A stretch of 64,000 bases of DNA from contig NZ_KB890622.1 in NCBI RefSeq assembly GCF_000373145.1, positions 62,001 through 126,000 of the forward strand, written 5' to 3'. Of this stretch, positions 1 to 64,000 are shown in pieces (position 1 is the stretch's first letter; every line of letters starts with the position of its first letter). The stretch comes from Thermus oshimai DSM 12092 (GTDB lineage: Bacteria > Deinococcota > Deinococci > Deinococcales > Thermaceae). Position numbers and translations under genes: made by a program. Under the pieces are notes generated by a model. That model was given only the letters and a program-made list of their open reading frames with translations. It was not told where the DNA came from and did not search any database.

Positions 1-3358
<3,358 letters not shown>

Positions 3359-3418
3359 ACCGTCCTCCTCATGACCCCGCGCTTTGAGCACCCTTGCGCC
3401 CATCGGGGGTTCTCGGCT

Positions 3419-3424
3419 ATTATA
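3419..3424 (-). promoter_or_regulatory. -10 box for the ugpC operon
   Basis: A perfect TATAAT on the minus strand lies about 60 bases before the ugpC ATG, in an AT-rich stretch between divergent ugpC and mscL. No convincing -35 hexamer is seen at 16-18 bases. Confidence 0.5.
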
Positions 3425-3485
3425 TAGGGGCTTTTTTTACAAAACTTTCACACAATTGCTTTAGGGTGTTCTGCGGAGGTGGGAG

Positions 3486-3860
3486 ATGCTAAAGGGATTC
3501 AAGGATTTCCTCATGCGGGGCAACGTGGTGGACCTGGCGGTGGCGGTGGTCATCGGCGGGGCCTTCGGCCAGGTGGTGAACTCCCTGGTGGCGGACGTCC
3601 TCACCCCCCTCATTGGGGCCCTGGGGGGCGCGCCCGATTTTTCCGCCATCAAGCTCGGGCCTATGGCGTTGGGGAAGTTTATCAACGCCCTGGTGAACTT
3701 CGTGGTGGTGGCCGCGGCCATCTACTTCCTGGTGGTGGTGCCCATGCAGGAGGTGAGCCGCCGCTTGAAGAAGGAGGAAGCCCAGGCCGCGCCCCCGCCC
3801 CCGCCGGAGGAGGTCCGGCTCCTTAGGGAGATCCTGAAGGAGCTCAGGAAGAGGGCTTAA
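3486..3860 (+). CDS. mscL: large-conductance mechanosensitive channel MscL
   Basis: A 124-residue inner-membrane channel that opens under membrane tension during hypo-osmotic shock. The N-terminal amphipathic helix MLKGFKDFLMRGNVVDLAVAVVIGGAFG with the first transmembrane helix is diagnostic; a second helix (FVVVAAAIYFLVVVPM) and a charged C-terminal helix with a proline-rich linker follow. Length fits the family (about 120-150). A GGAGGTGGGAG ribosome site precedes the ATG. Divergent from ugpC, with its last 17 bases overlapping the convergent gene downstream. Confidence 0.96.
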   Translation: MLKGFKDFLMRGNVVDLAVAVVIGGAFGQVVNSLVADVLTPLIGALGGAPDFSAIKLGPMALGKFINALVNFVVVAAAIYFLVVVPMQEVSRRLKKEEAQAAPPPPPEEVRLLREILKELRKRA

Positions 3861-4665
3861 GCCGGTTCCAGAAAAAGAGGCCCAAGAACCCCAGGCCGAG
3901 CTCCGGCCTGGGGTCTAGGGTTACGGAAAGGGCGAAGGCGTGGAAGAGGGGGATCTCCAGGGCCCTCGTGGGGGCCTGGAGCAAGAGCTCCCTAAAGGCG
4001 GGCCCCTGGCGCAGGAGGAGGAGGGCCAGGTAGGGGAGGTAGGGCCAAGGGCCGGTGCCCACCCCTAAGGCGGAAAGCCCCAGGGCGCCAAGGGCCAAGG
4101 CGCGGGCCGGGGGCAGGGGGTCTGGGCCCAGGGCCCTTAGCTCCCCCCAGGGGAGGCTTTCCTCTCCCGGCCAGGGGCCCCGGAAGAGGAGGAGCCTCCT
4201 CCCCTCGTGCCCGCCCAGGTAGGCCTCGGGCCTGGGGGCCACCCCTAAGGGGAGGAGGTGGGCCGGGTCCTCCTTGAGGGCCTGGAAGAGGTTTGGGTCC
4301 AGGGGAAGGCCGTCCACCAGGTACCAGGCGTGGGGCCTGCCCGAAAGGAGGAACCCCAGGGCCCGTTCCACCCGGTGGCCCCGGTGGGCGAGGATACCGG
4401 GCCAGGCCTCGGGGGGCTCCTTTAGGAGGGCCTCCCGCCAGGGCGGGGTTTCGCGGAGGGGGGTGGGGGCCAGCCGGAAGCGGACCTCCAGGACCTCCCC
4501 GGCCTCCAGGGGGAAGCGCCCGAAGAGGTTCCCCCGGGCCTCGTAGACCTCCAGGGGCTTTCGGGAGAGGAAGAGGTCCTCCACCCGCTGCCCCGGGGCC
4601 TCCTGGGGCAGGGGGAGGGTGTGGACGCCGGCCTCGAGGGCCCGGAAGCGCAGGGCGAGGCGCAC
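3844..4665 (-). CDS. conserved hypothetical protein
   Basis: A 273-residue protein I do not recognise. Codon use matches its neighbours and the frame is uninterrupted, so it is probably real. It has no signal peptide; the N-terminal half looks soluble and beta-rich, and the C-terminal third holds hydrophobic leucine-rich stretches (ARALALGALGLSALGVG, YLPYLALLLLRQG) that could be membrane helices. The start is a GTG at 4665. It lies 23 bases from the divergent aminotransferase gene, and its own -10 (TATACC) would be only about 4 bases before the GTG, suggesting leaderless transcription. Confidence 0.6.
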   Translation of the reverse strand: MRLALRFRALEAGVHTLPLPQEAPGQRVEDLFLSRKPLEVYEARGNLFGRFPLEAGEVLEVRFRLAPTPLRETPPWREALLKEPPEAWPGILAHRGHRVERALGFLLSGRPHAWYLVDGLPLDPNLFQALKEDPAHLLPLGVAPRPEAYLGGHEGRRLLLFRGPWPGEESLPWGELRALGPDPLPPARALALGALGLSALGVGTGPWPYLPYLALLLLRQGPAFRELLLQAPTRALEIPLFHAFALSVTLDPRPELGLGFLGLFFWNRLKPSS

Positions 4666-4689
4666 GGGGTATACGATACACTTTTCCCA
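4665..4689. promoter_or_regulatory. divergent leaderless promoter pair with overlapping -10 boxes
   Basis: The 23-base gap between the GTG of the minus-strand gene and the ATG of the aminotransferase contains GTATACGATACACT. On the plus strand TACACT (4677-4682) lies 6 bases before the ATG. On the minus strand TATCGT or TATACC lies a few bases before the GTG. Both transcripts would be leaderless and their -10 regions overlap around the palindrome GTATAC. Confidence 0.5.
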
Positions 4690-5747
4690 TGGACTGGCTC
4701 CTCACCCCTGGCCCCGTGCGGCTCCACCCCAAGGCCCTGGAGGCCCTGGCCCGGCCCCAGCTCCACCACCGCACGGAGCCCGCCCGGGCCCTTTTCCTGC
4801 GGGCGCGGACCCTCCTCAAGGCGGCCTTCCGCACGGAAGGGGAGGTCCTCCTCCTCACGGGAAGCGGCACCCTGGCCATGGAGGCTTTGGTGCGGGGGCT
4901 CTTCGCCCCCGGAGAAAGGGTCTTGGTCCCGGTCTACGGCAAGTTCTCCGAGCGCTTTTGGGAGATCGCCGAGGCCGCGGGGCTTTCCGTGGACCGGCTG
5001 GACTACCCCTACGGCCGGGTCCCCCGCCCGGAGGACGTGGCCAAGGGGGGCTACCGGGGCCTCCTCCTTGTCCACTCCGAGACCTCCACCGGGGCCCTCG
5101 TGGACCTTCCCGCCCTGGCCCAGGCCTTCAAGGCGGAAAACCCCGAGGGCCTGGTGGGGGCGGACATGGTCACGAGCCTCCTGGTGAAAGAGGTGGCCCT
5201 GGAGGCGTTTGGGGTGGACGCGGCCGCCTCGGGGAGCCAGAAGGGCCTCATGTGCCCCCCGGGCCTGGGCTTCGTGGCCCTTTCGCCCAGGGCCCTGGAG
5301 GCCTTGCGCCCAGCGGGCTACTACCTGGACCTCACCCGGGAGCTTAGGGCCCAACGGGAAGGGGAGAGCGCCTGGACCCCGGCCATCAACCTGGTGGGGG
5401 CGGTGGCCGCGGTGCTGGAGGAGATCCTGCCCCGCCTAGAGGAGCACCTGGCCCTCAAGGCCTGGCAGAACGACCTCCTCTACCGGGTGGGGGAGGAGCT
5501 TGGGCTAAGGGCGGTGCCCGAGGTGAGAAGCCCCGCGGTGGCCGCCTTTTACCTGCCCGAAGGGGTGCCCTATGGAAGGGTGAAGGAGGCCTTCGCCCGG
5601 CGGGGCGCGGTGATCGCCGGGGGGCAGGGGCCCTTAAAGGGCCGGATCTTCCGCCTCTCCCTCATGGGCCACTACACCCGCTACGAGGCCCTAGGGGTGG
5701 CGGCCCTTTTCAGGGAAGCCCTTGCCGATATTCTTCCACCTTCCTAA
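4689..5747 (+). CDS. class V aminotransferase (serine/alanine-glyoxylate type)
   Basis: A 352-residue PLP enzyme. The start MDWLLTPGPVRLHPKALEAL and the segment LLLTGSGTLAMEALVRGL are typical of the alanine-glyoxylate / serine-glyoxylate / phosphoserine class V group. VHSETSTG and the PLP-lysine motif SGSQKGLMCPPG (lysine forms the Schiff base) follow. The ATG at 4689 begins at the family start and has a -10-like TACACT 6 bases before it. The exact substrate pair cannot be told from sequence. The last 38 bases overlap the convergent YwlG-family gene. Confidence 0.88.
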   Translation: MDWLLTPGPVRLHPKALEALARPQLHHRTEPARALFLRARTLLKAAFRTEGEVLLLTGSGTLAMEALVRGLFAPGERVLVPVYGKFSERFWEIAEAAGLSVDRLDYPYGRVPRPEDVAKGGYRGLLLVHSETSTGALVDLPALAQAFKAENPEGLVGADMVTSLLVKEVALEAFGVDAAASGSQKGLMCPPGLGFVALSPRALEALRPAGYYLDLTRELRAQREGESAWTPAINLVGAVAAVLEEILPRLEEHLALKAWQNDLLYRVGEELGLRAVPEVRSPAVAAFYLPEGVPYGRVKEAFARRGAVIAGGQGPLKGRIFRLSLMGHYTRYEALGVAALFREALADILPPS

Positions 5748-6300
5748 GCATCTCCTCCCGGGTGTAGACCGCCCGCCCTCCCCCGATGAGGGGCGGGCGG
5801 GTTTTGGCGGCGAGGAGCACCGCCTCCCCAATCCTTCGCACGGAAAGCCGTAGGGGCACGGCCACCGGGCGGAGGTGCATCCCGATGAGGACCCCCCCGA
5901 TGTCCATCCCCCCGTGGGCCTGGGCCCTTAGGGAGGCCACCATCACCGGGTCCTGGAAGCGGAGGAAGGCCACCGTGGCCAGGCTCCCCCCGGCCTTGGG
6001 GTGGGGGAAGACCGTGACCTCCTCCAGGCCATAGGCCAAGGCCGCCTGCCTTTCCACCACCAGGGCCCGGTTCAGGTGCTCGCACCCCTGCACCGCCACC
6101 CACACCCCCCGCTCCAGAAGGGGGGGGAGGAGGCCCTCCAGGATGGCCTCTGCGGCCTCGAGGCTGGGCCTCGTCCCCACCTTTTCCCCCAGGACCTCGC
6201 TGGTGGACCCCCCGAGGACGAAGAGGCTTCCCTTGGGCATGGGGAAGAGCTCCAGGAACTCCCGGATGGCCCCTTCCGCCTGCTTGCGGATGCCTTCCAT
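5710..6300 (-). CDS. TIGR01440 / UPF0340 (YwlG) family protein
   Basis: A 196-residue member of the YwlG family, recognised by the N-terminal PKGSLFVLGGSTSEVLGEKVGT, the central QGCEHLNRALVVE and the C-terminal AKTRPPLIGGGRAVYT. No biochemical role is established for the family. The ATG at 6300 is preceded by TAAGCT (6312-6307) with a 6-base gap, so the gene is probably transcribed leaderless from its own promoter although it follows livM by only 33 bases. Confidence 0.88.
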   Translation of the reverse strand: MEGIRKQAEGAIREFLELFPMPKGSLFVLGGSTSEVLGEKVGTRPSLEAAEAILEGLLPPLLERGVWVAVQGCEHLNRALVVERQAALAYGLEEVTVFPHPKAGGSLATVAFLRFQDPVMVASLRAQAHGGMDIGGVLIGMHLRPVAVPLRLSVRRIGEAVLLAAKTRPPLIGGGRAVYTREEMLRKVEEYRQGLP

Positions 6301-6333
6301 ACCCCAAGCTTAGCCCCGCCTTTGTTCTTAGGC

Positions 6334-7401
6334 CTAGTAGGGGAGGGGCCAGGTGCGGAAGTAGTCCCTTACCCTCCCCCAAAGCCCCACCAGGCCCAAG
6401 GGTTCCAGGATGAGGAAGAGGAGGATGAGGAGGCCGAAGACCACGTTCCGCCAGGCGGCCAGGGCCGCCGCGTACTGGGGCCCGAGGGCGCCCACGAAGC
6501 TATTCAGCACCTCGGGGATGAGGAGGACGAAAAAGGCCCCGAGCACCGCCCCCAGGACCGTCCCCGCCCCGCCCACGATGACCATGGCCAGGTACTGGAT
6601 GCTCACGGAAAGGGGGAAGTACTCCGGGGTCACGGCCTTGTAGAGGTTGGCCAGGAGGCCCCCCGCCACCCCCGCGTAGAAGGCGGAAAGGGCGAAGGCG
6701 AAGAGCTTGGTCCGCACCAGGTCCACCCCCGCCACCCGGGCGGAGAGGTCGTTGTCCCGCACCGCCCGGAAGGCCCGCCCCGCGCGGGTGGAGAGGAGGC
6801 GCTTGCCGTAGAAGAAAAGGGGCAGGGCGAAGAGGAGGACCAGGTACCAAAGGCTTTCCGCGTTTCCCAGGGAGAAGCCCAGAAGCTCCGCCGGGGGCAG
6901 GGTGCGGCCCCGGATCCCCCCCGTGGCCGCCTCCCAGTTCTTGAAGGCGTAGTCCGCCAGGAACTGGAAGGCCAGGGTGGCGATGGCCAGGTACACCCCC
7001 TTGATCCTCAAGGAGGGGAGGCCGAGGAGGAGGCCGAGGAGGGCGGAAAGCGCCCCCCCGAGGAGCACCCCCAAGGGGGCAAGGGGCCCAAAGAGGTGGC
7101 TTGCGGTGTAGGCCCCCACCCCCATGAAGGCCGCGTGGCCCAAGGAGATCTGCCCCGCCCCCCCCACCAGGAGGTGGAGGCCCAGGGCGCTTAGGGCCCC
7201 GATGGCCACCAGGGTGAGGACGTACATGGGGTAGGGCCCGAGGAGGAGGGGGAGGAGGAAGAGGAGGAGAAGGAAGCCGAGAAGGGCGAGCCGCCCCAAG
7301 GGGGTGCTGGCGTAGGCCTCGTCCTCCCGGTAGGTTTCCCGCACCGCCCGGGCAAAACGGCGGCTGAAGCCATCGGTGAGGCGCTTGGAGAGGGCGTACA
7401 T
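6334..7401 (-). CDS. livM: branched-chain amino acid-type ABC permease LivM
   Basis: A 355-residue inner-membrane permease of the HAAT (Liv) import family, with about eight to ten hydrophobic helices after a charged N-terminal segment of about 40 residues. The family motif GGAGQISLGHAAFMGVGAYTAS is present, as is RIKGVYLAIATLAFQF. It begins one base after the stop of the acyl-CoA ligase gene and is the last liv gene. With LivH it forms the membrane pore; LivF and LivG power it and the LivK-type protein delivers substrate. Confidence 0.93.
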   Translation of the reverse strand: MYALSKRLTDGFSRRFARAVRETYREDEAYASTPLGRLALLGFLLLLFLLPLLLGPYPMYVLTLVAIGALSALGLHLLVGGAGQISLGHAAFMGVGAYTASHLFGPLAPLGVLLGGALSALLGLLLGLPSLRIKGVYLAIATLAFQFLADYAFKNWEAATGGIRGRTLPPAELLGFSLGNAESLWYLVLLFALPLFFYGKRLLSTRAGRAFRAVRDNDLSARVAGVDLVRTKLFAFALSAFYAGVAGGLLANLYKAVTPEYFPLSVSIQYLAMVIVGGAGTVLGAVLGAFFVLLIPEVLNSFVGALGPQYAAALAAWRNVVFGLLILLFLILEPLGLVGLWGRVRDYFRTWPLPY

Positions 7402-7402
7402 C

Positions 7403-9256
7403 CTAGACCTCCTGGACCTCGAGGCTCGCCTCCAGCCGGCCCTCGCCCTCGAGGTAGCGGATGGGGAGGGTGACCTCCACCCGCCCGCCCTCCCCGTAGA
7501 GGGCCTGGAGCACGGGGGCGTAGCGGGCCTCCACCACCTGGCGGCGCACCTTGCGGGTGCGGGTGATCTCCTCGTCGTCGGGGTGGAGCTCCTTGGGCAG
7601 GATGGCGAAGCGCTGGATGCGGAGCTTCTCGGGAAGGGTCCGGTTCACCATGCGGATCTCCTCGGCGATGAGCGCGCGCACCTCGGGGCGCTCCGTGAGG
7701 GAGAGGTAGGTGGTGAAGGGGATGCCCCGGCGCCGGGCCCAGTTCTGGACGTTCTCGGGGTCTATCTCTATGAGGGCGGTGACGTAGGGCTTCCCGTGGC
7801 CGAGGACGATGGCCTCGCGGATGTAGGGGGAGTACTTCAGGCGGTTTTCCAGGAACTGGGGGGCGAACCGGGTCCCGTCCAGGAGGGCCCCCACCTCCTT
7901 CACCCGCCCGAGGACGATGAGGTGGCCCCGCTCGTCCAGCGCCCCCGCGTCCCCCGTGCGCAGGAAGCCGTCCTCGGTGAAGGCCTCCTCCGTGGCCTTT
8001 TCCCCCTTGAAGTAGCCCTGGAAGACCTGGGGCCCCCGTACCAGGATCTCCCCCTCCTCGCTCAAGCGTACCTCCGTCCCCGGCAGGGGGGGGCCCACGG
8101 TCTCCGGGGGGGCGTCCCCCGTGCGGTGGGCGGTGGTGGCCGCGGCGGTCTCCGACTGGCCGTAGACCTGGCGGATGTCCACCCCCAGGGCGCGGAAGAA
8201 GGTGAAGACCTCGGGGCCCAAGGGCGCCCCCCCCGTCACCGCGATGCGGCAGGCGGCAAGGCCGAGCCGGGCCCGGAGGGGCCTCGCGATGAGGGGGTAG
8301 AAGAGGGCCCGCTTCAACTCCAGCCAAGGCCCCACCTTTTCCCCCCTGAACTCCCGCCTGGCCCCCTCCAGGAGGGCCGCCATCCCCGCCCGAAAGAAGA
8401 AGGCCTTAAGGGGGTCCGCGTCCGCCATGCGGCTTTGCACCAGGCTCGCCATGTCCTCCCAAAGCCTGGGGGGGGCCAGGAAGAAGTCGGGCTGGACCTC
8501 CTTGAGGTCCTCCCGGAGGGTCAAGGGGTCTTCGGGGAAGTGGACCACCGAGCCCTCGAGGAGGGCCTGGACCACGGTGAGCATCTGCTCCCCGATCCAG
8601 GGGAGGGGGAGGTAGCTGAAGACCCAAGCCCCCTTCTGGAAGCCCAGGGCCTCCCTGAGGGCCAGGTGGCCGGCGATGAGGTTTTGGTGGGAGAGCATGG
8701 CCAGCTTGCTCCGCCCCGTGGTGCCCGAGGTGGGGGCGAGGAGGGCCGTCTCCTCCGGGCGGCGCTTCGCCACGTGGGGGAGGGCCTCCTTGGGGTCCAG
8801 GAAGGCCTCGCTGAAGCGCCTGACCTTCCCCCGGAAGTGGCGGCTCATCCCCGCCTCCTCCCACACCAGGACGAAGTCCAAAAGGTGCAGGTGGGGGTAG
8901 ACCTTGTCCAGCTGCTCCTCGTCCGAGACCACGATGCCCCTGGCCCCGGTGAACTCCAGGAAGTAGCCCACCTCCTCGGGCATGGCGTCGGCGTAGATGC
9001 CCATGGGGAGGGCCCCCAGGGCCTGGGCCGCGAGCTCCGCCTCCACCCACTCGGGGGCGTTGTGGCCCAGGATGGCCAGGACCTCCCCCTCTCTAAGCCC
9101 TAACGCCCTAAGCCCCGCGGCCAGGCCCAAGACCTTCTCCCAAAGCGCCCTCCAGGAGGTCTTCTGCCAGACCCCAAGCCGCTTCACCCGGAGGGCGGGG
9201 GCGTGGGGCTGGGTCTCCGCGTTACGATGGAGATATTCCAGAAGCGTTCCCTTCAC
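7403..9256 (-). CDS. AMP-binding acyl-CoA ligase inside the liv operon
   Basis: A 617-residue adenylate-forming enzyme of the long-chain acyl-CoA synthetase type. The P-loop-like core is TSGTTGRSKLAMLSH, followed by the VTGGAPLGPEVFTFF region, the QVYGQSETAA adenosine-binding motif and the FLRTGDAGALDERG hinge region. The likely reaction is carboxylic acid + ATP + CoA to acyl-CoA + AMP + PPi. The gene sits between livG and livM on the same strand with 1- and 9-base gaps, implying co-expression with the transporter. Similar liv-ligase pairings occur in other bacteria and suggest that the imported compound is a carboxylic acid activated on entry; the substrate is unknown. Confidence 0.88.
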   Translation of the reverse strand: MKGTLLEYLHRNAETQPHAPALRVKRLGVWQKTSWRALWEKVLGLAAGLRALGLREGEVLAILGHNAPEWVEAELAAQALGALPMGIYADAMPEEVGYFLEFTGARGIVVSDEEQLDKVYPHLHLLDFVLVWEEAGMSRHFRGKVRRFSEAFLDPKEALPHVAKRRPEETALLAPTSGTTGRSKLAMLSHQNLIAGHLALREALGFQKGAWVFSYLPLPWIGEQMLTVVQALLEGSVVHFPEDPLTLREDLKEVQPDFFLAPPRLWEDMASLVQSRMADADPLKAFFFRAGMAALLEGARREFRGEKVGPWLELKRALFYPLIARPLRARLGLAACRIAVTGGAPLGPEVFTFFRALGVDIRQVYGQSETAAATTAHRTGDAPPETVGPPLPGTEVRLSEEGEILVRGPQVFQGYFKGEKATEEAFTEDGFLRTGDAGALDERGHLIVLGRVKEVGALLDGTRFAPQFLENRLKYSPYIREAIVLGHGKPYVTALIEIDPENVQNWARRRGIPFTTYLSLTERPEVRALIAEEIRMVNRTLPEKLRIQRFAILPKELHPDDEEITRTRKVRRQVVEARYAPVLQALYGEGGRVEVTLPIRYLEGEGRLEASLEVQEV

Positions 9257-9265
9257 GCGCCACCT

Positions 9266-10015
9266 CTAGGCTTGCCCTAAGTAGGCCTCGGCCACCTTGG
9301 GGTCTTCCCTCACCCCTTCCGGGGGGCCCTCGTAGAGGACCTCCCCGTAGGAGAGGACGAGCACCCGGTCGGATAGCTCCAGCACCGCCCTTAGGTCGTG
9401 CTCCACCCAAAGGAGGGTAACCCCCCACTCCAGCCGGGCGTCCAGAAGGAAGCGGGCCAGGTCCTGCTTCTCCTCCAGGGCGAGCCCCGCCATGGGCTCG
9501 TCCAGGAGGAGGAGTTTGGGCCGCCCGGCCAGGGCCCGGGCCACCTCCACCCTTTTCTGGAGCCCGTAGGGGAGCATGCCTGCTGGCGCGTGGCGGTAGG
9601 GGGAGAGGTGGAGGTAGTCCAGGACCTCCTCCGCCCAAGCGCGCAGGGCCCACTCCCGCTCCGCCCGGGGCAGGCCCATGGGGTAGACGGAAAGGGCCAG
9701 CTCCGCCCCCAGCTTCACGTTGTCCAGGACGCTCATCCCCCGGAAGAGCTCGAGGCCCTGGAAGGTGCGCCCAAGCCCCATCCGGGCCCGTTCCTGGGGG
9801 CTTTTCCCCTTGAGGCTTTGCCCCAAGAAGGCCACCTCCCCCCGCTCCGGCTCGTAGACCCCGGAAAGGACGTTGAGGAGGGTGGTCTTTCCGGCCCCGT
9901 TCGGGCCGATGACCGCGTAGAAAGCCCCTTCCTCCACCCGGAAGGAGACTCCGTTTAGGGCCTTCACCCCTCGGAAGGAAAGGTGGAGGTCTTTGGCTTC
10001 CAGGATCACACCCAC
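9266..10015 (-). CDS. livG: ABC transporter ATP-binding protein LivG
   Basis: A 249-residue ATPase of the Liv importer. Walker A is GPNGAGKTT, the Q-loop is in LGRTFQGLELF, the signature-like element is LPYGLQKRVEVARAL (degenerate, as usual in LivG, which normally has the LSYGQQR form), Walker B is LLLLDEPMAGL, and the switch histidine is in WVEHDLRAV. The start overlaps the end of livF by 10 bases. Confidence 0.93.
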   Translation of the reverse strand: MGVILEAKDLHLSFRGVKALNGVSFRVEEGAFYAVIGPNGAGKTTLLNVLSGVYEPERGEVAFLGQSLKGKSPQERARMGLGRTFQGLELFRGMSVLDNVKLGAELALSVYPMGLPRAEREWALRAWAEEVLDYLHLSPYRHAPAGMLPYGLQKRVEVARALAGRPKLLLLDEPMAGLALEEKQDLARFLLDARLEWGVTLLWVEHDLRAVLELSDRVLVLSYGEVLYEGPPEGVREDPKVAEAYLGQA

Positions 10016-10788
10016 CGCTTCCTCCTCCGGTAGCGCTTGGCCTCGCGGAAGCCCACCACGTCCTTGCCCAGGTAGAACTCCATCACGTCCTGGTCCGCCA
10101 TGGCCGCCTTGGCGTCCCCCTCAAAGACCACCCGGCCCCGCTCCAGCACGTAGACCCGGTCCACCACCCCCAAAGCGGCCCGGGCGTTTTGCTCCACGAG
10201 GAGGAGGCTTAGCCCCTTTTCCCGCCTTAGGGCGTCCAGGGTGGCCATGACCTCCGCCACCAGCTTAGGCGCAAGGCCCAAGGAGGGCTCGTCCACCACC
10301 AGGAGCTTGGGCTCCGTGAGGAGGGCCATGCCGAGGAGGAGCATCTGCTGCTCCCCGCCCGAGAGGTAGCCCGCCTGCTCGTTCCTGCGCTCAAAAAGGC
10401 GGGGGAAGCGGGCGAAGACCTCCTCTATGCCCTCTTTAAGCGCCTTGGGGGAGAGGCGGTGGCCCGCGGCCACCAGGTTCTCCAAGGGGGTGAGGTGGCG
10501 GAAGATGGGCCGGCCCTCCAGGAGGGCGGTGAGCCCTAAGGCGGAGAGCCGGACCGGGTCCAGGTGGGTGGCCTCCTGGCCGTTCAGGCGGATGTGGCCG
10601 TCCAGGACCCGGCCTTCAAACTTGGGTAGGAGCCCGGCCACCGCCCGCACCAGGGTGCTCTTCCCGGCCCCGTTGGGCCCGAGAAGGGCCACCGCCTCCC
10701 CCGGGCCCACCCTGAGGGACACCCCGTCCAGGGCCAGGATCACCCCCCGGTAGACCGCCTTGAGGTTTTCCACCAGGAGCTCCATCAC
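10006..10788 (-). CDS. livF: ABC transporter ATP-binding protein LivF
   Basis: The second ATPase of the importer, 260 residues. Walker A GPNGAGKST, Q-loop replaced by LTALLEGRPIF, signature LSGGEQQMLLLGMAL, Walker B LLVVDEPSLGLAP and LLVEQNARAAL are the usual LivF elements. A C-terminal extension rich in arginine and lysine (FREAKRYRRRKRWV) goes beyond the family core. The start is either the GTG at 10788 or the ATG at 10785; both overlap the livH stop. Confidence 0.92.
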   Translation of the reverse strand: MMELLVENLKAVYRGVILALDGVSLRVGPGEAVALLGPNGAGKSTLVRAVAGLLPKFEGRVLDGHIRLNGQEATHLDPVRLSALGLTALLEGRPIFRHLTPLENLVAAGHRLSPKALKEGIEEVFARFPRLFERRNEQAGYLSGGEQQMLLLGMALLTEPKLLVVDEPSLGLAPKLVAEVMATLDALRREKGLSLLLVEQNARAALGVVDRVYVLERGRVVFEGDAKAAMADQDVMEFYLGKDVVGFREAKRYRRRKRWV

Positions 10789-11660
10789 ACTCTCTCAATC
10801 TCGCGCTGTCCGAAAAGCCCGTAGGGCCGCACCAGGAGGACCAGGAGGACCACCAGGAAGGGCAGGGCCTCGGTGAAGCCGGGGAGGACCGGCTCCAGGT
10901 AGCGCTGGGAAAGGGCCTCCAGCACCCCTAAGAGGAACCCCGCCACCAGCGCCCCCCCCACGGAGTCCAGCCCCCCCAGGATGGCCACGGGGAAGACCTT
11001 GAGGCCGAAGAAGACCAGGTTGTACCCCACCCCGCTGGCCGCGGCCAGAAGGGCCCCCGCCAGGGTGGCGAGGAGGGCGGAAAGCCCCCAGACCGCGGCC
11101 AGGATGCGGGCCGTGGGGATGCCAAGGGCCAGGGCGGCCACCTCCCGCTCGGAGATGGCCCGCACCAGGACCCCGTAGCGGCTTCGCCTGAGGAGGTAGA
11201 GGAGCAGAAGCCCCACGGGCAGGGCCAGGAGGAGGTTCCAGACGGCCCTCGAGGGCACGAACACCCCCCCCGCCTCAAACCCCAGCTCCGGAAGGCCCGT
11301 GGGGAGGTACTTGAGGTCGGGGCCCCAGACGAGCTGGGTGCCCCCGTCCAGCACCGCGGCCAGGCCGATGGTGGCCATGATCACCGCCACCACGTTCCGC
11401 CCGAGGAGCGGGCGCACGAACCCCCGCTCCACCAGGAGCCCGAAGAGGAAGGCGGGGGGCAGGGCCAGGAGGAGGGCCGGAAGGAGGGGCAGGAAAAGGC
11501 TTAGGGTGTAGGTGAGGTAGGCCCCCACCAGGAGGAACTCCCCGATGGCGAAGTTCACCACGCTGGTGGCCCGGTAGACCAGGACGAAGCCCAGGGCCAA
11601 AAGCCCGTAGAGCGCCCCGTTGGTGAGCCCCCCGATGAGGTAGGGGAAGAGGTCGGTCAT
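10785..11660 (-). CDS. livH: branched-chain amino acid-type ABC permease LivH
   Basis: A 291-residue inner-membrane permease with about eight hydrophobic helices. The N-terminal LIGGLTNGALYGLLALGFVLVYRATSVVNFAIGEF pattern is characteristic of LivH. It overlaps the upstream binding-protein gene by 4 bases and the downstream livF by 4 bases, consistent with tight translational coupling in the liv operon. Partner of LivM in the pore. Confidence 0.94.
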   Translation of the reverse strand: MTDLFPYLIGGLTNGALYGLLALGFVLVYRATSVVNFAIGEFLLVGAYLTYTLSLFLPLLPALLLALPPAFLFGLLVERGFVRPLLGRNVVAVIMATIGLAAVLDGGTQLVWGPDLKYLPTGLPELGFEAGGVFVPSRAVWNLLLALPVGLLLLYLLRRSRYGVLVRAISEREVAALALGIPTARILAAVWGLSALLATLAGALLAAASGVGYNLVFFGLKVFPVAILGGLDSVGGALVAGFLLGVLEALSQRYLEPVLPGFTEALPFLVVLLVLLVRPYGLFGQREIERV

Positions 11661-12841
11661 GCCAGGGTGAGCCAGTCCGTGATGGCGTCAAACCGGCCCT
11701 TGGCCACGTTGGCCCGGTAAAGCTTGGTGTAGGGCAGGCGGTGGTTCACGAAGCGGTAGCTCCGCTGCAGGCCCAGGCCGTTGTAGTCCTCCAGCTTCTC
11801 CAGGTACTCCACCAGCCCCGCGCGGGTGAGCTTGCCGGCCCCCGCGGCCCGGCGCAGGGCCTCAGCCACCGCCAGCACCACCCCCAGGCTCCCCATGTAG
11901 TAGGTGGGGCGGTAGGAGAGGTCCCGGCCCTTCCGTTGGCGGAACTTCCGCATCTCGTCCACGATGGGCACCAGGGTGTCGTACCAGTAGGCGTTGTGGT
12001 AGGTGACGGTGAAGCCCTCCGCCGCCGGGCCCGCCCGCTGGATGAGGGCGAGCTCGGCGGAGTAGTAGGTGCCCATGAACTTGGCCCTAAGCCCCTGCTC
12101 CCGCGCGGCCCTCAGGATGAGGGGCTCGGCGGAAAGGGCGTAGCCCTGGAGGATGACGAAGTCGGGGTTGGCCCGGCGGAGGTTTAGGGCGATGGGGGTG
12201 GCGTCGGTGAAGGCGGGGGGGGTGACCTCCTCGTGGACCACCTCCATGCCCAGGGCCTTGGCCCGCTCCTTGGCGTAGGGGATGGGGTCGCGGCCGAACT
12301 CGGTGTTGGAGTACACCAGGGCGATGCGGGCCCGGGCCTTCTCCAGGCGGATCTGGCGGAGCAGGGCCTCCATCATGTCGTTGTAGGTGGGGCCGAAGAC
12401 GAAGATGGTGGGGTAGGTCTTGGGGTCCGCGAGCTCGCTGGCGAAGCTGGTGGCGGAGTAGGGCAGGGCCAGCCGGGCGATCTCCGGGGCCAGGGCCTTG
12501 GAAAGCCCGGTGGAGTCCCCGTAGACGAAAAGGAGCTCGTCGGGCCGCTCCCGGCTCAGCACCCGGTTGAAGGCCGCGGTGCCCTTGGCCACGTCGTAGC
12601 CCGTGTCCTCCACGATGAGCTCCAGCCTGCGGCCGGCGATGCCCCCCTGGACCTCGTTCACGTACTCCACCCCGTCCACGAACCCCTCCCGCCCCGCGTT
12701 CCCCGCGAAGGCGAAGGGCCCGGTGAGGGGGAGGAGGGTGGCGATCTTCACCGGCCGGGCCTGGGCCCGGGCGAAGAAGGGCATGCCTAGACCTAAAAGC
12801 GAACCCACACCCACCTTCTGCAAAAACTCCCTGCGCTTCAT
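11657..12841 (-). CDS. livK: Liv-type periplasmic substrate-binding protein (Tat signal)
   Basis: A 394-residue binding protein of the branched-chain amino acid receptor family (periplasmic binding fold type I). MKRREFLQKVGVGSLLG is a twin-arginine signal with RREFLQK; cleavage probably follows FARAQA. The mature part starts RPVKIATLLPLTGPFAFAGN, typical of LivJ/LivK. I chose the ATG at 12841 because AAAGGAGG precedes it and the longer frame would bury the signal. First gene of the liv operon; the linked acyl-CoA ligase makes a carboxylic-acid ligand more likely than a branched-chain amino acid. Confidence 0.9.
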   Translation of the reverse strand: MKRREFLQKVGVGSLLGLGMPFFARAQARPVKIATLLPLTGPFAFAGNAGREGFVDGVEYVNEVQGGIAGRRLELIVEDTGYDVAKGTAAFNRVLSRERPDELLFVYGDSTGLSKALAPEIARLALPYSATSFASELADPKTYPTIFVFGPTYNDMMEALLRQIRLEKARARIALVYSNTEFGRDPIPYAKERAKALGMEVVHEEVTPPAFTDATPIALNLRRANPDFVILQGYALSAEPLILRAAREQGLRAKFMGTYYSAELALIQRAGPAAEGFTVTYHNAYWYDTLVPIVDEMRKFRQRKGRDLSYRPTYYMGSLGVVLAVAEALRRAAGAGKLTRAGLVEYLEKLEDYNGLGLQRSYRFVNHRLPYTKLYRANVAKGRFDAITDWLTLA

Positions 12842-12869
12842 GGAAGCCTCCTTTCTCCTTTTGGCCCCA

Positions 12870-12898
12870 AGCCTACCAGGAGGCCCGGGTTTTGGCAA
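12870..12898 (-). promoter_or_regulatory. promoter of the liv operon
   Basis: On the minus strand TTGCCA (12898-12893) and TAGGCT (12875-12870) are separated by 17 bases, and the predicted start of transcription lies about 20 bases before the AAAGGAGG ribosome site of livK. A TetR-like palindrome (12905-12920) sits just upstream of the -35 box. Confidence 0.6.
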
Positions 12899-12904
12899 GG
12901 GGGT

Positions 12905-12920
12905 TACCGGACGGTTGGTA
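12905..12920. promoter_or_regulatory. possible TetR-type operator near the liv promoter
   Basis: TACCGGACGGTTGGTA matches 11 of 14 bases of the palindrome found at the tetR promoter (38250-38263). The outer TACC/GGTA arms are symmetrical and the centre is not. It lies 6 bases upstream of the liv -35 box and about 30 bases before the lyase -10 box. Confidence 0.3.
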
Positions 12921-12960
12921 GGGGCCCCGCGCCCTCGAGGGAAGGGCGTAGCATGGGGCC

Positions 12961-14367
12961 ATGGCCCGCTGGCACCGGGTGTTCCGCCGCTGGGTCCTGG
13001 CCCGGCACTACCGCTTTGCCCGGGAGGCCCTCGTCCCCCACTTCTTTGATGCCCTCACCGCCTACGCCCTGGAGCTTTCCCGCCTGGGCGTGCCCCATGC
13101 CAAAGAGGCGGTGGCCGCCCTGAGGGAGCTCAGGACCCTGCCCCTGCCGAGCTTCACGGGGGAGGTGGAGGACGCCTTCTTCTCCATAGAGGCCCAGCTC
13201 CTGGAGCACTGGGGGGAGGAGGTGGCGGGGGCCCTGCGCCGGGGCCTGAGCCGGAACGACCTGGACCTCACGGTGTTCCGGGCGTACCTCAAGGACCGCG
13301 CCCTGCTCCTCCTGGGGGACCTCCTGAGGCTCCGCAAAGCGCTCCTCGCGCGGGCCCGGGGCCACTTCGGGGTGCCTTTGGTCCTCTCCACCCACCACCG
13401 CCCCGCCCAGCCCACCACCCTGGACCACTACCTCCTGGGGGTGGAGGCCCTCCTCGCCCGGGATACGGAGCGGCTTTTCCGGGCCCTTTCCGGGGTGGAC
13501 CGCTCCCCCTTGGGGGCCAGCGCCCTGGCCGGAAACCCCTACCCCGTGGACCGGAGGCGGCTCGCCCACCTCCTGGGCTTTGCGGGGCCGGTGGAGCACA
13601 CCCTGGACGCGGTGGCCTCGGGGGACTACGCCCTGGAGCTGGCCGCCGCCTTGGCCCTACTGGGGACGAGCCTCACCCGCCTGGCCACGGACCTCCTCCG
13701 CTGGGCGGAGGCGGGGGCCTTTTTGGTGGGGGAGAGCCTGGCCCAGGGCTCCAGCTTCATGCCCCAGAAGCGCAACCCCGTGGTCCTGGAGCACGCCCGC
13801 ATCTACGCGGCCCGGCTCCTTGGGGGGGTGGGCACCCTTCTCGCCCTCAACCACAACACCCCCTTCACCGACCTGAACGACCACTCCACCGGGGTCCTGG
13901 AGCCTTTGTCGGAGCTCCTGGAGGCGGGGGAAGGGGCTTTGGAGCTGCTTTGGGTGGCCCTGGAGGAGAGCCAGTTTGTGGAAGAGCGGCTCCTTTCCGA
14001 GCTTTCCCCCGAGGTCATGGCCTCGGAGGCGGTGGACCTCCTGGTGCGGAAAGGGCTTCCCCTCCGGGAGGCCTACGCCCGGGTGAAGGCCGCCCTGCCC
14101 GGGGTGCGCCCGGAGACCCTAGGGGTGGAGCGGGAGGAGCTTCTCCACTGGATGAGCCTCGAGGGCTTCTTCGCCCGCCGGGAGGTCTTGGGCGGGGCAG
14201 GGCCGAGGGCGCGGGCGGAAGCCCTTTCGGAGGCGGAACGGCGCCTAAAGGAGGACCAAAAGCGCCTAGGCGCCCTTAGGGCCCGGGTGCGCGCCGCCCG
14301 GTTTCTCCTGGCCCGGGGCCTGGAGGACCCGCAGGCGGAGGAAGGCCAGGAGGGTGAGGTAGGCTAG
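12961..14367 (+). CDS. argininosuccinate lyase / fumarase superfamily enzyme
   Basis: A 468-residue lyase with the superfamily signature [12 protein letters not shown] at about residues 263-274 and [18 protein letters not shown] resembling the ASL THxQxAQP region. It lacks the usual ArgH N-terminal WGGRF start, and the C-terminal 60 residues are rich in charged residues. It may be a paralogue acting on another amino-linked substrate, so I do not call it argH. A TAGCAT -10 (12949-12954) lies 6 bases before the ATG, giving a leaderless transcript. The final 100 bases overlap the convergent TehA-type gene, a long overlap that may mean the true stop-proximal sequence is variable. Confidence 0.8.
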
Positions 14368-15339
14368 GGGCAGGTAGAAGACCAAAAGCACCAGGAAAAG
14401 CCCCCAGGCCAAGACCTGGAAGACCCCGCTTCCCAGGCCCTCCCCCAAGGCCCTAGCCGCCAGGGTGAGGGCGGCCAGGGGAAAGACCAGGCCCCAAAGC
14501 CCGGGGTTAAACCCTATCCGCACCCGGTGCAGGAGAAGGCTTTCCAGGAGGAGGGCCAGGGCCAGGAGGAACCACCACCCCCCAAGCCCCAAGAGGGCCG
14601 TCCCCAGGAGGTAAAGCCCTTCTGGGAAGGGCATCAGGCCCGCCTTTTCCGCCCCCTCAAAGAGGCGCAAGGGGGCCAGCACCCCCACCCCCACGGGGGC
14701 CAGGCCCACGAAGAGGCTGGGGATGAGCTCGTGGGCGGGCCGTTCGTGGGCGTAAAGGCGGCCGAAGAGGTTGGCCCCCACCCAGAGGAAGAGGACCAGG
14801 CCGAGGCCTAGGAAGAGGAGGTTCAGGTGGAAGGCCTCCCGGGCCCAGGGCCCGAGGGCGGTAAGGAGGCCGCCCCCCGCCAGGGGCACCACCAGGCTGG
14901 ACACCGGGGGGATGAACCAGGTCCCGTTGGCGCTTTCCAGGGGCAGGCGCAGGCGGCTCACCGTGAGAAAGCCGATGAGGAGGCTCATGAGGAGGACGAG
15001 GAAGGCCCCCACCAGGTAAAGCCCCAGGGCGAGGCCCGTCCAGCCGGGGTAGAGCCCCTGGGTGGCCAGGGAGAGGAGGAGGAAGGCCAGGGGGAAGGTG
15101 GCGTGCATCTGGGAAAGGAGGGGGTGGTGGAGGTCCTGCCAGACCCTTTGCGGGTGGCGGAGGAGCTTCCCCAGGAAGAAGGCCAGGCTGAGGAGGAACC
15201 AGAAAAGGGCCAGGGCGTACGCCGCTTGGGCCAGGAGGGGGAAGCCGAAGGCCTTAAGGGCCAAGGCCACCCCGCTTCCGCCCATCACCGCGGCGAACCA
15301 GCTGGGGTTAAAGGCGGCCAGGCTCCGCATACCCCCCAT
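14266..15339 (-). CDS. TDT/SLAC1 (TehA-type) membrane transporter
   Basis: A 357-residue protein with about ten hydrophobic helices. [19 protein letters not shown] at the start is the hallmark of the tellurite-resistance/dicarboxylate transporter (TDT) family, which includes TehA, the malate transporter Mae1 and the SLAC1 anion channel. Likely role: an anion or dicarboxylate channel or exporter in the inner membrane; substrate unknown. Start is ATG 15339 (MGGMRSL) or ATG 15330 (MRSLAAF). A hairpin-forming sequence lies over the start region between this gene and the galE-type gene. Confidence 0.85.
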
Positions 15340-15363
15340 CTTCAGATAGGGGGGTGGGGTATG
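15328..15363 (-). other. hairpin between galE-type stop and transporter start
   Basis: On the minus strand CATACCCC (15363-15356) pairs with GGGGTATG (15335-15328), and the C-run and G-run inside can extend the stem. It begins right after the epimerase stop and ends on the second candidate ATG of the transporter. No U-run follows, so it is more likely a translational or processing element than a terminator. Confidence 0.4.
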
Positions 15364-16296
15364 TCAAGGAGCCCGGAAGCTCTCCACCGTTTTGCGGATG
15401 CCCTCCCGGAAGTCCACCTTGGGCCGCCAGCCGTGGGCCATGAGCTTGGCGGGGGAGAGGACGCTCCGTTCCAGGTCTCCGGGGCGTGGGGGGGCGGGGC
15501 GCACCTCGGGGGTCCGCCCGGCGGCCTCGGCCACGGCCTGGAGGACTTCCAGGGTGGTCCGGCCCTCCCCGGTGCCCACGTTGTAGACCCCTTCCAGGGA
15601 AAGGAGGGCAAGCCGGTGCGCCGCCACCACGTCCCCCACGTAGATGTAGTCCCTCACGCACCCTTCGTCCCCCGGGGTCTTGCGGGCGTAGAGGGTTACG
15701 GGCTCCCCCTTGAGGACCCGCTCCGCGAAGATGGCCACCACCCCGGCCTCCCCGTGGGGGTCCTGCCGGGGGCCGTAGACGTTGCCGTAGCGCAGGGAGG
15801 CCCACCTGAGCCCGTAGTTCTGCCCGTAGGCGGAGAGGTAGTGTTCAAAGGAGGCCTTGCTGGCCGCGTAGGGGCTTTTGGGCTTGGGGGGCCAGGTCTC
15901 CTCCGCGGCCTCCCCCTCCGGCACCTCCCCGTAGATGGCCCCCCCGGTGGAGGCGAAGACCAGCTTCTCCACCCCGTACTTCCGGGCGAGCTCCAGGAGG
16001 TTCAGGCCCCCCACCAGGTTCACGGCGAAGTCCAGAAGGGGGTCTTCCACGCTCACCTTCACCGAGGCCTGGGCCGCCTGGTGGGAGAGGTGGGTGGGGC
16101 GGAAGTCCTGGAAGACCCCTTCCAGCGCTTCCCGGTCCCTTAGGTCCGCCTCGTAGAAGGCCACCCCCTGGGGGAGGTTTTCCCGCTTGCCCGTGGAGAG
16201 GTTGTCCAGCACCGCCACCTCGAGGCCCGCCTTTAGCAGGTCCTCCACGATGTGGCTGCCGATGAACCCCGCTCCGCCCGTGACGAGAACGCGCAT
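15364..16296 (-). CDS. galE: NAD-dependent epimerase, UDP-glucose 4-epimerase type
   Basis: A 310-residue extended short-chain dehydrogenase. The nucleotide-binding motif TGGAGFIGSH is at residues 6-15, FASTGGAIYG supplies the catalytic Ser/Thr region, YAASK holds the catalytic Tyr and Lys, and RYGNVYGPRQDP is typical of nucleotide-sugar epimerases. Expected reaction: UDP-glucose to UDP-galactose or a related 4-epimerisation for cell-envelope sugars. The galactokinase gene lies about 6 kb away on the same strand but not in the same operon. Symbol is by family; the exact sugar is unproven. Confidence 0.85.
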   Translation of the reverse strand: MRVLVTGGAGFIGSHIVEDLLKAGLEVAVLDNLSTGKRENLPQGVAFYEADLRDREALEGVFQDFRPTHLSHQAAQASVKVSVEDPLLDFAVNLVGGLNLLELARKYGVEKLVFASTGGAIYGEVPEGEAAEETWPPKPKSPYAASKASFEHYLSAYGQNYGLRWASLRYGNVYGPRQDPHGEAGVVAIFAERVLKGEPVTLYARKTPGDEGCVRDYIYVGDVVAAHRLALLSLEGVYNVGTGEGRTTLEVLQAVAEAAGRTPEVRPAPPRPGDLERSVLSPAKLMAHGWRPKVDFREGIRKTVESFRAP

Positions 16297-16343
16297 GGGG
16301 AAAGCCTACCTTTTCTCAGGCTCCCGGTCAATAGAATGGGCAT

Positions 16344-16553
16344 GTGGAGCCCCTTTTCTTCCTAGCCCTTCTGATCTTTTTGGTACTTTTTCTGCTTAGG
16401 GGCCTGGGAAGGCCGAACCCCCCCTGCCCGGCCTGCGGCATGCCGAGGTCCTTAGCAGAAGAGGTTCGCCTGGGGCGCCGCCACTGCCCAAGGGTGGCCT
16501 TCCGCGCCTGCCCCTTTGACCCCAGGAAGGGGCTTTGGCGCCAGCGCCGCTAA
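16344..16553 (+). CDS. small membrane protein with four-cysteine motif
   Basis: A 69-residue protein that I cannot name. Residues 3-20 form one hydrophobic helix (PLFFLALLIFLVLFLLRG), followed by a short domain with C28 and C31 (PPCPACGMP) and C48 and C56, which could bind one zinc ion as a ribbon. The GTG start at 16344 is preceded by TAGAAT (16332-16337) with a 6-base gap, the standard leaderless arrangement here, which supports expression. The upstream ATG at 16342 is out of frame and stops after seven codons. Confidence 0.6.
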   Translation: MEPLFFLALLIFLVLFLLRGLGRPNPPCPACGMPRSLAEEVRLGRRHCPRVAFRACPFDPRKGLWRQRR

Positions 16554-16555
16554 GG

Positions 16556-17122
16556 CTAGCCGATCTTTACTTCAGGCTCGTTTCCGGGCCGCCACTTGAT
16601 GCTGCAGCCCAGGGCGGGGGCCTCCTTCAGGGGGGGGTCCTGCCCCTGGAGAAGGGCCTCTATGGCCGCTTTGAGGTCGTGGCTTTGCACCTGGTCGGGG
16701 AACTTGGGGTTGTCGTTGATCCGGCCATGGTAGCGCAGGAGGCGCCTCTCGTCAAAGAGGAAGACCTCGGGGGTACGGGTGGCCCGGTAGGCCTTGGCCA
16801 CCTCCTGGGTTTCGTCCACCAGGTAGGGGAAGAAGATGCCGTGCTCCTTGGCGAAGGCCACCATGCCTTCGGGGCTGTCCTCGGGGTAGCGCTCCCAGTC
16901 GTTGGGGTTGATCCCCACGAAGGCCACCTGCCCCCGGTAGCTCTCGGCCAGCTGCACCAGCTCCCGGATGGAGCCCTTCACGTAGGGGCAGTGGTTGCAC
17001 ATGAAGACCACGGCCAAGAGGGGCTCCGTGAACTGGGAAAGCCGGTACCGGCCCCCCCGGGGGTCGGGGAGCTCCACGTCGATGAGGGGGCTTTCCAAGG
17101 GAAGCTCGGGGTACTGGAGCAT
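16556..17122 (-). CDS. thioredoxin-like (AhpC/TSA-fold) redox protein
   Basis: A 188-residue thioredoxin-fold protein. The active-site motif [10 protein letters not shown] gives C42 and C45 in a CxxC arrangement, typical of a redoxin subgroup near AhpC/TSA; the conserved proline lies in [11 protein letters not shown]. No signal peptide is seen, so it is probably cytoplasmic. The ATG at 17122 is preceded by TAGCAT with a 6-base gap in the same 15-base context as the lyase gene at 12961. The partner or substrate is unknown. Confidence 0.87.
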
Positions 17123-17168
17123 GGCCCCATGCTACCGAGAAGGAGGCCTGGAGGGCAAGGGTGGAGGG

Positions 17169-17174
17169 TATAAT
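17169..17174 (+). promoter_or_regulatory. -10 box of the TRAP binding-protein gene
   Basis: A perfect TATAAT lies 20 bases before the ATG at 17195; the GGAGG ribosome site falls between them. No good -35 hexamer is visible in the GC-rich sequence upstream. Confidence 0.55.
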
Positions 17175-17194
17175 CCTTGGCCAAAGGAGGGGTT

Positions 17195-18271
17195 ATGGAA
17201 AGGCGGCGCTTTCTGGCCAAGGTGGGCGTGGGGGTGGTGGCGAGCGCGTTCTTTGGGGCGCGGGCCCAGGCGAGCCCGCAGGTGCGCTGGCGCCTGGCCT
17301 CGAGCTACCCCCGGAGCCTGGACACCCTCTACGGGGGCGCGGAGGACCTGGCGGCCCGGGTGGCGGAGCTCACGGGGGGGCGGTTCCAGATCCGGGTCTA
17401 CCAGGCGGGGGAGATCGTGCCCGGGGGGCAGGTGCTGGACGCGGTGCAGCAGGGCACGGTGGAGGCCGGGCACACCTACGGGCCCTTCTACGTGGGGAAG
17501 AACCCGGCCCTGGCCTTTGACGGGGGCGTGCCCTTCGGCATGACCTACCGCCAGCACAACGCCTGGATGCTCTTCGGGGGCGGGCTGGAACTCCTCCGGG
17601 GGCTTTACGCCGACTTCGGGGTGATCCAGTTCCCCGGGGGGAACACCGGGGCCCAGATGGGGGGTTGGTTCCGCAAGGAGATCAAGGCCCTTTCCGACCT
17701 AAGGGGCCTCAGGATGCGCATCCCCGGCCTTGGGGGGCTGGTGATGGGGCGGCTTGGCGTGGTGCCCCAGACCCTGGCCGCGGGGGACATCTACCCCGCG
17801 CTGGAGCGGGGCACCATTGACGCCACGGAGTTCTCCGGGCCCTACGACGACGAGAAGCTGGGCTTTTACAAGGTGGCCCGGTACTACTACTACCCCTCCT
17901 TCTGGGAGCCCTCCGCCCAGCTTTCCTTCCTGGTTTCCCTAAGGGAGTGGCAACGCCTGCCCAAGGAGTTCCAGGAGGCCTTCCAGGTGGCCGCGGCCGA
18001 GGTCAACCTCACCATGATGGCCAAGTACGACGCGCAGAACCCGGGGGCCCTAGACCGCCTCCTGAAGGCCGGGGTCCGCCTCCGGAAGTGGCCCGCGGAG
18101 ATCATGAAAAAGGCCCTGGAGGAGGCCCGGGCCCTTTACGAGGAGCAGGCGGCCAAGGACGCCACCTACCGCAAGATCTACGGCGCCTACTGGGCCTTCC
18201 GAGGGGAGCAGTACCGCTGGTTCGCGGTGGCCGAGCTGGGCTACGAGACCTTCGCCTTCCCCAGCCTCTAG
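17195..18271 (+). CDS. TRAP transporter solute-binding protein (DctP family, Tat signal)
   Basis: A 358-residue periplasmic binding protein. MERRRFLAKVGVGVVASAFFG is a twin-arginine signal, with probable cleavage after ARAQA. The mature domain has WRLASSYPRSLDTLYGGAEDLAARVAELTGG and the GLRMRIPGLGGLV element containing the arginine that binds the substrate carboxylate in DctP proteins; EFSGPYDDEKLGFYKVARYYYYP matches the 2-oxo-acid/lactate subgroup from recall. The ATG at 17195 follows GGAGG. No TRAP permease is adjacent, so its DctQM partner must be elsewhere. It ends 4 bases inside the convergent formate dehydrogenase gene. Confidence 0.88.
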   Translation: MERRRFLAKVGVGVVASAFFGARAQASPQVRWRLASSYPRSLDTLYGGAEDLAARVAELTGGRFQIRVYQAGEIVPGGQVLDAVQQGTVEAGHTYGPFYVGKNPALAFDGGVPFGMTYRQHNAWMLFGGGLELLRGLYADFGVIQFPGGNTGAQMGGWFRKEIKALSDLRGLRMRIPGLGGLVMGRLGVVPQTLAAGDIYPALERGTIDATEFSGPYDDEKLGFYKVARYYYYPSFWEPSAQLSFLVSLREWQRLPKEFQEAFQVAAAEVNLTMMAKYDAQNPGALDRLLKAGVRLRKWPAEIMKKALEEARALYEEQAAKDATYRKIYGAYWAFRGEQYRWFAVAELGYETFAFPSL

Positions 18272-20307
18272 TCCAGCTTCTCCAGCCGCACGGCGCTCAC
18301 CTTGTACTCCGGGATGCGGCTGATGGGGTCCAGGGCGTCTTGGGTGAGGCGGTTGGCGGGGGCCTCCGCGAAGTGGAAGGGGGCGTAGACCACGCCCTCG
18401 GGGGTGCGGTCCGTCACCCAGGCCCGGGCCTGGATCCGTCCCCGGCGGCTCACCACGAAAACCCGCTCGCCGTCCGCGATGCCCAGCCGGGCGGCGTCCC
18501 GGGGGTTCACCTCCACCTTGAGCTCGGGGTAGGCGGCCTCGAGGCGGCTGTTCCGGCTCAAGGTTCCCCCGTGCCAGTGGAAGAGGACCCGGCCCGTGGA
18601 GAGGGTGAGGGGGTAGGCCTCGTCGGGGGTCTCCGCCGGGGGGGTGTAGTCCACGGGGAAGAAGCGGGCCCGGCCCGAGGGGGTGTTGAAGCGTTCCCGG
18701 AAGAGCACCGCCTCCCCCGGGTGGTCCTCGGAGGGGCAGGGCCAGCGCACCCCTTCCTTCTCCAGCCTGCGGTAGCTGATCCCCCCCATCATCCCGGGGA
18801 GGGCCCGCCGGATCTCCTCCCAGATGGCCTCGGGGCCTTCGTGGAGGGGCCAGGGGCGGCCGCTGAGGGCGGCGAGCCTCCGCCCCAGCTCCCGGGTGAT
18901 CCACCAGTCGGGCCGGGCCTCCCCCGGGGGGTCCAGGACCCGCCGCACCCGCTGGACCCGGCGGTCGGTGTTGGTGAAGGTCCCCTCCTTTTCCAGGAAG
19001 CTGGCCGCGGGGAAGACCACGTCCGCGAAGGGGGTGGTCTCGTTCTCCAGGATGTCCTGGACGATGAGGAAGGGGAGGGCCTCCAGCTGGGCCTTGGTGT
19101 GGTCCTGGAAGGGCTCGGAGGTCATGGGGTCTTCCCCGATGAGGTAGATGGCCTTCACCTCGGGGATGGCCTCAAAGACCTCCGTCATGCGCAGGCCCGG
19201 CTTAGGGCTTAGGGGGACGCCCCAGAAGGCCTCAAACCGCCTCCTTGCCTCCTCCTCCGCCACCTTGGCGTAGCCGGGGAGGACGTCGGGCAGGGCCCCC
19301 ATGTCCCCCGCCCCCTGGACGTTGTTCTGGCCCCGCAAGGGGTTGAGCCCCGCCCCTTCCCGGCCCACCTTGCCCGTGGCCAGGGCCAGGTTCACCAGGG
19401 CCTGGGCGGTGGCCGTGCCCTTGGTGTGCTGGGTGACCCCCATGGCCCAGTAGGCCCCGGCCCGCTCCGTGGTGGCGTAGAGGCGGGCGGCCTCCCGGAT
19501 CCGCTCCCCCGGCACCCCTGTGACCTCCTCCGCCCGTTCCAGGGTGTAGGGGGCGAGGCTTTCCGCCCAGGCCTGGAAGCCCTCCGTGCGCTCCTCCACG
19601 TAGGCCCGGTTCCAAAGCCCCTCCTCCACCACCACCCGGGCCATGGCGTTGAGGAGGAAGAGGTCGGTGCCCGGGCGCACCCGGAGCCACAGGGTGGCGG
19701 CCTCGGCCATCCCCGTGTACCGGGGGTCCACCACGATCATCCTCGCCCCCTGGCGCACCCGCTTCTTGATCATGGCGGCGATGACCGGGTGGGTTTCCGT
19801 GGTGTTGGAGCCCACCACCAGGAAGAGGTCGGTCTTCCAGATATCCTCCAGGGGGTTGGTCATGCTGGCCCCGCCCAGGGCGCGGCTTAGGGCCGCGGTG
19901 CTGGAGGAGTGGCAGAGCCTCGAGCAGTGGTCCACGTTGTGGGTGGAAAGGAGCACCCGGGCCAGCTTCTGTGCCAGGTAGACCTCCTCGTTGGTGGTCT
20001 TGGCGGAGGGGAAGACCGCCAGGGCCTCGGGGCCGTGGGCCTTTAGGGTTTCGTGAAGCCGGTGCGCGGCGAAGTCCAGGGCCTCCTCCCAGCTCACCCG
20101 CCTTAAGGGGGCCCCCTTCCGCTCCCGGAGCATGGGGTAAAGGAGGCGCTTCCCGGAGAAGGGGAAGTCCAGGCCGAAGCGGCCCTTCACGCACAGGGCC
20201 CCGTGGTTGGGGGGGAGGTCCGGGGCCAGGACCCGGACCACCCGGCCCGCCCGCACCTCGGGCTCCAGCTGGCAGCCCACGCCGCAGTAGGGGCAGGTGG
20301 TGCGCAT
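18268..20307 (-). CDS. fdhA: molybdopterin formate dehydrogenase, catalytic subunit (Cys type)
   Basis: A 679-residue molybdenum/tungsten bis-MGD oxidoreductase. An N-terminal 4Fe-4S site is formed by C5, C8, C12 and C39. The metal ligand region HNVDHCSRLCHSSS places C132 where E. coli FdhF has selenocysteine, followed by the conserved histidine; this is the cysteine form of formate dehydrogenase. TNTDRRVQRVRRVLDPPGEARPDWWI and HWHGGTLSRNS are typical of FDH-H-like enzymes. The reaction is formate to CO2 plus two electrons, passed to the two downstream-acting subunits encoded just upstream. Likely cytoplasmic, as no Tat signal is present. Confidence 0.88.
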   Translation of the reverse strand: MRTTCPYCGVGCQLEPEVRAGRVVRVLAPDLPPNHGALCVKGRFGLDFPFSGKRLLYPMLRERKGAPLRRVSWEEALDFAAHRLHETLKAHGPEALAVFPSAKTTNEEVYLAQKLARVLLSTHNVDHCSRLCHSSSTAALSRALGGASMTNPLEDIWKTDLFLVVGSNTTETHPVIAAMIKKRVRQGARMIVVDPRYTGMAEAATLWLRVRPGTDLFLLNAMARVVVEEGLWNRAYVEERTEGFQAWAESLAPYTLERAEEVTGVPGERIREAARLYATTERAGAYWAMGVTQHTKGTATAQALVNLALATGKVGREGAGLNPLRGQNNVQGAGDMGALPDVLPGYAKVAEEEARRRFEAFWGVPLSPKPGLRMTEVFEAIPEVKAIYLIGEDPMTSEPFQDHTKAQLEALPFLIVQDILENETTPFADVVFPAASFLEKEGTFTNTDRRVQRVRRVLDPPGEARPDWWITRELGRRLAALSGRPWPLHEGPEAIWEEIRRALPGMMGGISYRRLEKEGVRWPCPSEDHPGEAVLFRERFNTPSGRARFFPVDYTPPAETPDEAYPLTLSTGRVLFHWHGGTLSRNSRLEAAYPELKVEVNPRDAARLGIADGERVFVVSRRGRIQARAWVTDRTPEGVVYAPFHFAEAPANRLTQDALDPISRIPEYKVSAVRLEKLD

Positions 20308-20308
20308 C

Positions 20309-20905
20309 TTAGACCTCCGTAAGGGGCCTTAAGGCCCCTGTGGGGCAGACCTGGACGCAGTTGCCGCAGAAGACGCAGGGGGTTTCCGGCAGGGGGCGGT
20401 CCAAGGGGGTGGTGGGGTGGGCGAGAAGGCCCCTCCCCGTCAGGGTGAGGGCGTAGACCCCCATGATCCCGTCCCCGCAGGCGTCCACGCAGCGGCGGCA
20501 GTTCACGCACTTGGCGTAGTCCCGGAGGAAAAAGGGGTTATCCTCTATGGCCTCCCGCCCCTTCCGGCCCGGCACCTCGCCCCAGCGTCCGGGCTCGGCC
20601 TCGAGGGCCAAGGCCAGGGCCTGGAGCTCCGGGGCCAGGCTGAGGTCGGTGGTGAGGAGGAGCCACTCCAGGAGGGTTTTCCTGAGGGCCCGTAGCCCCG
20701 GGGTGTCGCTCCATACCTCCATCCCCTCCCGGGCCTCCGTGGCGCAGGCGGGGCTTAGACGGCCGTCCACCTCCACCAAACAGAGGCGGCAGAGCCCCCG
20801 GGTTTCCGTGTGGGGGTGGTGGCAGAGGGTGGGGACCTGCACCAGCTCTAAAAGGAGCGCCCCTTCCCGGGCCTCCATTTCCTTCCCGTCCACCTTAAGC
20901 CGCAC
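20309..20905 (-). CDS. iron-sulfur subunit of formate dehydrogenase (2Fe-2S plus 4Fe-4S ferredoxin)
   Basis: A 198-residue protein with the architecture of the N-terminus of NuoG or a HydA/HymC-type subunit. A plant-type 2Fe-2S site is formed by C28, C39, C42 and C54; residues of about 133-144 ([12 protein letters not shown]) and 178-189 ([12 protein letters not shown]) bind two 4Fe-4S clusters. In many formate dehydrogenases this module is fused to the catalytic chain; here it is a separate gene one base from fdhA. It wires electrons between the molybdenum subunit and the flavin subunit. The start overlaps the upstream flavin-subunit gene by 11 bases. Confidence 0.87.
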
Positions 20906-22364
20906 CTTCCACCTCCAGTAGGCTCCGGTAGGCCCAGTAGGCGGACTGGCCCAGCCCGCAGAGGCTTCCCTTTAGGGTGCTCGCAAGGTCCTCCACCAGC
21001 CGGGCATCCCGCACCCGCCTTTGGACCAGGGCGAGCTGGACCGTTGTTCCTAAGGGGCAGGGGAAGCACTTGCCGCAGGACTCCTCCTGGAAAAAGTGGG
21101 CCAGGCCCTCCAGCACCGCCCAGAGGTCCACCCCCTCCCCGAAGGCCACCACCGCCCCCGCCCCCAAGGGGAGCCGTTCCCGGTAGCGCAAGGGGAAGGC
21201 GAAGTCCCGGGTGAAGACCCCCGCCGCGCCCCCCAGGAGAACGGCCTTCAAGCCTTCCGGCTCCCCCCCGGCCCGCCTCAGGGCCTCCCCCAAGGGGGTG
21301 CCCAGGGGGAGCTCGTAAAGCCCGGGGGCGGCCACGTCCCCGCTGATGGAGAAGAGCTTGGGCTCCTCCCTCCGCCAGGCCTCGAGGCCCTCCAGGATGC
21401 GGGGGATGGCGGCCAGGGTCTCCACGTTCTGCACCGCGGTGGGCCTGCCCCAAAGCCCCTTTTCCACCGGGAAGGGGGGCTTCAGGCGGGGCTCGGCCCG
21501 CCGGCCCTCCATGGACTCCAAAAGGGCCGTCTCCTCCCCGCAGATGTAAAGCCCCCCGCTTTGGAAGACCTCCGTGGGGACCAGGAGCAGCCCCGCCTCC
21601 TCCAGGGCGCCTATGGCCTCCTTAAGCCCCCGGATGGCCGCCTGGAACTCCTCCCGGATGTAGAGGTAGACCCGGCTGGCCCCCACGGCAAAGCCCGCCA
21701 GGAGGGCCCCTTCCAGGACCAGGAAGGGGTGGTGCTCCAGGAGGAAGCGGTCCTTGAAGTTGCCGGGCTCGGACTCGTCCCCGTTCGCCACCAGGTAGCG
21801 GGGGGCCTCCCCCCGGGCCACGGCCCGGAGCTTCAGGTGGGTGGGGAAGGCGGCCCCGCCCCGGCCCAGAAGCCCCGCCTCCTCCACCGCCTTTAGGAGG
21901 GCCTCCGGGGTGAGGTCCCCTTTGCGGGCGGCCTCCAGGGCCCTAAGCCCCCCCTGGGCCCGGTAGGCCTCGAGGGTGTCCGTGGGCTCCGGCGGGAGGA
22001 GCTTCCGCCCGTGGCCCAGGGCGAAGGGGAGGCGGAAGGTGGCGAAGGGCTCGGCCCGCCCCCCCACCTCCACCCACCGCTCTTCCCCCTCCACCCGCAC
22101 GTAGGCCGGGGCCAGGGCCTCGAGGCCCAAGGGGGGATGGGTGCCCACCGTGCCCTCCAGGAGGCTCCCAATCCCCCGGGCCCGGGCCACGGGGTCGTCC
22201 ACCAGATAGCGCCCCTCCCGCACCTCCCCATACCGCGGGTAGTAGCGCACCACCCCCCAGGCCTGGGCCAGGCTCACCCCCGCCAGGCGGGCGGCCTCGG
22301 CCACGCCCTCCTCCGTGAGGGGAAGGCGGGCGTCCAGGAGGGGAAGGAGGCCCGGTTTTTCCAT
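20895..22364 (-). CDS. NuoF-like NADH/FMN subunit with NuoE-like N-terminus
   Basis: A 489-residue diaphorase subunit. GLLGRGGAAFPTHLK and the YLVANGDESEPGNFKDRFLLE region bind NADH and FMN, YICGEETALLESMEGRR follows, and the C-terminal ESCGKCFPCPLGT with a later cysteine holds the N3 4Fe-4S cluster. Residues 1-50 resemble the helical start of NuoE, but the four cysteines of the NuoE 2Fe-2S site are absent and the next 60 residues are unlike NuoE. It should pass electrons from formate to NAD+. First gene of the formate dehydrogenase operon, 9 bases after galK. Confidence 0.88.
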   Translation of the reverse strand: MEKPGLLPLLDARLPLTEEGVAEAARLAGVSLAQAWGVVRYYPRYGEVREGRYLVDDPVARARGIGSLLEGTVGTHPPLGLEALAPAYVRVEGEERWVEVGGRAEPFATFRLPFALGHGRKLLPPEPTDTLEAYRAQGGLRALEAARKGDLTPEALLKAVEEAGLLGRGGAAFPTHLKLRAVARGEAPRYLVANGDESEPGNFKDRFLLEHHPFLVLEGALLAGFAVGASRVYLYIREEFQAAIRGLKEAIGALEEAGLLLVPTEVFQSGGLYICGEETALLESMEGRRAEPRLKPPFPVEKGLWGRPTAVQNVETLAAIPRILEGLEAWRREEPKLFSISGDVAAPGLYELPLGTPLGEALRRAGGEPEGLKAVLLGGAAGVFTRDFAFPLRYRERLPLGAGAVVAFGEGVDLWAVLEGLAHFFQEESCGKCFPCPLGTTVQLALVQRRVRDARLVEDLASTLKGSLCGLGQSAYWAYRSLLEVEGAA

Positions 22365-22373
22365 ACCCTCAGC

Positions 22374-23417
22374 TTAAAGGATGCGCAGGCTGGGGAAGCG
22401 GGCGAGAAGGGCCTCGCGGAAGCCTGGGTAAAGGCCTTCCGCCACCAGGGCCACCACCGCCCCCCCAAACCCGGCCCCCGTGAGCTTGGCCCCAAAGGCC
22501 CCGGCCTTAAGGGCCTCCTCCACCAGGGCGTCCAGCTCCGGGAGGCTCACCTCGTAGTCCCGGGAGAGGGAGCGGTGGCTTTGGGTCATGAGCTCGCCAA
22601 AAGCCCGGGCATCCCCCCGCCTAAGGGCCTCCACCCCCCTCAGGACCCTCAGGTTCTCCCCCACGATGTGCCGGGCCCGGCGGTCCAGGGGAGGGGGAAG
22701 GCTTTCCACCATGCAAAGGTCGGCCACGTCCCTCAGGGCCTTCACCCCAAGCCGCCTGGCCGCCTCCTCCGCCTCCTTCCGCCTCTCGTTGTAGCCGGAC
22801 TCGGAAAGCCGCCGCCCAAGCCCCAGGTCCAGGACCGCCACCCGCACCCCCGGGGGCAGGGGCAGGTTCTCGTGGGCCAGGGTGCGGGTGTCCAGGAAAA
22901 GGGCCTGGCCCACCTGGCCCAGGCTGGCCGCCATCTGGTCCATGATCCCGCACCGCACGCCCACGTACTCCGCCTCGGCCTTCCGGGCCAGGAGGGCCAC
23001 CTCCTGGTCGGAAAGGGGCAGGCGGTGGAGGGCCCGTAGGGCCTTGAGGGCCGCCACCTCGAGGGCGGCGGAGCTGGAAAGCCCCGCCCCCATGGGGAGG
23101 TCGCTCCGGATGTAAAACCTAGCCCCCTCCACCCGGTGCCCCGCCTCCCTCAGGGCCCAGACCACCCCCAGGAGGTAGTCCAGGAAGTCCCCCTGGGGGC
23201 CTCCCCCTAGGGGCCTGGCCCTCAGCTCCTTGAGGGTTTCGCTGTAGGCCTCCACTCGGCCCTCCGCCCGGCCCACCTCCACCCGGGTGAAGTAGGGGAG
23301 GGGGGTGGGGAGGACGTAGCCTTCCTGGTAGTCCGTGTGCTCCCCTAGGAGGTTCACCCGGCCCGGGGCCTGGGCGCTGGCCTCTGGGGGTGCGCCGAAG
23401 ACCTCTTGAAAGCCCAT
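22374..23417 (-). CDS. galK: galactokinase
   Basis: A 347-residue GHMP kinase that makes galactose 1-phosphate. The galactokinase signature GRVNLLGEHTDYQEGYVLP is near the N-terminus, LPMGAGLSSSAALEVAAL is the ATP-binding GHMP motif, GVRCGIMDQMAASLG holds the catalytic aspartate region, and LTGAGFGGAVVALV is the third motif. It follows znuA by 7 bases and precedes the formate dehydrogenase operon by 9 bases on the same strand, so read-through is possible although the functions differ. Confidence 0.95.
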   Translation of the reverse strand: MGFQEVFGAPPEASAQAPGRVNLLGEHTDYQEGYVLPTPLPYFTRVEVGRAEGRVEAYSETLKELRARPLGGGPQGDFLDYLLGVVWALREAGHRVEGARFYIRSDLPMGAGLSSSAALEVAALKALRALHRLPLSDQEVALLARKAEAEYVGVRCGIMDQMAASLGQVGQALFLDTRTLAHENLPLPPGVRVAVLDLGLGRRLSESGYNERRKEAEEAARRLGVKALRDVADLCMVESLPPPLDRRARHIVGENLRVLRGVEALRRGDARAFGELMTQSHRSLSRDYEVSLPELDALVEEALKAGAFGAKLTGAGFGGAVVALVAEGLYPGFREALLARFPSLRIL

Positions 23418-23424
23418 GCCTCCA

Positions 23425-24288
23425 TTATGGGCAAAGGGCCTTCAGGTTGTGGTCCAAAAGGGCCAGGTAGGTGGGGACCTTGGCGTCCAGGGTGTCCGTG
23501 TAGAGGAGGGCCACCCGGGCCCCCGTGGCCTCCGCCAGGGCCCTAAGGGCCTGGCCCCGGAACTGGGGTTCGGCCAAAACGAGCTTCACCCCTTCCCGTT
23601 TGGCCTTTTCCACCAGCGCCAAAAAGGCCCGGCTTCCCACCTCCTGGGCGCTGCTGCTGGAAAGCACCCCCACGATCTCCAGGCCGTAGCGCCGGGCGAA
23701 GTAGCGGAAGGCATCGTGCTGGGCGATGGCCTTCACCCCTTTAAGCCCGCAGGCCCTATAGGCGCGGTCCCGCTTGGCCACCTCTTCCCGGAAGCGGGCC
23801 AGGTTGGCCCGGTAGGCCCCTTCCCCTTTGGGGTCCAGCCGGGTGAGCTCCTGGGCGATCTTTTCCGCGTAGCGCAGGGCGTAGGCGGGGTCCAGCCAGA
23901 GGTGGGGGTCGCAGGGGCCGTGGGCGTGCTCCTCCTCCCCGTGGCCGTCCTCCCGATGGGCTTCCTCGCAGATCAGGTCCTTTTCCCCCTCCCCAAGCCG
24001 CACCACCCGGGCCCCCTTGGGCAGGAGGGCCTGGAGCTTGGGCAGGAAGGGTTCCAGTCCCAGCCCGTTGGCAAAGAGGACCCTCGCCTGGGCCAGGGCC
24101 TTGGCGGTGGAGGGGGTGGGCTCAAAGGTGTGGGGGTCGGCCCCCGGGGGGACCACGCCCGCCACCCGCACCCTCTCTCCCCCCACCTGGCGCACCAGGT
24201 CCGCCAGGATGGGGGTGGTGGCGGCCACCTGCACCTGGGCTAGGGCGGGGAGAAAGGCCAGAACCAGCAGGGCAAGAACCCGGCTCAT
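23425..24288 (-). CDS. znuA: zinc/manganese ABC transporter substrate-binding protein ZnuA
   Basis: A 287-residue cluster A-1 metal-binding protein with a signal peptide (MSRVLALLVLAFLPALAQ). Metal ligands are provided by PHTFEPTPS, the CDPHLWLDP segment and the AQHDAFRYFARRYGLEIVG segment, and a His/Glu-rich loop (HREDGHGEEEHAHGPCDPH) between the first two is typical of zinc-specific members. A Fur-family palindrome overlaps its -10 box, so it is probably repressed by Zur when zinc is plentiful. No permease or ATPase gene is adjacent; it is an orphan here. Confidence 0.9.
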   Translation of the reverse strand: MSRVLALLVLAFLPALAQVQVAATTPILADLVRQVGGERVRVAGVVPPGADPHTFEPTPSTAKALAQARVLFANGLGLEPFLPKLQALLPKGARVVRLGEGEKDLICEEAHREDGHGEEEHAHGPCDPHLWLDPAYALRYAEKIAQELTRLDPKGEGAYRANLARFREEVAKRDRAYRACGLKGVKAIAQHDAFRYFARRYGLEIVGVLSSSSAQEVGSRAFLALVEKAKREGVKLVLAEPQFRGQALRALAEATGARVALLYTDTLDAKVPTYLALLDHNLKALCP

Positions 24289-24296
24289 GTTTAGAA

Positions 24297-24312
24297 TGAT
24301 AAACCATTATCA
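24297..24312. promoter_or_regulatory. Fur/Zur-type operator over the znuA -10 box
   Basis: TGATAAACCATTATCA has perfect 6-base arms (TGATAA/TTATCA) around four bases and fits the general Fur-family box. On the minus strand TATCAT (24301-24296) can serve as the -10, 7 bases before the znuA ATG, so the operator covers the promoter. Confidence 0.6.
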
Positions 24313-24337
24313 GCAAAAAATCAAGCCCCTAAAGACC

Positions 24338-24365
24338 GCACCCCCGGGCCGGCCCGGGGGGGTGC
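24338..24365 (-). terminator. GC-rich hairpin at the distal end of the CRISPR array
   Basis: The 20-base perfect palindrome 24341-24360 (CCCCCGGGCC/GGCCCGGGGG) is extended by GCAC/GTGC outside a small bulge. On the minus strand it follows the last repeat by 4 bases and is followed about 20 bases later by GATTTTTT. It probably ends the pre-crRNA transcript and insulates znuA. Confidence 0.5.
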
Positions 24366-24369
24366 CTCC

Positions 24370-24794
24370 GTCGCAATCCCCTTGCGGGGAAGCATCTCGT
24401 GCAACACAGCCAAGCAAGTGGCCATCGGCCAAGAGGTAATCGTGGTCGCAATCCCCTGACGGGGAAGCATCTCGTGCAACACGTAGTAGCTCAATGGTTA
24501 GAAACCGCGGCTCAAGATTCCAATTGTCGCAATCCCCTGACGGGGAAGCATCTCGTGCAACATGAGTCTAGGCCCCTAATCTCTAGGCAAAGCGAATGGG
24601 ACTGGTCGCAATCCCCTGACGGGGAAGCATCTCGTGCAACGGGAAAGGGGGAAAAAGATGTACCTAATCGGGAAAGAAGTCAAGTCGCAATCCCCTGACG
24701 GGGAAGCATCTCGTGCAACGTAAAAACCTGGGGCCATCAATCCTCGTGTATCCCGGGAGTCGCAATCCCCTGACGGGGAAGCATCTCGTGCAAC
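24370..24794 (-). CRISPR. CRISPR array, 6 repeats, 5 spacers, type III-like repeat
   Basis: Six 36-base repeats start at 24370, 24445, 24526, 24605, 24684 and 24759; spacers are 39, 45, 43, 43 and 39 bases. On the plus strand repeats begin GTCGCAATCCCC and end CATCTCGTGCAAC; five are identical and the first has CTTGC for CTGAC. Read on the minus strand they begin GTTGCACGAG and end with the 8-base ATTGCGAC, the crRNA 5' tag I recall from Thermus type III (Csm/Cmr) crRNAs, with internal stem CCCC/GGGG. The degenerate repeat at the left end and the AT-rich flank on the right both place the leader on the right and transcription leftward. No cas gene lies in the window, so effector and adaptation proteins must act in trans. 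Confidence 0.96.
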
Positions 24795-25234
24795 TCTACC
24801 CCCTAAAGAGCCCCGTCCTGGACAGGCTTGCTGAAAGGGGGTTTGTGAGAAAGATGAAGCTTGGAATATACATAAGGCGAATAAAGGGCTTTTTGCGAGG
24901 TTTAGGCCCATGCTTAAGCCGCAGAGGAAGGTGCGATGAGAATCCAAATGCGCATACTTGCGTGCTGAACGAGACTAGATTGTCAAGATCCACCGCCGGA
25001 TGCCCGGCTTTGGAAACATGCTACCAGCGTTGGACTCGGTAGGTCAAGGGTGGTGAGAAGCCGCTCCCGGAGAGAACATTTTGGCCTTAATGGAAAAAAT
25101 ACATTCGGATTTTGCCTTTGAGGGCCAAAGCTTTCCTTTGTGAAAGTCAAGGGTTTTTAGGGAAGCGGGCGCTTAGGGTTCGGGGCGGCTTGGCTTGGGG
25201 TTCCGTGTTGCTCTATGGGGTAAAATCAGCCCAA
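24795..25234. other. AT-richer intergenic region: probable CRISPR leader and unassigned DNA
   Basis: This 440-base stretch has no gene I can support; short open frames here have non-Thermus codon use. The part next to the array (24795 to about 24930) is likely the leader, read on the minus strand, with a TATATT-like -10 at about 24868-24873 but no clear -35. The middle part (about 24930-25075) has lower GC and looks like decayed foreign DNA. The end holds the promoter of the aminotransferase gene: TAAAAT at 25221-25226, 8 bases before its ATG. Confidence 0.5.
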
Positions 25235-26554
25235 ATGGACCTCAAGGCCCTCCACAAGAAGCACGTCCTCACCCCCTGGGTGGCCCAGAAGCCCCTGGAC
25301 CCTCCCCTGGTGGTCCGGGGGGAAGGGGTTTGGCTTTGGGACCAGGGGGGTCGGCGCTACCTGGACCTTTCCAGCGGTCTGGTGGCCGTGAACCTGGGGC
25401 ACGCCCACCCCAAGGTGGCCCAGGCCATCGGCGAGCAGGCGGCCACCCTGGCCTACGCCGCCCCGAGCCTCTTCCACGACAAAAGGGCCCTTCTCGCCCA
25501 GGCCCTTTCGGAGATTGCCCCCTGGCCGGAAGGGGCGCGGGTCTTCTTCACCCCCTCGGGCACCGAGGCCAACGAGGACGCCATAAAGTTTGTCCGGCAC
25601 CTCACGGGCCGGTTTAAGATCCTCGCCGCCTACCGCTCCTTCCACGGGGCCACCATGGGCTCCGCTGCGCTTACGGGGGAGAACCGGCGCTGGCCCGCGG
25701 AGCCCGCCATGCCTGGGGTGGTCCACTTCTTCGCCCCCTACCCCTACCGGAGCCCCTTCTACACCGAAGATCCCAAGGAGGAGGTGAAGAGGGCCCTGGA
25801 CCACCTGGAAAGGGTCCTCCTCCACGAGGACCCCAAGCGGGTGGCGGCCATCTTCCTGGAGCCCGTGGTGGGGTCCAACGGGGTCATCGTCTACCCCGAG
25901 GGGTACTTGGAAGGGGTCCGGGCCATATGCGACCGCTACGGCATCCTCCTGGTCTTTGACGAGGTCATGACCGGCTTTGGCCGCGTGGGGGCGGCCTTCG
26001 CCGCGGAGCGGTTTGGGGTGGTACCGGACCTCATCACCTTCGCCAAGGGGGTGACCTCGGCCTACGTGCCCCTGGGCGGGGTGCTGGTGCGGGAGGGCCT
26101 GGCCCAGGCCTTTGACGAAACCCCCCTGCCCACGGGCCACACCTACGCGGGCCACCCCCTGGCGGTGGCCGCGGGGCTCGCCGCCCTCCGGGCCTACCAG
26201 GAGGAGGGGCTTTTTGAGCGGGCCAGGCGCATGGAGCCCTTCTTCCGCGAGGCCCTTTCCGCCCTCCTCGCCCACCCCTGGGTGGGGGAGGTCCGGGGCC
26301 TGGGGGCCTTCTACGGGGTGGAGCTCGTCCAGGACCGGGAGACCAAAGAACCCCTTTCCCCCTGGCACGCGCCCTTCAGTCCCCCCATGCAGGCCCTCCT
26401 GAAGGCCCTCTTCGCGGAAGGGGTGTACCTTCTCGCCAAGCACAACCTCCTGGTGGTGGCCCCGCCCCTCACCATCACCGAAGAGGAGTTCCTGGAAGGG
26501 GTGGAGCGCCTGGGCCGGGCCCTGAGGCGGGTGGAGGCGGAGGTTGTAAGGTAG
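25235..26554 (+). CDS. class III aminotransferase (4-aminobutyrate / omega-amino acid type)
   Basis: A 439-residue PLP-dependent enzyme. FFTPSGTEANEDAIKFVRH binds the cofactor phosphate, FLEPVVGSNGVIVYPEGYLEGVR and LLVFDEVMTGFGRVG give the catalytic Asp region, and LITFAKGVTSAYVPLGG holds the Schiff-base lysine. Subgroup resembles 4-aminobutyrate, beta-alanine-pyruvate or taurine-pyruvate aminotransferases; the exact amine is not readable. The ATG at 25235 follows TAAAAT by 8 bases, so the transcript is leaderless; the longer frame into the CRISPR flank is not needed. Its stop overlaps the ribosome site of the next gene, forming a two-gene operon. Confidence 0.88.
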   Translation: MDLKALHKKHVLTPWVAQKPLDPPLVVRGEGVWLWDQGGRRYLDLSSGLVAVNLGHAHPKVAQAIGEQAATLAYAAPSLFHDKRALLAQALSEIAPWPEGARVFFTPSGTEANEDAIKFVRHLTGRFKILAAYRSFHGATMGSAALTGENRRWPAEPAMPGVVHFFAPYPYRSPFYTEDPKEEVKRALDHLERVLLHEDPKRVAAIFLEPVVGSNGVIVYPEGYLEGVRAICDRYGILLVFDEVMTGFGRVGAAFAAERFGVVPDLITFAKGVTSAYVPLGGVLVREGLAQAFDETPLPTGHTYAGHPLAVAAGLAALRAYQEEGLFERARRMEPFFREALSALLAHPWVGEVRGLGAFYGVELVQDRETKEPLSPWHAPFSPPMQALLKALFAEGVYLLAKHNLLVVAPPLTITEEEFLEGVERLGRALRRVEAEVVR

Positions 26555-26558
26555 GAGG

Positions 26559-28232
26559 GTGCGTCGCTACGCGGACCTTCTAGACCTTCTCCGGACGCTG
26601 GAAGGCCGCCCCTACCCCGCCTATAAGGACCTGAAGGGGAGCTGGGTGGGGGAGGGGTTCGTTCTCCGCTTCGTCCACGTGCAGGGGGACCCCTTCGCCA
26701 CCCCCTCGGTCCTGGAGGTGCGCTACCCCAAGGAGGCCCTGGGCCCCTATAGGGTTTACGCCAACGAGGCGGGCCGGGTGGCGGCGGAGGACTTTCTCTT
26801 GAGGAGCCTTAAGGCCCGTCTGAAGGCCCTGCCCCACGTGGGGGGCTCGGGGGCCTCGGGGCGGGTGAGCGTGGCGGTGGAAAGCCCCAAGGTGCTGAAG
26901 CGGGCGGGGGCCCATCTGGGCGAGGGCCTCTCCTTGCGCTTCCGGGTGGGCCTTCCCGCGGCGGGGCGGCGCATCCTGGGGCGGGAGGCGGAGCGGCTTT
27001 TCCGCGCCCTGGGGGAGGCCTTGAGGGGCTTCCTCCCGGAGCTTGACCGGAAGGCCCTTCTCGCCCACGTGCACCAGGCGGAGGACCATAGGGCCATCCA
27101 GGAGGCCTTAAAGGCGCGGGGCCTGGTGGCCTTCGTGGGGGAAGGAAGCGTTCTTCCCCGGGAGAGCGGGGTGAGCCAGGCGCCCCTCAAGGGGGCCATT
27201 CCCTTTGAGAGCCCTCCTTCCCTCCGGGTGGCCTTCCGCACCCCCCACCGGGGGGAGGTCTTTGGCATGGGCCTTCCTGAAGGGCTCACCCTCATCACCG
27301 GGGGCGGGTTCCACGGGAAGACCACCCTCCTCGAGGCCCTGGTCCACGGGGTCTTCCCCCACGTCCCGGGGGATGGGCGGGAGTGGGTGGTGACCCGAAG
27401 GGGGGCGCAGCGGGTCCAGTCGGAGGACGGGCGGAGCGTGGTGGGGGTGGACCTGAGGCCCTTCGTCCACGACCTGCCCCTGGGCCAGGACACCCGCTTC
27501 TTCACCACGGAGGACGCCTCGGGCTCCACCAGCCTGGCCGCGGGGATTCTGGAGGCCCTGGAGATGGGGGCGGAGGTCCTTTTCCTGGACGAGGACACCT
27601 CGGCCACCAACCTCCTGGTGCGGGACGCCCGCATGCAGGCCCTGGTCCGGCGGGAGACCCTCACCCCCCTTCTGGACCGGGTGGGGGACCTGAAGGCTTT
27701 GGGGGTGAGCCTGGTCCTGGTGGTGGGAGGGGTGGGGGACTACCTGGAGCTGGCGGACACCGTGGTCCTCATGGAGGGGTACCGGCCCAGGGAGGCCACC
27801 CTCGAGGCCCGCGAGGTGGCCCGGGCCCACCCCACGGGCCGGGTCTTCGGCGAGCCCCGCTACCCCCTTAGGGTCGTCCCCCGGGCCCCCCTCCCCGAAA
27901 GCTTTGACCCCAGGCGGGGCCGGAAGGAACGGGTGAAGGGCCGGGGCCTGCGGGAGCTCCTCTTCGGGGAAGAGGTGGTGGACCTCTCCGCCCTGGACCT
28001 CTTTGAGGAGGCCCAGGTGCGCGCCTTAGGGGCCCTTTTCAAGCGCCTCCAGGCCCTTTCGGACGGGAAGACCCCCCTGAAGGCCCTGGCGGAGCGCGCC
28101 CTTTCGGGGGTGGAGGACCTCTTCTTCCTGGAGGAGGCCCCGGAGCTCGCCGAGGTGCGCCCCCTGGAGCTCGCCGCCGCGGTGAACCGGCTGAGGAGCC
28201 TCGAGGTGCGGCAGGTGTCTGGAGAGGGGTAG
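26559..28232 (+). CDS. ABC-class P-loop ATPase (PF09818-like), function unknown
   Basis: A 557-residue protein resembling predicted ATPases of the ABC class. Residues 1-230 are the family N-terminal domain (DLLRTLEGRPYPAYKDLKGSW). Walker A GGGFHGKTTLLEAL is at about residue 248; the long insert RRGAQRVQSEDGRSV follows, and Walker B with a glutamate switch is VLFLDEDTSATNLLVRD at about residues 345-361. Biological role is not established for the family. Starts at GTG 26559, with TAGGAGG overlapping the stop of the aminotransferase, so the two are co-translated. Confidence 0.85.
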   Translation: MRRYADLLDLLRTLEGRPYPAYKDLKGSWVGEGFVLRFVHVQGDPFATPSVLEVRYPKEALGPYRVYANEAGRVAAEDFLLRSLKARLKALPHVGGSGASGRVSVAVESPKVLKRAGAHLGEGLSLRFRVGLPAAGRRILGREAERLFRALGEALRGFLPELDRKALLAHVHQAEDHRAIQEALKARGLVAFVGEGSVLPRESGVSQAPLKGAIPFESPPSLRVAFRTPHRGEVFGMGLPEGLTLITGGGFHGKTTLLEALVHGVFPHVPGDGREWVVTRRGAQRVQSEDGRSVVGVDLRPFVHDLPLGQDTRFFTTEDASGSTSLAAGILEALEMGAEVLFLDEDTSATNLLVRDARMQALVRRETLTPLLDRVGDLKALGVSLVLVVGGVGDYLELADTVVLMEGYRPREATLEAREVARAHPTGRVFGEPRYPLRVVPRAPLPESFDPRRGRKERVKGRGLRELLFGEEVVDLSALDLFEEAQVRALGALFKRLQALSDGKTPLKALAERALSGVEDLFFLEEAPELAEVRPLELAAAVNRLRSLEVRQVSGEG

Positions 28233-28242
28233 GCCTTTTCCG

Positions 28243-29601
28243 CTAGCCCGGGGCCTTTTCCAAGGCCAGATACGCCAGGGCCCTGGCGGCCGCCTTCCTG
28301 CCGGAGCGCACCACCTCGGGGAGGCCCACCCCCTCCAGGTAGTTCCCCGCTAGGAACACCCCGGGGGCCTTGAGGAGGGCCATCTCCAGCCGCTCAATCC
28401 GCTCCAGGTGCCCCACCCGGTAGGCGGGCATCCCCTCGGGGAAGCGGAAGGCCCAGGCCCGGTGGACCTTGGGCGTAAAGCCAAGGAAGCGGGCGAGGTC
28501 CTCCAGGGCCAGGCGGATGAGCTCGGCCTCGCCCAGGCGGGCCTCCTCCCCCGAGAGGTAGGCCCGCACCAGGCTGAAGCCTTCCGGGGCCCTTTCCGGC
28601 CACTTCTGGTGGGTCCAGGTGAAGCCCCGCACCCTGTACCCCTCCCCCTTGGCGATGAGGAGGCCGTGGCCGGAAAGGGGAAGCGCCTCGGCGAAGGCCA
28701 GGCTCACCGTGGCCGCGGGGGTGTGGGGGATGCCCTTTAAGAGGGCGGTGGCCTCGGGGAGGAAGGGCCTTAAGAGCGCGGCCGCCTGGGGGGCCGGGGT
28801 GGCCAGGACCACCGCCTCCGCCTCCAGGAAGCCCCTTGGGGTGTGGACCCGGTAGCGGCTTCCCTGGGCCTCGAGGCCTAGGGCCGGGGTGCCGAGGAGG
28901 ACGCTTTCCGAAAGGGCCTCCGCCATCTTGCGGGTGAGGGCGGAAAGCCCTTCCCGGAAGGAGAAGAAGAGGCTTCCCCCCTCCCGGCTCCCCCGGGCCT
29001 TCCTGGCCCGCATGGCCCCCAGGATGAGGCTCCGGTGCTTCCGCTCCAGCTCCAAAAGCTGGGGGAAGGCCGCCCGCATGGAAAGCTCGTCCGGCTCCCC
29101 CCCGTAGATCCCCCCGCTCAAGGGGGCCACCAGGGCCCGGTAGACCTCGGGCCCAAGCCGCCGTTCCACGAAGGCCTTCAGGCCCTCGTCCGGGGCGCCA
29201 CCCCGGGGGAGGAGGAGGTCTAAGAGGGCCCTAAGCTTCCCCGAGAAGGAGAGGAGAGGGGTTTTGGCCAGGGCCCTCAGGTCCCCCGGCACCACCTGGA
29301 GAAGGCCCTCGGGCAGGGGGTGGGCCTTGCCCCCTTTGAGGATGTAGGCCGAGGGCTTGGCGGGGAGGGTCCCCACGGGCTCCAGGCCAAACCGCTCCCC
29401 AAGCTCCAAGACCTCCTTCTTGTAGCGCACGCTGGCGTCCGGCCCCCCCTCCAGGAGAAAGCCCTCCTGGCGGTGGGTGCGCACTTTGCCCCCAAGCCTT
29501 AAGTTCCCTTCCAGGAGGAGGACCTCCGCCCCGGCCTCCTTGAGGGCGAGGGCGGCGGAAAGCCCCGCCCAGCCCCCGCCCACCACTACGACCTGAGCCA
29601 C
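28243..29601 (-). CDS. hemG: protoporphyrinogen/coproporphyrinogen oxidase (HemY/CgoX type)
   Basis: A 452-residue FAD-dependent oxidase of heme synthesis. The FAD-binding start VVVGGGWAGLSAALAL is followed by GGKVRTHRQEGFLLEGGPDAS and the C-terminal FLAGNYLEGVGLPEVVRSG that closes the FAD site. It removes six electrons from proto- or coproporphyrinogen with O2. Thermus species carry HemQ as I recall, which would favour the coproporphyrin route, but hemQ is not in this window. Overlaps hemH by 16 bases and is last in the hemE-hemH-hemG operon. The symbol hemG follows Thermus usage; hemY/cgoX would be equally apt. Confidence 0.9.
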   Translation of the reverse strand: MAQVVVVGGGWAGLSAALALKEAGAEVLLLEGNLRLGGKVRTHRQEGFLLEGGPDASVRYKKEVLELGERFGLEPVGTLPAKPSAYILKGGKAHPLPEGLLQVVPGDLRALAKTPLLSFSGKLRALLDLLLPRGGAPDEGLKAFVERRLGPEVYRALVAPLSGGIYGGEPDELSMRAAFPQLLELERKHRSLILGAMRARKARGSREGGSLFFSFREGLSALTRKMAEALSESVLLGTPALGLEAQGSRYRVHTPRGFLEAEAVVLATPAPQAAALLRPFLPEATALLKGIPHTPAATVSLAFAEALPLSGHGLLIAKGEGYRVRGFTWTHQKWPERAPEGFSLVRAYLSGEEARLGEAELIRLALEDLARFLGFTPKVHRAWAFRFPEGMPAYRVGHLERIERLEMALLKAPGVFLAGNYLEGVGLPEVVRSGRKAAARALAYLALEKAPG

Positions 29602-30542
29602 GCCGCCTCCACCAGGTCCTTCAGGACCTGGATGTAGTCCAGGTCGGCGTTCAGGCTCCGGGTGCGGAGGAGCCTTAGGCCCACCTCCTGGGCCGTGGCC
29701 TGGGCCTCGAGGTCCAGGTCGTAGAAGACCTCCAGGTGGTCCGCGGGGAAGCCCACCGCGGTCACCACCACCTCCTCGTACCCCTCCTCCTTAAGGGCCC
29801 TCAGGTGCTCGTTGATGTCGGGGCCGAGCCAGGGCTCGGGGGTGCGGCCCGCGGACTGGTAGGCCACGCTGAAGCGGGGGAGGCCCAGGCGCTTGGCCAC
29901 CAGCTCCGCCGTCTTCTCCACCTGCCTGGGGTAGGGGTCCCCCCGCTCCACCGCGGCGACGGGGATGGAGTGGGCGGTGAAGACGAAGGCCGCCTTTTTC
30001 GGCTCCCTAAGCCGCCAGATGGCCTCCTCTACCCTTCTTGCGTAGCAGGCGATGAGGCCGGGGTGGGCCTCGTAGCTTTCCACCCAGACCATCTCTATGG
30101 GGTCGGGGAGGCCCTTTAGGGCCTGCTCCACCTTCTCCTTGTACTCGGCCACGCTCCTTAAGGAGTAGTGGGGGGCGGCCACGATGGCCACCGCCCGCCG
30201 CACCCCGTCCTCGTGCATGGCCGCCACCGCCTCCCCGATGGAGGGGAGCCAGTGCTTGGTGCCCACGTAGACCCGGGCCGGCCCCTGGGGGGCCCGGGGG
30301 GGGAAGGGCCCCTGGAGGCGGCGGGGGTAGGGGGGGGCCTCGAGGTTCAGGAGGGCCTGAAGCCTTATGGCCTGGACCAGGGTGATCTCGTTCAGGGGGC
30401 TTTTGCCGATGGCCTCGTAGCGGCCCTGGAGCTCCTCCAGGAGCTCATGGGGGGGCTTTTTGCCCCGGCGGATGTCCGTGTAGTAGGGCTCGAGGTCCTC
30501 AGGGCCGTAAGGGGTGCCGTACGCCATGAGAAGGACGTTCAT
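29586..30542 (-). CDS. hemH: ferrochelatase
   Basis: A 318-residue ferrochelatase inserting Fe2+ into the porphyrin macrocycle. The start MNVLLMAYGTPYGPEDLEPYYTDIRRGKKP is typical, VFTAHSIPVAAVERGDPY contains the conserved active-site histidine, and AYQSAGRTPEPWLGPDI and VGFPADHLEVFYDLD (conserved glutamate) follow. If the organism uses the coproporphyrin route the substrate would be coproporphyrin III (CpfC). ATG overlaps the hemE stop as ATGA, so the three heme genes are translationally coupled. Confidence 0.95.
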   Translation of the reverse strand: MNVLLMAYGTPYGPEDLEPYYTDIRRGKKPPHELLEELQGRYEAIGKSPLNEITLVQAIRLQALLNLEAPPYPRRLQGPFPPRAPQGPARVYVGTKHWLPSIGEAVAAMHEDGVRRAVAIVAAPHYSLRSVAEYKEKVEQALKGLPDPIEMVWVESYEAHPGLIACYARRVEEAIWRLREPKKAAFVFTAHSIPVAAVERGDPYPRQVEKTAELVAKRLGLPRFSVAYQSAGRTPEPWLGPDINEHLRALKEEGYEEVVVTAVGFPADHLEVFYDLDLEAQATAQEVGLRLLRTRSLNADLDYIQVLKDLVEAAWLRS

Positions 30543-31549
30543 CTTCCCTCCTTCAGGAGTTCTACCACGTAGCGCACGTGTTCTTCTGGGGTCTTGGGCA
30601 GAATCCCGTGCCCCAGGTTGAAGATGTGTCCGGGGCGGCCTGCGTTTTCCGCCAGGATCCGCCCCACCTCCCGCCGGATCACCTCCTTGGGGGCGAAGAG
30701 GAGGGCGGGGTCCAGGTTGCCCTGCACGGGGGTGTCCCCCAGGACCCCCCGGGCCCAGGGGAGGGGGGTGTGGTGGTCCAGGCCGATGACCTCCCCCCCC
30801 GCCTCCTGCATGTCCTTAAGGAGGCCCATGGTGCCCACGCCGAAGTGGATCACGGGCCCCGCCCCTTTTAGCATCCCGAAAAGCCTTTCCATGTGGGGCT
30901 TCACGTAGCGGCGGTAGTCCGCAGGGGCAAGGGCCCCCACCCAGGAGTCAAAGACCTGGAGGAGGTCGGCCCCTGCCGCTTTCTGGGCCAGGAGGTAGCG
31001 GGCCATGGCCTCGGTGAGCTTCTCCATGAGGCGGTGCCAGAGGGCCTCCTCCCGGTACATGAGGCCCTTCACCTCCAGGAAGTGCCGGCTTGGCCCCCCC
31101 TCCACCAGGTAGCTCGCCAGGGTGAAGGGGGCCCCGGCGAAGCCGATGAGGGGCACCTTTAGCACCTCCTTGAGGCGCCTGATGCTCTCCAGGACGAAGG
31201 GCACGGCCTCCTCGGGCTCCAAGGGCCTTAGGGCCTCCACATCCTCCGAGGTGCGGATGGGGCGGTGGATCACGGGCCCCTTCCCCTCCACCAGGCTCAG
31301 GTCCACCCCCATGCCGTAGAGGGGGGTGGTGATGTCCGCGAAGAGGATGGCTGCGTCCACCCCCAGTTCCCGCACCGGCAGCAGGGTGACCTCCACGCAA
31401 AGCTCGGGTTCCCTCACGATCTCCACCAGGCTGTAGCGCTCCCGGATGCGCCGGTAGGAGGCCTGGTAGCGCCCGGCCTGGCGCATGAACCAGACCGGGG
31501 GGCGGGGGGTGGGCTCCCCCCGGGCGGCCCTAAGGATCAGATCGTCCAC
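30539..31549 (-). CDS. hemE: uroporphyrinogen decarboxylase
   Basis: A 336-residue enzyme converting uroporphyrinogen III to coproporphyrinogen III. PPVWFMRQAGRYQASYR near the start is the UroD signature, and IGFAGAPFTLASYLVEGG and GLDHHTPLPWARG are further conserved parts. I place the start at GTG 31549 because TAGGAT (31562-31557) would give a leaderless transcript beginning there; the upstream ATG at 31558 overlaps that -10 box but remains an alternative adding three residues. First gene of the heme operon, divergent from the PPIase gene. Confidence 0.93.
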   Translation of the reverse strand: MDDLILRAARGEPTPRPPVWFMRQAGRYQASYRRIRERYSLVEIVREPELCVEVTLLPVRELGVDAAILFADITTPLYGMGVDLSLVEGKGPVIHRPIRTSEDVEALRPLEPEEAVPFVLESIRRLKEVLKVPLIGFAGAPFTLASYLVEGGPSRHFLEVKGLMYREEALWHRLMEKLTEAMARYLLAQKAAGADLLQVFDSWVGALAPADYRRYVKPHMERLFGMLKGAGPVIHFGVGTMGLLKDMQEAGGEVIGLDHHTPLPWARGVLGDTPVQGNLDPALLFAPKEVIRREVGRILAENAGRPGHIFNLGHGILPKTPEEHVRYVVELLKEGR

Positions 31550-31555
31550 GCCCCC

Positions 31556-31580
31556 CATCCTACCCTAGGGTGGTAGGATG
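31556..31580. promoter_or_regulatory. palindromic divergent promoter for hemE and the PPIase gene
   Basis: A 25-base near-palindrome is centred on CCCTAGGG (31563-31570). Its arms carry outward-facing -10 boxes TAGGAT on both strands (31562-31557 minus; 31574-31579 plus), each 5-7 bases before the likely start codon (GTG 31549, ATG 31585). Confidence 0.55.
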
Positions 31581-31584
31581 GGGC

Positions 31585-32490
31585 ATGCGTCTTTTTCTAG
31601 CCCTTTTCCTTGCCCTCGGCCTGGCCTCGGCCCAGGAGAACGTGGTGGCCCAGGTGGGCCCCGAGGCCATCACCAAGGAGGCCTTTGAGCTCCGCTACGG
31701 CCTCTTCATCAAAAGCGCCCTTGGCCAGCTGGGCCTGCCCGACACGGAGGAGACCCGCGCCCTCCTCGCCCAGTACCGCGCGCCCTACCTCGAGGCCCTG
31801 GCCGAGGAGCGGGCCCTCCTCCTAAGGGCCCAAAGGGAGGGGCTTTTCCCCAAAGAGGAAGAGGTGGAAGCCCGCGTCCAGGAGCTTAGGGGGGCCTTCC
31901 CCAGCGAGGAGGCCTTCTTGGAGGCCTTAAGGGGCGCGGGCCTTCCCGACCTCCCCACCTACCGCACCCTCCTCCGGGAGGCCCTGGCCCTGGAGGCCCT
32001 GGAGGCCCGCTACCGTGCCCGGCTTCAGGTCTCCCCGGCCGCCCTCCGCTTCCTCTACCACCTAAACCCCCCAAGGAGGCCCGCCCTGGCCTGCGCCCGG
32101 CACATCCTGGTGCCCACCTTGGAGGAGGCCAAGGACCTCCTAAACCGGCTGGAGCGGGGGGCTTCCTTCGCCGAGCTGGCCCAGGCCCACTCCCAAGACC
32201 CCGGCTCCGCCCCCCAAGGGGGGGCCTTGGGGTGCGAGGCCAGGGGGGCCTACGTGCCCGCCTTTGACCAGGCCCTGTGGGCCTTAAGGCCAGGGGAGGT
32301 CTCCGCCCCGGTGCGCACGGAGTTCGGCTACCACCTGATCCTTCTGGAGAGGCTCCTCCCCGCGGGGCGCGTCCCCCTGGAGGAGGTGGCGGAGGAGCTT
32401 AAGGCCCCCATCCTGGACCGGGCCTGGGAGAGGCTCAGCCGGGCCCTCATCCGCCCCTATCCCATCCAGATCTTTCCGGAAAGGTTATAA
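31585..32490 (+). CDS. parvulin-type peptidylprolyl isomerase, secreted
   Basis: A 301-residue protein starting with a signal peptide (MRLFLALFLALGLASAQ). Residues of about 20-165 form a SurA-like helical chaperone domain. The parvulin domain covers about 170-280: ACARHILVPTLEEAKDLLNRLERGASFAELAQAHSQD, GGALGCEARGAYVPAFDQALWAL and FGYHLILLERLL are the canonical blocks. Role: folding of exported or outer-membrane proteins. The ATG at 31585 follows TAGGAT by 5 bases and begins exactly at the signal peptide, so the five-codon upstream extension is not used. The last 44 bases overlap the convergent nitrilase gene. Confidence 0.9.
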   Translation: MRLFLALFLALGLASAQENVVAQVGPEAITKEAFELRYGLFIKSALGQLGLPDTEETRALLAQYRAPYLEALAEERALLLRAQREGLFPKEEEVEARVQELRGAFPSEEAFLEALRGAGLPDLPTYRTLLREALALEALEARYRARLQVSPAALRFLYHLNPPRRPALACARHILVPTLEEAKDLLNRLERGASFAELAQAHSQDPGSAPQGGALGCEARGAYVPAFDQALWALRPGEVSAPVRTEFGYHLILLERLLPAGRVPLEEVAEELKAPILDRAWERLSRALIRPYPIQIFPERL

Positions 32491-33325
32491 GGAGAGCCTC
32501 GTCCCCCGTGGGCCCCTGGGCCAGCCGTAGGGCCTCCCCGGGGGCGTAGATCCCGCTTTGCCCTTCAAAGGTGAGGCCCAGGATCCTCCCGTTCAGCATG
32601 GGGTTCAGGAGGAGCCCAAGGTTCTCCCGCCCCAGGAGCCGTGCCCGGGCGGAGGCCAGCCACACCTCCCCCTCCTTCCGGCTTGGGTCCTTGGGCCAGG
32701 GGCGCTCCCAAGGGGCAGGGTTGGCCGAGGGCTGGAGGAGGAGTTCCGCCCCCAGGGCGTCCAGCCGGGCCAGGTGGGCTTCAAAGAAACCGTCCAGGCA
32801 GATGAGAACCCCCACCCGCCCGGCCTGGGTGGCCACCAGGTGGGGTCCGAAGGCCCCCCGCTTCAGCCAGCGCTCCTGTGGGGTGAGCTCCATCTTGGGC
32901 ACCTGGGCCAGGAGGCGGCCTTGGGGGTTGAAGAAGAGGGCCAGGTTCTGAAAGAGGGGGGTGCGGGGGAAAAGCCCCCGGGCAAGCTCCTCCTCGTAGG
33001 GGGGGGAGAGGAGGGTGCCCGCAAGGAGGTAGGCCGAAAAGCGCCGGGCGGCCTCGGCCATGGTGTCCCGGAAGGCCCTATAGGCCCGCCGGGCCCGCCG
33101 CCAGGGGCTTAGGGGGTCTTTCAGGAGTTCCCGCGGGTGGAAGTCCCCCTCCAGGTGGAGGAGGAGGGGGAGGCCGAAGAGCTCCGGAAAGGCGGCGAGG
33201 CGGGGGGAAGGGGTGCCCTCTAAGGGCCTTAGGAGGGCGAAGACCCTTTCCCGGAAGGCCTCCTCCGTGCGGTAGTGCTCGGGGTGGACCTCGGTTTGGA
33301 GGGCAAGCAGGGTGCGGAAGCCCAT
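32447..33325 (-). CDS. carbon-nitrogen hydrolase (nitrilase superfamily)
   Basis: A 292-residue hydrolase with the Glu-Lys-Cys triad visible as E48 (FPELF), K144 (VPKMELT) and C176 (VLICLDGFF). The family cleaves amides, nitriles or carbamoyl groups; the region after the catalytic cysteine, QPSANPAPWERPW, is typical, but the substrate is not evident. Slightly longer than most members because of the insert FHPRELLKDPLSPWRRARRAYR. It lies 24 bases after the SDR gene stop on the same strand and may be read through from the fatty-acid operon. Confidence 0.88.
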   Translation of the reverse strand: MGFRTLLALQTEVHPEHYRTEEAFRERVFALLRPLEGTPSPRLAAFPELFGLPLLLHLEGDFHPRELLKDPLSPWRRARRAYRAFRDTMAEAARRFSAYLLAGTLLSPPYEEELARGLFPRTPLFQNLALFFNPQGRLLAQVPKMELTPQERWLKRGAFGPHLVATQAGRVGVLICLDGFFEAHLARLDALGAELLLQPSANPAPWERPWPKDPSRKEGEVWLASARARLLGRENLGLLLNPMLNGRILGLTFEGQSGIYAPGEALRLAQGPTGDEALLITFPERSGWDRGG

Positions 33326-33349
33326 CTGGGTGCCCTTTCCTTGGGGTGC

Positions 33350-34108
33350 TTAAACCGCGCTGGCCCCTCCGTCCACCGTGAGGACGGCCCCCGTGACGTA
33401 GTCCGAGGCGGGGCTGGCCAGGAAGAGCACCGCCCCCCCAAGCTCCCCCGGCTGCCCCGCCCGGCCCAAGGGGGTGAAGGCCTTGAGGAAGGCCTCCGCC
33501 TTGGGCAGGACCTTTTCCGTCATGCGGGTGGGGAAGAAGCCGGGGGCCAAGGCGTTCACCCGGATGCCCCACCGGCCCCACTTGGCCGCGGTGTCCCGGG
33601 TGAGGGCGATGAGCCCCCCCTTGGAGGCGGAGTAGCCCACCGCGTCCAACACCTCGGGGAACTCCCCCTTGAGCCCGGCGATGGAGGCGATGTGGACGAT
33701 CTTGCCGTAGCCCCGCTCCTTCATCCTCCTGGCGGCGGCCCGGCTTACCAGGAAGGCCCCCACGAGGTTCACCTCCAAGACCTCCCGCACCTTCTCCGCG
33801 GGCATTTCCAAGGAGGGGGCGCCCCAGCTCACCCCGGCCGCGTTCACCAGGACGGTGAGGGGGCCTAGGCTCCTTTCCACCTCCTCCACCACGGCTTCCA
33901 CCCGGGCCTCGTCCCGCACGTCCCCTTCCAGGTAAAGGGCGTCTGGGAGGTGCTTCCTGGCCTCCTCAAAGAAGCTGGCCCGGCGGGCCATGACCGCCAC
34001 CTGGGCCCCCGCCTCCCTCAGGGCCAGGGCGGCCTCGAGGCCAAGCCCCCTCGAGCCCCCGGTGACCAGGGCCACCTTCCCGTCTAGGCGGAACTTTTCC
34101 AGAAACAT
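33350..34108 (-). CDS. short-chain dehydrogenase/reductase (3-oxoacyl reductase type)
   Basis: A 252-residue SDR. The NAD(P)-binding TGGSRGLG motif is near residue 16, NAAG follows, and the catalytic Tyr and Lys are in GYSASKGGL with the upstream catalytic Ser in HIASIAGLKGEF. The C-terminal YVTGAVLTVDGGASA is standard. Probably acts on 3-hydroxyacyl or related acyl substrates, given its place 3 bases after the long-chain acyl-CoA synthetase gene in the same operon, but this is inferred from context. Confidence 0.88.
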   Translation of the reverse strand: MFLEKFRLDGKVALVTGGSRGLGLEAALALREAGAQVAVMARRASFFEEARKHLPDALYLEGDVRDEARVEAVVEEVERSLGPLTVLVNAAGVSWGAPSLEMPAEKVREVLEVNLVGAFLVSRAAARRMKERGYGKIVHIASIAGLKGEFPEVLDAVGYSASKGGLIALTRDTAAKWGRWGIRVNALAPGFFPTRMTEKVLPKAEAFLKAFTPLGRAGQPGELGGAVLFLASPASDYVTGAVLTVDGGASAV

Positions 34109-34111
34109 CGG

Positions 34112-35716
34112 CTACCCTCCCCCGTACAGGTTCTTGTATTGCTCCCTCAGGGCCCGCTTCAGGAACTTGCCGGCGCTGGTCCTCGGGATCTCCTCCACGA
34201 AGACGTAGGCGTCGGGGAGCTGCCACTTGGCGAAGCCCGCCTGGAGGAGGTGCTCGTTCAGCTCCTCCGGGGTGGGCCTCTCCCCCCGGGGCACCACCAC
34301 CGCCAGGGGCCTTTCCTGCCACTTGGGGTGGGGGATGGCCACCACCGCCGCCTCCTTCACCTTGGGGTGGCCCATGAGGGCGTTTTCCAGGTCCACGCTG
34401 GAGATCCACTCCCCGCCCGACTTGATGAGGTCCTTGAGCCGGTCCTTGATCTCCAGGTAGCCCTCCTCGTCCCACACGGCCATGTCCCCCGTGCGGAACC
34501 AGCCGTCCGCCGTAAGGGCCAGCCGGCTTGCCTCCTCGTTTTTGTAGTACCCCCCGGTGATCCAGGGGCCCTTGAGCTGGATCTCCCCCATGGTCTTCCC
34601 GTCCTTGGGCACGGGCTGGCCCCTCTCGTCCGCCACCCTGAGGCGCACCAGGGGGATGGGGAGGCCGGTCTTGGCCTTGAGCGTGAGCTTTTCTTCGGGG
34701 GAGAGGGTTTCCAGGTGGCTCTTGGTGAAGTTCTGCACCACCACGGGGGAGGTCTCCGTGAGGCCGTAGCCCTGGCGCACCTCAATCCCCATGCGCTCAA
34801 AGCGCCCGATGAGGCTCCTAGGGGCCGCGCTTCCCCCCACCACCAGGCGCTTCAGGGTTTTGAGGCGGTGGCCCGTGGCCTCCAGGTGCTCCGCCAGGGC
34901 CAGCCACACCGTGGGCACCCCCGCGGTGAAGGTGACCCCCTCCCCGTCCATGAGCTCCACCAGGGAGGCGGGGTCCAGCCGGGGCCCGGGCAGGACCTGC
35001 TTGGCCCCCACCAGGGTGGCCGCGTAGGGGAGGCACCAGGCGTTCACGTGGAACATGGGCACCACGGGGAGGACCACGTCCCTTTCCGAAAGGGCGGTGC
35101 CGTCCGCAAGGCTCGCCGCCAGGGTGTGGAGGACCAGGGCCCGGTGGCTGTAGACCACCCCCTTGGGCAGGCCCGTGGTCCCGGTGGTGTAGGCCATGCC
35201 GCAGGCCGCCCGTTCGGGGACGCGCACGGGTTCGGCCTCTTCCCCCAGGACCTCTTCGTAGCTCAGGTACCCTTCGGGGGCCCGTTCGTCCATGACCACG
35301 AAGTGCTCCACGGTCTTGAGCTCCGGCCGGAGGGCCTCCACCAGGGGGAGGAGGCCCGGGTCAAAGAGGAGGACCTTGTCCTCCGCGTGGTTCAGGATGT
35401 AGGCGATCTCCTTGGGGGAGAGGCGGGGGTTGGCGGTGTGGAGCACGGCCCCCATCCCGGGCACGGCGAAGTAGGCCTCGAGGTGGCGGAAGTGGTTGAA
35501 GCCCAGGGTGGCCACCCGGTCCCCCACGCCCACCCCTAAGGCCCTCAGGCCCCCCATGAGCCGTTTGGCCCGGCGGTGGACCCGAGCATAGTCCGTGCGG
35601 TGGATCTCCCCGGTGTGCAGGCGGGAGACCACCTCTTTCTTTCCGAAAAGCTCCGCCGCCCGCTCCAGGAAGTCCCAAAGGTTGAGCTCCTCCTCCATCA
35701 TGGTGCTTGGGAACAT
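34112..35716 (-). CDS. fadD: long-chain fatty-acid-CoA ligase (ttLC-FACS orthologue)
   Basis: A 534-residue acyl-CoA synthetase that closely matches the structurally known T. thermophilus HB8 enzyme from recall (FPSTMM.EELNLWDFLERAA, GVGDRVATLGFNHFRHLEAYFAVPG). The P-loop is YTTGTTGLPKGV, the A-motif is QGYGLTETSPVV, the L-motif is DRLKDLIKSGGEW. It activates fatty acids for beta-oxidation. I start at the ATG 35716, which follows AGGAGG; the longer frame adds two codons. TATACT (35747-35742) supplies its own -10, so it begins a transcript with the SDR gene. Confidence 0.93.
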   Translation of the reverse strand: MFPSTMMEEELNLWDFLERAAELFGKKEVVSRLHTGEIHRTDYARVHRRAKRLMGGLRALGVGVGDRVATLGFNHFRHLEAYFAVPGMGAVLHTANPRLSPKEIAYILNHAEDKVLLFDPGLLPLVEALRPELKTVEHFVVMDERAPEGYLSYEEVLGEEAEPVRVPERAACGMAYTTGTTGLPKGVVYSHRALVLHTLAASLADGTALSERDVVLPVVPMFHVNAWCLPYAATLVGAKQVLPGPRLDPASLVELMDGEGVTFTAGVPTVWLALAEHLEATGHRLKTLKRLVVGGSAAPRSLIGRFERMGIEVRQGYGLTETSPVVVQNFTKSHLETLSPEEKLTLKAKTGLPIPLVRLRVADERGQPVPKDGKTMGEIQLKGPWITGGYYKNEEASRLALTADGWFRTGDMAVWDEEGYLEIKDRLKDLIKSGGEWISSVDLENALMGHPKVKEAAVVAIPHPKWQERPLAVVVPRGERPTPEELNEHLLQAGFAKWQLPDAYVFVEEIPRTSAGKFLKRALREQYKNLYGGG

Positions 35717-35741
35717 GCCCACCTCCTTAGGCGTTGGACCC

Positions 35742-35747
35742 AGTATA
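35742..35747 (-). promoter_or_regulatory. -10 box of the fadD-SDR operon
   Basis: TATACT on the minus strand lies 25 bases before the fadD ATG, with AGGAGG between them. No clear -35 is seen; upstream sequence is the end of the frameshifted thioesterase gene. Confidence 0.45.
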
Positions 35748-35759
35748 TTCCCCTACCCG

Positions 35760-36090
35760 CTAGAAGACCCCCTTGGCGAAGGCCACGCGCCTTCCCTCCA
35801 GGAGCGCTTCCCCCGCGGCGTGAAGGAGGTGTTTTCCGGGGTGGACCACCCACCCCCGGGCGAGGAGGGAGCCCCCTCGCACCGGCCGCAGGTAGCTCAC
35901 GGAAAGCTCCGCGGTGACCACCCGCACCCCACCGCCTGGCCCAGGGCGCTGTCCAGGAGGGCGGCCAGGATCCCCCGTGGACCAGGCCCTGCCCCTGGAG
36001 GAACTCCTCCCGCACCTCCAGGGCAAGCTCCGCCTCGCCCCCTTCCCGCTTTAGCACCTTCGCGCCGAACCACCGGGCAAAGGGGCTCAC
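35760..36090 (-). pseudogene. PaaI-type thioesterase with two -1 frameshifts
   Basis: Three reading frames together encode one hotdog-fold thioesterase of about 110 residues. Frame 1 (GTG 36090) reads SPFARWFGAKVLKREGG through FLQGQGLVHGG; frame 2 would continue ILAALLDSALGQAV; frame 3 reads VRVVTAELSVSYLRPVRGG to KGVF and the stop at 35760. The joins are G-runs on the minus strand: five Gs (35972-35976) where six are expected, and four Gs (35927-35930) where five are expected. The GTG overlaps the maoC stop as GTGA, so the gene was part of the operon. Either two sequencing errors in homopolymers or a genuinely broken gene. Confidence 0.8.
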
Positions 36091-36533
36091 GCCGGCCTCC
36101 GCCGGACCATGGTCACGAACTCCCCTTCCTGCACCACCTCGCCCCGCTGGTTGTAGACCCTAACCCGCTGCACCAGGATGCCCCGGTCGGGCTTGGAGGT
36201 CTCCCGCTTCTCCAGGATCTCGCTTTCCCCATGGACCGTGTCCCCGATGAAGACGGGCTTGAGGAAGCGGTAGTTCCGGATCTCCATCCAGGCGATGACC
36301 GTGCCCTCAAAGTGCCCCGAGCGCTGCCTCAGGCCCGTGAGCATGGAGAGCACCAAAAGCCCATGGGCGATGCGCTGGCCGAAGGGGGTTTCCTTGGCGA
36401 ACTCCGCGTCGGTGTGGATGGGGTTGTAATCCCCCGAGACCCCGGCGAAGTTCACCACGTCCGCCTCCGTCACCGTGCGGGCTGGGGTCCTGAAGGTCTG
36501 GCCTACCTGGAAGTCCTCAAAGTACATGGGCAT
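36087..36533 (-). CDS. MaoC-family (R)-specific enoyl-CoA hydratase
   Basis: A 148-residue hotdog-fold hydratase. The catalytic Asp and His of the hydratase-2 motif are seen in GDYNPIHTDAEFAKETPFGQRIAHGLL, and MYFEDFQVGQTF is the common start of the MaoC family. The reaction is hydration of trans-2-enoyl-CoA to (R)-3-hydroxyacyl-CoA. I start at the ATG 36533 because AGGAGG lies 8 bases before it; an upstream GTG is too close to that site. It lies 12 bases after the acyl-CoA dehydrogenase gene in the tetR operon. Confidence 0.9.
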   Translation of the reverse strand: MPMYFEDFQVGQTFRTPARTVTEADVVNFAGVSGDYNPIHTDAEFAKETPFGQRIAHGLLVLSMLTGLRQRSGHFEGTVIAWMEIRNYRFLKPVFIGDTVHGESEILEKRETSKPDRGILVQRVRVYNQRGEVVQEGEFVTMVRRRPA

Positions 36534-36545
36534 GCGCCTCACCTC

Positions 36546-37685
36546 CTAGCTGAAGGCCCGGAGGCCGGTGAGCTCCGCGCCGATGATGAGCTTCTGGATC
36601 TCGTTCGTCCCCTCGTAGAGGGTGGCCACCCGGGCGTCCCGGTAGAGCCGGGCCGCCTCGTACTCCTCAAAGAAGCCGTACCCCCCAAGGAGCTGGATGG
36701 CCCGGTAGGCGTTGCGGTTCGCGGCCTCGGAGGCGAAGAGCTTGGCCAGGCTGGCCTCCAGGGTGTAGCGCGCCCCCGAGAGCTTCTTGGCCGCGGCCTG
36801 GTAGGTGAGGAGCCTCGAGGCCTCCAGCTCGGCCTTCATCTCCGCCAGGGTGGCCTGGACCAGCTGGAAGGCCGCGAGGGGCTTCCCGAACTGCTTCCTT
36901 TCCTTCACGTGGGCGAGGGCGATCTCCAGGGCTTTCTGGCTGATCCCCACGGAGCCTGCGGCCAGGGAGATCCGGCCCGTGTCCAGGGTGGAAAGGGCGA
37001 TCCGAAAGCCCATCCCCTCCTCCCCCAAAACGCGGTCCTTGGGCACCCATACCCCGTCCAGGAAGACCATCCCCGTGTCCGCGGCCCTGAGGCCGAGCTT
37101 CCCCTTAAGGGGCGTGCTCCTCACCCCGTCCTTCCGCTCCACCAAAAAGGCGGTGATCCCCTTGGCCCCCTTCTCGGGGTCCGTCTTGGCGAAGACGAGG
37201 AAGACCTCGGCCACGTTGCCGTGGGAGATGAAGGTCTTCTGGCCCTCGAGGACATACCCGTCCCCATCCCGGTGGGCCCGGGTCCGGAGGCTTGCCGCGT
37301 CCGAGCCCGCCTCGGGCTCCGTGAGGCAGAAGGCCCCCAGGACCTCCCCCCGGGCCAAAGGGGGCACGTACCGGGCCTTCTGGGCCTCGGTGCCGTAGGC
37401 GAGGAGGGGGGAGAGGACCAGGCTCTGCTGCACGGAGAGGATGGAGCGCAAGGAGCCGTATCCCCCCATCTCCTCCAGAAGGGCCAGGTAAGCCCAGAAG
37501 TCCAGCCCCGCCCCCCCGAGCCCCTCGGGGACGAAGACCCCGAAGAGGCCGAGCTCGGCCATCCGCCGCACCAGGGGCCAGGGGAAGGCCTCCTTAGCCT
37601 CGTACTCGGGGAGGACCCCCTTGGCCTCCTCCAAGAACCTCCGGGCCAGGGCCCGGATCTCCTTCTGCTCAGCTTCCTTCCACAT
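36546..37685 (-). CDS. acyl-CoA dehydrogenase
   Basis: A 379-residue FAD enzyme introducing the trans-2 double bond in acyl-CoA. FCLTEPEAGSDAASLRTRA and the GQKTFISHGNVAEVF region are the first FAD signature, and QLLGGYGFFEEYEAARLYRDARVATLYEGTNEIQK contains the catalytic glutamate (YEGTNEIQ). The start ATG 37685 (MWKEAEQ) lies 17 bases inside the tetR 3' end, indicating coupled expression; the longer frame adds a poorly conserved arginine-rich stretch. The next step in the same operon is the MaoC hydratase. Confidence 0.94.
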   Translation of the reverse strand: MWKEAEQKEIRALARRFLEEAKGVLPEYEAKEAFPWPLVRRMAELGLFGVFVPEGLGGAGLDFWAYLALLEEMGGYGSLRSILSVQQSLVLSPLLAYGTEAQKARYVPPLARGEVLGAFCLTEPEAGSDAASLRTRAHRDGDGYVLEGQKTFISHGNVAEVFLVFAKTDPEKGAKGITAFLVERKDGVRSTPLKGKLGLRAADTGMVFLDGVWVPKDRVLGEEGMGFRIALSTLDTGRISLAAGSVGISQKALEIALAHVKERKQFGKPLAAFQLVQATLAEMKAELEASRLLTYQAAAKKLSGARYTLEASLAKLFASEAANRNAYRAIQLLGGYGFFEEYEAARLYRDARVATLYEGTNEIQKLIIGAELTGLRAFS

Positions 37686-38238
37686 GGAGCCCCCTATGGA
37701 TGAGGTCAAAGTACTCCCGCGCCACCTCCTCCGCCCGCTTGGGGCCACCGGGTTTGAACCAGCGGATCATCCAGTTGAGGAGGGAGAGCACCGCCCGCCC
37801 CGCCAGGGCCACGTCCACCGGGCGGAAGGCCCCCTCTTCCACCCCCCGCCGGAGGATGGCCCGGAGGTTCCCCTCGTGCCGGTCCCGCAGGGCCACGGTC
37901 TTGGCCCGGCCCTCGGGGGAGAGGCTTTCTAGCCCCTGGAGCATGGCCACGAAGAAGGGGCGGTTCTCCTCAAAATAGCGGGCGTGGGCGGTCATGAAGG
38001 CGAGGAGGGCCTCCTTGGGGTCTTCCACCTTCAGGGCCTCCTCCCCGGCCCGGACCAGGCCCTTTAGGGCCAGGAGGCTGATCTCCAGGAGGATCTCCTC
38101 TTTGCTCCGGAAGTGGTGGTAAAGCGCGGCCTTGGAAAGGCCCAGGGCCTCGGCGAGGTCCTGGACGCTGGTGGCCTCGTAGCCTTTCTCCGTGAAGAGC
38201 TGGGCGGCCTCCTGGAGGATGCGGGTGCGGGTGTCCAT
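37669..38238 (-). CDS. TetR-family regulator of the acyl-CoA genes
   Basis: A 189-residue repressor. The helix-turn-helix TRTRILQEAAQLFTEKGYEATSVQDLAEALGLSKAALYHHFRSKEEIL is classic TetR. The C-terminal LNWMIRWFKPGGPKRAEEVAREYFDLIHRGL matches fatty-acid-sensing TetR proteins of the FadR/PfmR kind that I recall from Thermus and Bacillus, which release DNA on binding long-chain acyl-CoA; the ligand here is inferred. First gene of an operon with acyl-CoA dehydrogenase, MaoC hydratase and the broken thioesterase; its own promoter carries a palindromic operator, so it is autoregulated. Confidence 0.92.
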   Translation of the reverse strand: MDTRTRILQEAAQLFTEKGYEATSVQDLAEALGLSKAALYHHFRSKEEILLEISLLALKGLVRAGEEALKVEDPKEALLAFMTAHARYFEENRPFFVAMLQGLESLSPEGRAKTVALRDRHEGNLRAILRRGVEEGAFRPVDVALAGRAVLSLLNWMIRWFKPGGPKRAEEVAREYFDLIHRGLHVEGS

Positions 38239-38249
38239 GGCCAGACCTC

Positions 38250-38263
38250 ACCGACCGGTCGGT
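38250..38263. promoter_or_regulatory. TetR operator at the tetR promoter
   Basis: ACCGACCGGTCGGT is a perfect 14-base palindrome lying 6 bases downstream of the -10 box, over the predicted transcription start. It is repeated with one change upstream of the TAXI gene. Confidence 0.75.
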
Positions 38264-38269
38264 AAGGAC

Positions 38270-38299
38270 ACCTTACTGCAGCCCGGGGGGGGTTGTCAA
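38270..38299 (-). promoter_or_regulatory. promoter of the tetR operon
   Basis: TTGACA (38299-38294) and TAAGGT (38275-38270) on the minus strand are 18 bases apart; the operator follows at once. The promoter overlaps the 3' end of the TRAP permease gene. Confidence 0.7.
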
Positions 38300-40165
38300 C
38301 CGTTTTTGGGTTCTTAGCCATACGGTCAGGGCTATGCTTAGGAAGAGGGCTAGGAGGCTAGACAAACCCTCTGGCAAGGCGAGGAGGAAACCGAGGATGA
38401 CGTAGGCGGGACGGCTCCAAAAGGGTAGAGGGCCTAGGCCCCAGAGGTACCCCTCGAGCCCTCCTACGAGTAAGAGGATTCCAACCGCTGCTAAAAGGCC
38501 ATGAACAAGGATGAATGCGATACTTCCTTGGAAAACCAGGGCAGGCTCAAAGAGGAAGAAGAAGGGGATGAAATAGATGGCCAATCCTAGCTTCACGGAT
38601 TGCCAGGCCGAGGCCATGGGGTGCGCGCCGGCGATCCGGGCTGCAAGGAAGGCGGCCACGGCGACGGGGGGCGTGATGGCGGAGAGCATGGACCAGTAGG
38701 CGACGAACAGATGGAGGGAAAGGGGGTTGAACTCCCCCAGGCGTGCCAAGGCAGGCACCAAGGTCACCGCGAGCAGGATGTAGGCCGCCACCATTACCCC
38801 CGCCATCCCCAAAAGGAAGGCCACAGCCACCCCCAGGAAGAGTACCAGCAGGAGGTTGTCTTGGCCTGCCCGGACTAGGGTGCTGGTGAGGGCAGGGGCT
38901 ACCCCGGTCCCCAGAAGACCCGCCAGGATCAGCCCTACAGGCAGGATGAGGGCCAAGGTTTGGCCGATCAGCGAAGCTCCGGCGATAAGGGCCTGGAGGA
39001 GCTTCTGGAAAGAGAGTTCCCGGATGAGCAGCAAAAGAAGCAGCCCGAGGGCGTAGAACGGTGCAAAGCGCTCCAGCCTCAGGTAAAGGAGAGCAAAGAC
39101 GAGAAACCCCAGAACGAGAAGAAAGGGCAATCCTCGCCGCAGAGCCTCTCCCAACAGGGGTAGATCTTCTCTTGGAAGGCCTCTTAGGCCTTGGCGTGCC
39201 GCGTAGAGATCTACATGGGCGAACAGGGAAAGGTAGTAGAGTAGGGAGGGGATGGTTGCCGCCAAGACCACCTGCCCATAGGGCACCCCTAGCAGGGTGG
39301 CCATCACAAAGGCCACGGCCCCCATGACCGGGGGCATAAGGACCCCCCCTGTGGAGGCGCAGGCCTCCACGGCAGCCGCATAGGCTTTAGGGAAGCCTGA
39401 CCGGATCATGGCAGGAATGGTCAGGCTTCCTGTGCTTGCTACGTTTGAGAGAATGCTTCCGCTTAGGCTCCCAAAAAAGGCGCTAGCCACAACGCTTACT
39501 TTAGCCGCGCCGCCTCGTGCCCAGCCGAATAGGGATGATGCGATTTCAAGAAAGGCCTGCCCCGCTCCGCTAGCTATTAGAAAGGAGGCGAGAACTAGAA
39601 ATCCAACCAAAAGCTCGCCTACGGTGCGCATGGGGAGGCCCAAAAGACCTTGGGTGGAATAGATGCCATATCCCAGCAACTCCTGCCAGGTTATGGGCGG
39701 CCCCCAGAGCGCCCCTGGCATGTAGGGTGCCACCAAGGGATAGGTGCTGAGGAAGAGGGTTACCAAGGAAAAGCCCAACCCTCCCACCCGCCTGGCGCCT
39801 TCCAGAACAGCTATGAGAAGGAAGAGGGCCAAGGCTATCTGCCATGGATTTTCTGGGTTCGTCCACGGGCGGAGAACCATAGAAGGCCCATGCCAGGCCA
39901 GCACCGCCCCTCCGCCCAAGCTTCCCAGACTCAGCAAGTGGTCGTACCAGGCAGGCCGGGCCTGGCTGGGTTTTGCGGGGAAGAGGAGGAAAACTAAAGG
40001 GAAGAAAAGGGCGAGGAGGAGCCAATAATAGCTAAAGTCCAGTAGAGCCTGCTGTAGGAGTCTACTCCCAAAGAAATAGTAGAAAATGACCCCAAAACCC
40101 GCAAGAGCAGACACACTAACCCAGGCCTTGACCCAGGTTGGCAGGGTTCCGTAGCGCCCCTCCAT
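38273..40165 (-). CDS. TRAP transporter fused permease (TAXI type)
   Basis: A 630-residue membrane protein in which the DctQ and DctM parts are fused, as usual in TAXI-type TRAP systems. It has about 15 or more hydrophobic helices. Family blocks are GLLGLPMRTVGELLVGFLVLASFLIASGAG, SGSILSNVASTGSLTIPAMIRSGFPKAYAAAVEACASTGGVLMPPVMGAVAF and YWSMLSAITPPVAVAAFLAARIAGA. It imports organic acids using the sodium or proton gradient, receiving substrate from the TAXI protein encoded 3 bases upstream. Base composition is lower in GC than flanking genes (33 of 60 in 39601-39660 against 45 of 60 in 36601-36660). Confidence 0.93.
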   Translation of the reverse strand: MEGRYGTLPTWVKAWVSVSALAGFGVIFYYFFGSRLLQQALLDFSYYWLLLALFFPLVFLLFPAKPSQARPAWYDHLLSLGSLGGGAVLAWHGPSMVLRPWTNPENPWQIALALFLLIAVLEGARRVGGLGFSLVTLFLSTYPLVAPYMPGALWGPPITWQELLGYGIYSTQGLLGLPMRTVGELLVGFLVLASFLIASGAGQAFLEIASSLFGWARGGAAKVSVVASAFFGSLSGSILSNVASTGSLTIPAMIRSGFPKAYAAAVEACASTGGVLMPPVMGAVAFVMATLLGVPYGQVVLAATIPSLLYYLSLFAHVDLYAARQGLRGLPREDLPLLGEALRRGLPFLLVLGFLVFALLYLRLERFAPFYALGLLLLLLIRELSFQKLLQALIAGASLIGQTLALILPVGLILAGLLGTGVAPALTSTLVRAGQDNLLLVLFLGVAVAFLLGMAGVMVAAYILLAVTLVPALARLGEFNPLSLHLFVAYWSMLSAITPPVAVAAFLAARIAGAHPMASAWQSVKLGLAIYFIPFFFLFEPALVFQGSIAFILVHGLLAAVGILLLVGGLEGYLWGLGPLPFWSRPAYVILGFLLALPEGLSSLLALFLSIALTVWLRTQKRLTTPPGLQ

Positions 40166-40168
40166 AGT

Positions 40169-41332
40169 TTAGGGCCGCCAGGCCTGGGAGAAGCGGGGCA
40201 CCCGGTTCTCCTTGAGGAGGTCGTTCCAGAACTTTTGCCAGGCCTCGTTGGCGGGGTCGGTGGGGATCCGTCTGGCCTTTGCCAAGGCGGAGGCCCTCTG
40301 GTAGAGGGCGGTGTACTGGTCTACGAGCCGTTCGGCGGTCTCTTGCTTTTGGGCCATCTGCTCCGTCCAAAGCCCTTTTTCCTTCAGGTAGCGCACGGTT
40401 CCTCGGTGCAGGGGCACTCCCATGTTTTCCACAATGAAGCGGAGGCTCTCTATGCTCTGGAAGCGGGCGAGGCTGTGTTTTTCCCTGTAAACTTTATGGT
40501 TTTCGTCCAGCCACTTGACCAGATGGTATACGAGCTCTTCGCTGACGTCCGCCCGGCTGTAGTACACGCTAGGGATTACGAACATGCGTACTCCTCGGGC
40601 CGACTGCACCCCGATGTCTGCTGGCCGGATGAGGCGCAGAAGGGGGTAGGCCCTTTGCCACTGCTGCAGGCAGGTCCGGTCTTCCTGGGGGGTGGGTATG
40701 GAAAGCCAGCGGATGCCCCGAGGGTTTCCCTCCACCTCTATGTTTACGTCGGAAACGGGAGAGGTAAAGGCCAGTTCGGCACTGCCCTCGGCGATCGCTC
40801 TGGAGTTGGCGTTGTAGTTGGCCACGGGTACCAGGCGGACCTGTTCTCGGCTAAGTCCTCGGCAAGCGAGGAGGCCATCCAGGATGCGATGGAAATAGGA
40901 AAAGGGCGGCCAAGCGATCCGCACTCCCGGACCGATATCTTGAACGCGGCGGTAGGGGCTGTCTCCCCTGACCATAAGGCCCCACGGGGTCAAGATGGCG
41001 GGGTATACGATCCTTAGGGGGCCGGGGCGGTATCCCGGTTCGCCGTCAAGGGCTTCGACCAAAACGGTGAGCGGAGCGGAGGTAAAATCCACCCGCCCCT
41101 CCAAGAGCCAGCCCGTGATGGTTGGGGTAGATCCTGGAGAAACCCTGACTTGCACCCCAGTGGCGTTGCTGAACTCAGAGCTCCACGCAACCAAAAGGGA
41201 GTAGCCTGCCGTGCCGACTTCCGTGGAGCCGAAAACTAGTTGCCGGGGCCACTGGAAGCTAGCTTGGCCCTGGCCTGGGAGGCCAAACAACCCCAGAGCT
41301 GCCACTGCTAAAGAGATGAGGGAAAGCCTCAT
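40169..41332 (-). CDS. TAXI-family TRAP solute-binding protein
   Basis: A 387-residue periplasmic receptor with a signal peptide (MRLSLISLAVAALGLFGLPGQGQA). The mature part has FGSTEVGTAGYSLLVAWSSEFSNATGVQVRVSP, the TAXI counterpart of the GTGGTGGTYYPLG motif, and later VPVANYNANSRAIAEGSAELAFTSPVSDV. It belongs to the glutamate/C4-dicarboxylate-annotated TAXI receptors, but the ligand is not readable. Preceded by GGGAGGG and by a strong promoter with a TetR-type operator, so uptake is probably coordinated with the acyl-CoA genes. Codon use is less GC-rich than its neighbours. Confidence 0.92.
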   Translation of the reverse strand: MRLSLISLAVAALGLFGLPGQGQASFQWPRQLVFGSTEVGTAGYSLLVAWSSEFSNATGVQVRVSPGSTPTITGWLLEGRVDFTSAPLTVLVEALDGEPGYRPGPLRIVYPAILTPWGLMVRGDSPYRRVQDIGPGVRIAWPPFSYFHRILDGLLACRGLSREQVRLVPVANYNANSRAIAEGSAELAFTSPVSDVNIEVEGNPRGIRWLSIPTPQEDRTCLQQWQRAYPLLRLIRPADIGVQSARGVRMFVIPSVYYSRADVSEELVYHLVKWLDENHKVYREKHSLARFQSIESLRFIVENMGVPLHRGTVRYLKEKGLWTEQMAQKQETAERLVDQYTALYQRASALAKARRIPTDPANEAWQKFWNDLLKENRVPRFSQAWRP

Positions 41333-41350
41333 GGATACCCTCCCGATTTA

Positions 41351-41364
41351 ACCGACCGTTCGGT
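41351..41364. promoter_or_regulatory. TetR operator at the TAXI promoter
   Basis: ACCGACCGTTCGGT differs by one base from the palindrome at the tetR promoter. It lies about 15 bases downstream of the -10 box, at about +8 to +21, a repressing position. Confidence 0.7.
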
Positions 41365-41378
41365 AGGTCCCTGGGTAC

Positions 41379-41407
41379 ACTATATCAAGTTCGCGTTCTC
41401 TTGTCAA
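41379..41407 (-). promoter_or_regulatory. strong promoter of the TAXI-TRAP operon
   Basis: TTGACA (41407-41402) and TATAGT (41384-41379) with exactly 17 bases between them on the minus strand: the best -35/-10 pair in the window. Confidence 0.8.
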
Positions 41408-41425
41408 TGTGCGGAGCAGAGCCTT

Positions 41426-42274
41426 CTAGATCCAAAGCTCCAGCACGATGAAGAGGAACATCCCCAGGCTCACCCCCACGTTGGCCTGGAAGAAGGCCAC
41501 GTCCACCCGAGAGAGGTCCTCGGGGGAGACCAGGCGGTGCTCGTAGAGGAGAAGCCCCCCCACCAGGAGGAGCCCCAGGTGGTAAAGGGCCCCGGCCCCG
41601 TAGGAAAGCCCCGCCAGGAGGAAGGCCGTCCAGGCCAGGAGGTGGGAGGCCCGGGCCACCTTTAGGGCCAGGGGGATGCCGAAGCGGGCGGGGATGCTCT
41701 TCACCCCAAAGGCCCGGTCAAAGGCGTAGTCCTGGGTGGCGTAGAGGATGTCAAAGCCCGCAATCCAAAGCCCCACCCCCGCCCAGAGCCAGTAGGCCGT
41801 GGGGTGGAAGCTGCCCGTGACCGCGATCCACCCCCCCGCGGCCGCGGCCCCGATGGTGAGCCCGAGGACGTAGTGGCAGAGCCAGGTGAAGCGCTTGGTG
41901 TAGCTGTAGACGGTGAGGAAGAAGACGGCCACGGGGAGAAGGCGCGCCGTGAGGGGGTTTAGGGAAAGCCCCGCGTAGACCAGGAGGAGGAGGCCCAAAA
42001 GGGCCAGGAGGAGGGTTTCCCAGGGCTTCACCAGCCCCTTGGGAAGGTGGCGGTCCTTGGTCCTGGGGTTTAGGGCGTCTATGCGCCAGTCTATGAGCCG
42101 GTTCAGGGCCATGGCCATGGTCCTGGCCCCCACCATGGCCAGGGTCACCAGGAGGAAGGTCCGCCCCCCCGGCCACCCCCCCGCGGCCAGGAGCATGCCC
42201 CCGTAGGCGAAGGGGAGGGCGAACAGGGTGTGTTCAAAGCGGACGAGGTCCAGGTAAAGCTTGATCCGGGTCAC
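41426..42274 (-). CDS. ubiA: UbiA-family prenyltransferase (menaquinone pathway, MqnP-like)
   Basis: A 282-residue membrane prenyltransferase with about eight helices. The first Asp-rich motif is [18 protein letters not shown] and the second is [21 protein letters not shown]. It attaches a polyprenyl chain to an aromatic ring. Thermus makes menaquinone by the futalosine route, so MqnP (1,4-dihydroxy-6-naphthoate or a related acceptor) is likelier than 4-hydroxybenzoate of ubiquinone; this is known physiology, not seen in the sequence. ATG overlaps the panD stop as ATGA. Confidence 0.88.
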
Positions 42275-42633
42275 CCTTGGCGCACCTCGAGGATCCGGTT
42301 CTTCTCGTCCACCAGCACCACGGTGGGCTTGAGGCTCCGGGCCTCCTCCTCGTCAAAGACCCCGTAGGCCACGATGATGACCAGGTCCCCCGGGCGCACC
42401 AGATGGGCCGCGGCCCCGTTGATCTTCACCGCCCCCGAGCCCCTTTCGCCGGGCAGGGCGTAGGTGGTGAGCCGGGCCCCGTTGGTGATGTCGTAGATGT
42501 CCACCTGCTCGTAGGGCAGGATGCCCGCGGCCTCCAGGAGGTCCTGGTCCACGGTCACCGAGCCCACGTAGTTTAGGTCGGCCTCGGTCACGGTGGCCCG
42601 GTGGATCTTGGCGTGGAACATCACCCTCTTCAC
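42271..42633 (-). CDS. panD: aspartate 1-decarboxylase (pyruvoyl enzyme)
   Basis: A 120-residue proenzyme that makes beta-alanine for pantothenate and CoA. Self-cleavage occurs between G24 and S25 in [11 protein letters not shown], producing the pyruvoyl group; [41 protein letters not shown] completes the fold. I use the GTG at 42633 ([14 protein letters not shown]) because it is the family start and TAAACT lies 8 bases before it, giving a leaderless transcript; the long upstream frame is only an overlap with rqcH. Confidence 0.94.
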
Positions 42634-42644
42634 GGGGTCTAAGT

Positions 42645-44195
42645 TTACGCCCCTCCTTCCCCTTCGGGAAGGGTGCCCTCCACGAAGAGGGTCTTGGCCC
42701 CGGTGTAGAGCACCTGGCCGGGGGCGGCCTTGCGGGGCCGCCAGACGTGCTTCTTGCGGGTGTAGTCCACGGGCACCTGGCGCTCCCCCCGGGCCTTGGA
42801 GTGGTAGGCCGCGAGGCGGGCGGCGAAGAGGAGGTCCTCCAGAGGGGGGTTTTTCCCCTCGCACCGGAGGATCACGTGGCTTCCCGGCACCCCTTGGGCG
42901 TGGAACCAGAGGTCCTCGGAGTGGGCGGTGCGGGTGAGGAGGTCGTTTTCCTTGGCGTTCCGGCCCACCAGCACGGTGAAGCCCGAAGGGGAGGTGTAGC
43001 GGAGGCCGAGCCTAAGGTCCTTTTCTCCCTTGGGCCTTTGGGAAAGCCTGAGGAGCTCTTCCAGATCGGCCTGGCGGATCCTCTCCATCTCCTCCTCCAG
43101 GGCCCGGATCCTTTCTTCCGTTTTGGGGATAAGCTCTAGGGCCCGTTCCGCCTGCTCCTCAAGCCTCCTTGCCCTTTCGTAGAGCTTCTTGGCGTTCTCC
43201 TGGGGGCTGAGGGCGGGGTCCAGAGGGATTTCCACCCGTTCCCCCTGGAACCCCTCCAGGACGGCCCGCTCCGCCCCCCGGGGCACCGCCTTGAGCCGGG
43301 CCAGGAGGAGGTCGGCCTTGGCCCTGAGCTCCTCGGCCTCCTCCAGGCGCTCCAGGGCCTTTTGGTAGTCGGAAAGCCGGGCGAGAAGGGTTCTCTTCTC
43401 CCGCTCCAGGGCCTCGAGGAGGGGCTTCCTCAGGGCCTCCTTTTCCTCCTCGGCCCACTTCCTCCTTAGCTCCTCGGAAAGCTCCGTGCGTAAGGAGGGG
43501 TCCTCCACCAACGCCTTTAGGGCGCGGTGGACCGCCTGAAGCCCCGCCTCGTCCAGGGGGGTTTCCGGGGTGAGGCCCGCCCGGCGGGCGAGCTCCCGCA
43601 TGAGCTCTAAGCCCACCCCGTCCACCTGGCGCACGATCTCCTTGAGGGGCTTCCCCAAAAGGACGCGGAGGTCCTCTTCCCTTAGGGTCCTCGGGTCCAG
43701 CTTCTCGTAGGGGGGCGGGGGGGTGTAGGGGAGGCCTGGGCGGAGCTCCCGGTAGCGGTTCACCTCCCGCCCCACGGGGCGGTCCACCCCCAGGATGGTC
43801 CCCCCCTCGTCCAGGAGAAGGAGGTTGGCGTTCCGCCCCGTGGCCTCAAAGACCAGGGTGGAGGGGGGGGTGTCCACGAAGCCCTTCTCCCCCCCGAAGC
43901 GGAGGAAGACCACCCGGTCCAGCTTGAGCTGTTCCGCGGCGAGGAGGGGGCCTTTCAGCCGGGCCTGAAGGAGGCGCTGGAAGGGGGTTTTGGGCTCCCC
44001 CTCCAGGCGGCCTTCCTCCAGGACCAGGCTCGGGCTTGGGGGGCGGTAGCGGAGGACCAGGTTGAAGATCCGCCCCGAACGCCCTTTGAGGAGGAGGGCC
44101 AGGGTGGCTTCGTCGGGGAAGGCCGGGCCCAGGAAGAGGGCGGGAAGCTCCTTCTGGAGTTCCCTTAAGAGGGCGTGGATCAGGAGGCCTTCCAT
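42645..44195 (-). CDS. rqcH: RqcH/NFACT family protein (ribosome quality control)
   Basis: A 516-residue NFACT protein. The N-terminal NFACT-N domain ends near [25 protein letters not shown], a HhH region includes [15 protein letters not shown], a long coiled coil spans about residues 240-400, and the C-terminal NFACT-R domain has [22 protein letters not shown] and [17 protein letters not shown]. Bacterial RqcH binds obstructed 50S subunits and adds alanine tails; older annotations say fibronectin-binding protein. Starts at ATG 44195, overlapping trmI by 16 bases; the longer frame runs into trmI. Confidence 0.9.
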
Positions 44196-44944
44196 CGGCG
44201 AAAGACCACCAAAAAGGCGGTGTGCCCCACCTGCTGGAAGCGGGGGTGGGCCACGGGAAGCCTTATTTCCCACTCCCGCCAACCCACCTCCAAGACCCTT
44301 TCCAGCCTCAAGGGAAGCCCCTCCGCCCCCTTCACCAGCTCCAGCACCTGGGTGATGTTGGGGAGGTAGGCCACCAGGAAGCGGTCGGGCATGAGGGCTA
44401 GGGCCGCTTTGGGGAGGACCTTCCAGGGCTCCATGAGGTCCAGGGCCACCCCGTGGTAGGCCTCCCCCTCAAGCTCCGCCTCCTCCAGGGCTTTTAGGTG
44501 GAAGCGGACGTTGTCGTGGGGCCAGAAGGCCCGCACGTTGGCCTCGGCCTGCTTGAGGTGCTGGGGGCGGGCCTCGTAGCTGTCCACAAGCCCTTCCGGC
44601 CCCACCGCCCGGGCCAGGAAGAGGGTGAGCCCCCCGGAGCCCGTGCCCGCCTCCAGGACCCGCATCCCCGGGGCCAGGTCCAGAAGGGCCACCATGGCGC
44701 TCGCGTCCTTGGGGTAGGTGGGGGTGGCGCTCCGCTTCATGTGGAGGACGTACTCCTCCAGGCTCGGCCGGTGCACGGAAAGCTCCTCCCCCAGGTGGGT
44801 TTTCACCCTTCCCCCGGGGCCGGCCTCGAGGATGGCCTCGTGGGGCACCGTTCCCCGGTGGTGGTGGAAGACCCCCCCGGGCTTCGCCCGCACCAGGAAG
44901 GCCCGGCCCTTGCCGTCCTTGAGGAGGAAAAGCCCCTCGTCCAT
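44180..44944 (-). CDS. trmI: tRNA (adenine-58-N1)-methyltransferase TrmI
   Basis: A 254-residue SAM methyltransferase forming m1A58 in the T-loop of tRNA. It matches the known T. thermophilus TrmI very closely from recall: GGVFHHHRGTVPHEAILEAGPGG, KRSATPTYPKDASAMV, the SAM motif VLEAGTGSGGLTLFLAR and VALDLMEPWKVL. The family acts as a tetramer and the modification helps tRNA stability at high temperature. The ATG at 44944 follows TAGAGT by 7 bases (leaderless), favouring it over the upstream GTG. Confidence 0.94.
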   Translation of the reverse strand: MDEGLFLLKDGKGRAFLVRAKPGGVFHHHRGTVPHEAILEAGPGGRVKTHLGEELSVHRPSLEEYVLHMKRSATPTYPKDASAMVALLDLAPGMRVLEAGTGSGGLTLFLARAVGPEGLVDSYEARPQHLKQAEANVRAFWPHDNVRFHLKALEEAELEGEAYHGVALDLMEPWKVLPKAALALMPDRFLVAYLPNITQVLELVKGAEGLPLRLERVLEVGWREWEIRLPVAHPRFQQVGHTAFLVVFRRWKAS

Positions 44945-44983
44945 CCCGACCACTCTACGGGCTCTTCCTTGGAGGCGCAAGGC

Positions 44984-45104
44984 TTAGAGGTCAAAGAAAC
45001 CCCCGCCTGCCGCAGGGTGCCCACGGCGGTCTCCTTGTGGGCGGGTAGGCTCCCGGAGGATTCCTTCCGGACGCCAGCCCTGAACCGGCGCTTCCCGGCT
45101 CCCC
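44984..45104 (-). pseudogene. possible HicA toxin C-terminal relic
   Basis: Between trmI and the PII-like gene the minus strand encodes LPAHKETAVGTLRQAGVSL, which resembles the C-terminus of HicA mRNA interferases (VP.H.E...GTLR.ILRQAG) minus three residues. The frame has no HicA N-terminus and runs on into the trmI leader, so it would be a decayed fragment. A CCCGCC/GGCGGG stem followed by TTTCTTT overlaps it and could act as a terminator for carB and the PII-like gene. Confidence 0.3.
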
Positions 45105-45434
45105 CTACACCTTGAAAAACCCCTCCACCGGCAGGACGAAGACCACCGCCCCCCCCACCTGGACCTCCACCGGCTGGGCCAGGAAGGGGTCGGGGGCTTC
45201 GGAGAGGGGGAGGCCCCGGGTGACGAGCCGGGTGCGGGTGCGGCACTTCTCCCGGATGATCTCCAAGGCCTCCTCCACCCGGTCGTCCTCGAGGCCGATG
45301 AGGAGGGTGGTGTTCCCCTCCCGCAGGAAGCCCCCGGTGGAGGCCAGCTTGGTGGACTGGAGGCCCCGCTCCAAAAGGGCCTTGGTGAGCCCGGGGGCAT
45401 CCGTGTCCTGCACGATGGCCACGATGAGCTTCAT
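45105..45434 (-). CDS. darA: PII-like cyclic-di-AMP receptor (DarA/PstA type)
   Basis: A 109-residue PII-fold protein of the DUF970 family. [51 protein letters not shown] matches the c-di-AMP-binding DarA/PstA/CdaA-associated proteins; the T-loop region holds the GGF-R-GNTT ligand motif. It probably senses c-di-AMP and so links to potassium or osmotic balance; the partner is unknown. The ATG overlaps the carB stop as ATGA, so it is co-translated with carB. Confidence 0.87.
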
Positions 45435-48400
45435 TGGGCCTTATTGTACACCCCGTGCCAGGCCTGGAGGGGTTGGACCTTTAAGGGGGCTTCCCGGGCC
45501 GCAAGGATGGCCTTCAGGCTCCACCAGGCCCCCTCCTTGGTGGTGATGAAGGGGAGGCCCCGCTCCACCGCCCGCCTCAGCTCGGGGTGGGGGAGGGTGG
45601 CGATGAGGAGGTCGTATTCTTCCTCGGAAAGCTCAAACCCCGCCTCCCGGTAAAGCGCCTTGAGCTCCTCGAGGCCCTCCCCGATGAAGCGGACCCGGCC
45701 CCTTAGGGGTAGCCGCTGCCCCGCGCCCAGCTCCGCCTTGTAGTAGGCCAGGTAGGGGTTCTCGTCTATGCCCATGCTCTCCCCCGTGGAGCGCATCTCC
45801 GGGCCCAGGACCGGGATGACCCCCGGGAACTTGAGCCAGGGGATGACCACCTCCTTCACCGCGTAGTAGGGGGGGACGGGGTCCAGGTCCCGCACCCCCA
45901 GCGCCCTGAGGGTCTTGCCCACGGCGATGAGGGCCGCCAGCTTGGCCAGGGGCACCCCGATGGCCTTGGACACGAAGGGCACGGTGCGGCTCGCCCGCGG
46001 GTTGGCCTCGAGGATGTACACCTCCTCCCCCAGCACCGCGTACTGGACGTTCAAAAGCCCCTTCACCCCCAGGGCCAGGGCCAGCCTCCTCGTGTAGGCC
46101 CGCACCCTCTCCAGCGCCTCCTGGGAGAGGTGCACGGGGGGGAGCACGGTGGCCGAGTCCCCGGAGTGGACCCCCGCCCGCTCCACGTGCTCCATGATCC
46201 CCGCCACCATGACCTCCTCCCCGTCGGAAAGGGCGTCCACGTCCAGCTCAATGGCCCCTTCCAGGTACCGGTCCAGGAGGAGGGAGGGCCGCTCCACCAA
46301 GGGGGCGTAGACCTCCTCCAGGTAGGCCTTAAGTTCCTCCGGGCCCCGCACCACCCGCATGGCCCGCCCCCCCAGGACGTAGGAGGGGCGCACCAGGAGG
46401 GGGTAGCCCACCTCCTCCGCAAGCCTCAGGGCCTCCTCCGGGCCCTCCGCCACCCGGCCCTCGGGCTGGGGGATGCCGAGCGCCTGGCAGAGCCGGTTGA
46501 ACTCCGCCCGGTCCTCCGCCTTGTGGATGGCGGAGAAGGGGGTGCCTAGGAGCTTAACCCCCGCCTCCTCCAGCCCCTTGGCGAGCTTCAAGGGGGTCTG
46601 CCCCCCCAGGGTGGCGATGACCCCCAGGGGCCTTTCGTGCTCCACCAGGTTGAGCACGTCCTCCAGGGTGAGGGGCTCAAAGTAGAGGCGGTCCGCGGTG
46701 TCGTAGTCCGTGGAGACGGTCTCGGGGTTGGAGTTCACCATGATGGTCTCGTACCCCGCCTCCTTCAGGGCCCAGACCGCGTGCACCGTGGCGTAGTCAA
46801 ACTCCACCCCCTGGCCGATGCGGATGGGCCCCGAGCCCAGGATGACCACCTTGGGCTTCTTGGAGGGCCAGACCTCGTCCTCCAGCTCGTAGGTGGAGTA
46901 GTGGTAGGGGGTGTAGGCCTCAAACTCCGCGGCGCAGGTGTCCACGGTCTTGTAGACGGGGGCCACCCCCTGCGCCTTCCGCTCCGCCCGCACCTCCCCT
47001 TCCTTCCGCCCAAGGAGCTCCCCCATGCGGGCATCGGAAAGCCCTAAGCCCTTGTAGAAGCGCCAGTCCTCCCGGTCCCTTGGGGGGTGGCCCCTTAGCC
47101 ACTCCTCCGCCTCCACGATCTCCTTCACCTGGTGGAGGAACCAGGGGTCAATGCGGGTGGCCTGGTGAAGCTCCTCCACGCTCATCCCCCGCCTTAGGAG
47201 CTCAAAGACCGCGTAGATCCGGTCGGGGTTGGGGTAGAGCTTCCTCTCCAGCTCCTCCGTCCGCACCCCGGCCAGGGCCCGCACGTCCCGCTCCAGGCCC
47301 CTTAAGGCCTTCATGAGGGCTTCCTTGAAGGTGCGCCCCATGGCCATGACCTCCCCCACGGACTTCATCTGGGTGCCGAGCTCGTCCTTAAGCCCCCCTT
47401 GGGTGTTGGGGAGGTCTTTGAACTTCTCAAAGGCGAAGCGGGGGATCTTCACCACCACGTAGTCGATGGTGGGTTCAAAGGAGGCCGGGGTCTTGCGGGT
47501 GATGTCGTTGGGAAGCTCGTCCAGCCGGTAGCCCACCGCAAGGAGGGCGGCGATCTTGGCGATGGGGAAGCCCGTGGCCTTGGAGGCCAGGGCCGAGGAG
47601 CGGGAGACCCGGGGGTTCATCTCGATGACCACCTGCCGCCCCGTCCTGGGGTCCACGGCGAACTGGATGTTGGACCCCCCGGTGTCCACCCCGATCTCCC
47701 GGATGATGGCCCGGGCGGCGTCCCGCATCCTCTGGTACTCCACGTCGGAAAGGGTCTGGGCGGGGGCCACGGTGATGGAGTCCCCGGTGTGGACCCCCAT
47801 GGGGTCAACGTTCTCAATGCTGGTGATGATGACCACCGTGTCCGCGTGGTCCCGCATCACCTCCAGCTCAAACTCCTTCCACCCCAGGACGGACTCCTCC
47901 ACAAGGGCGGTGTGGACGGGGGAAAGCCTTAGCCCCCGGCCCAAGACCTCCCTCAGCTCCGCCTCGCTCCGGGCGATCCCGCCCCCCGTGCCCCCCAGGG
48001 TGAAGGAGGGGCGGACCACCACCGGGTAGCCCACCTCCTGGGCGAAGGCCAGGCCCTCCTCCAGGGAGGAGACCATCTTCCCCCGGGGCACCTCGAGGCC
48101 GATCTTGCGCATGGCCTTCTGGAACTCCTCCCGGTCCTCCCCCTTTTTGATGGCCTCGGCCTTGGCCCCGATGAGCTCCACCCCGTAGCGCTCCAGGATC
48201 CCCTCCTCGTGGAGGGCCATGGAGAGGTTGAGGGCGGTCTGCCCCCCCAGGGTGGGGAGGAGGGCGTCCGGGGCCTCCTTGGCGATGATCCCCTCCAGGT
48301 ACTCCAGGCTCAGGGGCTCAATGTAGGTGGCCTCGGCCAGGTCCGGGTCGGTCATGATGGTGGCGGGGTTGGAGTTCACCAGGACCACCCGGTACCCCAC

Positions 48401-48517
48401 CCCCCGGAGGGCCTTCAGGGCCTGGGTGCCGGAGTAGTCAAACTCCGCGGCCTGGCCGATGGTGATGGGCCCCGAGCCGATGATGAGGATTTTTTTCAGG
48501 TCTCTCCTAGGCGGCAT
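45431..48517 (-). CDS. carB: carbamoyl-phosphate synthase large subunit
   Basis: A 1028-residue enzyme making carbamoyl phosphate for arginine and pyrimidines. The two ATP-grasp halves are visible: [21 protein letters not shown] at the start and [24 protein letters not shown] at about residue 550. The C-terminal 140 residues are the allosteric MGS-type domain. The start ATG 48517 ([11 protein letters not shown]) is the family start; the ORF upstream of it is not conserved. TATCCT (48540-48535) may be its -10. carA is not in the window. Confidence 0.96.
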
Positions 48518-48623
48518 CGCGCACCCAAGGGCCAAGGATACCACGAAAAGCCCCGCTTCTCCAGAACCCGCTCACCTGCAACTTTACGCATAAGGGTGCA
48601 TACCTTTCCCGAGCCCTTCGGGG

Positions 48624-48629
48624 TATAGT
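48624..48629 (+). promoter_or_regulatory. -10 box of the rhodanese gene (leaderless)
   Basis: TATAGT ends 6 bases before the ATG at 48636; no ribosome site is present between them. Confidence 0.55.
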
Positions 48630-48635
48630 GAGGCC

Positions 48636-48920
48636 ATGCGCCGGGTCCGTCCCGAGGAGCTTCCCGCCCTCCTGGAGGGGGGGGTGAAGGTGGTGGACGT
48701 CCGTCCAGCGGATAGGCGAAAAACCCCTCTGCCTTTCCCCGCGGAGTGGGTGCCCCTGGAGAAGATCCAGAAGGGGGAGCATGGCCTCCCCAAGGTGCCC
48801 CTCCTCCTGGTGTGCGAGAGGGGCCTCATCAGCCAGGTGGCCGCGCTCTTTTTGGAGGCGGAGGGGTACGAGGCCATGAGCCTGGAGGGGGGCCTCGAGG
48901 CCTTGACGAAGGCAGAGTAG
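48636..48920 (+). CDS. rhodanese-like domain protein
   Basis: A 94-residue single-domain rhodanese fold. RVRPEELPALLEGGVKVVDVRPADRRKTPLPFPAEWVPLEKI is the N-terminal half, and the active-site loop is LLLVCERGLISQVAALFLEAEGYEAMSLEGGLEAL, with the catalytic cysteine in VCERG. It could move sulfane sulfur in tRNA or cofactor thiolation or detoxify cyanide; no partner is adjacent. It sits between divergent carB and the tRNA pair. Confidence 0.85.
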   Translation: MRRVRPEELPALLEGGVKVVDVRPADRRKTPLPFPAEWVPLEKIQKGEHGLPKVPLLLVCERGLISQVAALFLEAEGYEAMSLEGGLEALTKAE

Positions 48921-48947
48921 GCCCTTAGAATGGCGGATGCTGAGCGT

Positions 48948-49025
48948 GGTGAGCGTAGCTCAGCTGGTTAGAGCACCGGTCTGTGGAACCGGGGGTCGTG
49001 GGTTCAAGTCCCATCGCTCACCCCA
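48948..49025 (+). tRNA. tRNA-His (anticodon GUG)
   Basis: The acceptor stem GTGAGCG pairs with CGCTCAC, the D-arm has AGCTCAGCTGGTTAGAGC, the anticodon stem-loop is CCGGTCTGTGGAACCGG, and the T-arm is GTGGGTTCAAGTCCCAT. A G precedes the stem (position -1, 48948) and the discriminator is C, as required for histidyl-tRNA. CCA is encoded. Confidence 0.97.
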
Positions 49026-49031
49026 ACCTGG

Positions 49032-49055
49032 CCACCCCGAAAGGGGTGGTATTTT
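49032..49055 (+). terminator. terminator after tRNA-His
   Basis: CCACCCC (49032-49038) pairs with GGGGTGG (49043-49049) around a GAAA tetraloop, followed by TATTTT. It may end the tRNA-His transcript; TATTTT could also serve as the -10 for tRNA-Leu. Confidence 0.6.
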
Positions 49056-49059
49056 AAAG

Positions 49060-49178
49060 GGGGGCCTCGCCCCCTACGCGAGGATGGCGGAACCGGTAGA
49101 CGCGCCGGACTTAGGATCCGGTGGGGCAACCCGTGCGGGTTCAAGTCCCGCTCCTCGCACCACAAGGGCGAGGCCCCC
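49060..49178. repeat. 13-base inverted repeat enclosing tRNA-Leu
   Basis: GGGGGCCTCGCCC (49060-49072) is the exact reverse complement of GGGCGAGGCCCCC (49166-49178). The arms flank tRNA-Leu with 5 and 3 bases to spare, so a precursor transcript could form a closed stem. Each arm can also fold locally. Confidence 0.6.
49078..49162 (+). tRNA. tRNA-Leu (anticodon UAG)
   Basis: An 85-base class II tRNA with a long variable arm (TGGGGCAACCCGT). The acceptor stem is GCGAGGA/TCCTCGC, the anticodon stem-loop CCGGACTTAGGATCCGG reads UAG for CUA/CUG codons, and the T-arm GCGGGTTCAAGTCCCGC and an encoded CCA follow. It lies between tRNA-His and tig on the same strand. Confidence 0.96.
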
Positions 49179-49196
49179 AGCCTTGTGAGGTGGCGC

Positions 49197-50411
49197 GTGG
49201 CGGAGATCCTGGAGCGTTCCGGTTATCTGGTGAAGGTCCGGGTGGAGGTGCCCGCGGAGCGGGTGGCCCAGAGCTATGAGGCCCTGTTGAAGGAGGTGGC
49301 CGGGCGGGTGCGGATCCCCGGCTTCCGCCCCGGCAAGGCCCCCCTGAAGGTGGTGGAGGCCCGTTTGGGCCGGCAGGAGCTCCTGGAGGACCTCAAGGAG
49401 CGCCTGGTGGACGAGACCTACCCCGAGGCGGTGCGGGAGCTCGGCCTCCTGCCCGTGAGCGCCCGGGTGGTGGAGGCCTCCTTGGAGGAGGGGTCGCCCT
49501 TCGTCTACGTGGCCGAGGTGGAGAACTACCCCGAGGTGCGCCTCCCCGACTGGCGGAGCTTTACCCTGGAGGTGGCCCCCGTTGAGGTCACCGAGGAGAT
49601 GGTGGAAAAGGCCCTGGAGGAGCTCCGCCAGCGCTACGCGGAGCTCGTTCCCGTGGACCGGGGGGCGGAGGAGGGGGACCACGTCTTCGTGCGCACGGAG
49701 GAGGGGGCGGAGTTCCCCATTGACCTCTCCAAGGCCCTGCCCCATGTGCGGGAGGCCCTCCTCGGCAAGAAGGCGGGGGACGTGGTCCAGGTGCCCGTCC
49801 TGAACGAGAAGGGGGAAAAGGTCCGGGAGGTGAGGACGGAGATCCTGGAGGTCAAGACCCTCCAGGTCCCCGAGCTGGACGAGGAGTTCGCCAAGACCCT
49901 GGAGGCGGAAAGCCTCGAGGACCTGAGGGCCCGGGTGCGAGAAAGCCTCAAGCGCCAGGCGGAGGCCGAGTACCAGGCCGCCCGGGAGCGGGCCTTCCTG
50001 GAGAAGCTCGCGGAGGGCCTGGAGGCGGACATCCCCCCCTCCATGCTCCAGGCCGAGGAGCGGCACCTCCTGGAGCACCTGGCGGAGGACCTCCACCGGG
50101 AAGGAATCGCCCTCGAGGCCTACCTCAAGGCTTTGGAGGAGAAGGGCGAGCTGGAGAAGTTCCGGGAGGACCTGCGCCAGGAGGCCCAAAAGCGGGTGCG
50201 CCGGGCCCTGGCCAAGGAAAAGCTCGCGGAGGAGCTCCGCCCCCAGGTCACCGAGGAGGAGTGGCAGGCCTACCTCCAGAGCGTGGCCCGGGCCTACGGG
50301 CTTTCCCTAAAGGAGCTTCGCCAGCAGCTGGGCGAGCGGGGCCTGGAGCGCCTCAAGGCCTCCTACCTCCAGGACAAGGCGGTGCGGGAGGCCTTGGCCC
50401 AGCTGGGCTAG
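49197..50411 (+). CDS. tig: trigger factor
   Basis: A 404-residue ribosome-bound chaperone with prolyl isomerase activity. The N-terminal ribosome-binding signature is RIPGFRPGKAPLKVVEARLG, the FKBP-like domain covers about residues 150-235 (VDRGAEEGDHVFVRTEEG), and the rest is the C-terminal helical chaperone cradle. I choose GTG 49197 (AEILERS) because GAGGTG lies 5-6 bases upstream and the family starts there; an in-frame GTG at 49185 is the alternative. Placed immediately before clpP-clpX, the common tig-clp order, but a terminator-like hairpin separates them. Confidence 0.94.
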   Translation: MAEILERSGYLVKVRVEVPAERVAQSYEALLKEVAGRVRIPGFRPGKAPLKVVEARLGRQELLEDLKERLVDETYPEAVRELGLLPVSARVVEASLEEGSPFVYVAEVENYPEVRLPDWRSFTLEVAPVEVTEEMVEKALEELRQRYAELVPVDRGAEEGDHVFVRTEEGAEFPIDLSKALPHVREALLGKKAGDVVQVPVLNEKGEKVREVRTEILEVKTLQVPELDEEFAKTLEAESLEDLRARVRESLKRQAEAEYQAARERAFLEKLAEGLEADIPPSMLQAEERHLLEHLAEDLHREGIALEAYLKALEEKGELEKFREDLRQEAQKRVRRALAKEKLAEELRPQVTEEEWQAYLQSVARAYGLSLKELRQQLGERGLERLKASYLQDKAVREALAQLG

Positions 50412-50412
50412 G

Positions 50413-50457
50413 CCCCCTGGCCTCCCCCCAGGCCCTTCGTGGGCCAGGGGGGGTTTT
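50413..50457 (+). terminator. terminator after tig
   Basis: CCCCCTGGCC (50413-50422) pairs with GGCCAGGGGG (50442-50451), followed by GGTTTTCC. It would stop tig transcripts shortly before the clpP promoter. Confidence 0.65.
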
Positions 50458-50473
50458 CCTTCCCCTTCTCGGC

Positions 50474-50479
50474 TACAAT
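50474..50479 (+). promoter_or_regulatory. -10 box of clpP
   Basis: TACAAT lies 10 bases before the ATG at 50490, so the transcript has a very short or no leader. Confidence 0.5.
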
Positions 50480-50489
50480 AGGGAACGGT

Positions 50490-51074
50490 ATGGTGATCCC
50501 CTACGTCATAGAGCAGACCGCCCGCGGGGAGCGGGTCTACGACATCTACTCCCGCCTCCTCAAGGACCGCATCATCTTCCTGGGCACCCCCATAGACGCC
50601 CAGGTGGCCAACACCGTGGTGGCCCAGCTCCTCTTCCTGGACGCGCAAAACCCCAACCAGGAGATCCGCCTCTACATCAACTCCCCTGGGGGGGAGGTGG
50701 ACGCGGGCCTGGCCATCTACGACACCATGCAGTTCGTGCGGGCCCCGGTTTCCACCATCGTCATCGGCATGGCGGCCAGCATGGCCGCGGTGATCCTGGC
50801 CGCAGGGGAAAAGGGGCGGCGCTACGCCCTGCCCCACGCCAAGGTCATGATCCACCAGCCCTGGGGGGGAGCCCGGGGCACGGCCAGCGACATCGCCATC
50901 CAGGCCCAGGAGATCCTCAAGGCCAAGAAGCTCCTCAACGAGATCCTGGCCAAGCACACCGGCCAGCCCCTGGAGAAGGTGGAGCGGGACACGGACCGGG
51001 ACTACTACCTCTCGGCCAAGGAAGCCCTGGAGTACGGCCTCATTGACCAGGTGGTGACCCGTGAAGAGGCATAG
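50490..51074 (+). CDS. clpP: ATP-dependent Clp protease proteolytic subunit
   Basis: A 194-residue serine protease forming the ClpP tetradecamer. The catalytic triad is visible as S97 ([11 protein letters not shown]), H122 ([12 protein letters not shown]) and D171 (DRDYYLS). The start [24 protein letters not shown] is the family N-terminus and follows the TACAAT box by 10 bases; the longer frame runs through the tig terminator. clpX overlaps its end by 14 bases, so the protease and its unfoldase are made together. Confidence 0.96.
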
Positions 51075-52257
51075 GGCCTACTGCAGCTTCTGCGGCCTGC
51101 GCCCGCCGGAGACGGGCCGGCTTCTGGAAAGCCCGGTGGAGGAGGTCTACATCTGCGAGGACTGCGTGGAGAAGGCCCACGAGTTCCTGAAGCAGAACCC
51201 CAAGGGGGAGCGGCCCGCCCTCCGCCTGGCCCGGCCCCAGGAGATCAAGGCCCACCTGGACCAGTACGTGGTGGGGCAGGAGGCGGCCAAGCGGGCCCTT
51301 TCCGTGGCGGTCTACAACCACTACAAGCGCCTCCTCCACCCCGAGGCGGAGATCGGCAAGTCCAACATCCTCCTCATCGGGCCCACGGGCACGGGCAAGA
51401 CCCTCCTGGCGGAAACCCTGGCCCGCTTCCTGGACGTGCCCTTCGCCATCGCCGACGCCACCACCCTGACCGAGGCGGGGTACGTGGGGGAGGACGTGGA
51501 GAACGTCATCCTGCGCCTCCTCCAGAACGCCGACTTTGACGTGGAGCGGGCGGAGATGGGCATCGTCTACATCGACGAGATCGACAAGATCGCCCGCAAA
51601 TCGGAAAACCCCTCCCTCACCCGGGACGTCTCCGGGGAAGGGGTCCAGCAGGCCCTTCTCAAGATCATCGAGGGCACCATCGCCAACGTCCCGCCCCAGG
51701 GGGGGCGCAAGCACCCCCACCAGGAGTTCATCCCCGTGAACACCAAGAACATCCTCTTCATCCTGGGGGGGGCCTTTGAGGGCCTGGAGAACATCGTGAA
51801 GGCGCGGGTGGGGAAGACGGCCATCGGCTTCACCAAAGGCGCGGTGGAGCGGGAGGAATCCCCGGAGGTCATCCCCGAGGACCTGGTGAAGTTCGGCCTC
51901 ATCCCCGAGTTCGTGGGCCGGGCCCCCCTGATCGTCCAGCTCCACCCCCTGGGAGAGGACGACCTGGTGCGCATCCTCACCGAGCCCAAAAACGCCCTGG
52001 TGCGGCAGTACCAGGAGCTTTTCCGCATGGAGGGGATTGAGCTCCGCTTCACCCAGGCCGCCCTCAAGGAGGTGGCCCGCCGGGCCCTCAAGCGGGGTAC
52101 GGGGGCCAGGGGCCTTAGGGCCATCCTGGAGAAGTCCATGGTGGACCTCATGTTTGAGGCCCCGGGGAGCGGGGTGAGGGAGATCGTCTTTGACCTCCCC
52201 CACCTGGACAACCCCCTGAAGGCCCTGGAGGAGGCCAGGCTCCGCCAGGCCTCTTAA
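51061..52257 (+). CDS. clpX: ATP-dependent Clp protease unfoldase subunit ClpX
   Basis: A 398-residue AAA+ unfoldase. The N-terminal zinc domain has YCSFCGLRP and ICEDCVEKA (four cysteines). Walker A is [15 protein letters not shown], Walker B is [10 protein letters not shown], the pore loop is [11 protein letters not shown], and the ClpP-binding IGF loop is seen in KTAIGFTKG. It unfolds tagged proteins and feeds them to ClpP. GTG start at 51061 lies inside clpP. Confidence 0.96.
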
Positions 52258-52271
52258 GGCCCCAGTCCCCT

Positions 52272-53810
52272 TTAGGGTATGCCCGCATGCCCCCCTTCCA
52301 GCCTTTGGATGAGGGCTTCTTTCAGGGCGAAGAGGCGCTCGCTCAAGGAGACGTGGTAGAGGTGGGGGTTTACGAGCCGCCTCACCCCCGGGTCCAGCCG
52401 CTCCACGTCCTTCCGGCGCCTTTCCTTTAGGACCTCGAGGGGCAAGGGGGGAAAGAGCCTCTTCCCCCGGAAGACCTCCTCCAGAAGGGGCTCGAGGGCG
52501 AAGCTTCCCGGCTGGAGGGTGCGGTGCTTGGTGGCGTCCGTGGGGTGGCGGAGGGTGAGGGGCTTCCTGGGATCCGGCTCCTCCTCGTGGGTGGTGAGGA
52601 GGTCCGCGGTGGCGAGGCCCCTGTGGTCGTAGACCCGGAAGACCTTCTTGTGCCCGGGGTTTAGGACCTTCTCCAGGGAGTCCGAGATCTTGATGGCCGG
52701 GGCCCAGCGGCCGTCCTCCCGGATGGCCACCAGCTTGTAAACCCCCCCCAGGGCGGGGGCTCCCCAGGAGACCACCATCTTGGTCCCTACCCCGTAGACC
52801 AGGCGCTTGAGGAGGGCTTCCGGCTCCACCCCGTAGCGGGGGGCCTCCTCCAGGATCTGGCTTTTGATCTGCCAGATGACGAGCTCGTCCAGATCCCCCG
52901 AGAGCACGATGAGGGCTTCGGGGAAGCCCGCTTTGTCCAGCTCACGGGCCACCTGGATGGCCAAATAGGCCAGGTCCCCGGAGTCGATCCGCACCCCCAC
53001 GGGCCGGTGCCCTTTCCGCCTCAGCTCCTCAAAGACCTTGATGGCGTGGGGCAGGCCGGAGCGGAGGGTGTCCACGGTGTCCAGGAGGAGGACGGTGTCG
53101 TTGGGGAAGACCTCGGCGAAGGCCCGGAAGGCGTCCTCCTCCGTGTAGCCCAAGGCCAGGAAGGCCTGGACCAGGCTGTGGGCGTGGGTGCCCGAGGGGG
53201 GAAGGCCCAGGAGGTGGGAGAGGGAGACCGCGCTGGTGCGGTCCGCCCCCCCGATGAGGCTCGCCCGGGTGGCGCTCTCCCCCCCTTTGGCCGGGGCCCG
53301 GCGGAGGCCGAACTCCAGGACCAGGGCCTCCCCCGCGGCCTCCCGGACGCGGCTGGCCTTGGTGGCGATGAGGGTCTCGTAGTTGATGCGGTTTAAGAGG
53401 GCGGTTTCCAGGAGCTGGGCCTGGAGGAGGGGGCCTTCCACGCTGAGGAGGGGCACCTGGGGGTGGGCCACCCGGCCCTCGGGGAGGGCCCGCACCCGGA
53501 GGCCGGAGAACCCCCCCATGGCCTTGAGGTAGCGGAGGTAGTCCTCGTCAAAGAGGGGCTTCCCCGAGCGGCTTTTCAGAGCCCTTAGGGCGGCAAGCTC
53601 CTCCTCCCCGAAGCGGACCTCCTCCATCCAGGAAAGGAGGGGGTCCAGCCCGGCGAAGACGGTGTAGCCCGCCTGGTGGGCCCCGTAGTCGGGGTTTTTG
53701 CGGTAGAAGGCCTCAAAAAGGGCCTCCTTCTCGTGCAGGCCCAGGCGGAAGTACACCTGCCCCATGGTGAGCTGGTAGAGGTCGGTGTAGAGGATGCCAA
53801 AGGGGTCCAT
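52272..53810 (-). CDS. pncB: nicotinate phosphoribosyltransferase
   Basis: A 512-residue enzyme of NAD salvage converting nicotinate and PRPP to nicotinate mononucleotide. The start [81 protein letters not shown] and [10 protein letters not shown] are family blocks. TATGCT (53822-53817) ends 6 bases before the ATG, giving a leaderless transcript. Convergent with clpX and divergent from metH, 42 bases away. Confidence 0.94.
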
Positions 53811-53816
53811 GGGGCT

Positions 53817-53844
53817 AGCATAGCCCCTCCCTTTTGGCTACACT
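53817..53844. promoter_or_regulatory. divergent leaderless promoters for pncB and metH
   Basis: TATGCT on the minus strand (53822-53817) lies 6 bases before the pncB ATG; TACACT on the plus strand (53839-53844) lies 8 bases before the metH ATG. The two -10 boxes are 16 bases apart. Confidence 0.5.
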
Positions 53845-53852
53845 AGCGGGAT

Positions 53853-56800
53853 ATGGTGGAGGTCCACGCCTGCAGCCCGGGGTGCCGCCACCTCCACGGG
53901 GGGGCGGGGTGGGGGGAGGCCCCTTTGGTCCGGCTGGGCTACAACAAGGAGGCCCGGGCCCGGAAGTTTCCTTACCTCAAGGCCCTTTCCGAGCGGGTCC
54001 TGGTCTTTGACGGGGCCATGGGCACGGAGCTTCAGAAGCTGGACCTCACCCCGGAGGACTACGGGGGGGAGGCCTACTTCGGCTGCCCCGAGATCCTGAA
54101 CGCCACCCGGCCCGAGGTGGTGCAGGCCATCCACCGGGCCTACCTCGAGGCCGGCGCGGAGGTGATAGAGACCAACACCTTCGGGGCGCTCCGCCACGTG
54201 CTGGCGGAGTACGGCCTCGAGGCGCGGGCGGAGGAGCTCGCCCGGCGGGGGGCGGAGCTCGCCAAGGAGGTGGCCCGGCCCTACGGGGCCTTCGTGGCGG
54301 GGGCCTTGGGCCCTGGGACCAAGCTCATCTCCTTGGGGCAGATCACCTGGGAAGAGCTCTACGCCGCCTACAAGGAGGCCGCCCGGGGCCTCCTTCTCGG
54401 GGGGGTGGACCTCATCCTCCTGGAGACGGCCCAGGATATCCTCCAGGTGCGCTGCGCCGTTCTGGCGGTGCGGGAGGCCATGGCCGAGGTGGGGCGGGAG
54501 GTGCCCCTCCAGGTGCAGGTGACCATGGAGGCCACGGGCACCATGCTGGTGGGCACGGACGAGGCCGCGGCCCTGGCCGCCTTGGAAAGCCTCCCCATCG
54601 ACGTGGTGGGGATGAACTGCGCCACCGGCCCCGACCTCATGGACAGCAAGATCCGCTATTTTGCCGAGCACAGCACCCGCTTCGTCTCCTGCCTGCCCAA
54701 CGCGGGCCTGCCCCGGAACGAGGGGGGAAGGGTGGTCTACGACCTCACCCCCGAGGAGCTGGCCCGTTGGCAGAGGAAGTTCGTGGTGGACTACGGGGTG
54801 AACGCCGTGGGGGGGTGCTGCGGCACGGGGCCCCAGCACATCCGGGCCCTGGCGGAAGCGGTGCGGGGCCTCCCCGCCCCCAAAAGGCCCCCCGCCTTCC
54901 CCCCCCAGGTGGCCTCCTTGTACCAGGCGGTGCCCCTGAGGCAGGAGGCGAGCCTCTTCCTCATCGGGGAAAGGCTGAACGCCACGGGGAGCAAGCGCTT
55001 CCGGGAGATGCTCTTTGCGGGGGATTTGGAGGGCATCCTGGCCCTGGCCCGGGAGCAGGTGGCGGAAGGGGCCCACGCCCTGGACCTCTCCGTGGCCTGG
55101 ACGGGCCGGGACGAGCTTGAAGACCTCCGCTGGCTCCTGCCCCACCTGGCCACCGCGGTCACCGTGCCCCTCATGGTGGACTCCACCTCCCCGGAGGCCA
55201 TGGAGCTCGCCCTCCATCACCTCCCGGGCCGGGTCCTCCTGAACTCCGCCAACCTGGAGGACGGCCTACCCCGCTTTGACCGGGTGGCCTCCCTGGCCAA
55301 GGCCCACGGGGCGGCCCTGGTGGCCCTGGCCATTGACGAGGAGGGGATGGCCAAGACCCGCGCCCGCAAGGTGGAGGTGGCCCTCCGCATGTACCAGCGC
55401 CTCACAGAGCACCACGGCCTCCGCCCCGAGGACCTCCTCTTTGACCTCCTCACCTTCCCCATCACCCAAGGGGACGAGGAGAGCCGCCCCCTGGCCCGGG
55501 AGACCCTGGAGGCCATAGAGGAGCTTGCCGGGCGCCTGCCCGGGGTGGGGTTTGTCCTCGGGGTTTCCAACGTCTCCTTCGGGCTTAAGCCCAGGGCCCG
55601 CCGCGTCCTGAACTCCGTCTTCCTGGACGAGGCCAGGAAGCGGGGCCTCACCGCGGCCATCGTGGACGCGGGGAAGATCCTCCCCATCCACGAGATCCCC
55701 GAGGAGGCCTACGCCCTGGCCCTGGACCTCATCTACGACCGGAGGCGGCCCGGCTACGACCCGCTCCTCGCCTTCATGGCCTACTTTGAGGCCCACCAGG
55801 AGGACCCCGCCAAGCGGGAGGACGCCTTCCTGGCCCTTCCCCTTCTGGAAAGGCTCAAGCGGCGCATCGTGGAGGGGCGGAAGGTGGGCCTCGAGGCCGA
55901 TCTGGACGAGGCCCTAAGGGAAGGGCACAAGCCCTTGGACCTCATCAACGGGCCCCTCCTCGCGGGGATGAAGGAGGTGGGGGAGCTTTTCGGGGCGGGG
56001 AAGATGCAACTTCCCTTCGTCCTCCAGGCGGCGGAGGTGATGAAGCGGGCCGTGGCCCACCTGGAGCCCCACATGGAGAAGAGGGGCGCGGGGAAGGGCG
56101 TCATGGTCCTGGCCACGGTGAAGGGGGATGTGCACGACATCGGCAAGAACCTGGTGGACATCATCCTCACCAACAACGGCTACCGGGTGGTGAACCTGGG
56201 CATCAAGGTACCCATTGAGGAGATGCTGAAGGCGGTGGAGGAGCACAAGCCCCACGCCCTTGGCATGTCGGGCCTTTTGGTGAAGAGCACCCAGGTGATG
56301 AAGGAAAACCTGGAGTACATGGCGGAGAGGGGGTACACCCTGCCCGTGATCCTGGGCGGGGCGGCCCTCACCCGGGCCTTCGTGGAGGAGGACCTAAAGC
56401 GCATCTACCCCAACGTCTACTACGCCGAGGACGCCTTTGAAGGCCTTAGGCTCATGGAGGAGCTCACGGGCCACGCGCCCCCCGAGCTCACCCGCCGCGC
56501 GGCCCCAAGGCCCCCTAAGGAGGCCCCCAGGGTGGAGGTCCGGGCCAAGCCCGTGGGGGAGCCCCCTTCGGTCCCCAGGCCCCCCTTCTTCGGGGTGCGG
56601 CAGGAAGAGGGCCTGGACCTTTACACCATCGCCCACTACGTGAACAAGCTGGCCCTCTACCGGGGGCAGTGGGGGTACAGCCGGAAAGGGCTTTCCCGGG
56701 AGGAGTGGCAGGCCCTGGTGGAGCGGGAGGCGGAGCCCCACTTCCGCCGCCTCCTAAAGGAAGCCCAGGAGGAGGGCTGGCTTGCCCCCAGGGTGCGCTA

Positions 56801-57404
56801 CGGCTTCTTCCCCGCGGCCCGGGAGGGGGAGGAGCTTTGGGTCTTCAGCCCGGAGACGGGGGAGGTCCTGGAGCGCTTCCGTTTCCCCCGGCAGAAGGGC
56901 GGGGGGCTTTCCCTGGTGGACTACTTCCGCCCCCGCTTCGCCCCCCCCTTGGGGGACGAGGAGGGCTGGCTTCCCGCCTACGCCCAGGGGGCGCGGGACG
57001 TGCTGGCGCTCCAGATCGTCACCATGGGGGAAGGCCCTGCAAAAAAGGCCCGGGCCCTTTACGAAGGGGGCGCCTACCAGGACTACCTCCTGGTCCACGG
57101 CTTCAGCGTGGAGATGACGGAGGCCCTGGCGGAGTACTGGCACAAGCGCATCCGGCAGATGTGGGGCATCGCAGACCAGGACGCCACCGACGTGCGCAAG
57201 CTTTTCCAGCTGGGCTACCGGGGGGCCCGCTACTCCTTCGGCTACCCCGCCTGCCCGGACCTCGAGGACCAGGCCAAGCTGGACCGGCTTCTGGGCTTCG
57301 CCCAGATCGGCGTGCGCCTCACGGAGGGATTCCAACTGGATCCAGAGTTCTCCACCAGCGCCCTCATCGTCCACCACCCCGAGGCCCGCTACTTCAGCGT
57401 CTAG
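53853..57404 (+). CDS. metH: cobalamin-dependent methionine synthase
   Basis: A 1183-residue multidomain enzyme methylating homocysteine with 5-methyltetrahydrofolate. The homocysteine domain has the zinc ligands C256 (GMNCATG) and C322/C323 (GGCCGTG); the pterin domain follows (LFLIGERLNATGSKRF). The cobalamin domain has DVHDIGKN with H761 as the lower axial ligand; the C-terminal reactivation domain ends near SYRGARYSFGYPACPDLEDQAKLDRLLGF. Residues 1-45 are an unusual extension with C7, C11, H13 and H15. Shares the CTAG stop bases with the convergent Uma2 gene. Confidence 0.96.
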   Translation: MVEVHACSPGCRHLHGGAGWGEAPLVRLGYNKEARARKFPYLKALSERVLVFDGAMGTELQKLDLTPEDYGGEAYFGCPEILNATRPEVVQAIHRAYLEAGAEVIETNTFGALRHVLAEYGLEARAEELARRGAELAKEVARPYGAFVAGALGPGTKLISLGQITWEELYAAYKEAARGLLLGGVDLILLETAQDILQVRCAVLAVREAMAEVGREVPLQVQVTMEATGTMLVGTDEAAALAALESLPIDVVGMNCATGPDLMDSKIRYFAEHSTRFVSCLPNAGLPRNEGGRVVYDLTPEELARWQRKFVVDYGVNAVGGCCGTGPQHIRALAEAVRGLPAPKRPPAFPPQVASLYQAVPLRQEASLFLIGERLNATGSKRFREMLFAGDLEGILALAREQVAEGAHALDLSVAWTGRDELEDLRWLLPHLATAVTVPLMVDSTSPEAMELALHHLPGRVLLNSANLEDGLPRFDRVASLAKAHGAALVALAIDEEGMAKTRARKVEVALRMYQRLTEHHGLRPEDLLFDLLTFPITQGDEESRPLARETLEAIEELAGRLPGVGFVLGVSNVSFGLKPRARRVLNSVFLDEARKRGLTAAIVDAGKILPIHEIPEEAYALALDLIYDRRRPGYDPLLAFMAYFEAHQEDPAKREDAFLALPLLERLKRRIVEGRKVGLEADLDEALREGHKPLDLINGPLLAGMKEVGELFGAGKMQLPFVLQAAEVMKRAVAHLEPHMEKRGAGKGVMVLATVKGDVHDIGKNLVDIILTNNGYRVVNLGIKVPIEEMLKAVEEHKPHALGMSGLLVKSTQVMKENLEYMAERGYTLPVILGGAALTRAFVEEDLKRIYPNVYYAEDAFEGLRLMEELTGHAPPELTRRAAPRPPKEAPRVEVRAKPVGEPPSVPRPPFFGVRQEEGLDLYTIAHYVNKLALYRGQWGYSRKGLSREEWQALVEREAEPHFRRLLKEAQEEGWLAPRVRYGFFPAAREGEELWVFSPETGEVLERFRFPRQKGGGLSLVDYFRPRFAPPLGDEEGWLPAYAQGARDVLALQIVTMGEGPAKKARALYEGGAYQDYLLVHGFSVEMTEALAEYWHKRIRQMWGIADQDATDVRKLFQLGYRGARYSFGYPACPDLEDQAKLDRLLGFAQIGVRLTEGFQLDPEFSTSALIVHHPEARYFSV

Positions 57405-57922
57405 ACCCACCACTTTAGGGGGCGGGTGGGGAAGGCCTTGGGGGCCACCTTCTCCCCTTTGGCGTAGCGCTCCGGGAGGTAGTGGGGGAAGGCGTAGACC
57501 TCCAGGACCTCTTCCAGGAGGTTCACCACCCAGACCTCGGGAAGGCCCGCCTTCTGGTAAAGGGGAAGCTTCAGGGTACGGTCCTGGACCAGGGTGGTTT
57601 CGGAGACCTCCACCAGGAGGAGGACGTCTTCGGGTTTGGGAGGTCTTTCGTCGTACCGCTCGGGAGGGGGGCTTAGGAGCATCAGGTCGGGTTCGGGCTC
57701 CGAGTCCTCGGAGAGCCAAAGGGGCACTTGGGAGACCACCAGGGCCTCGTGGCGGAACGCCTCGGCCAAAAGGTTGGTGAGGTGGATGAGGTACCGGATG
57801 TGCTTCTTCCCCATCGGCGACACGGCGTAGACCTCCCCCGCCAAAAGCTCCACCCGCTCCGGCAGGGCCCCCGCCTGGTAGGCCCTGTGGTACGCCTCCA
57901 CGGTGAAGCGGTGCCGGACCAT
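57401..57922 (-). CDS. Uma2-family PD-(D/E)XK nuclease-like protein
   Basis: A 173-residue DUF820/Uma2 protein, a family of putative restriction-like endonucleases expanded in cyanobacteria and Thermus. RVELLAGEVYAVSPMGKKH is the N-terminal family motif, PEPDLMLLSP and LLLVEVSETTLVQDRTLKLPLYQKAGLPEVWVVNLLEEVLEVY hold the Asp and Glu-x-Ser catalytic residues. Function in the cell is unknown; it has no phage genes near it. Divergent from pabB with a shared AGTATACT promoter. Confidence 0.87.
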   Translation of the reverse strand: MVRHRFTVEAYHRAYQAGALPERVELLAGEVYAVSPMGKKHIRYLIHLTNLLAEAFRHEALVVSQVPLWLSEDSEPEPDLMLLSPPPERYDERPPKPEDVLLLVEVSETTLVQDRTLKLPLYQKAGLPEVWVVNLLEEVLEVYAFPHYLPERYAKGEKVAPKAFPTRPLKWWV

Positions 57923-57935
57923 GGCCTTCGCCCCC

Positions 57936-57943
57936 AGTATACT
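57936..57943. promoter_or_regulatory. AGTATACT palindrome: shared -10 for Uma2 and pabB
   Basis: The perfect 8-base palindrome AGTATACT gives TATACT on both strands at the same place. On the plus strand it ends 7 bases before the GTG of pabB; on the minus strand it lies 13-15 bases before the Uma2 ATG. Only one polymerase could occupy it at once. Confidence 0.5.
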
Positions 57944-57950
57944 CCCCTCT

Positions 57951-59801
57951 GTGCTGGGCCTTTACCACGCCGCCCGCGCCCTTGGCCTCCGCCCCGCCCT
58001 TTTGGAGTCCTTAGGCCCCAGGACCCCCTTCGGCCGCCTGAGCCTCCTGGGGGTTAGGCCCCGCCACCTTCTGGAGGTGTGGGAGGGCCGACTTTACCTG
58101 GACGGGCGGCGGGTGGGGGAGGCCCTGGAGGTCTTCCGTTACCTGGAAAGAGGCCTGGGGAAGGGGTTTTTCCCCGCCTGGATCGGGTTTTTCGCCTACG
58201 AGTTCGCCCGCCACCTGGGCCTTCCCGCCCACCCCCCCGTCCCCGGCCTCCCCGAGGCGGCCTTCCTCTACTACCCCGAGGGGTACGCCCTCCTGGAGGG
58301 GCGGCTGGTGGAGGTCCCCTCCTTCCCCCTCTCCCCCAAGCCCTACGCCCCGCCCCCCTTTCCGCCCCTCACCCTGGAAAGCGACTACCCGGAACCCCTC
58401 TTCCTAAAGGGCGTGGAGGAGGTGCAGGAGCGAATCCGCGCGGGGGTGGTCTACCAGGTGAACCTCTCCCACCGCTTCCGGGTGGAGGCCCCCCTGGACC
58501 CCCTGGCCCTCTACGCCCGGCTTAGGGTCCTGAACCCCTCCCCCTTCATGGGGCTTATAGAGGGGGAGGGGTGGGCGGTGGTGTCGGGGAGCCCGGAGCG
58601 GCTTTTCCAGAAGGTGGGGGCCCGCCTCCTCGCCCGGCCCATCGCGGGCACCCGGCCTAGGGGGAAGGACGAAGGGGAGGACCTCCTTCTGGAGGCCGAG
58701 CTCCTCGCCTCCCCCAAGGAGTGGGCGGAGCACGCCATGCTGGTGGACCTCCTGCGCAACGACCTGGCCCGGGTGGCCCTGCCGGGCACGGTGCGGGTGC
58801 GGGAGCTTTTCACCGTGGAGCGCTACGCCCACGTGATGCACCTGGTCTCGGAGGTGGAGGGGTACACCCGGGCCTCCTTGGGGGAGGCCTTCGCCGCCCT
58901 CTTCCCTGGGGGGACCATCACCGGGGCCCCCAAGACCACGGTCATGGAGGCCATCCGCGACCTCGAGCCCGTCCCCCGGGGGGCCTACACGGGAAGCCTG
59001 GGGTACGTTTCGGGCCGGGGGGCGGACTTCAACATCCTCATCCGCTCCTTCTACCGGGTGGGGAAGGCCCTCTACTTCTCCGCGGGGGCGGGGGTGGTCA
59101 TCGCCTCGAGGCCCGAGGCGGAGTACCGGGAAACCCTGCACAAGGCGGAGGCCCTCCTCCGGGCCCTAAGGGGGGAGAGGCCGGGCCACCCCCCGGCCCC
59201 CCCCAAGCCCCACGCCGCCTGGCGCCCCCCCTCGCCCCCAAGGCGCCTTGGGGCCCGGGTCCTTTTCGTGGAGAACCGGGACTCCTTCAGCTACAACCTG
59301 GTGGACTACCTGAAGGCCCTGGGGGCGGAGGTGGAGGTGGTGGACGGGAGGGAGGCCCCGAGGCTACAGGGCCACACCCACCTCCTCCTGGGCCCCGGCC
59401 CCAAGGACCCCTTCACCTCGGGCCGGGTCCTGGACTGGACGCGCCTGGCCTTGAGGGAAGGGGTGCCCTTCCTCGGGGTCTGCCTGGGCCACCAGGCCCT
59501 GGGGGTGGCCCTGGGGGCGGAGCTCTTCCAGGCCCCCCCCGTTCACGGGGAGGCCCACCCCGTCTTTCACGGGGGGGAGGGGCTTTTCCAGGGCTTCCCC
59601 AACCCCCTTCCCTTCGCCCGCTACCACTCCCTGGCCCTAAGGAACCTCCCTGAGGGGGTGCGCCTCCTCGCCTGGACGGAGGACGGCCTCCCCATGGCCA
59701 TCTGGGACGGGGGGGTGGCCTTTGGGGTCCAGTTCCACCCCGAAAGCATCCTCTCCCCTTGGGGGATGGAGCTTTTGGCCCGGTTTCTGGAGGTGGGATG
59801 A
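57951..59801 (+). CDS. pabB: fused aminodeoxychorismate synthase (PabB-PabA)
   Basis: A 616-residue fusion. Residues of about 1-420 form the chorismate-binding PabB half (FIRxGxVYQVNLSHRF region, GSPERLFQ, RPIAGTRPRGKDEGED, ALFPGGTITGAPKTTVMEAI). Residues of about 435-616 form a class I glutamine amidotransferase (RVLFVENRDSFSYNLVDYL, GVCLGHQALGVALG with the catalytic Cys, and FGVQFHPESILSP). Together they make 4-amino-4-deoxychorismate for folate. The GTG at 57951 is 7 bases after TATACT, so leaderless. Overlaps pabC as ATGA. Confidence 0.9.
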   Translation: MLGLYHAARALGLRPALLESLGPRTPFGRLSLLGVRPRHLLEVWEGRLYLDGRRVGEALEVFRYLERGLGKGFFPAWIGFFAYEFARHLGLPAHPPVPGLPEAAFLYYPEGYALLEGRLVEVPSFPLSPKPYAPPPFPPLTLESDYPEPLFLKGVEEVQERIRAGVVYQVNLSHRFRVEAPLDPLALYARLRVLNPSPFMGLIEGEGWAVVSGSPERLFQKVGARLLARPIAGTRPRGKDEGEDLLLEAELLASPKEWAEHAMLVDLLRNDLARVALPGTVRVRELFTVERYAHVMHLVSEVEGYTRASLGEAFAALFPGGTITGAPKTTVMEAIRDLEPVPRGAYTGSLGYVSGRGADFNILIRSFYRVGKALYFSAGAGVVIASRPEAEYRETLHKAEALLRALRGERPGHPPAPPKPHAAWRPPSPPRRLGARVLFVENRDSFSYNLVDYLKALGAEVEVVDGREAPRLQGHTHLLLGPGPKDPFTSGRVLDWTRLALREGVPFLGVCLGHQALGVALGAELFQAPPVHGEAHPVFHGGEGLFQGFPNPLPFARYHSLALRNLPEGVRLLAWTEDGLPMAIWDGGVAFGVQFHPESILSPWGMELLARFLEVG

Positions 59802-60529
59802 GGCTATTAAACGGAGCGCCCTGGGACGGCCCCCTGCCCGAAAGCCTCCTCTACCACGGGGTGAGCGTCTTCACCACCCTGCGCGCGGAAGGGGGCGAGC
59901 CCCTTTGGCTGGAGGAGCACCTCTTTAGGCTTATGCGGCACGCGGAGGCCTTAGGCCTTCCGTACCCCGGGGATAGGGCCTTTCTGGAAGACCTAAAGGC
60001 CCTCCTCCCCCAAGGCCCCGCCCTCCGCCTCCGCCTCACCGTGGGGGAGGGGGTCTGGCTCTCCGAGGCCAGGCCCTACACCCCTCCCCCCCCGGAGGCC
60101 TACCGGGAGGGGGTGCGGGTCCACCCCACGGCCTACCGCGTCCACCCCGACCTAGCCCCCTACAAGACGGGGAACTACCTCCCCTACCGCCTGGCCCTCC
60201 TCGAGGCCCAAAGGGCGGGGGCCTTTGAGGGGCTCCTCCTGGACGCCTCGGGGCACGTGGTGGACGGGAGCCGCACCAGCCCCCTCCTCTACCAAACGGG
60301 GCGGCTTTGGGTGCTTTTGGGGGGCCTCGAGGGCATCACCCGGGCCAAGGTGGCGGAAAAGGCCCGGGCCTTGGGCCTCGAGGTGGGGGCGGGCTTCTTC
60401 CGCCCAGAGGAGCTTAGGGGCACCCTCCTCCTTGCGGGAAGCGGGGTGGGCCTCCTTTCCGTGGGGCCGCCCCCTAAGGAGCTCCTCCCCCTCCTGGAGG
60501 CTTTCCGCCCCCGCTGTTATACTGGTTAA
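59798..60529 (+). CDS. pabC: 4-amino-4-deoxychorismate lyase (class IV PLP enzyme)
   Basis: A 243-residue fold-type IV PLP enzyme completing p-aminobenzoate synthesis by releasing pyruvate. GVSVFTTLRAEGGEPLWLEEHLFRL is the N-terminal block, YKTGNYLPYRLALLEAQRAG carries the PLP lysine, and LLLDASGHVVDGSRTSPLL follows. The start overlaps the pabB stop. It could be mistaken for a branched-chain aminotransferase, but the operon context supports PabC. Confidence 0.88.
   Translation: MRLLNGAPWDGPLPESLLYHGVSVFTTLRAEGGEPLWLEEHLFRLMRHAEALGLPYPGDRAFLEDLKALLPQGPALRLRLTVGEGVWLSEARPYTPPPPEAYREGVRVHPTAYRVHPDLAPYKTGNYLPYRLALLEAQRAGAFEGLLLDASGHVVDGSRTSPLLYQTGRLWVLLGGLEGITRAKVAEKARALGLEVGAGFFRPEELRGTLLLAGSGVGLLSVGPPPKELLPLLEAFRPRCYTG
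60518..60523 (+). promoter_or_regulatory. -10 box upstream of greA inside pabC
   Basis: TATACT lies at the end of pabC, about 62 bases before the greA ATG; no strong -35 is seen. Confidence 0.45.
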
Positions 60530-60534
60530 CGCTG

Positions 60535-60569
60535 CCAGCCCAGGCCCCCTGGGGCTGGTCCCCGTTTTT
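60535..60569 (+). terminator. terminator/attenuator in the greA leader
   Basis: CCAGCCC (60535-60541) pairs with GGGCTGG (60552-60558), followed by TCCCCGTTTTT. It lies between the TATACT box and greA, so it can end pabC transcripts and also attenuate greA. Confidence 0.6.
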
Positions 60570-60584
60570 ACCCTGGAGGGAAGG

Positions 60585-61055
60585 ATGAAGAAGCCCGTCT
60601 ACCTCACGCCCGAAGGCCTGAAGCGCCTTCAGGACGAGCTCAACCACCTGAAGACCGTCAAGCGGCAGGAGATCTCCCAGGACTTTGAACAGGCCCTGGA
60701 GGAGGGGGACCTGCGGGAAAACGCCGGCTACGACGAGGCCCGGCGGGCCATGTGGCAGAACGAGGCCCGCATCGCCCAGCTGGAGGACCTCCTCAGCCGG
60801 GCGGTGGTGGTGGAGGGGAACGGCACCTTCGAGACCGTGGCCCTAGGCTGCCAGGTGGAGCTGGAAACGGAAGCCGGGGAAAGGCTTTCCCTCTCCATCG
60901 TGGGCAGCCACGAGGCGGACATCTTCAGCGGCAAGATCTCCGACGAGTCCCCCCTGGGCCAGGCCCTTTTGGGGAAGAAGGTGGGGGACGTGGTGGAGAT
61001 CAAGGGCAAGCGGGGGGCCCAGGTCTACACCATCCTGGAGATCAAACCCCTCTAG
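60585..61055 (+). CDS. greA: transcript cleavage factor GreA
   Basis: A 156-residue factor rescuing backtracked RNA polymerase. The N-terminal coiled coil holds the acidic tip in EEGDLRENAGYDEARRAM, where Asp and Glu position the catalytic Mg2+, distinguishing it from the Thermus inhibitor Gfh1. The C-terminal FKBP-like domain ends DVVEIKGKRGAQVYTILEIKPL. A GGAGGGAAGG ribosome site precedes the ATG at 60585. Confidence 0.92.
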   Translation: MKKPVYLTPEGLKRLQDELNHLKTVKRQEISQDFEQALEEGDLRENAGYDEARRAMWQNEARIAQLEDLLSRAVVVEGNGTFETVALGCQVELETEAGERLSLSIVGSHEADIFSGKISDESPLGQALLGKKVGDVVEIKGKRGAQVYTILEIKPL

Positions 61056-61139
61056 TTGCCTTTTCCTGCCCCTTGTCCTAGCATGGGACTGAAGCCGCCC
61101 ATCCGAAGGGGGTGGCCTTCCGAGCTTTAGGAGGTCAAA

Positions 61140-61412
61140 GTGGAAACGTTGCGCGTCTCTTCCAAGTCCCGTCCCAACTCCGTGGCCGGTGCCATCGCGG
61201 CGCTTTTGCGCACCAAGGGCGAGGTGGAGGTCCAGGCCATCGGCCCCCAGGCGGTGAACCAGGCGGTGAAGGCCATCGCCATCGCCCGGGGCTACATCGC
61301 CCCCGACAACCTCGACCTGGTGGTGAAGCCCGCCTTCGTCAAGCTGGACCTGGAGAACGAGGAGCGGACCGCCCTGAAGTTCAGCATCAAGGCCCACCCC
61401 CTGGAGTCTTGA
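61140..61412 (+). CDS. spoVS: SpoVS-family Alba-like protein
   Basis: A 90-residue protein strongly matching SpoVS (METLRVSSKSRPNSVAGAIAALLR, RGYIAPDNLDLVVKPAFVKLDL), known in non-sporulating Thermus from structural work. Its fold is related to Alba and it probably binds nucleic acid; its role outside sporulation is unknown. GTG 61140 follows AGGAGGTCAAA. It overlaps rsmB by 4 bases, so it is coupled to an rRNA modification gene. Confidence 0.94.
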   Translation: METLRVSSKSRPNSVAGAIAALLRTKGEVEVQAIGPQAVNQAVKAIAIARGYIAPDNLDLVVKPAFVKLDLENEERTALKFSIKAHPLES

Positions 61413-62602
61413 AGCCCAAGACCCCCAGGGCCCTGGCCGTGGACCTCCTCCTTCAGGTGGAGGAGGGGGCCAGGGCCCAGCTCCTTCTGGACCGGGTCTT
61501 GGACCGCCTGCCCTGGCCCGAGCGGGACAAGGCCTACGCCACCCACCTGGTCTACGGGGCCCTCCGGCGGCTTTACCTTCTGGATTTCCTCTTGGAGCCC
61601 CACCTTTCCCGCCCCGAGGGGCTTCCTCGGGCCATCCGCTGGGTTCTCCGCTTAGGGGCGTTGGAGTGGCTTCTCGGCAAGGCGGACCACGCCCGGGTCC
61701 ACCCCTGGGTGGAGGAGGCCAAGGCCCGCCACCCCCGCCTGGCCGGTCTGGTGAACGCCGTCCTCCGCCGCCTGGCCCCCCGGGAGGCCCCCCCATGGGT
61801 GCGGCTTTCCCTTCCCGAGTGGCTCCTTAAGGCCTGGGAGGGCTTCTTCGGAGACCTTTCCTTCGCCGAGGCCCTGAACGAGCCCGCGCCCCTTTTCGTC
61901 ACCGCCTACCGGGAGGTGGAGGGGCTACCCCCTGGCCCCTTGCCGGAGAGCTTCATCTGGCCCGGCCCCAAGGCGGACTTTCCCGCCCTGGGCCTCCAGC
62001 CCCAGAACCCCGCCTCCCTCTTCGCCGCAAAGCTTCTGGAGGCCCAGCCGGGGGAGAGGGTGTTGGACCTCTGCGGGGGGGCGGGGCTCAAGGCCTTCCA
62101 CCTGGCGGCCCGGGGGGCGGAGGTGGTCTCCTACGACCTGAACCCCAAGCGCCAGGCCGCGGGGCGGAAGACGGCGGAGCGGCTTGGCCTGAAGGTGGCC
62201 TACCGCACCCAGGACCTTAGGGCGCCCTTAGGGGAAAAGGCCCCCAAGGTCCTCCTGGATGCCCCCTGCACGGGGACCGGCACCTTGCGCACCCACCCCG
62301 AGCTCCGCTACCGCCTCTCGCCGGAAGACCCCAAGGAGATGGCCCGCCTGCAACGGGCCCTTCTGGAAACCGCGGCCTCCGCGGTGGAGGAGGGGGGCCT
62401 TTTGGTCTACGCGGTCTGCGCCCTCACGGAGGAGGAGGGGGAAGGGGTGGTGCGGGCCTTTTTGCAGGACCACCCGGAGTTTGCCCTCGAGCCCTTCGCT
62501 TGCCCCTTCCCCGTCCTTCGGGAGGGGCTTGGGGTCTACGTGGCCCCCCTGGGGGGGCTGGACGGGTTCTACTACGCCCGGCTCCGGCGGGCTAAACTTT
62601 AG
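61409..62602 (+). CDS. rsmB: 16S rRNA m5C methyltransferase (RsmB/NOL1 family with NusB domain)
   Basis: A 397-residue two-domain methyltransferase. Residues of about 1-130 are a NusB-like RNA-binding domain (ALAVDLLLQVEEGARAQLLLDRVL). The SAM domain has VLDLCGGAGLKAFHLA, DAPCTGTGTLRTHPE with a conserved Cys, and LLVYAVCALTEEE with the catalytic Cys. The start is TTG 61409, overlapping the spoVS stop (TTGA); no better start is seen. Target position on rRNA (C967 in E. coli) is inferred from the family. Confidence 0.88.
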   Translation: MKPKTPRALAVDLLLQVEEGARAQLLLDRVLDRLPWPERDKAYATHLVYGALRRLYLLDFLLEPHLSRPEGLPRAIRWVLRLGALEWLLGKADHARVHPWVEEAKARHPRLAGLVNAVLRRLAPREAPPWVRLSLPEWLLKAWEGFFGDLSFAEALNEPAPLFVTAYREVEGLPPGPLPESFIWPGPKADFPALGLQPQNPASLFAAKLLEAQPGERVLDLCGGAGLKAFHLAARGAEVVSYDLNPKRQAAGRKTAERLGLKVAYRTQDLRAPLGEKAPKVLLDAPCTGTGTLRTHPELRYRLSPEDPKEMARLQRALLETAASAVEEGGLLVYAVCALTEEEGEGVVRAFLQDHPEFALEPFACPFPVLREGLGVYVAPLGGLDGFYYARLRRAKL

Positions 62603-62605
62603 CCT

Positions 62606-63391
62606 ATGAGGCTGGCCTTTGTGGGCCTGGGGAAGCTCGGGAAGAGCATCCTCAAGGGCATCCTGGAGAAGGGTTTCCTGGCCCCCGAGGAGATGGGGGT
62701 TTTGGGGCGCACCTACGAGCGGAGCCAGGAGCTCGCCGCCCCCTTTGGCCTCCGCCCCTTGCGCCCGGAGGAGCTGGCCCAGGCGGAGCGGGTCCTCCTC
62801 GCCGTCCAGCCCCGGGACTTTCCCCCCCTGGCCCCCCTCCTGGCCCACCCGGGGGTGGGGTACATCTCCATCATGGCCGGGGTCTCCACCGCGGTGCTGG
62901 CCCGGCGCCTGGACAACCGCCGGGTGGTGCGCACCATGCCCAACCTGGCCGCGGTGATCGGGGAGAGCTCCACCGCCCTCACCGCCACCCGCGAGGCCCG
63001 GGAGGCGGGGGATCTGGACTTCGCCCGGGCCCTCTTCGCCACCGTGGGGGACGTGTACGAGATCCCCGAGCACCTCTTTGACCCCTTCACCGCCATGTCC
63101 GCCTCCGCCCCCGCCTACCTGGCCCTGGTGGCCGAGGCCCTGGCGGACGCGGGGGTGAAGATGGGGATGCCCCGGGCCCTGGCCCTGCGCCTGGCGGCGG
63201 AGGCCCTGGCGGCCACGGGGGAGCTCCTAAAGGGCCGCCACCCCGCCCAGCTCAAGGACGAGGTGGCAAGCCCGGGGGGCACCACCATCCACGGCCTCCA
63301 CGCCCTCGAGGCCCGCGCCCTCCGCGCCGCCTTCTACGAGGCGGTGGAGGCGGCCACCAAGAGGGGGCACGAGCTGGGGGAGGCGGAGTGA
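62606..63391 (+). CDS. proC: pyrroline-5-carboxylate reductase
   Basis: A 261-residue NAD(P)H enzyme completing proline synthesis. The dinucleotide-binding start [39 protein letters not shown] and the C-terminal signature [20 protein letters not shown] are diagnostic. It begins 3 bases after rsmB and ends 4 bases into the next gene. Confidence 0.96.
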
Positions 63392-63906
63392 GGGGCCTCT
63401 TCCTCCTTCTCCTGGCCCTAGCCCTGGCCCAGCCCCTCCCCCAGAAGGGGGGGCGGTACGCCTACTCCGACGGCACCCTGCAGGAGCTCCTCCCTGGGGG
63501 AGGGGAGTACCGGCTCCGCTACATCCGGGGGGGCGAGGTCTTCCGGGAGGACCGGCTCCGCCTGGCCCCCGAGGGGGTCTACCTCCTGGGGGTGGGCCTC
63601 CTCAAGGGGTACTTCCCCTTTGACCCGCCCCTTTTCCTCTACCCCCAAAGCCCCTACCCCGGCCAGGCCCATAGCGGGAGCGCCCGCTTCCAGGGCCAAA
63701 AGGTGGCCCTCTCCTGGCGGGTGGAGGGCCTGGAGGGCCTCAGGGTGGCGGCCGGGGCCTACAACGCCTGGCGCCTCCGCCTGGCCTACACCACGGAGAA
63801 GGGGGGGACGGAGCTTAAGGAGGTGTACCTGGTCCCGGGCCTGGGGGTGGTGGCCTTCCGCGTGGGGGGTTCCTGGGTGGAGCTCCTCCGCTTTAGCCCT
63901 TTTTAA
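63388..63906 (+). CDS. secreted protein of unknown function
   Basis: A 172-residue protein starting with a signal peptide ([15 protein letters not shown]); the mature part is beta-rich ([39 protein letters not shown]). I do not recognise a family. GTG 63388 overlaps the proC stop as GTGA, so it is coupled to proC. Its end overlaps the minus-strand gene at the window edge by 14 bases. Confidence 0.7.
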
Positions 63907-64000
63907 GGGCGTAGCGCAGGATTTCCCCGTACATCCGGAGGCGGTGGCGGAGGCCGGCAAGGAGGCCCCGCTTCTCCTCCTTCATCACCTGGCTCACCCC
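63893..64000 (-). CDS. C-terminal part of an unidentified gene
   Basis: The minus strand is open from the window edge to a TAA at 63893-63895 and encodes a basic helical tail ([30 protein letters not shown] is its pattern of residues, given in two parts: MKEEKRGLLAG and [19 protein letters not shown]). Codon use is Thermus-like. It could be the end of a longer gene or a small protein starting at the GTG or ATG near 63990. Confidence 0.4.
   Translation of the reverse strand, partial: GVSQVMKEEKRGLLAGLRHRLRMYGEILRYALKKG

Follow-up and report, generated by a model that had tools for sequence, protein, structure and literature searches.

A probable recent pseudogene of a hotdog-fold thioesterase beside an intact maoC-like gene in Thermus oshimai

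Analysis of a 64,000-nucleotide stretch of the Thermus oshimai DSM 12092 genome (the window; positions 62,001 to 126,000 of NZ_KB890622.1) identified a run of genes for a TetR-type regulator, an acyl-CoA dehydrogenase, a MaoC-like hydratase, a thioesterase, an AMP-dependent acyl-CoA ligase and an SDR oxidoreductase (Table 1), an arrangement that looks like an acyl-CoA catabolic operon. The window is part of contig C21 of this 2.26 Mb, 24-contig genome. An earlier note on this DNA had described the neighbors of the thioesterase gene as intact, and the maoC, ligase, SDR and acyl-CoA dehydrogenase genes were indeed all open. It was also correct that the start of the thioesterase gene (hereafter paaI-like), a GTG, overlaps the maoC stop by 4 nt as GTGA. 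Counterparts of the maoC gene at 84–95% identity were present in 25 of the 26 other genomes of the genus, the exception (G025) being only 65% complete. The acyl-CoA ligase start that is common to the relatives is the ATG at 35716.

Table 1. Features of the thioesterase locus, in window coordinates.
Feature	Coordinates	Strand	Basis or remark
TetR-type regulator gene, intact	37669..38238	-	upstream order as in HB8 pTT27
Acyl-CoA dehydrogenase gene, intact	36546..37685	-	
maoC-like hydratase gene, intact	36087..36542	-	PF01575 match
Hotdog-fold thioesterase gene (paaI-like), probably decayed	36090..35760	-	pieces in three frames align with intact orthologues
Lesion 1: 1-nt loss in G-run of HGG motif	35972..35976	-	DNA alignments with relatives
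Lesion 2: net 10-nt loss, three codons and one base	35927..35930	-	DNA and protein alignments; segment present in HB8 pTT27
Lesion 3: TAG for TAC (Tyr) of relatives, usual stop gone	35762..35760	-	DNA alignments
TATACT box between paaI-like and ligase genes	35742..35747	-	possible ligase promoter element
AMP-dependent acyl-CoA ligase gene, intact	34112..35722	-	PF00501 and PF13193 matches
SDR oxidoreductase gene, intact	33350..34108	-	

Read from its GTG, the paaI-like gene gives 40 codons up to an HGG motif, after which a second frame continues the similarity to orthologues for about 14 codons and a third for about 55 codons. Profile searches with the 130-codon frame that opens at 36090 matched no family. 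The C-terminal piece of the gene scored 33.7 bits against PF03061 (4HBT), over the cut-off of 20.6, and 29.5 bits against TIGR00369, under the cut-off of 36.6; the intact orthologue in the relative G002 scored 59.6 and 84 bits, respectively. The name PaaI, given to the gene in the earlier note, is thus appropriate at the level of the family (PF03061/TIGR00369) but not more narrowly, because the intact G002 orthologue was below the cut-off of the PaaI equivalog TIGR02286 (50.7 versus 118.9 bits) and the T. thermophilus PaaI of known structure corresponds to another gene. That protein (PDB 1J1Y/1WLU/2DSL) shares its superfamily with the broken gene, whose intact G002 orthologue it matches at 44.4 bits, but is a paralogue rather than an orthologue, and the counterpart of 1J1Y in T. 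oshimai is an intact gene at C18:178627-179031 (E 1.5e-60).

Other intact relatives of the thioesterase in this genome were found at C13:39177-39584 and on contig C16, adjoining a second maoC. This second intact maoC-thioesterase pair (L148; G000 contig C16, 1-3588) lies on a 3.6-kb contig. Over 3.6 kb of DNA, at 69% identity, the contig matched a maoC-paaI-SDR cluster on plasmid pHB5018c of T. thermophilus HB5018. The HB5018 cluster resembles the locus studied here in its paired maoC and thioesterase genes, and it adjoins a gene of the benzoate-CoA ligase family; it is, however, a separate cluster, and the C16 counterpart of its thioesterase is intact in T. oshimai.

Among known systems, TTH_RS10090 (WP_011229258.1) on pTT27 of T. 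thermophilus HB8 is likewise flanked by maoC and an acyl-CoA ligase gene, with the same 4-nt overlap with maoC and with TetR, dehydrogenase and SDR genes in the same operon-like run. It differs in having an open frame of 117 codons, whereas the T. oshimai gene has three lesions, and the HB8 operon has two additional genes between the dehydrogenase and maoC. As a separate observation, the acyl-CoA ligase gene in the same HB8 operon as this intact thioesterase is just 945 nt long (L288:6856-7800), and its shortening was judged by eye to consist of two in-frame internal deletions.

The TATACT box downstream of the paaI-like gene may be a promoter element of the ligase gene. A promoter and terminator scan of the locus detected nothing, including no site at the box. 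In most of 17 aligned genomes the box read TATACT, TATGCT or TATCCT, even where the paaI-like gene was nearly absent; it was not kept in G018, G020 and G024.

The lesions were defined by reading the DNA stretch 3' of maoC in the 26 genus genomes with a close maoC and aligning those that were informative. For the first DNA alignment the rows of 10 of 15 relatives were used, L011, L012, L016, L022 and L024 being disregarded as they were on the wrong strand. The closest aligned stretches of relatives at this locus were at most about 87% identical. Lesion 1 falls inside the HGG motif, which together with a following Asp we take to be the active site in the hotdog-fold thioesterase family. The run is G5 in T. 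oshimai versus G6, GGGGGC or GGCGGC in intact relatives, and this loss of one nucleotide bears out the first of two frame breaks proposed in the earlier note. The second had been ascribed to one missing G. A frame break does occur there, but the net loss is 10 nt when compared with 13 orthologues, and can be read either as one event or as two, with 9 nt deleted in frame between TGG repeats and a single G lost as well. The three missing codons are Glu-Ser-Leu in most relatives and were kept in all 13 maoC-adjacent orthologues at the protein level; they were also seen in DNA alignments for 12 of these (the 10 above, G006 and G024), with G013 compared as protein only. The same comparison with orthologues, which that note had recommended, identified a lesion that it had missed: lesion 3 replaces the conserved Tyr of ...GVFYRVG, which in most relatives lies four codons before the usual end, and the early TAG shortens the protein by only about four residues. 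The frame-breaking changes were not present in intact orthologues, and none of the 25 other genomes in which the stretch 3' of maoC was read had these two breaks.

An alternative to gene decay is that homopolymer errors of sequencing or assembly occurred twice in a gene that is functional despite a natural three-codon deletion and a short C-terminal truncation; both frame breaks do fall in G-runs. Lesion 2 fits this possibility when read as a natural 9-nt loss and one missing G, and the TAG would cost the protein only its last few residues. To gauge how often such errors occur, a codon-usage gene caller was applied to 1.65 Mb of G002, and the resulting 1,559 genes were set against 848 kb of the T. 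oshimai assembly (approximately 38% of the genome); this replaced a frame comparison restricted to the window, which had been swamped by shadow frames. Frame breaks were found in 3 of 486 comparable G002 genes and the paaI-like gene was the sole one that stood up, in a control that used one relative and was blind to breaks close to gene ends and in fast-evolving genes. The second break was in G002 itself, the gene being whole in T. oshimai by the reverse comparison, and the third was an over-long gene call that crossed a neighbor on the opposite strand. The reverse comparison identified G002-side breaks in 3 of 472 genes.

The compared genes (470 kb; 484 genes under a slightly different filter) contained 13,745 G/C runs of length ≥4, including 5,575 of length ≥5. 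The upper 95% error rate for no errors in 13,745 runs gave a probability of 2.4e-6 for two or more errors in the paaI-like gene, which has 10 runs; with 2,300 genes assumed, the corresponding probability is about 0.005. It is therefore improbable that errors would strike twice in this short gene while sparing all the others compared. Together with the 10-nt gap and the TAC to TAG change, which are not single-base homopolymer changes, and with the loss of the gene in relatives also (see below), the control favors the lesions being real. Sequencing error, one of the options raised in the earlier note, is consequently quite unlikely.

The remaining residues of the paaI-like gene bear on the age of the break. 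At 60 positions invariant in 11 intact relatives (G017 included, gap masked), the gene was changed at none, and thus no relaxed constraint was seen. When each relative was tested in the same manner against the other ten, 6 of the 11 had no changes and the other five had 1, 2, 2, 7 and 9. Without G017, 6 of 71 positions were changed, of which three were gaps from the deletion and early stop and three were residues shared with G017; the near-copies G013, G018 and G026 were left out of both tests. If the gene is a pseudogene, its break would therefore be recent. By its residues, the gene fits a very recent break, but identity to relatives at 60 of 60 positions would fit sequencing error as well, and is the strongest argument in favor of that alternative.

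The earlier note had further raised the possibility that transcriptional or ribosomal slippage at both G-runs yields the full-length protein, perhaps at high temperature. Efficient transcriptional slippage is known in the genus from dnaX of T. thermophilus, where it occurs at nine As within the coding sequence; the paper describing it also allows for slippage at shorter runs in some bacteria and for other repeats being slippery (PMC1088944). The runs here are only G5 and G4, in a genome part in which G/C runs of five or more are ordinary, and in contrast to the dnaX case as described there, no single shift restores one frame. A single message would have to undergo two shifts, one of the lesions is a 10-nt gap, and the predicted RNA fold around the runs was no better than shuffles (z -0.47). 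Neither a long slippery run nor, among the 25 genomes read, a relative with the same breaks was found. Slippage-dependent expression thus gained no support and we consider it extremely improbable.

Searches of 26 Thermus genomes for the orthologue, with a 27th (G025, 65% complete) set aside, found it intact in 14, damaged or as a remnant in 9, and not at all in 3 (G003, G011 and G021). Thirteen of the intact orthologues were beside maoC, and that of G017 was beside its ligase gene, away from that maoC. The damaged set comprised T. oshimai itself (G000), G001, G009, G010, G012, G014, G015, G016 and G019, with the remnants in G009, G010 and G016 being short, G019 judged from translation only and G015 represented by one 55-residue match. 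The forms of damage varied. G001 kept an open frame that was without its first approximately 20 codons and had HDG in place of HGG, and G014 (T. composti) had an internal deletion through HGG. In G021 (T. parvatiensis), a genome 87% complete in which the locus is nonetheless covered, nearly the whole gene was gone. In G012 (T. arciformis; L048/L165), foreign DNA followed the seventh codon and matched two places in G002 (L211 and L245) at approximately 96% identity; the contig ends inside this DNA, which is likely an insertion sequence. As the gene is broken in other ways in several relatives, ordinary gene loss is a better account of the T. oshimai lesions than an expression trick. A literature search gave no title on the loss of the paaI-like gene among the matches listed.

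A tree of maoC and ligase genes from the same locus (26 rows, 6 with maoC only) required at least four changes between intact and lost states, forced by well-supported branches. An earlier tree was dropped because it included non-homologous DNA upstream of maoC. The number of changes could be inflated by horizontal transfer, since the operon in T. thermophilus HB8 is on the megaplasmid pTT27. Separately, another hotdog paralogue, with frames of 139–142 codons in other genomes, had in-frame stops within the match at G014:C15:17488, G021:C1:1515247 and G020:C2:1719549, and loss of such thioesterases may therefore be common in Thermus.

Based on the three lesions, the intact relatives, the 486-gene control and the repeated loss in the genus, we are confident that the gene at 36090-35760 is a real and recent pseudogene, an option that the earlier note had also listed. 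It is most likely an ordinary one, in a genus that has lost this thioesterase several times. It would have encoded a small hotdog-fold thioesterase of the apparent acyl-CoA catabolic operon. Three changes have inactivated it: one nucleotide is missing from a G-run, about 10 nt were deleted between short repeats, and a codon was substituted to a stop. Presumably no working protein is made now. The loss may be tolerated because the enzyme was accessory or because the paralogues on C16, C13 and C18 cover for it. We also considered that the activity is costly, as the thioesterase could hydrolyze the operon's own CoA intermediates, in which case its destruction would have been favored repeatedly while the adjoining maoC was kept; this seems unlikely. 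The repeated loss next to an intact maoC does offer a way to test whether the enzyme is dispensable or costly. A single recently formed pseudogene in one draft Thermus assembly carries little weight by itself. It is, however, a worked case in which homopolymer frame breaks, readily dismissed as errors, look real given orthologues and a many-gene control.

Two further genes were observed to be open in one genome and broken in the other. A carbon-nitrogen-hydrolase-like gene (named by eye) near the operon, at 32447-33325, was open in T. oshimai and frame-broken in G002. The counterpart of a 1,492-codon T. oshimai gene at C13:149275-153753 was likewise frame-broken in G002.
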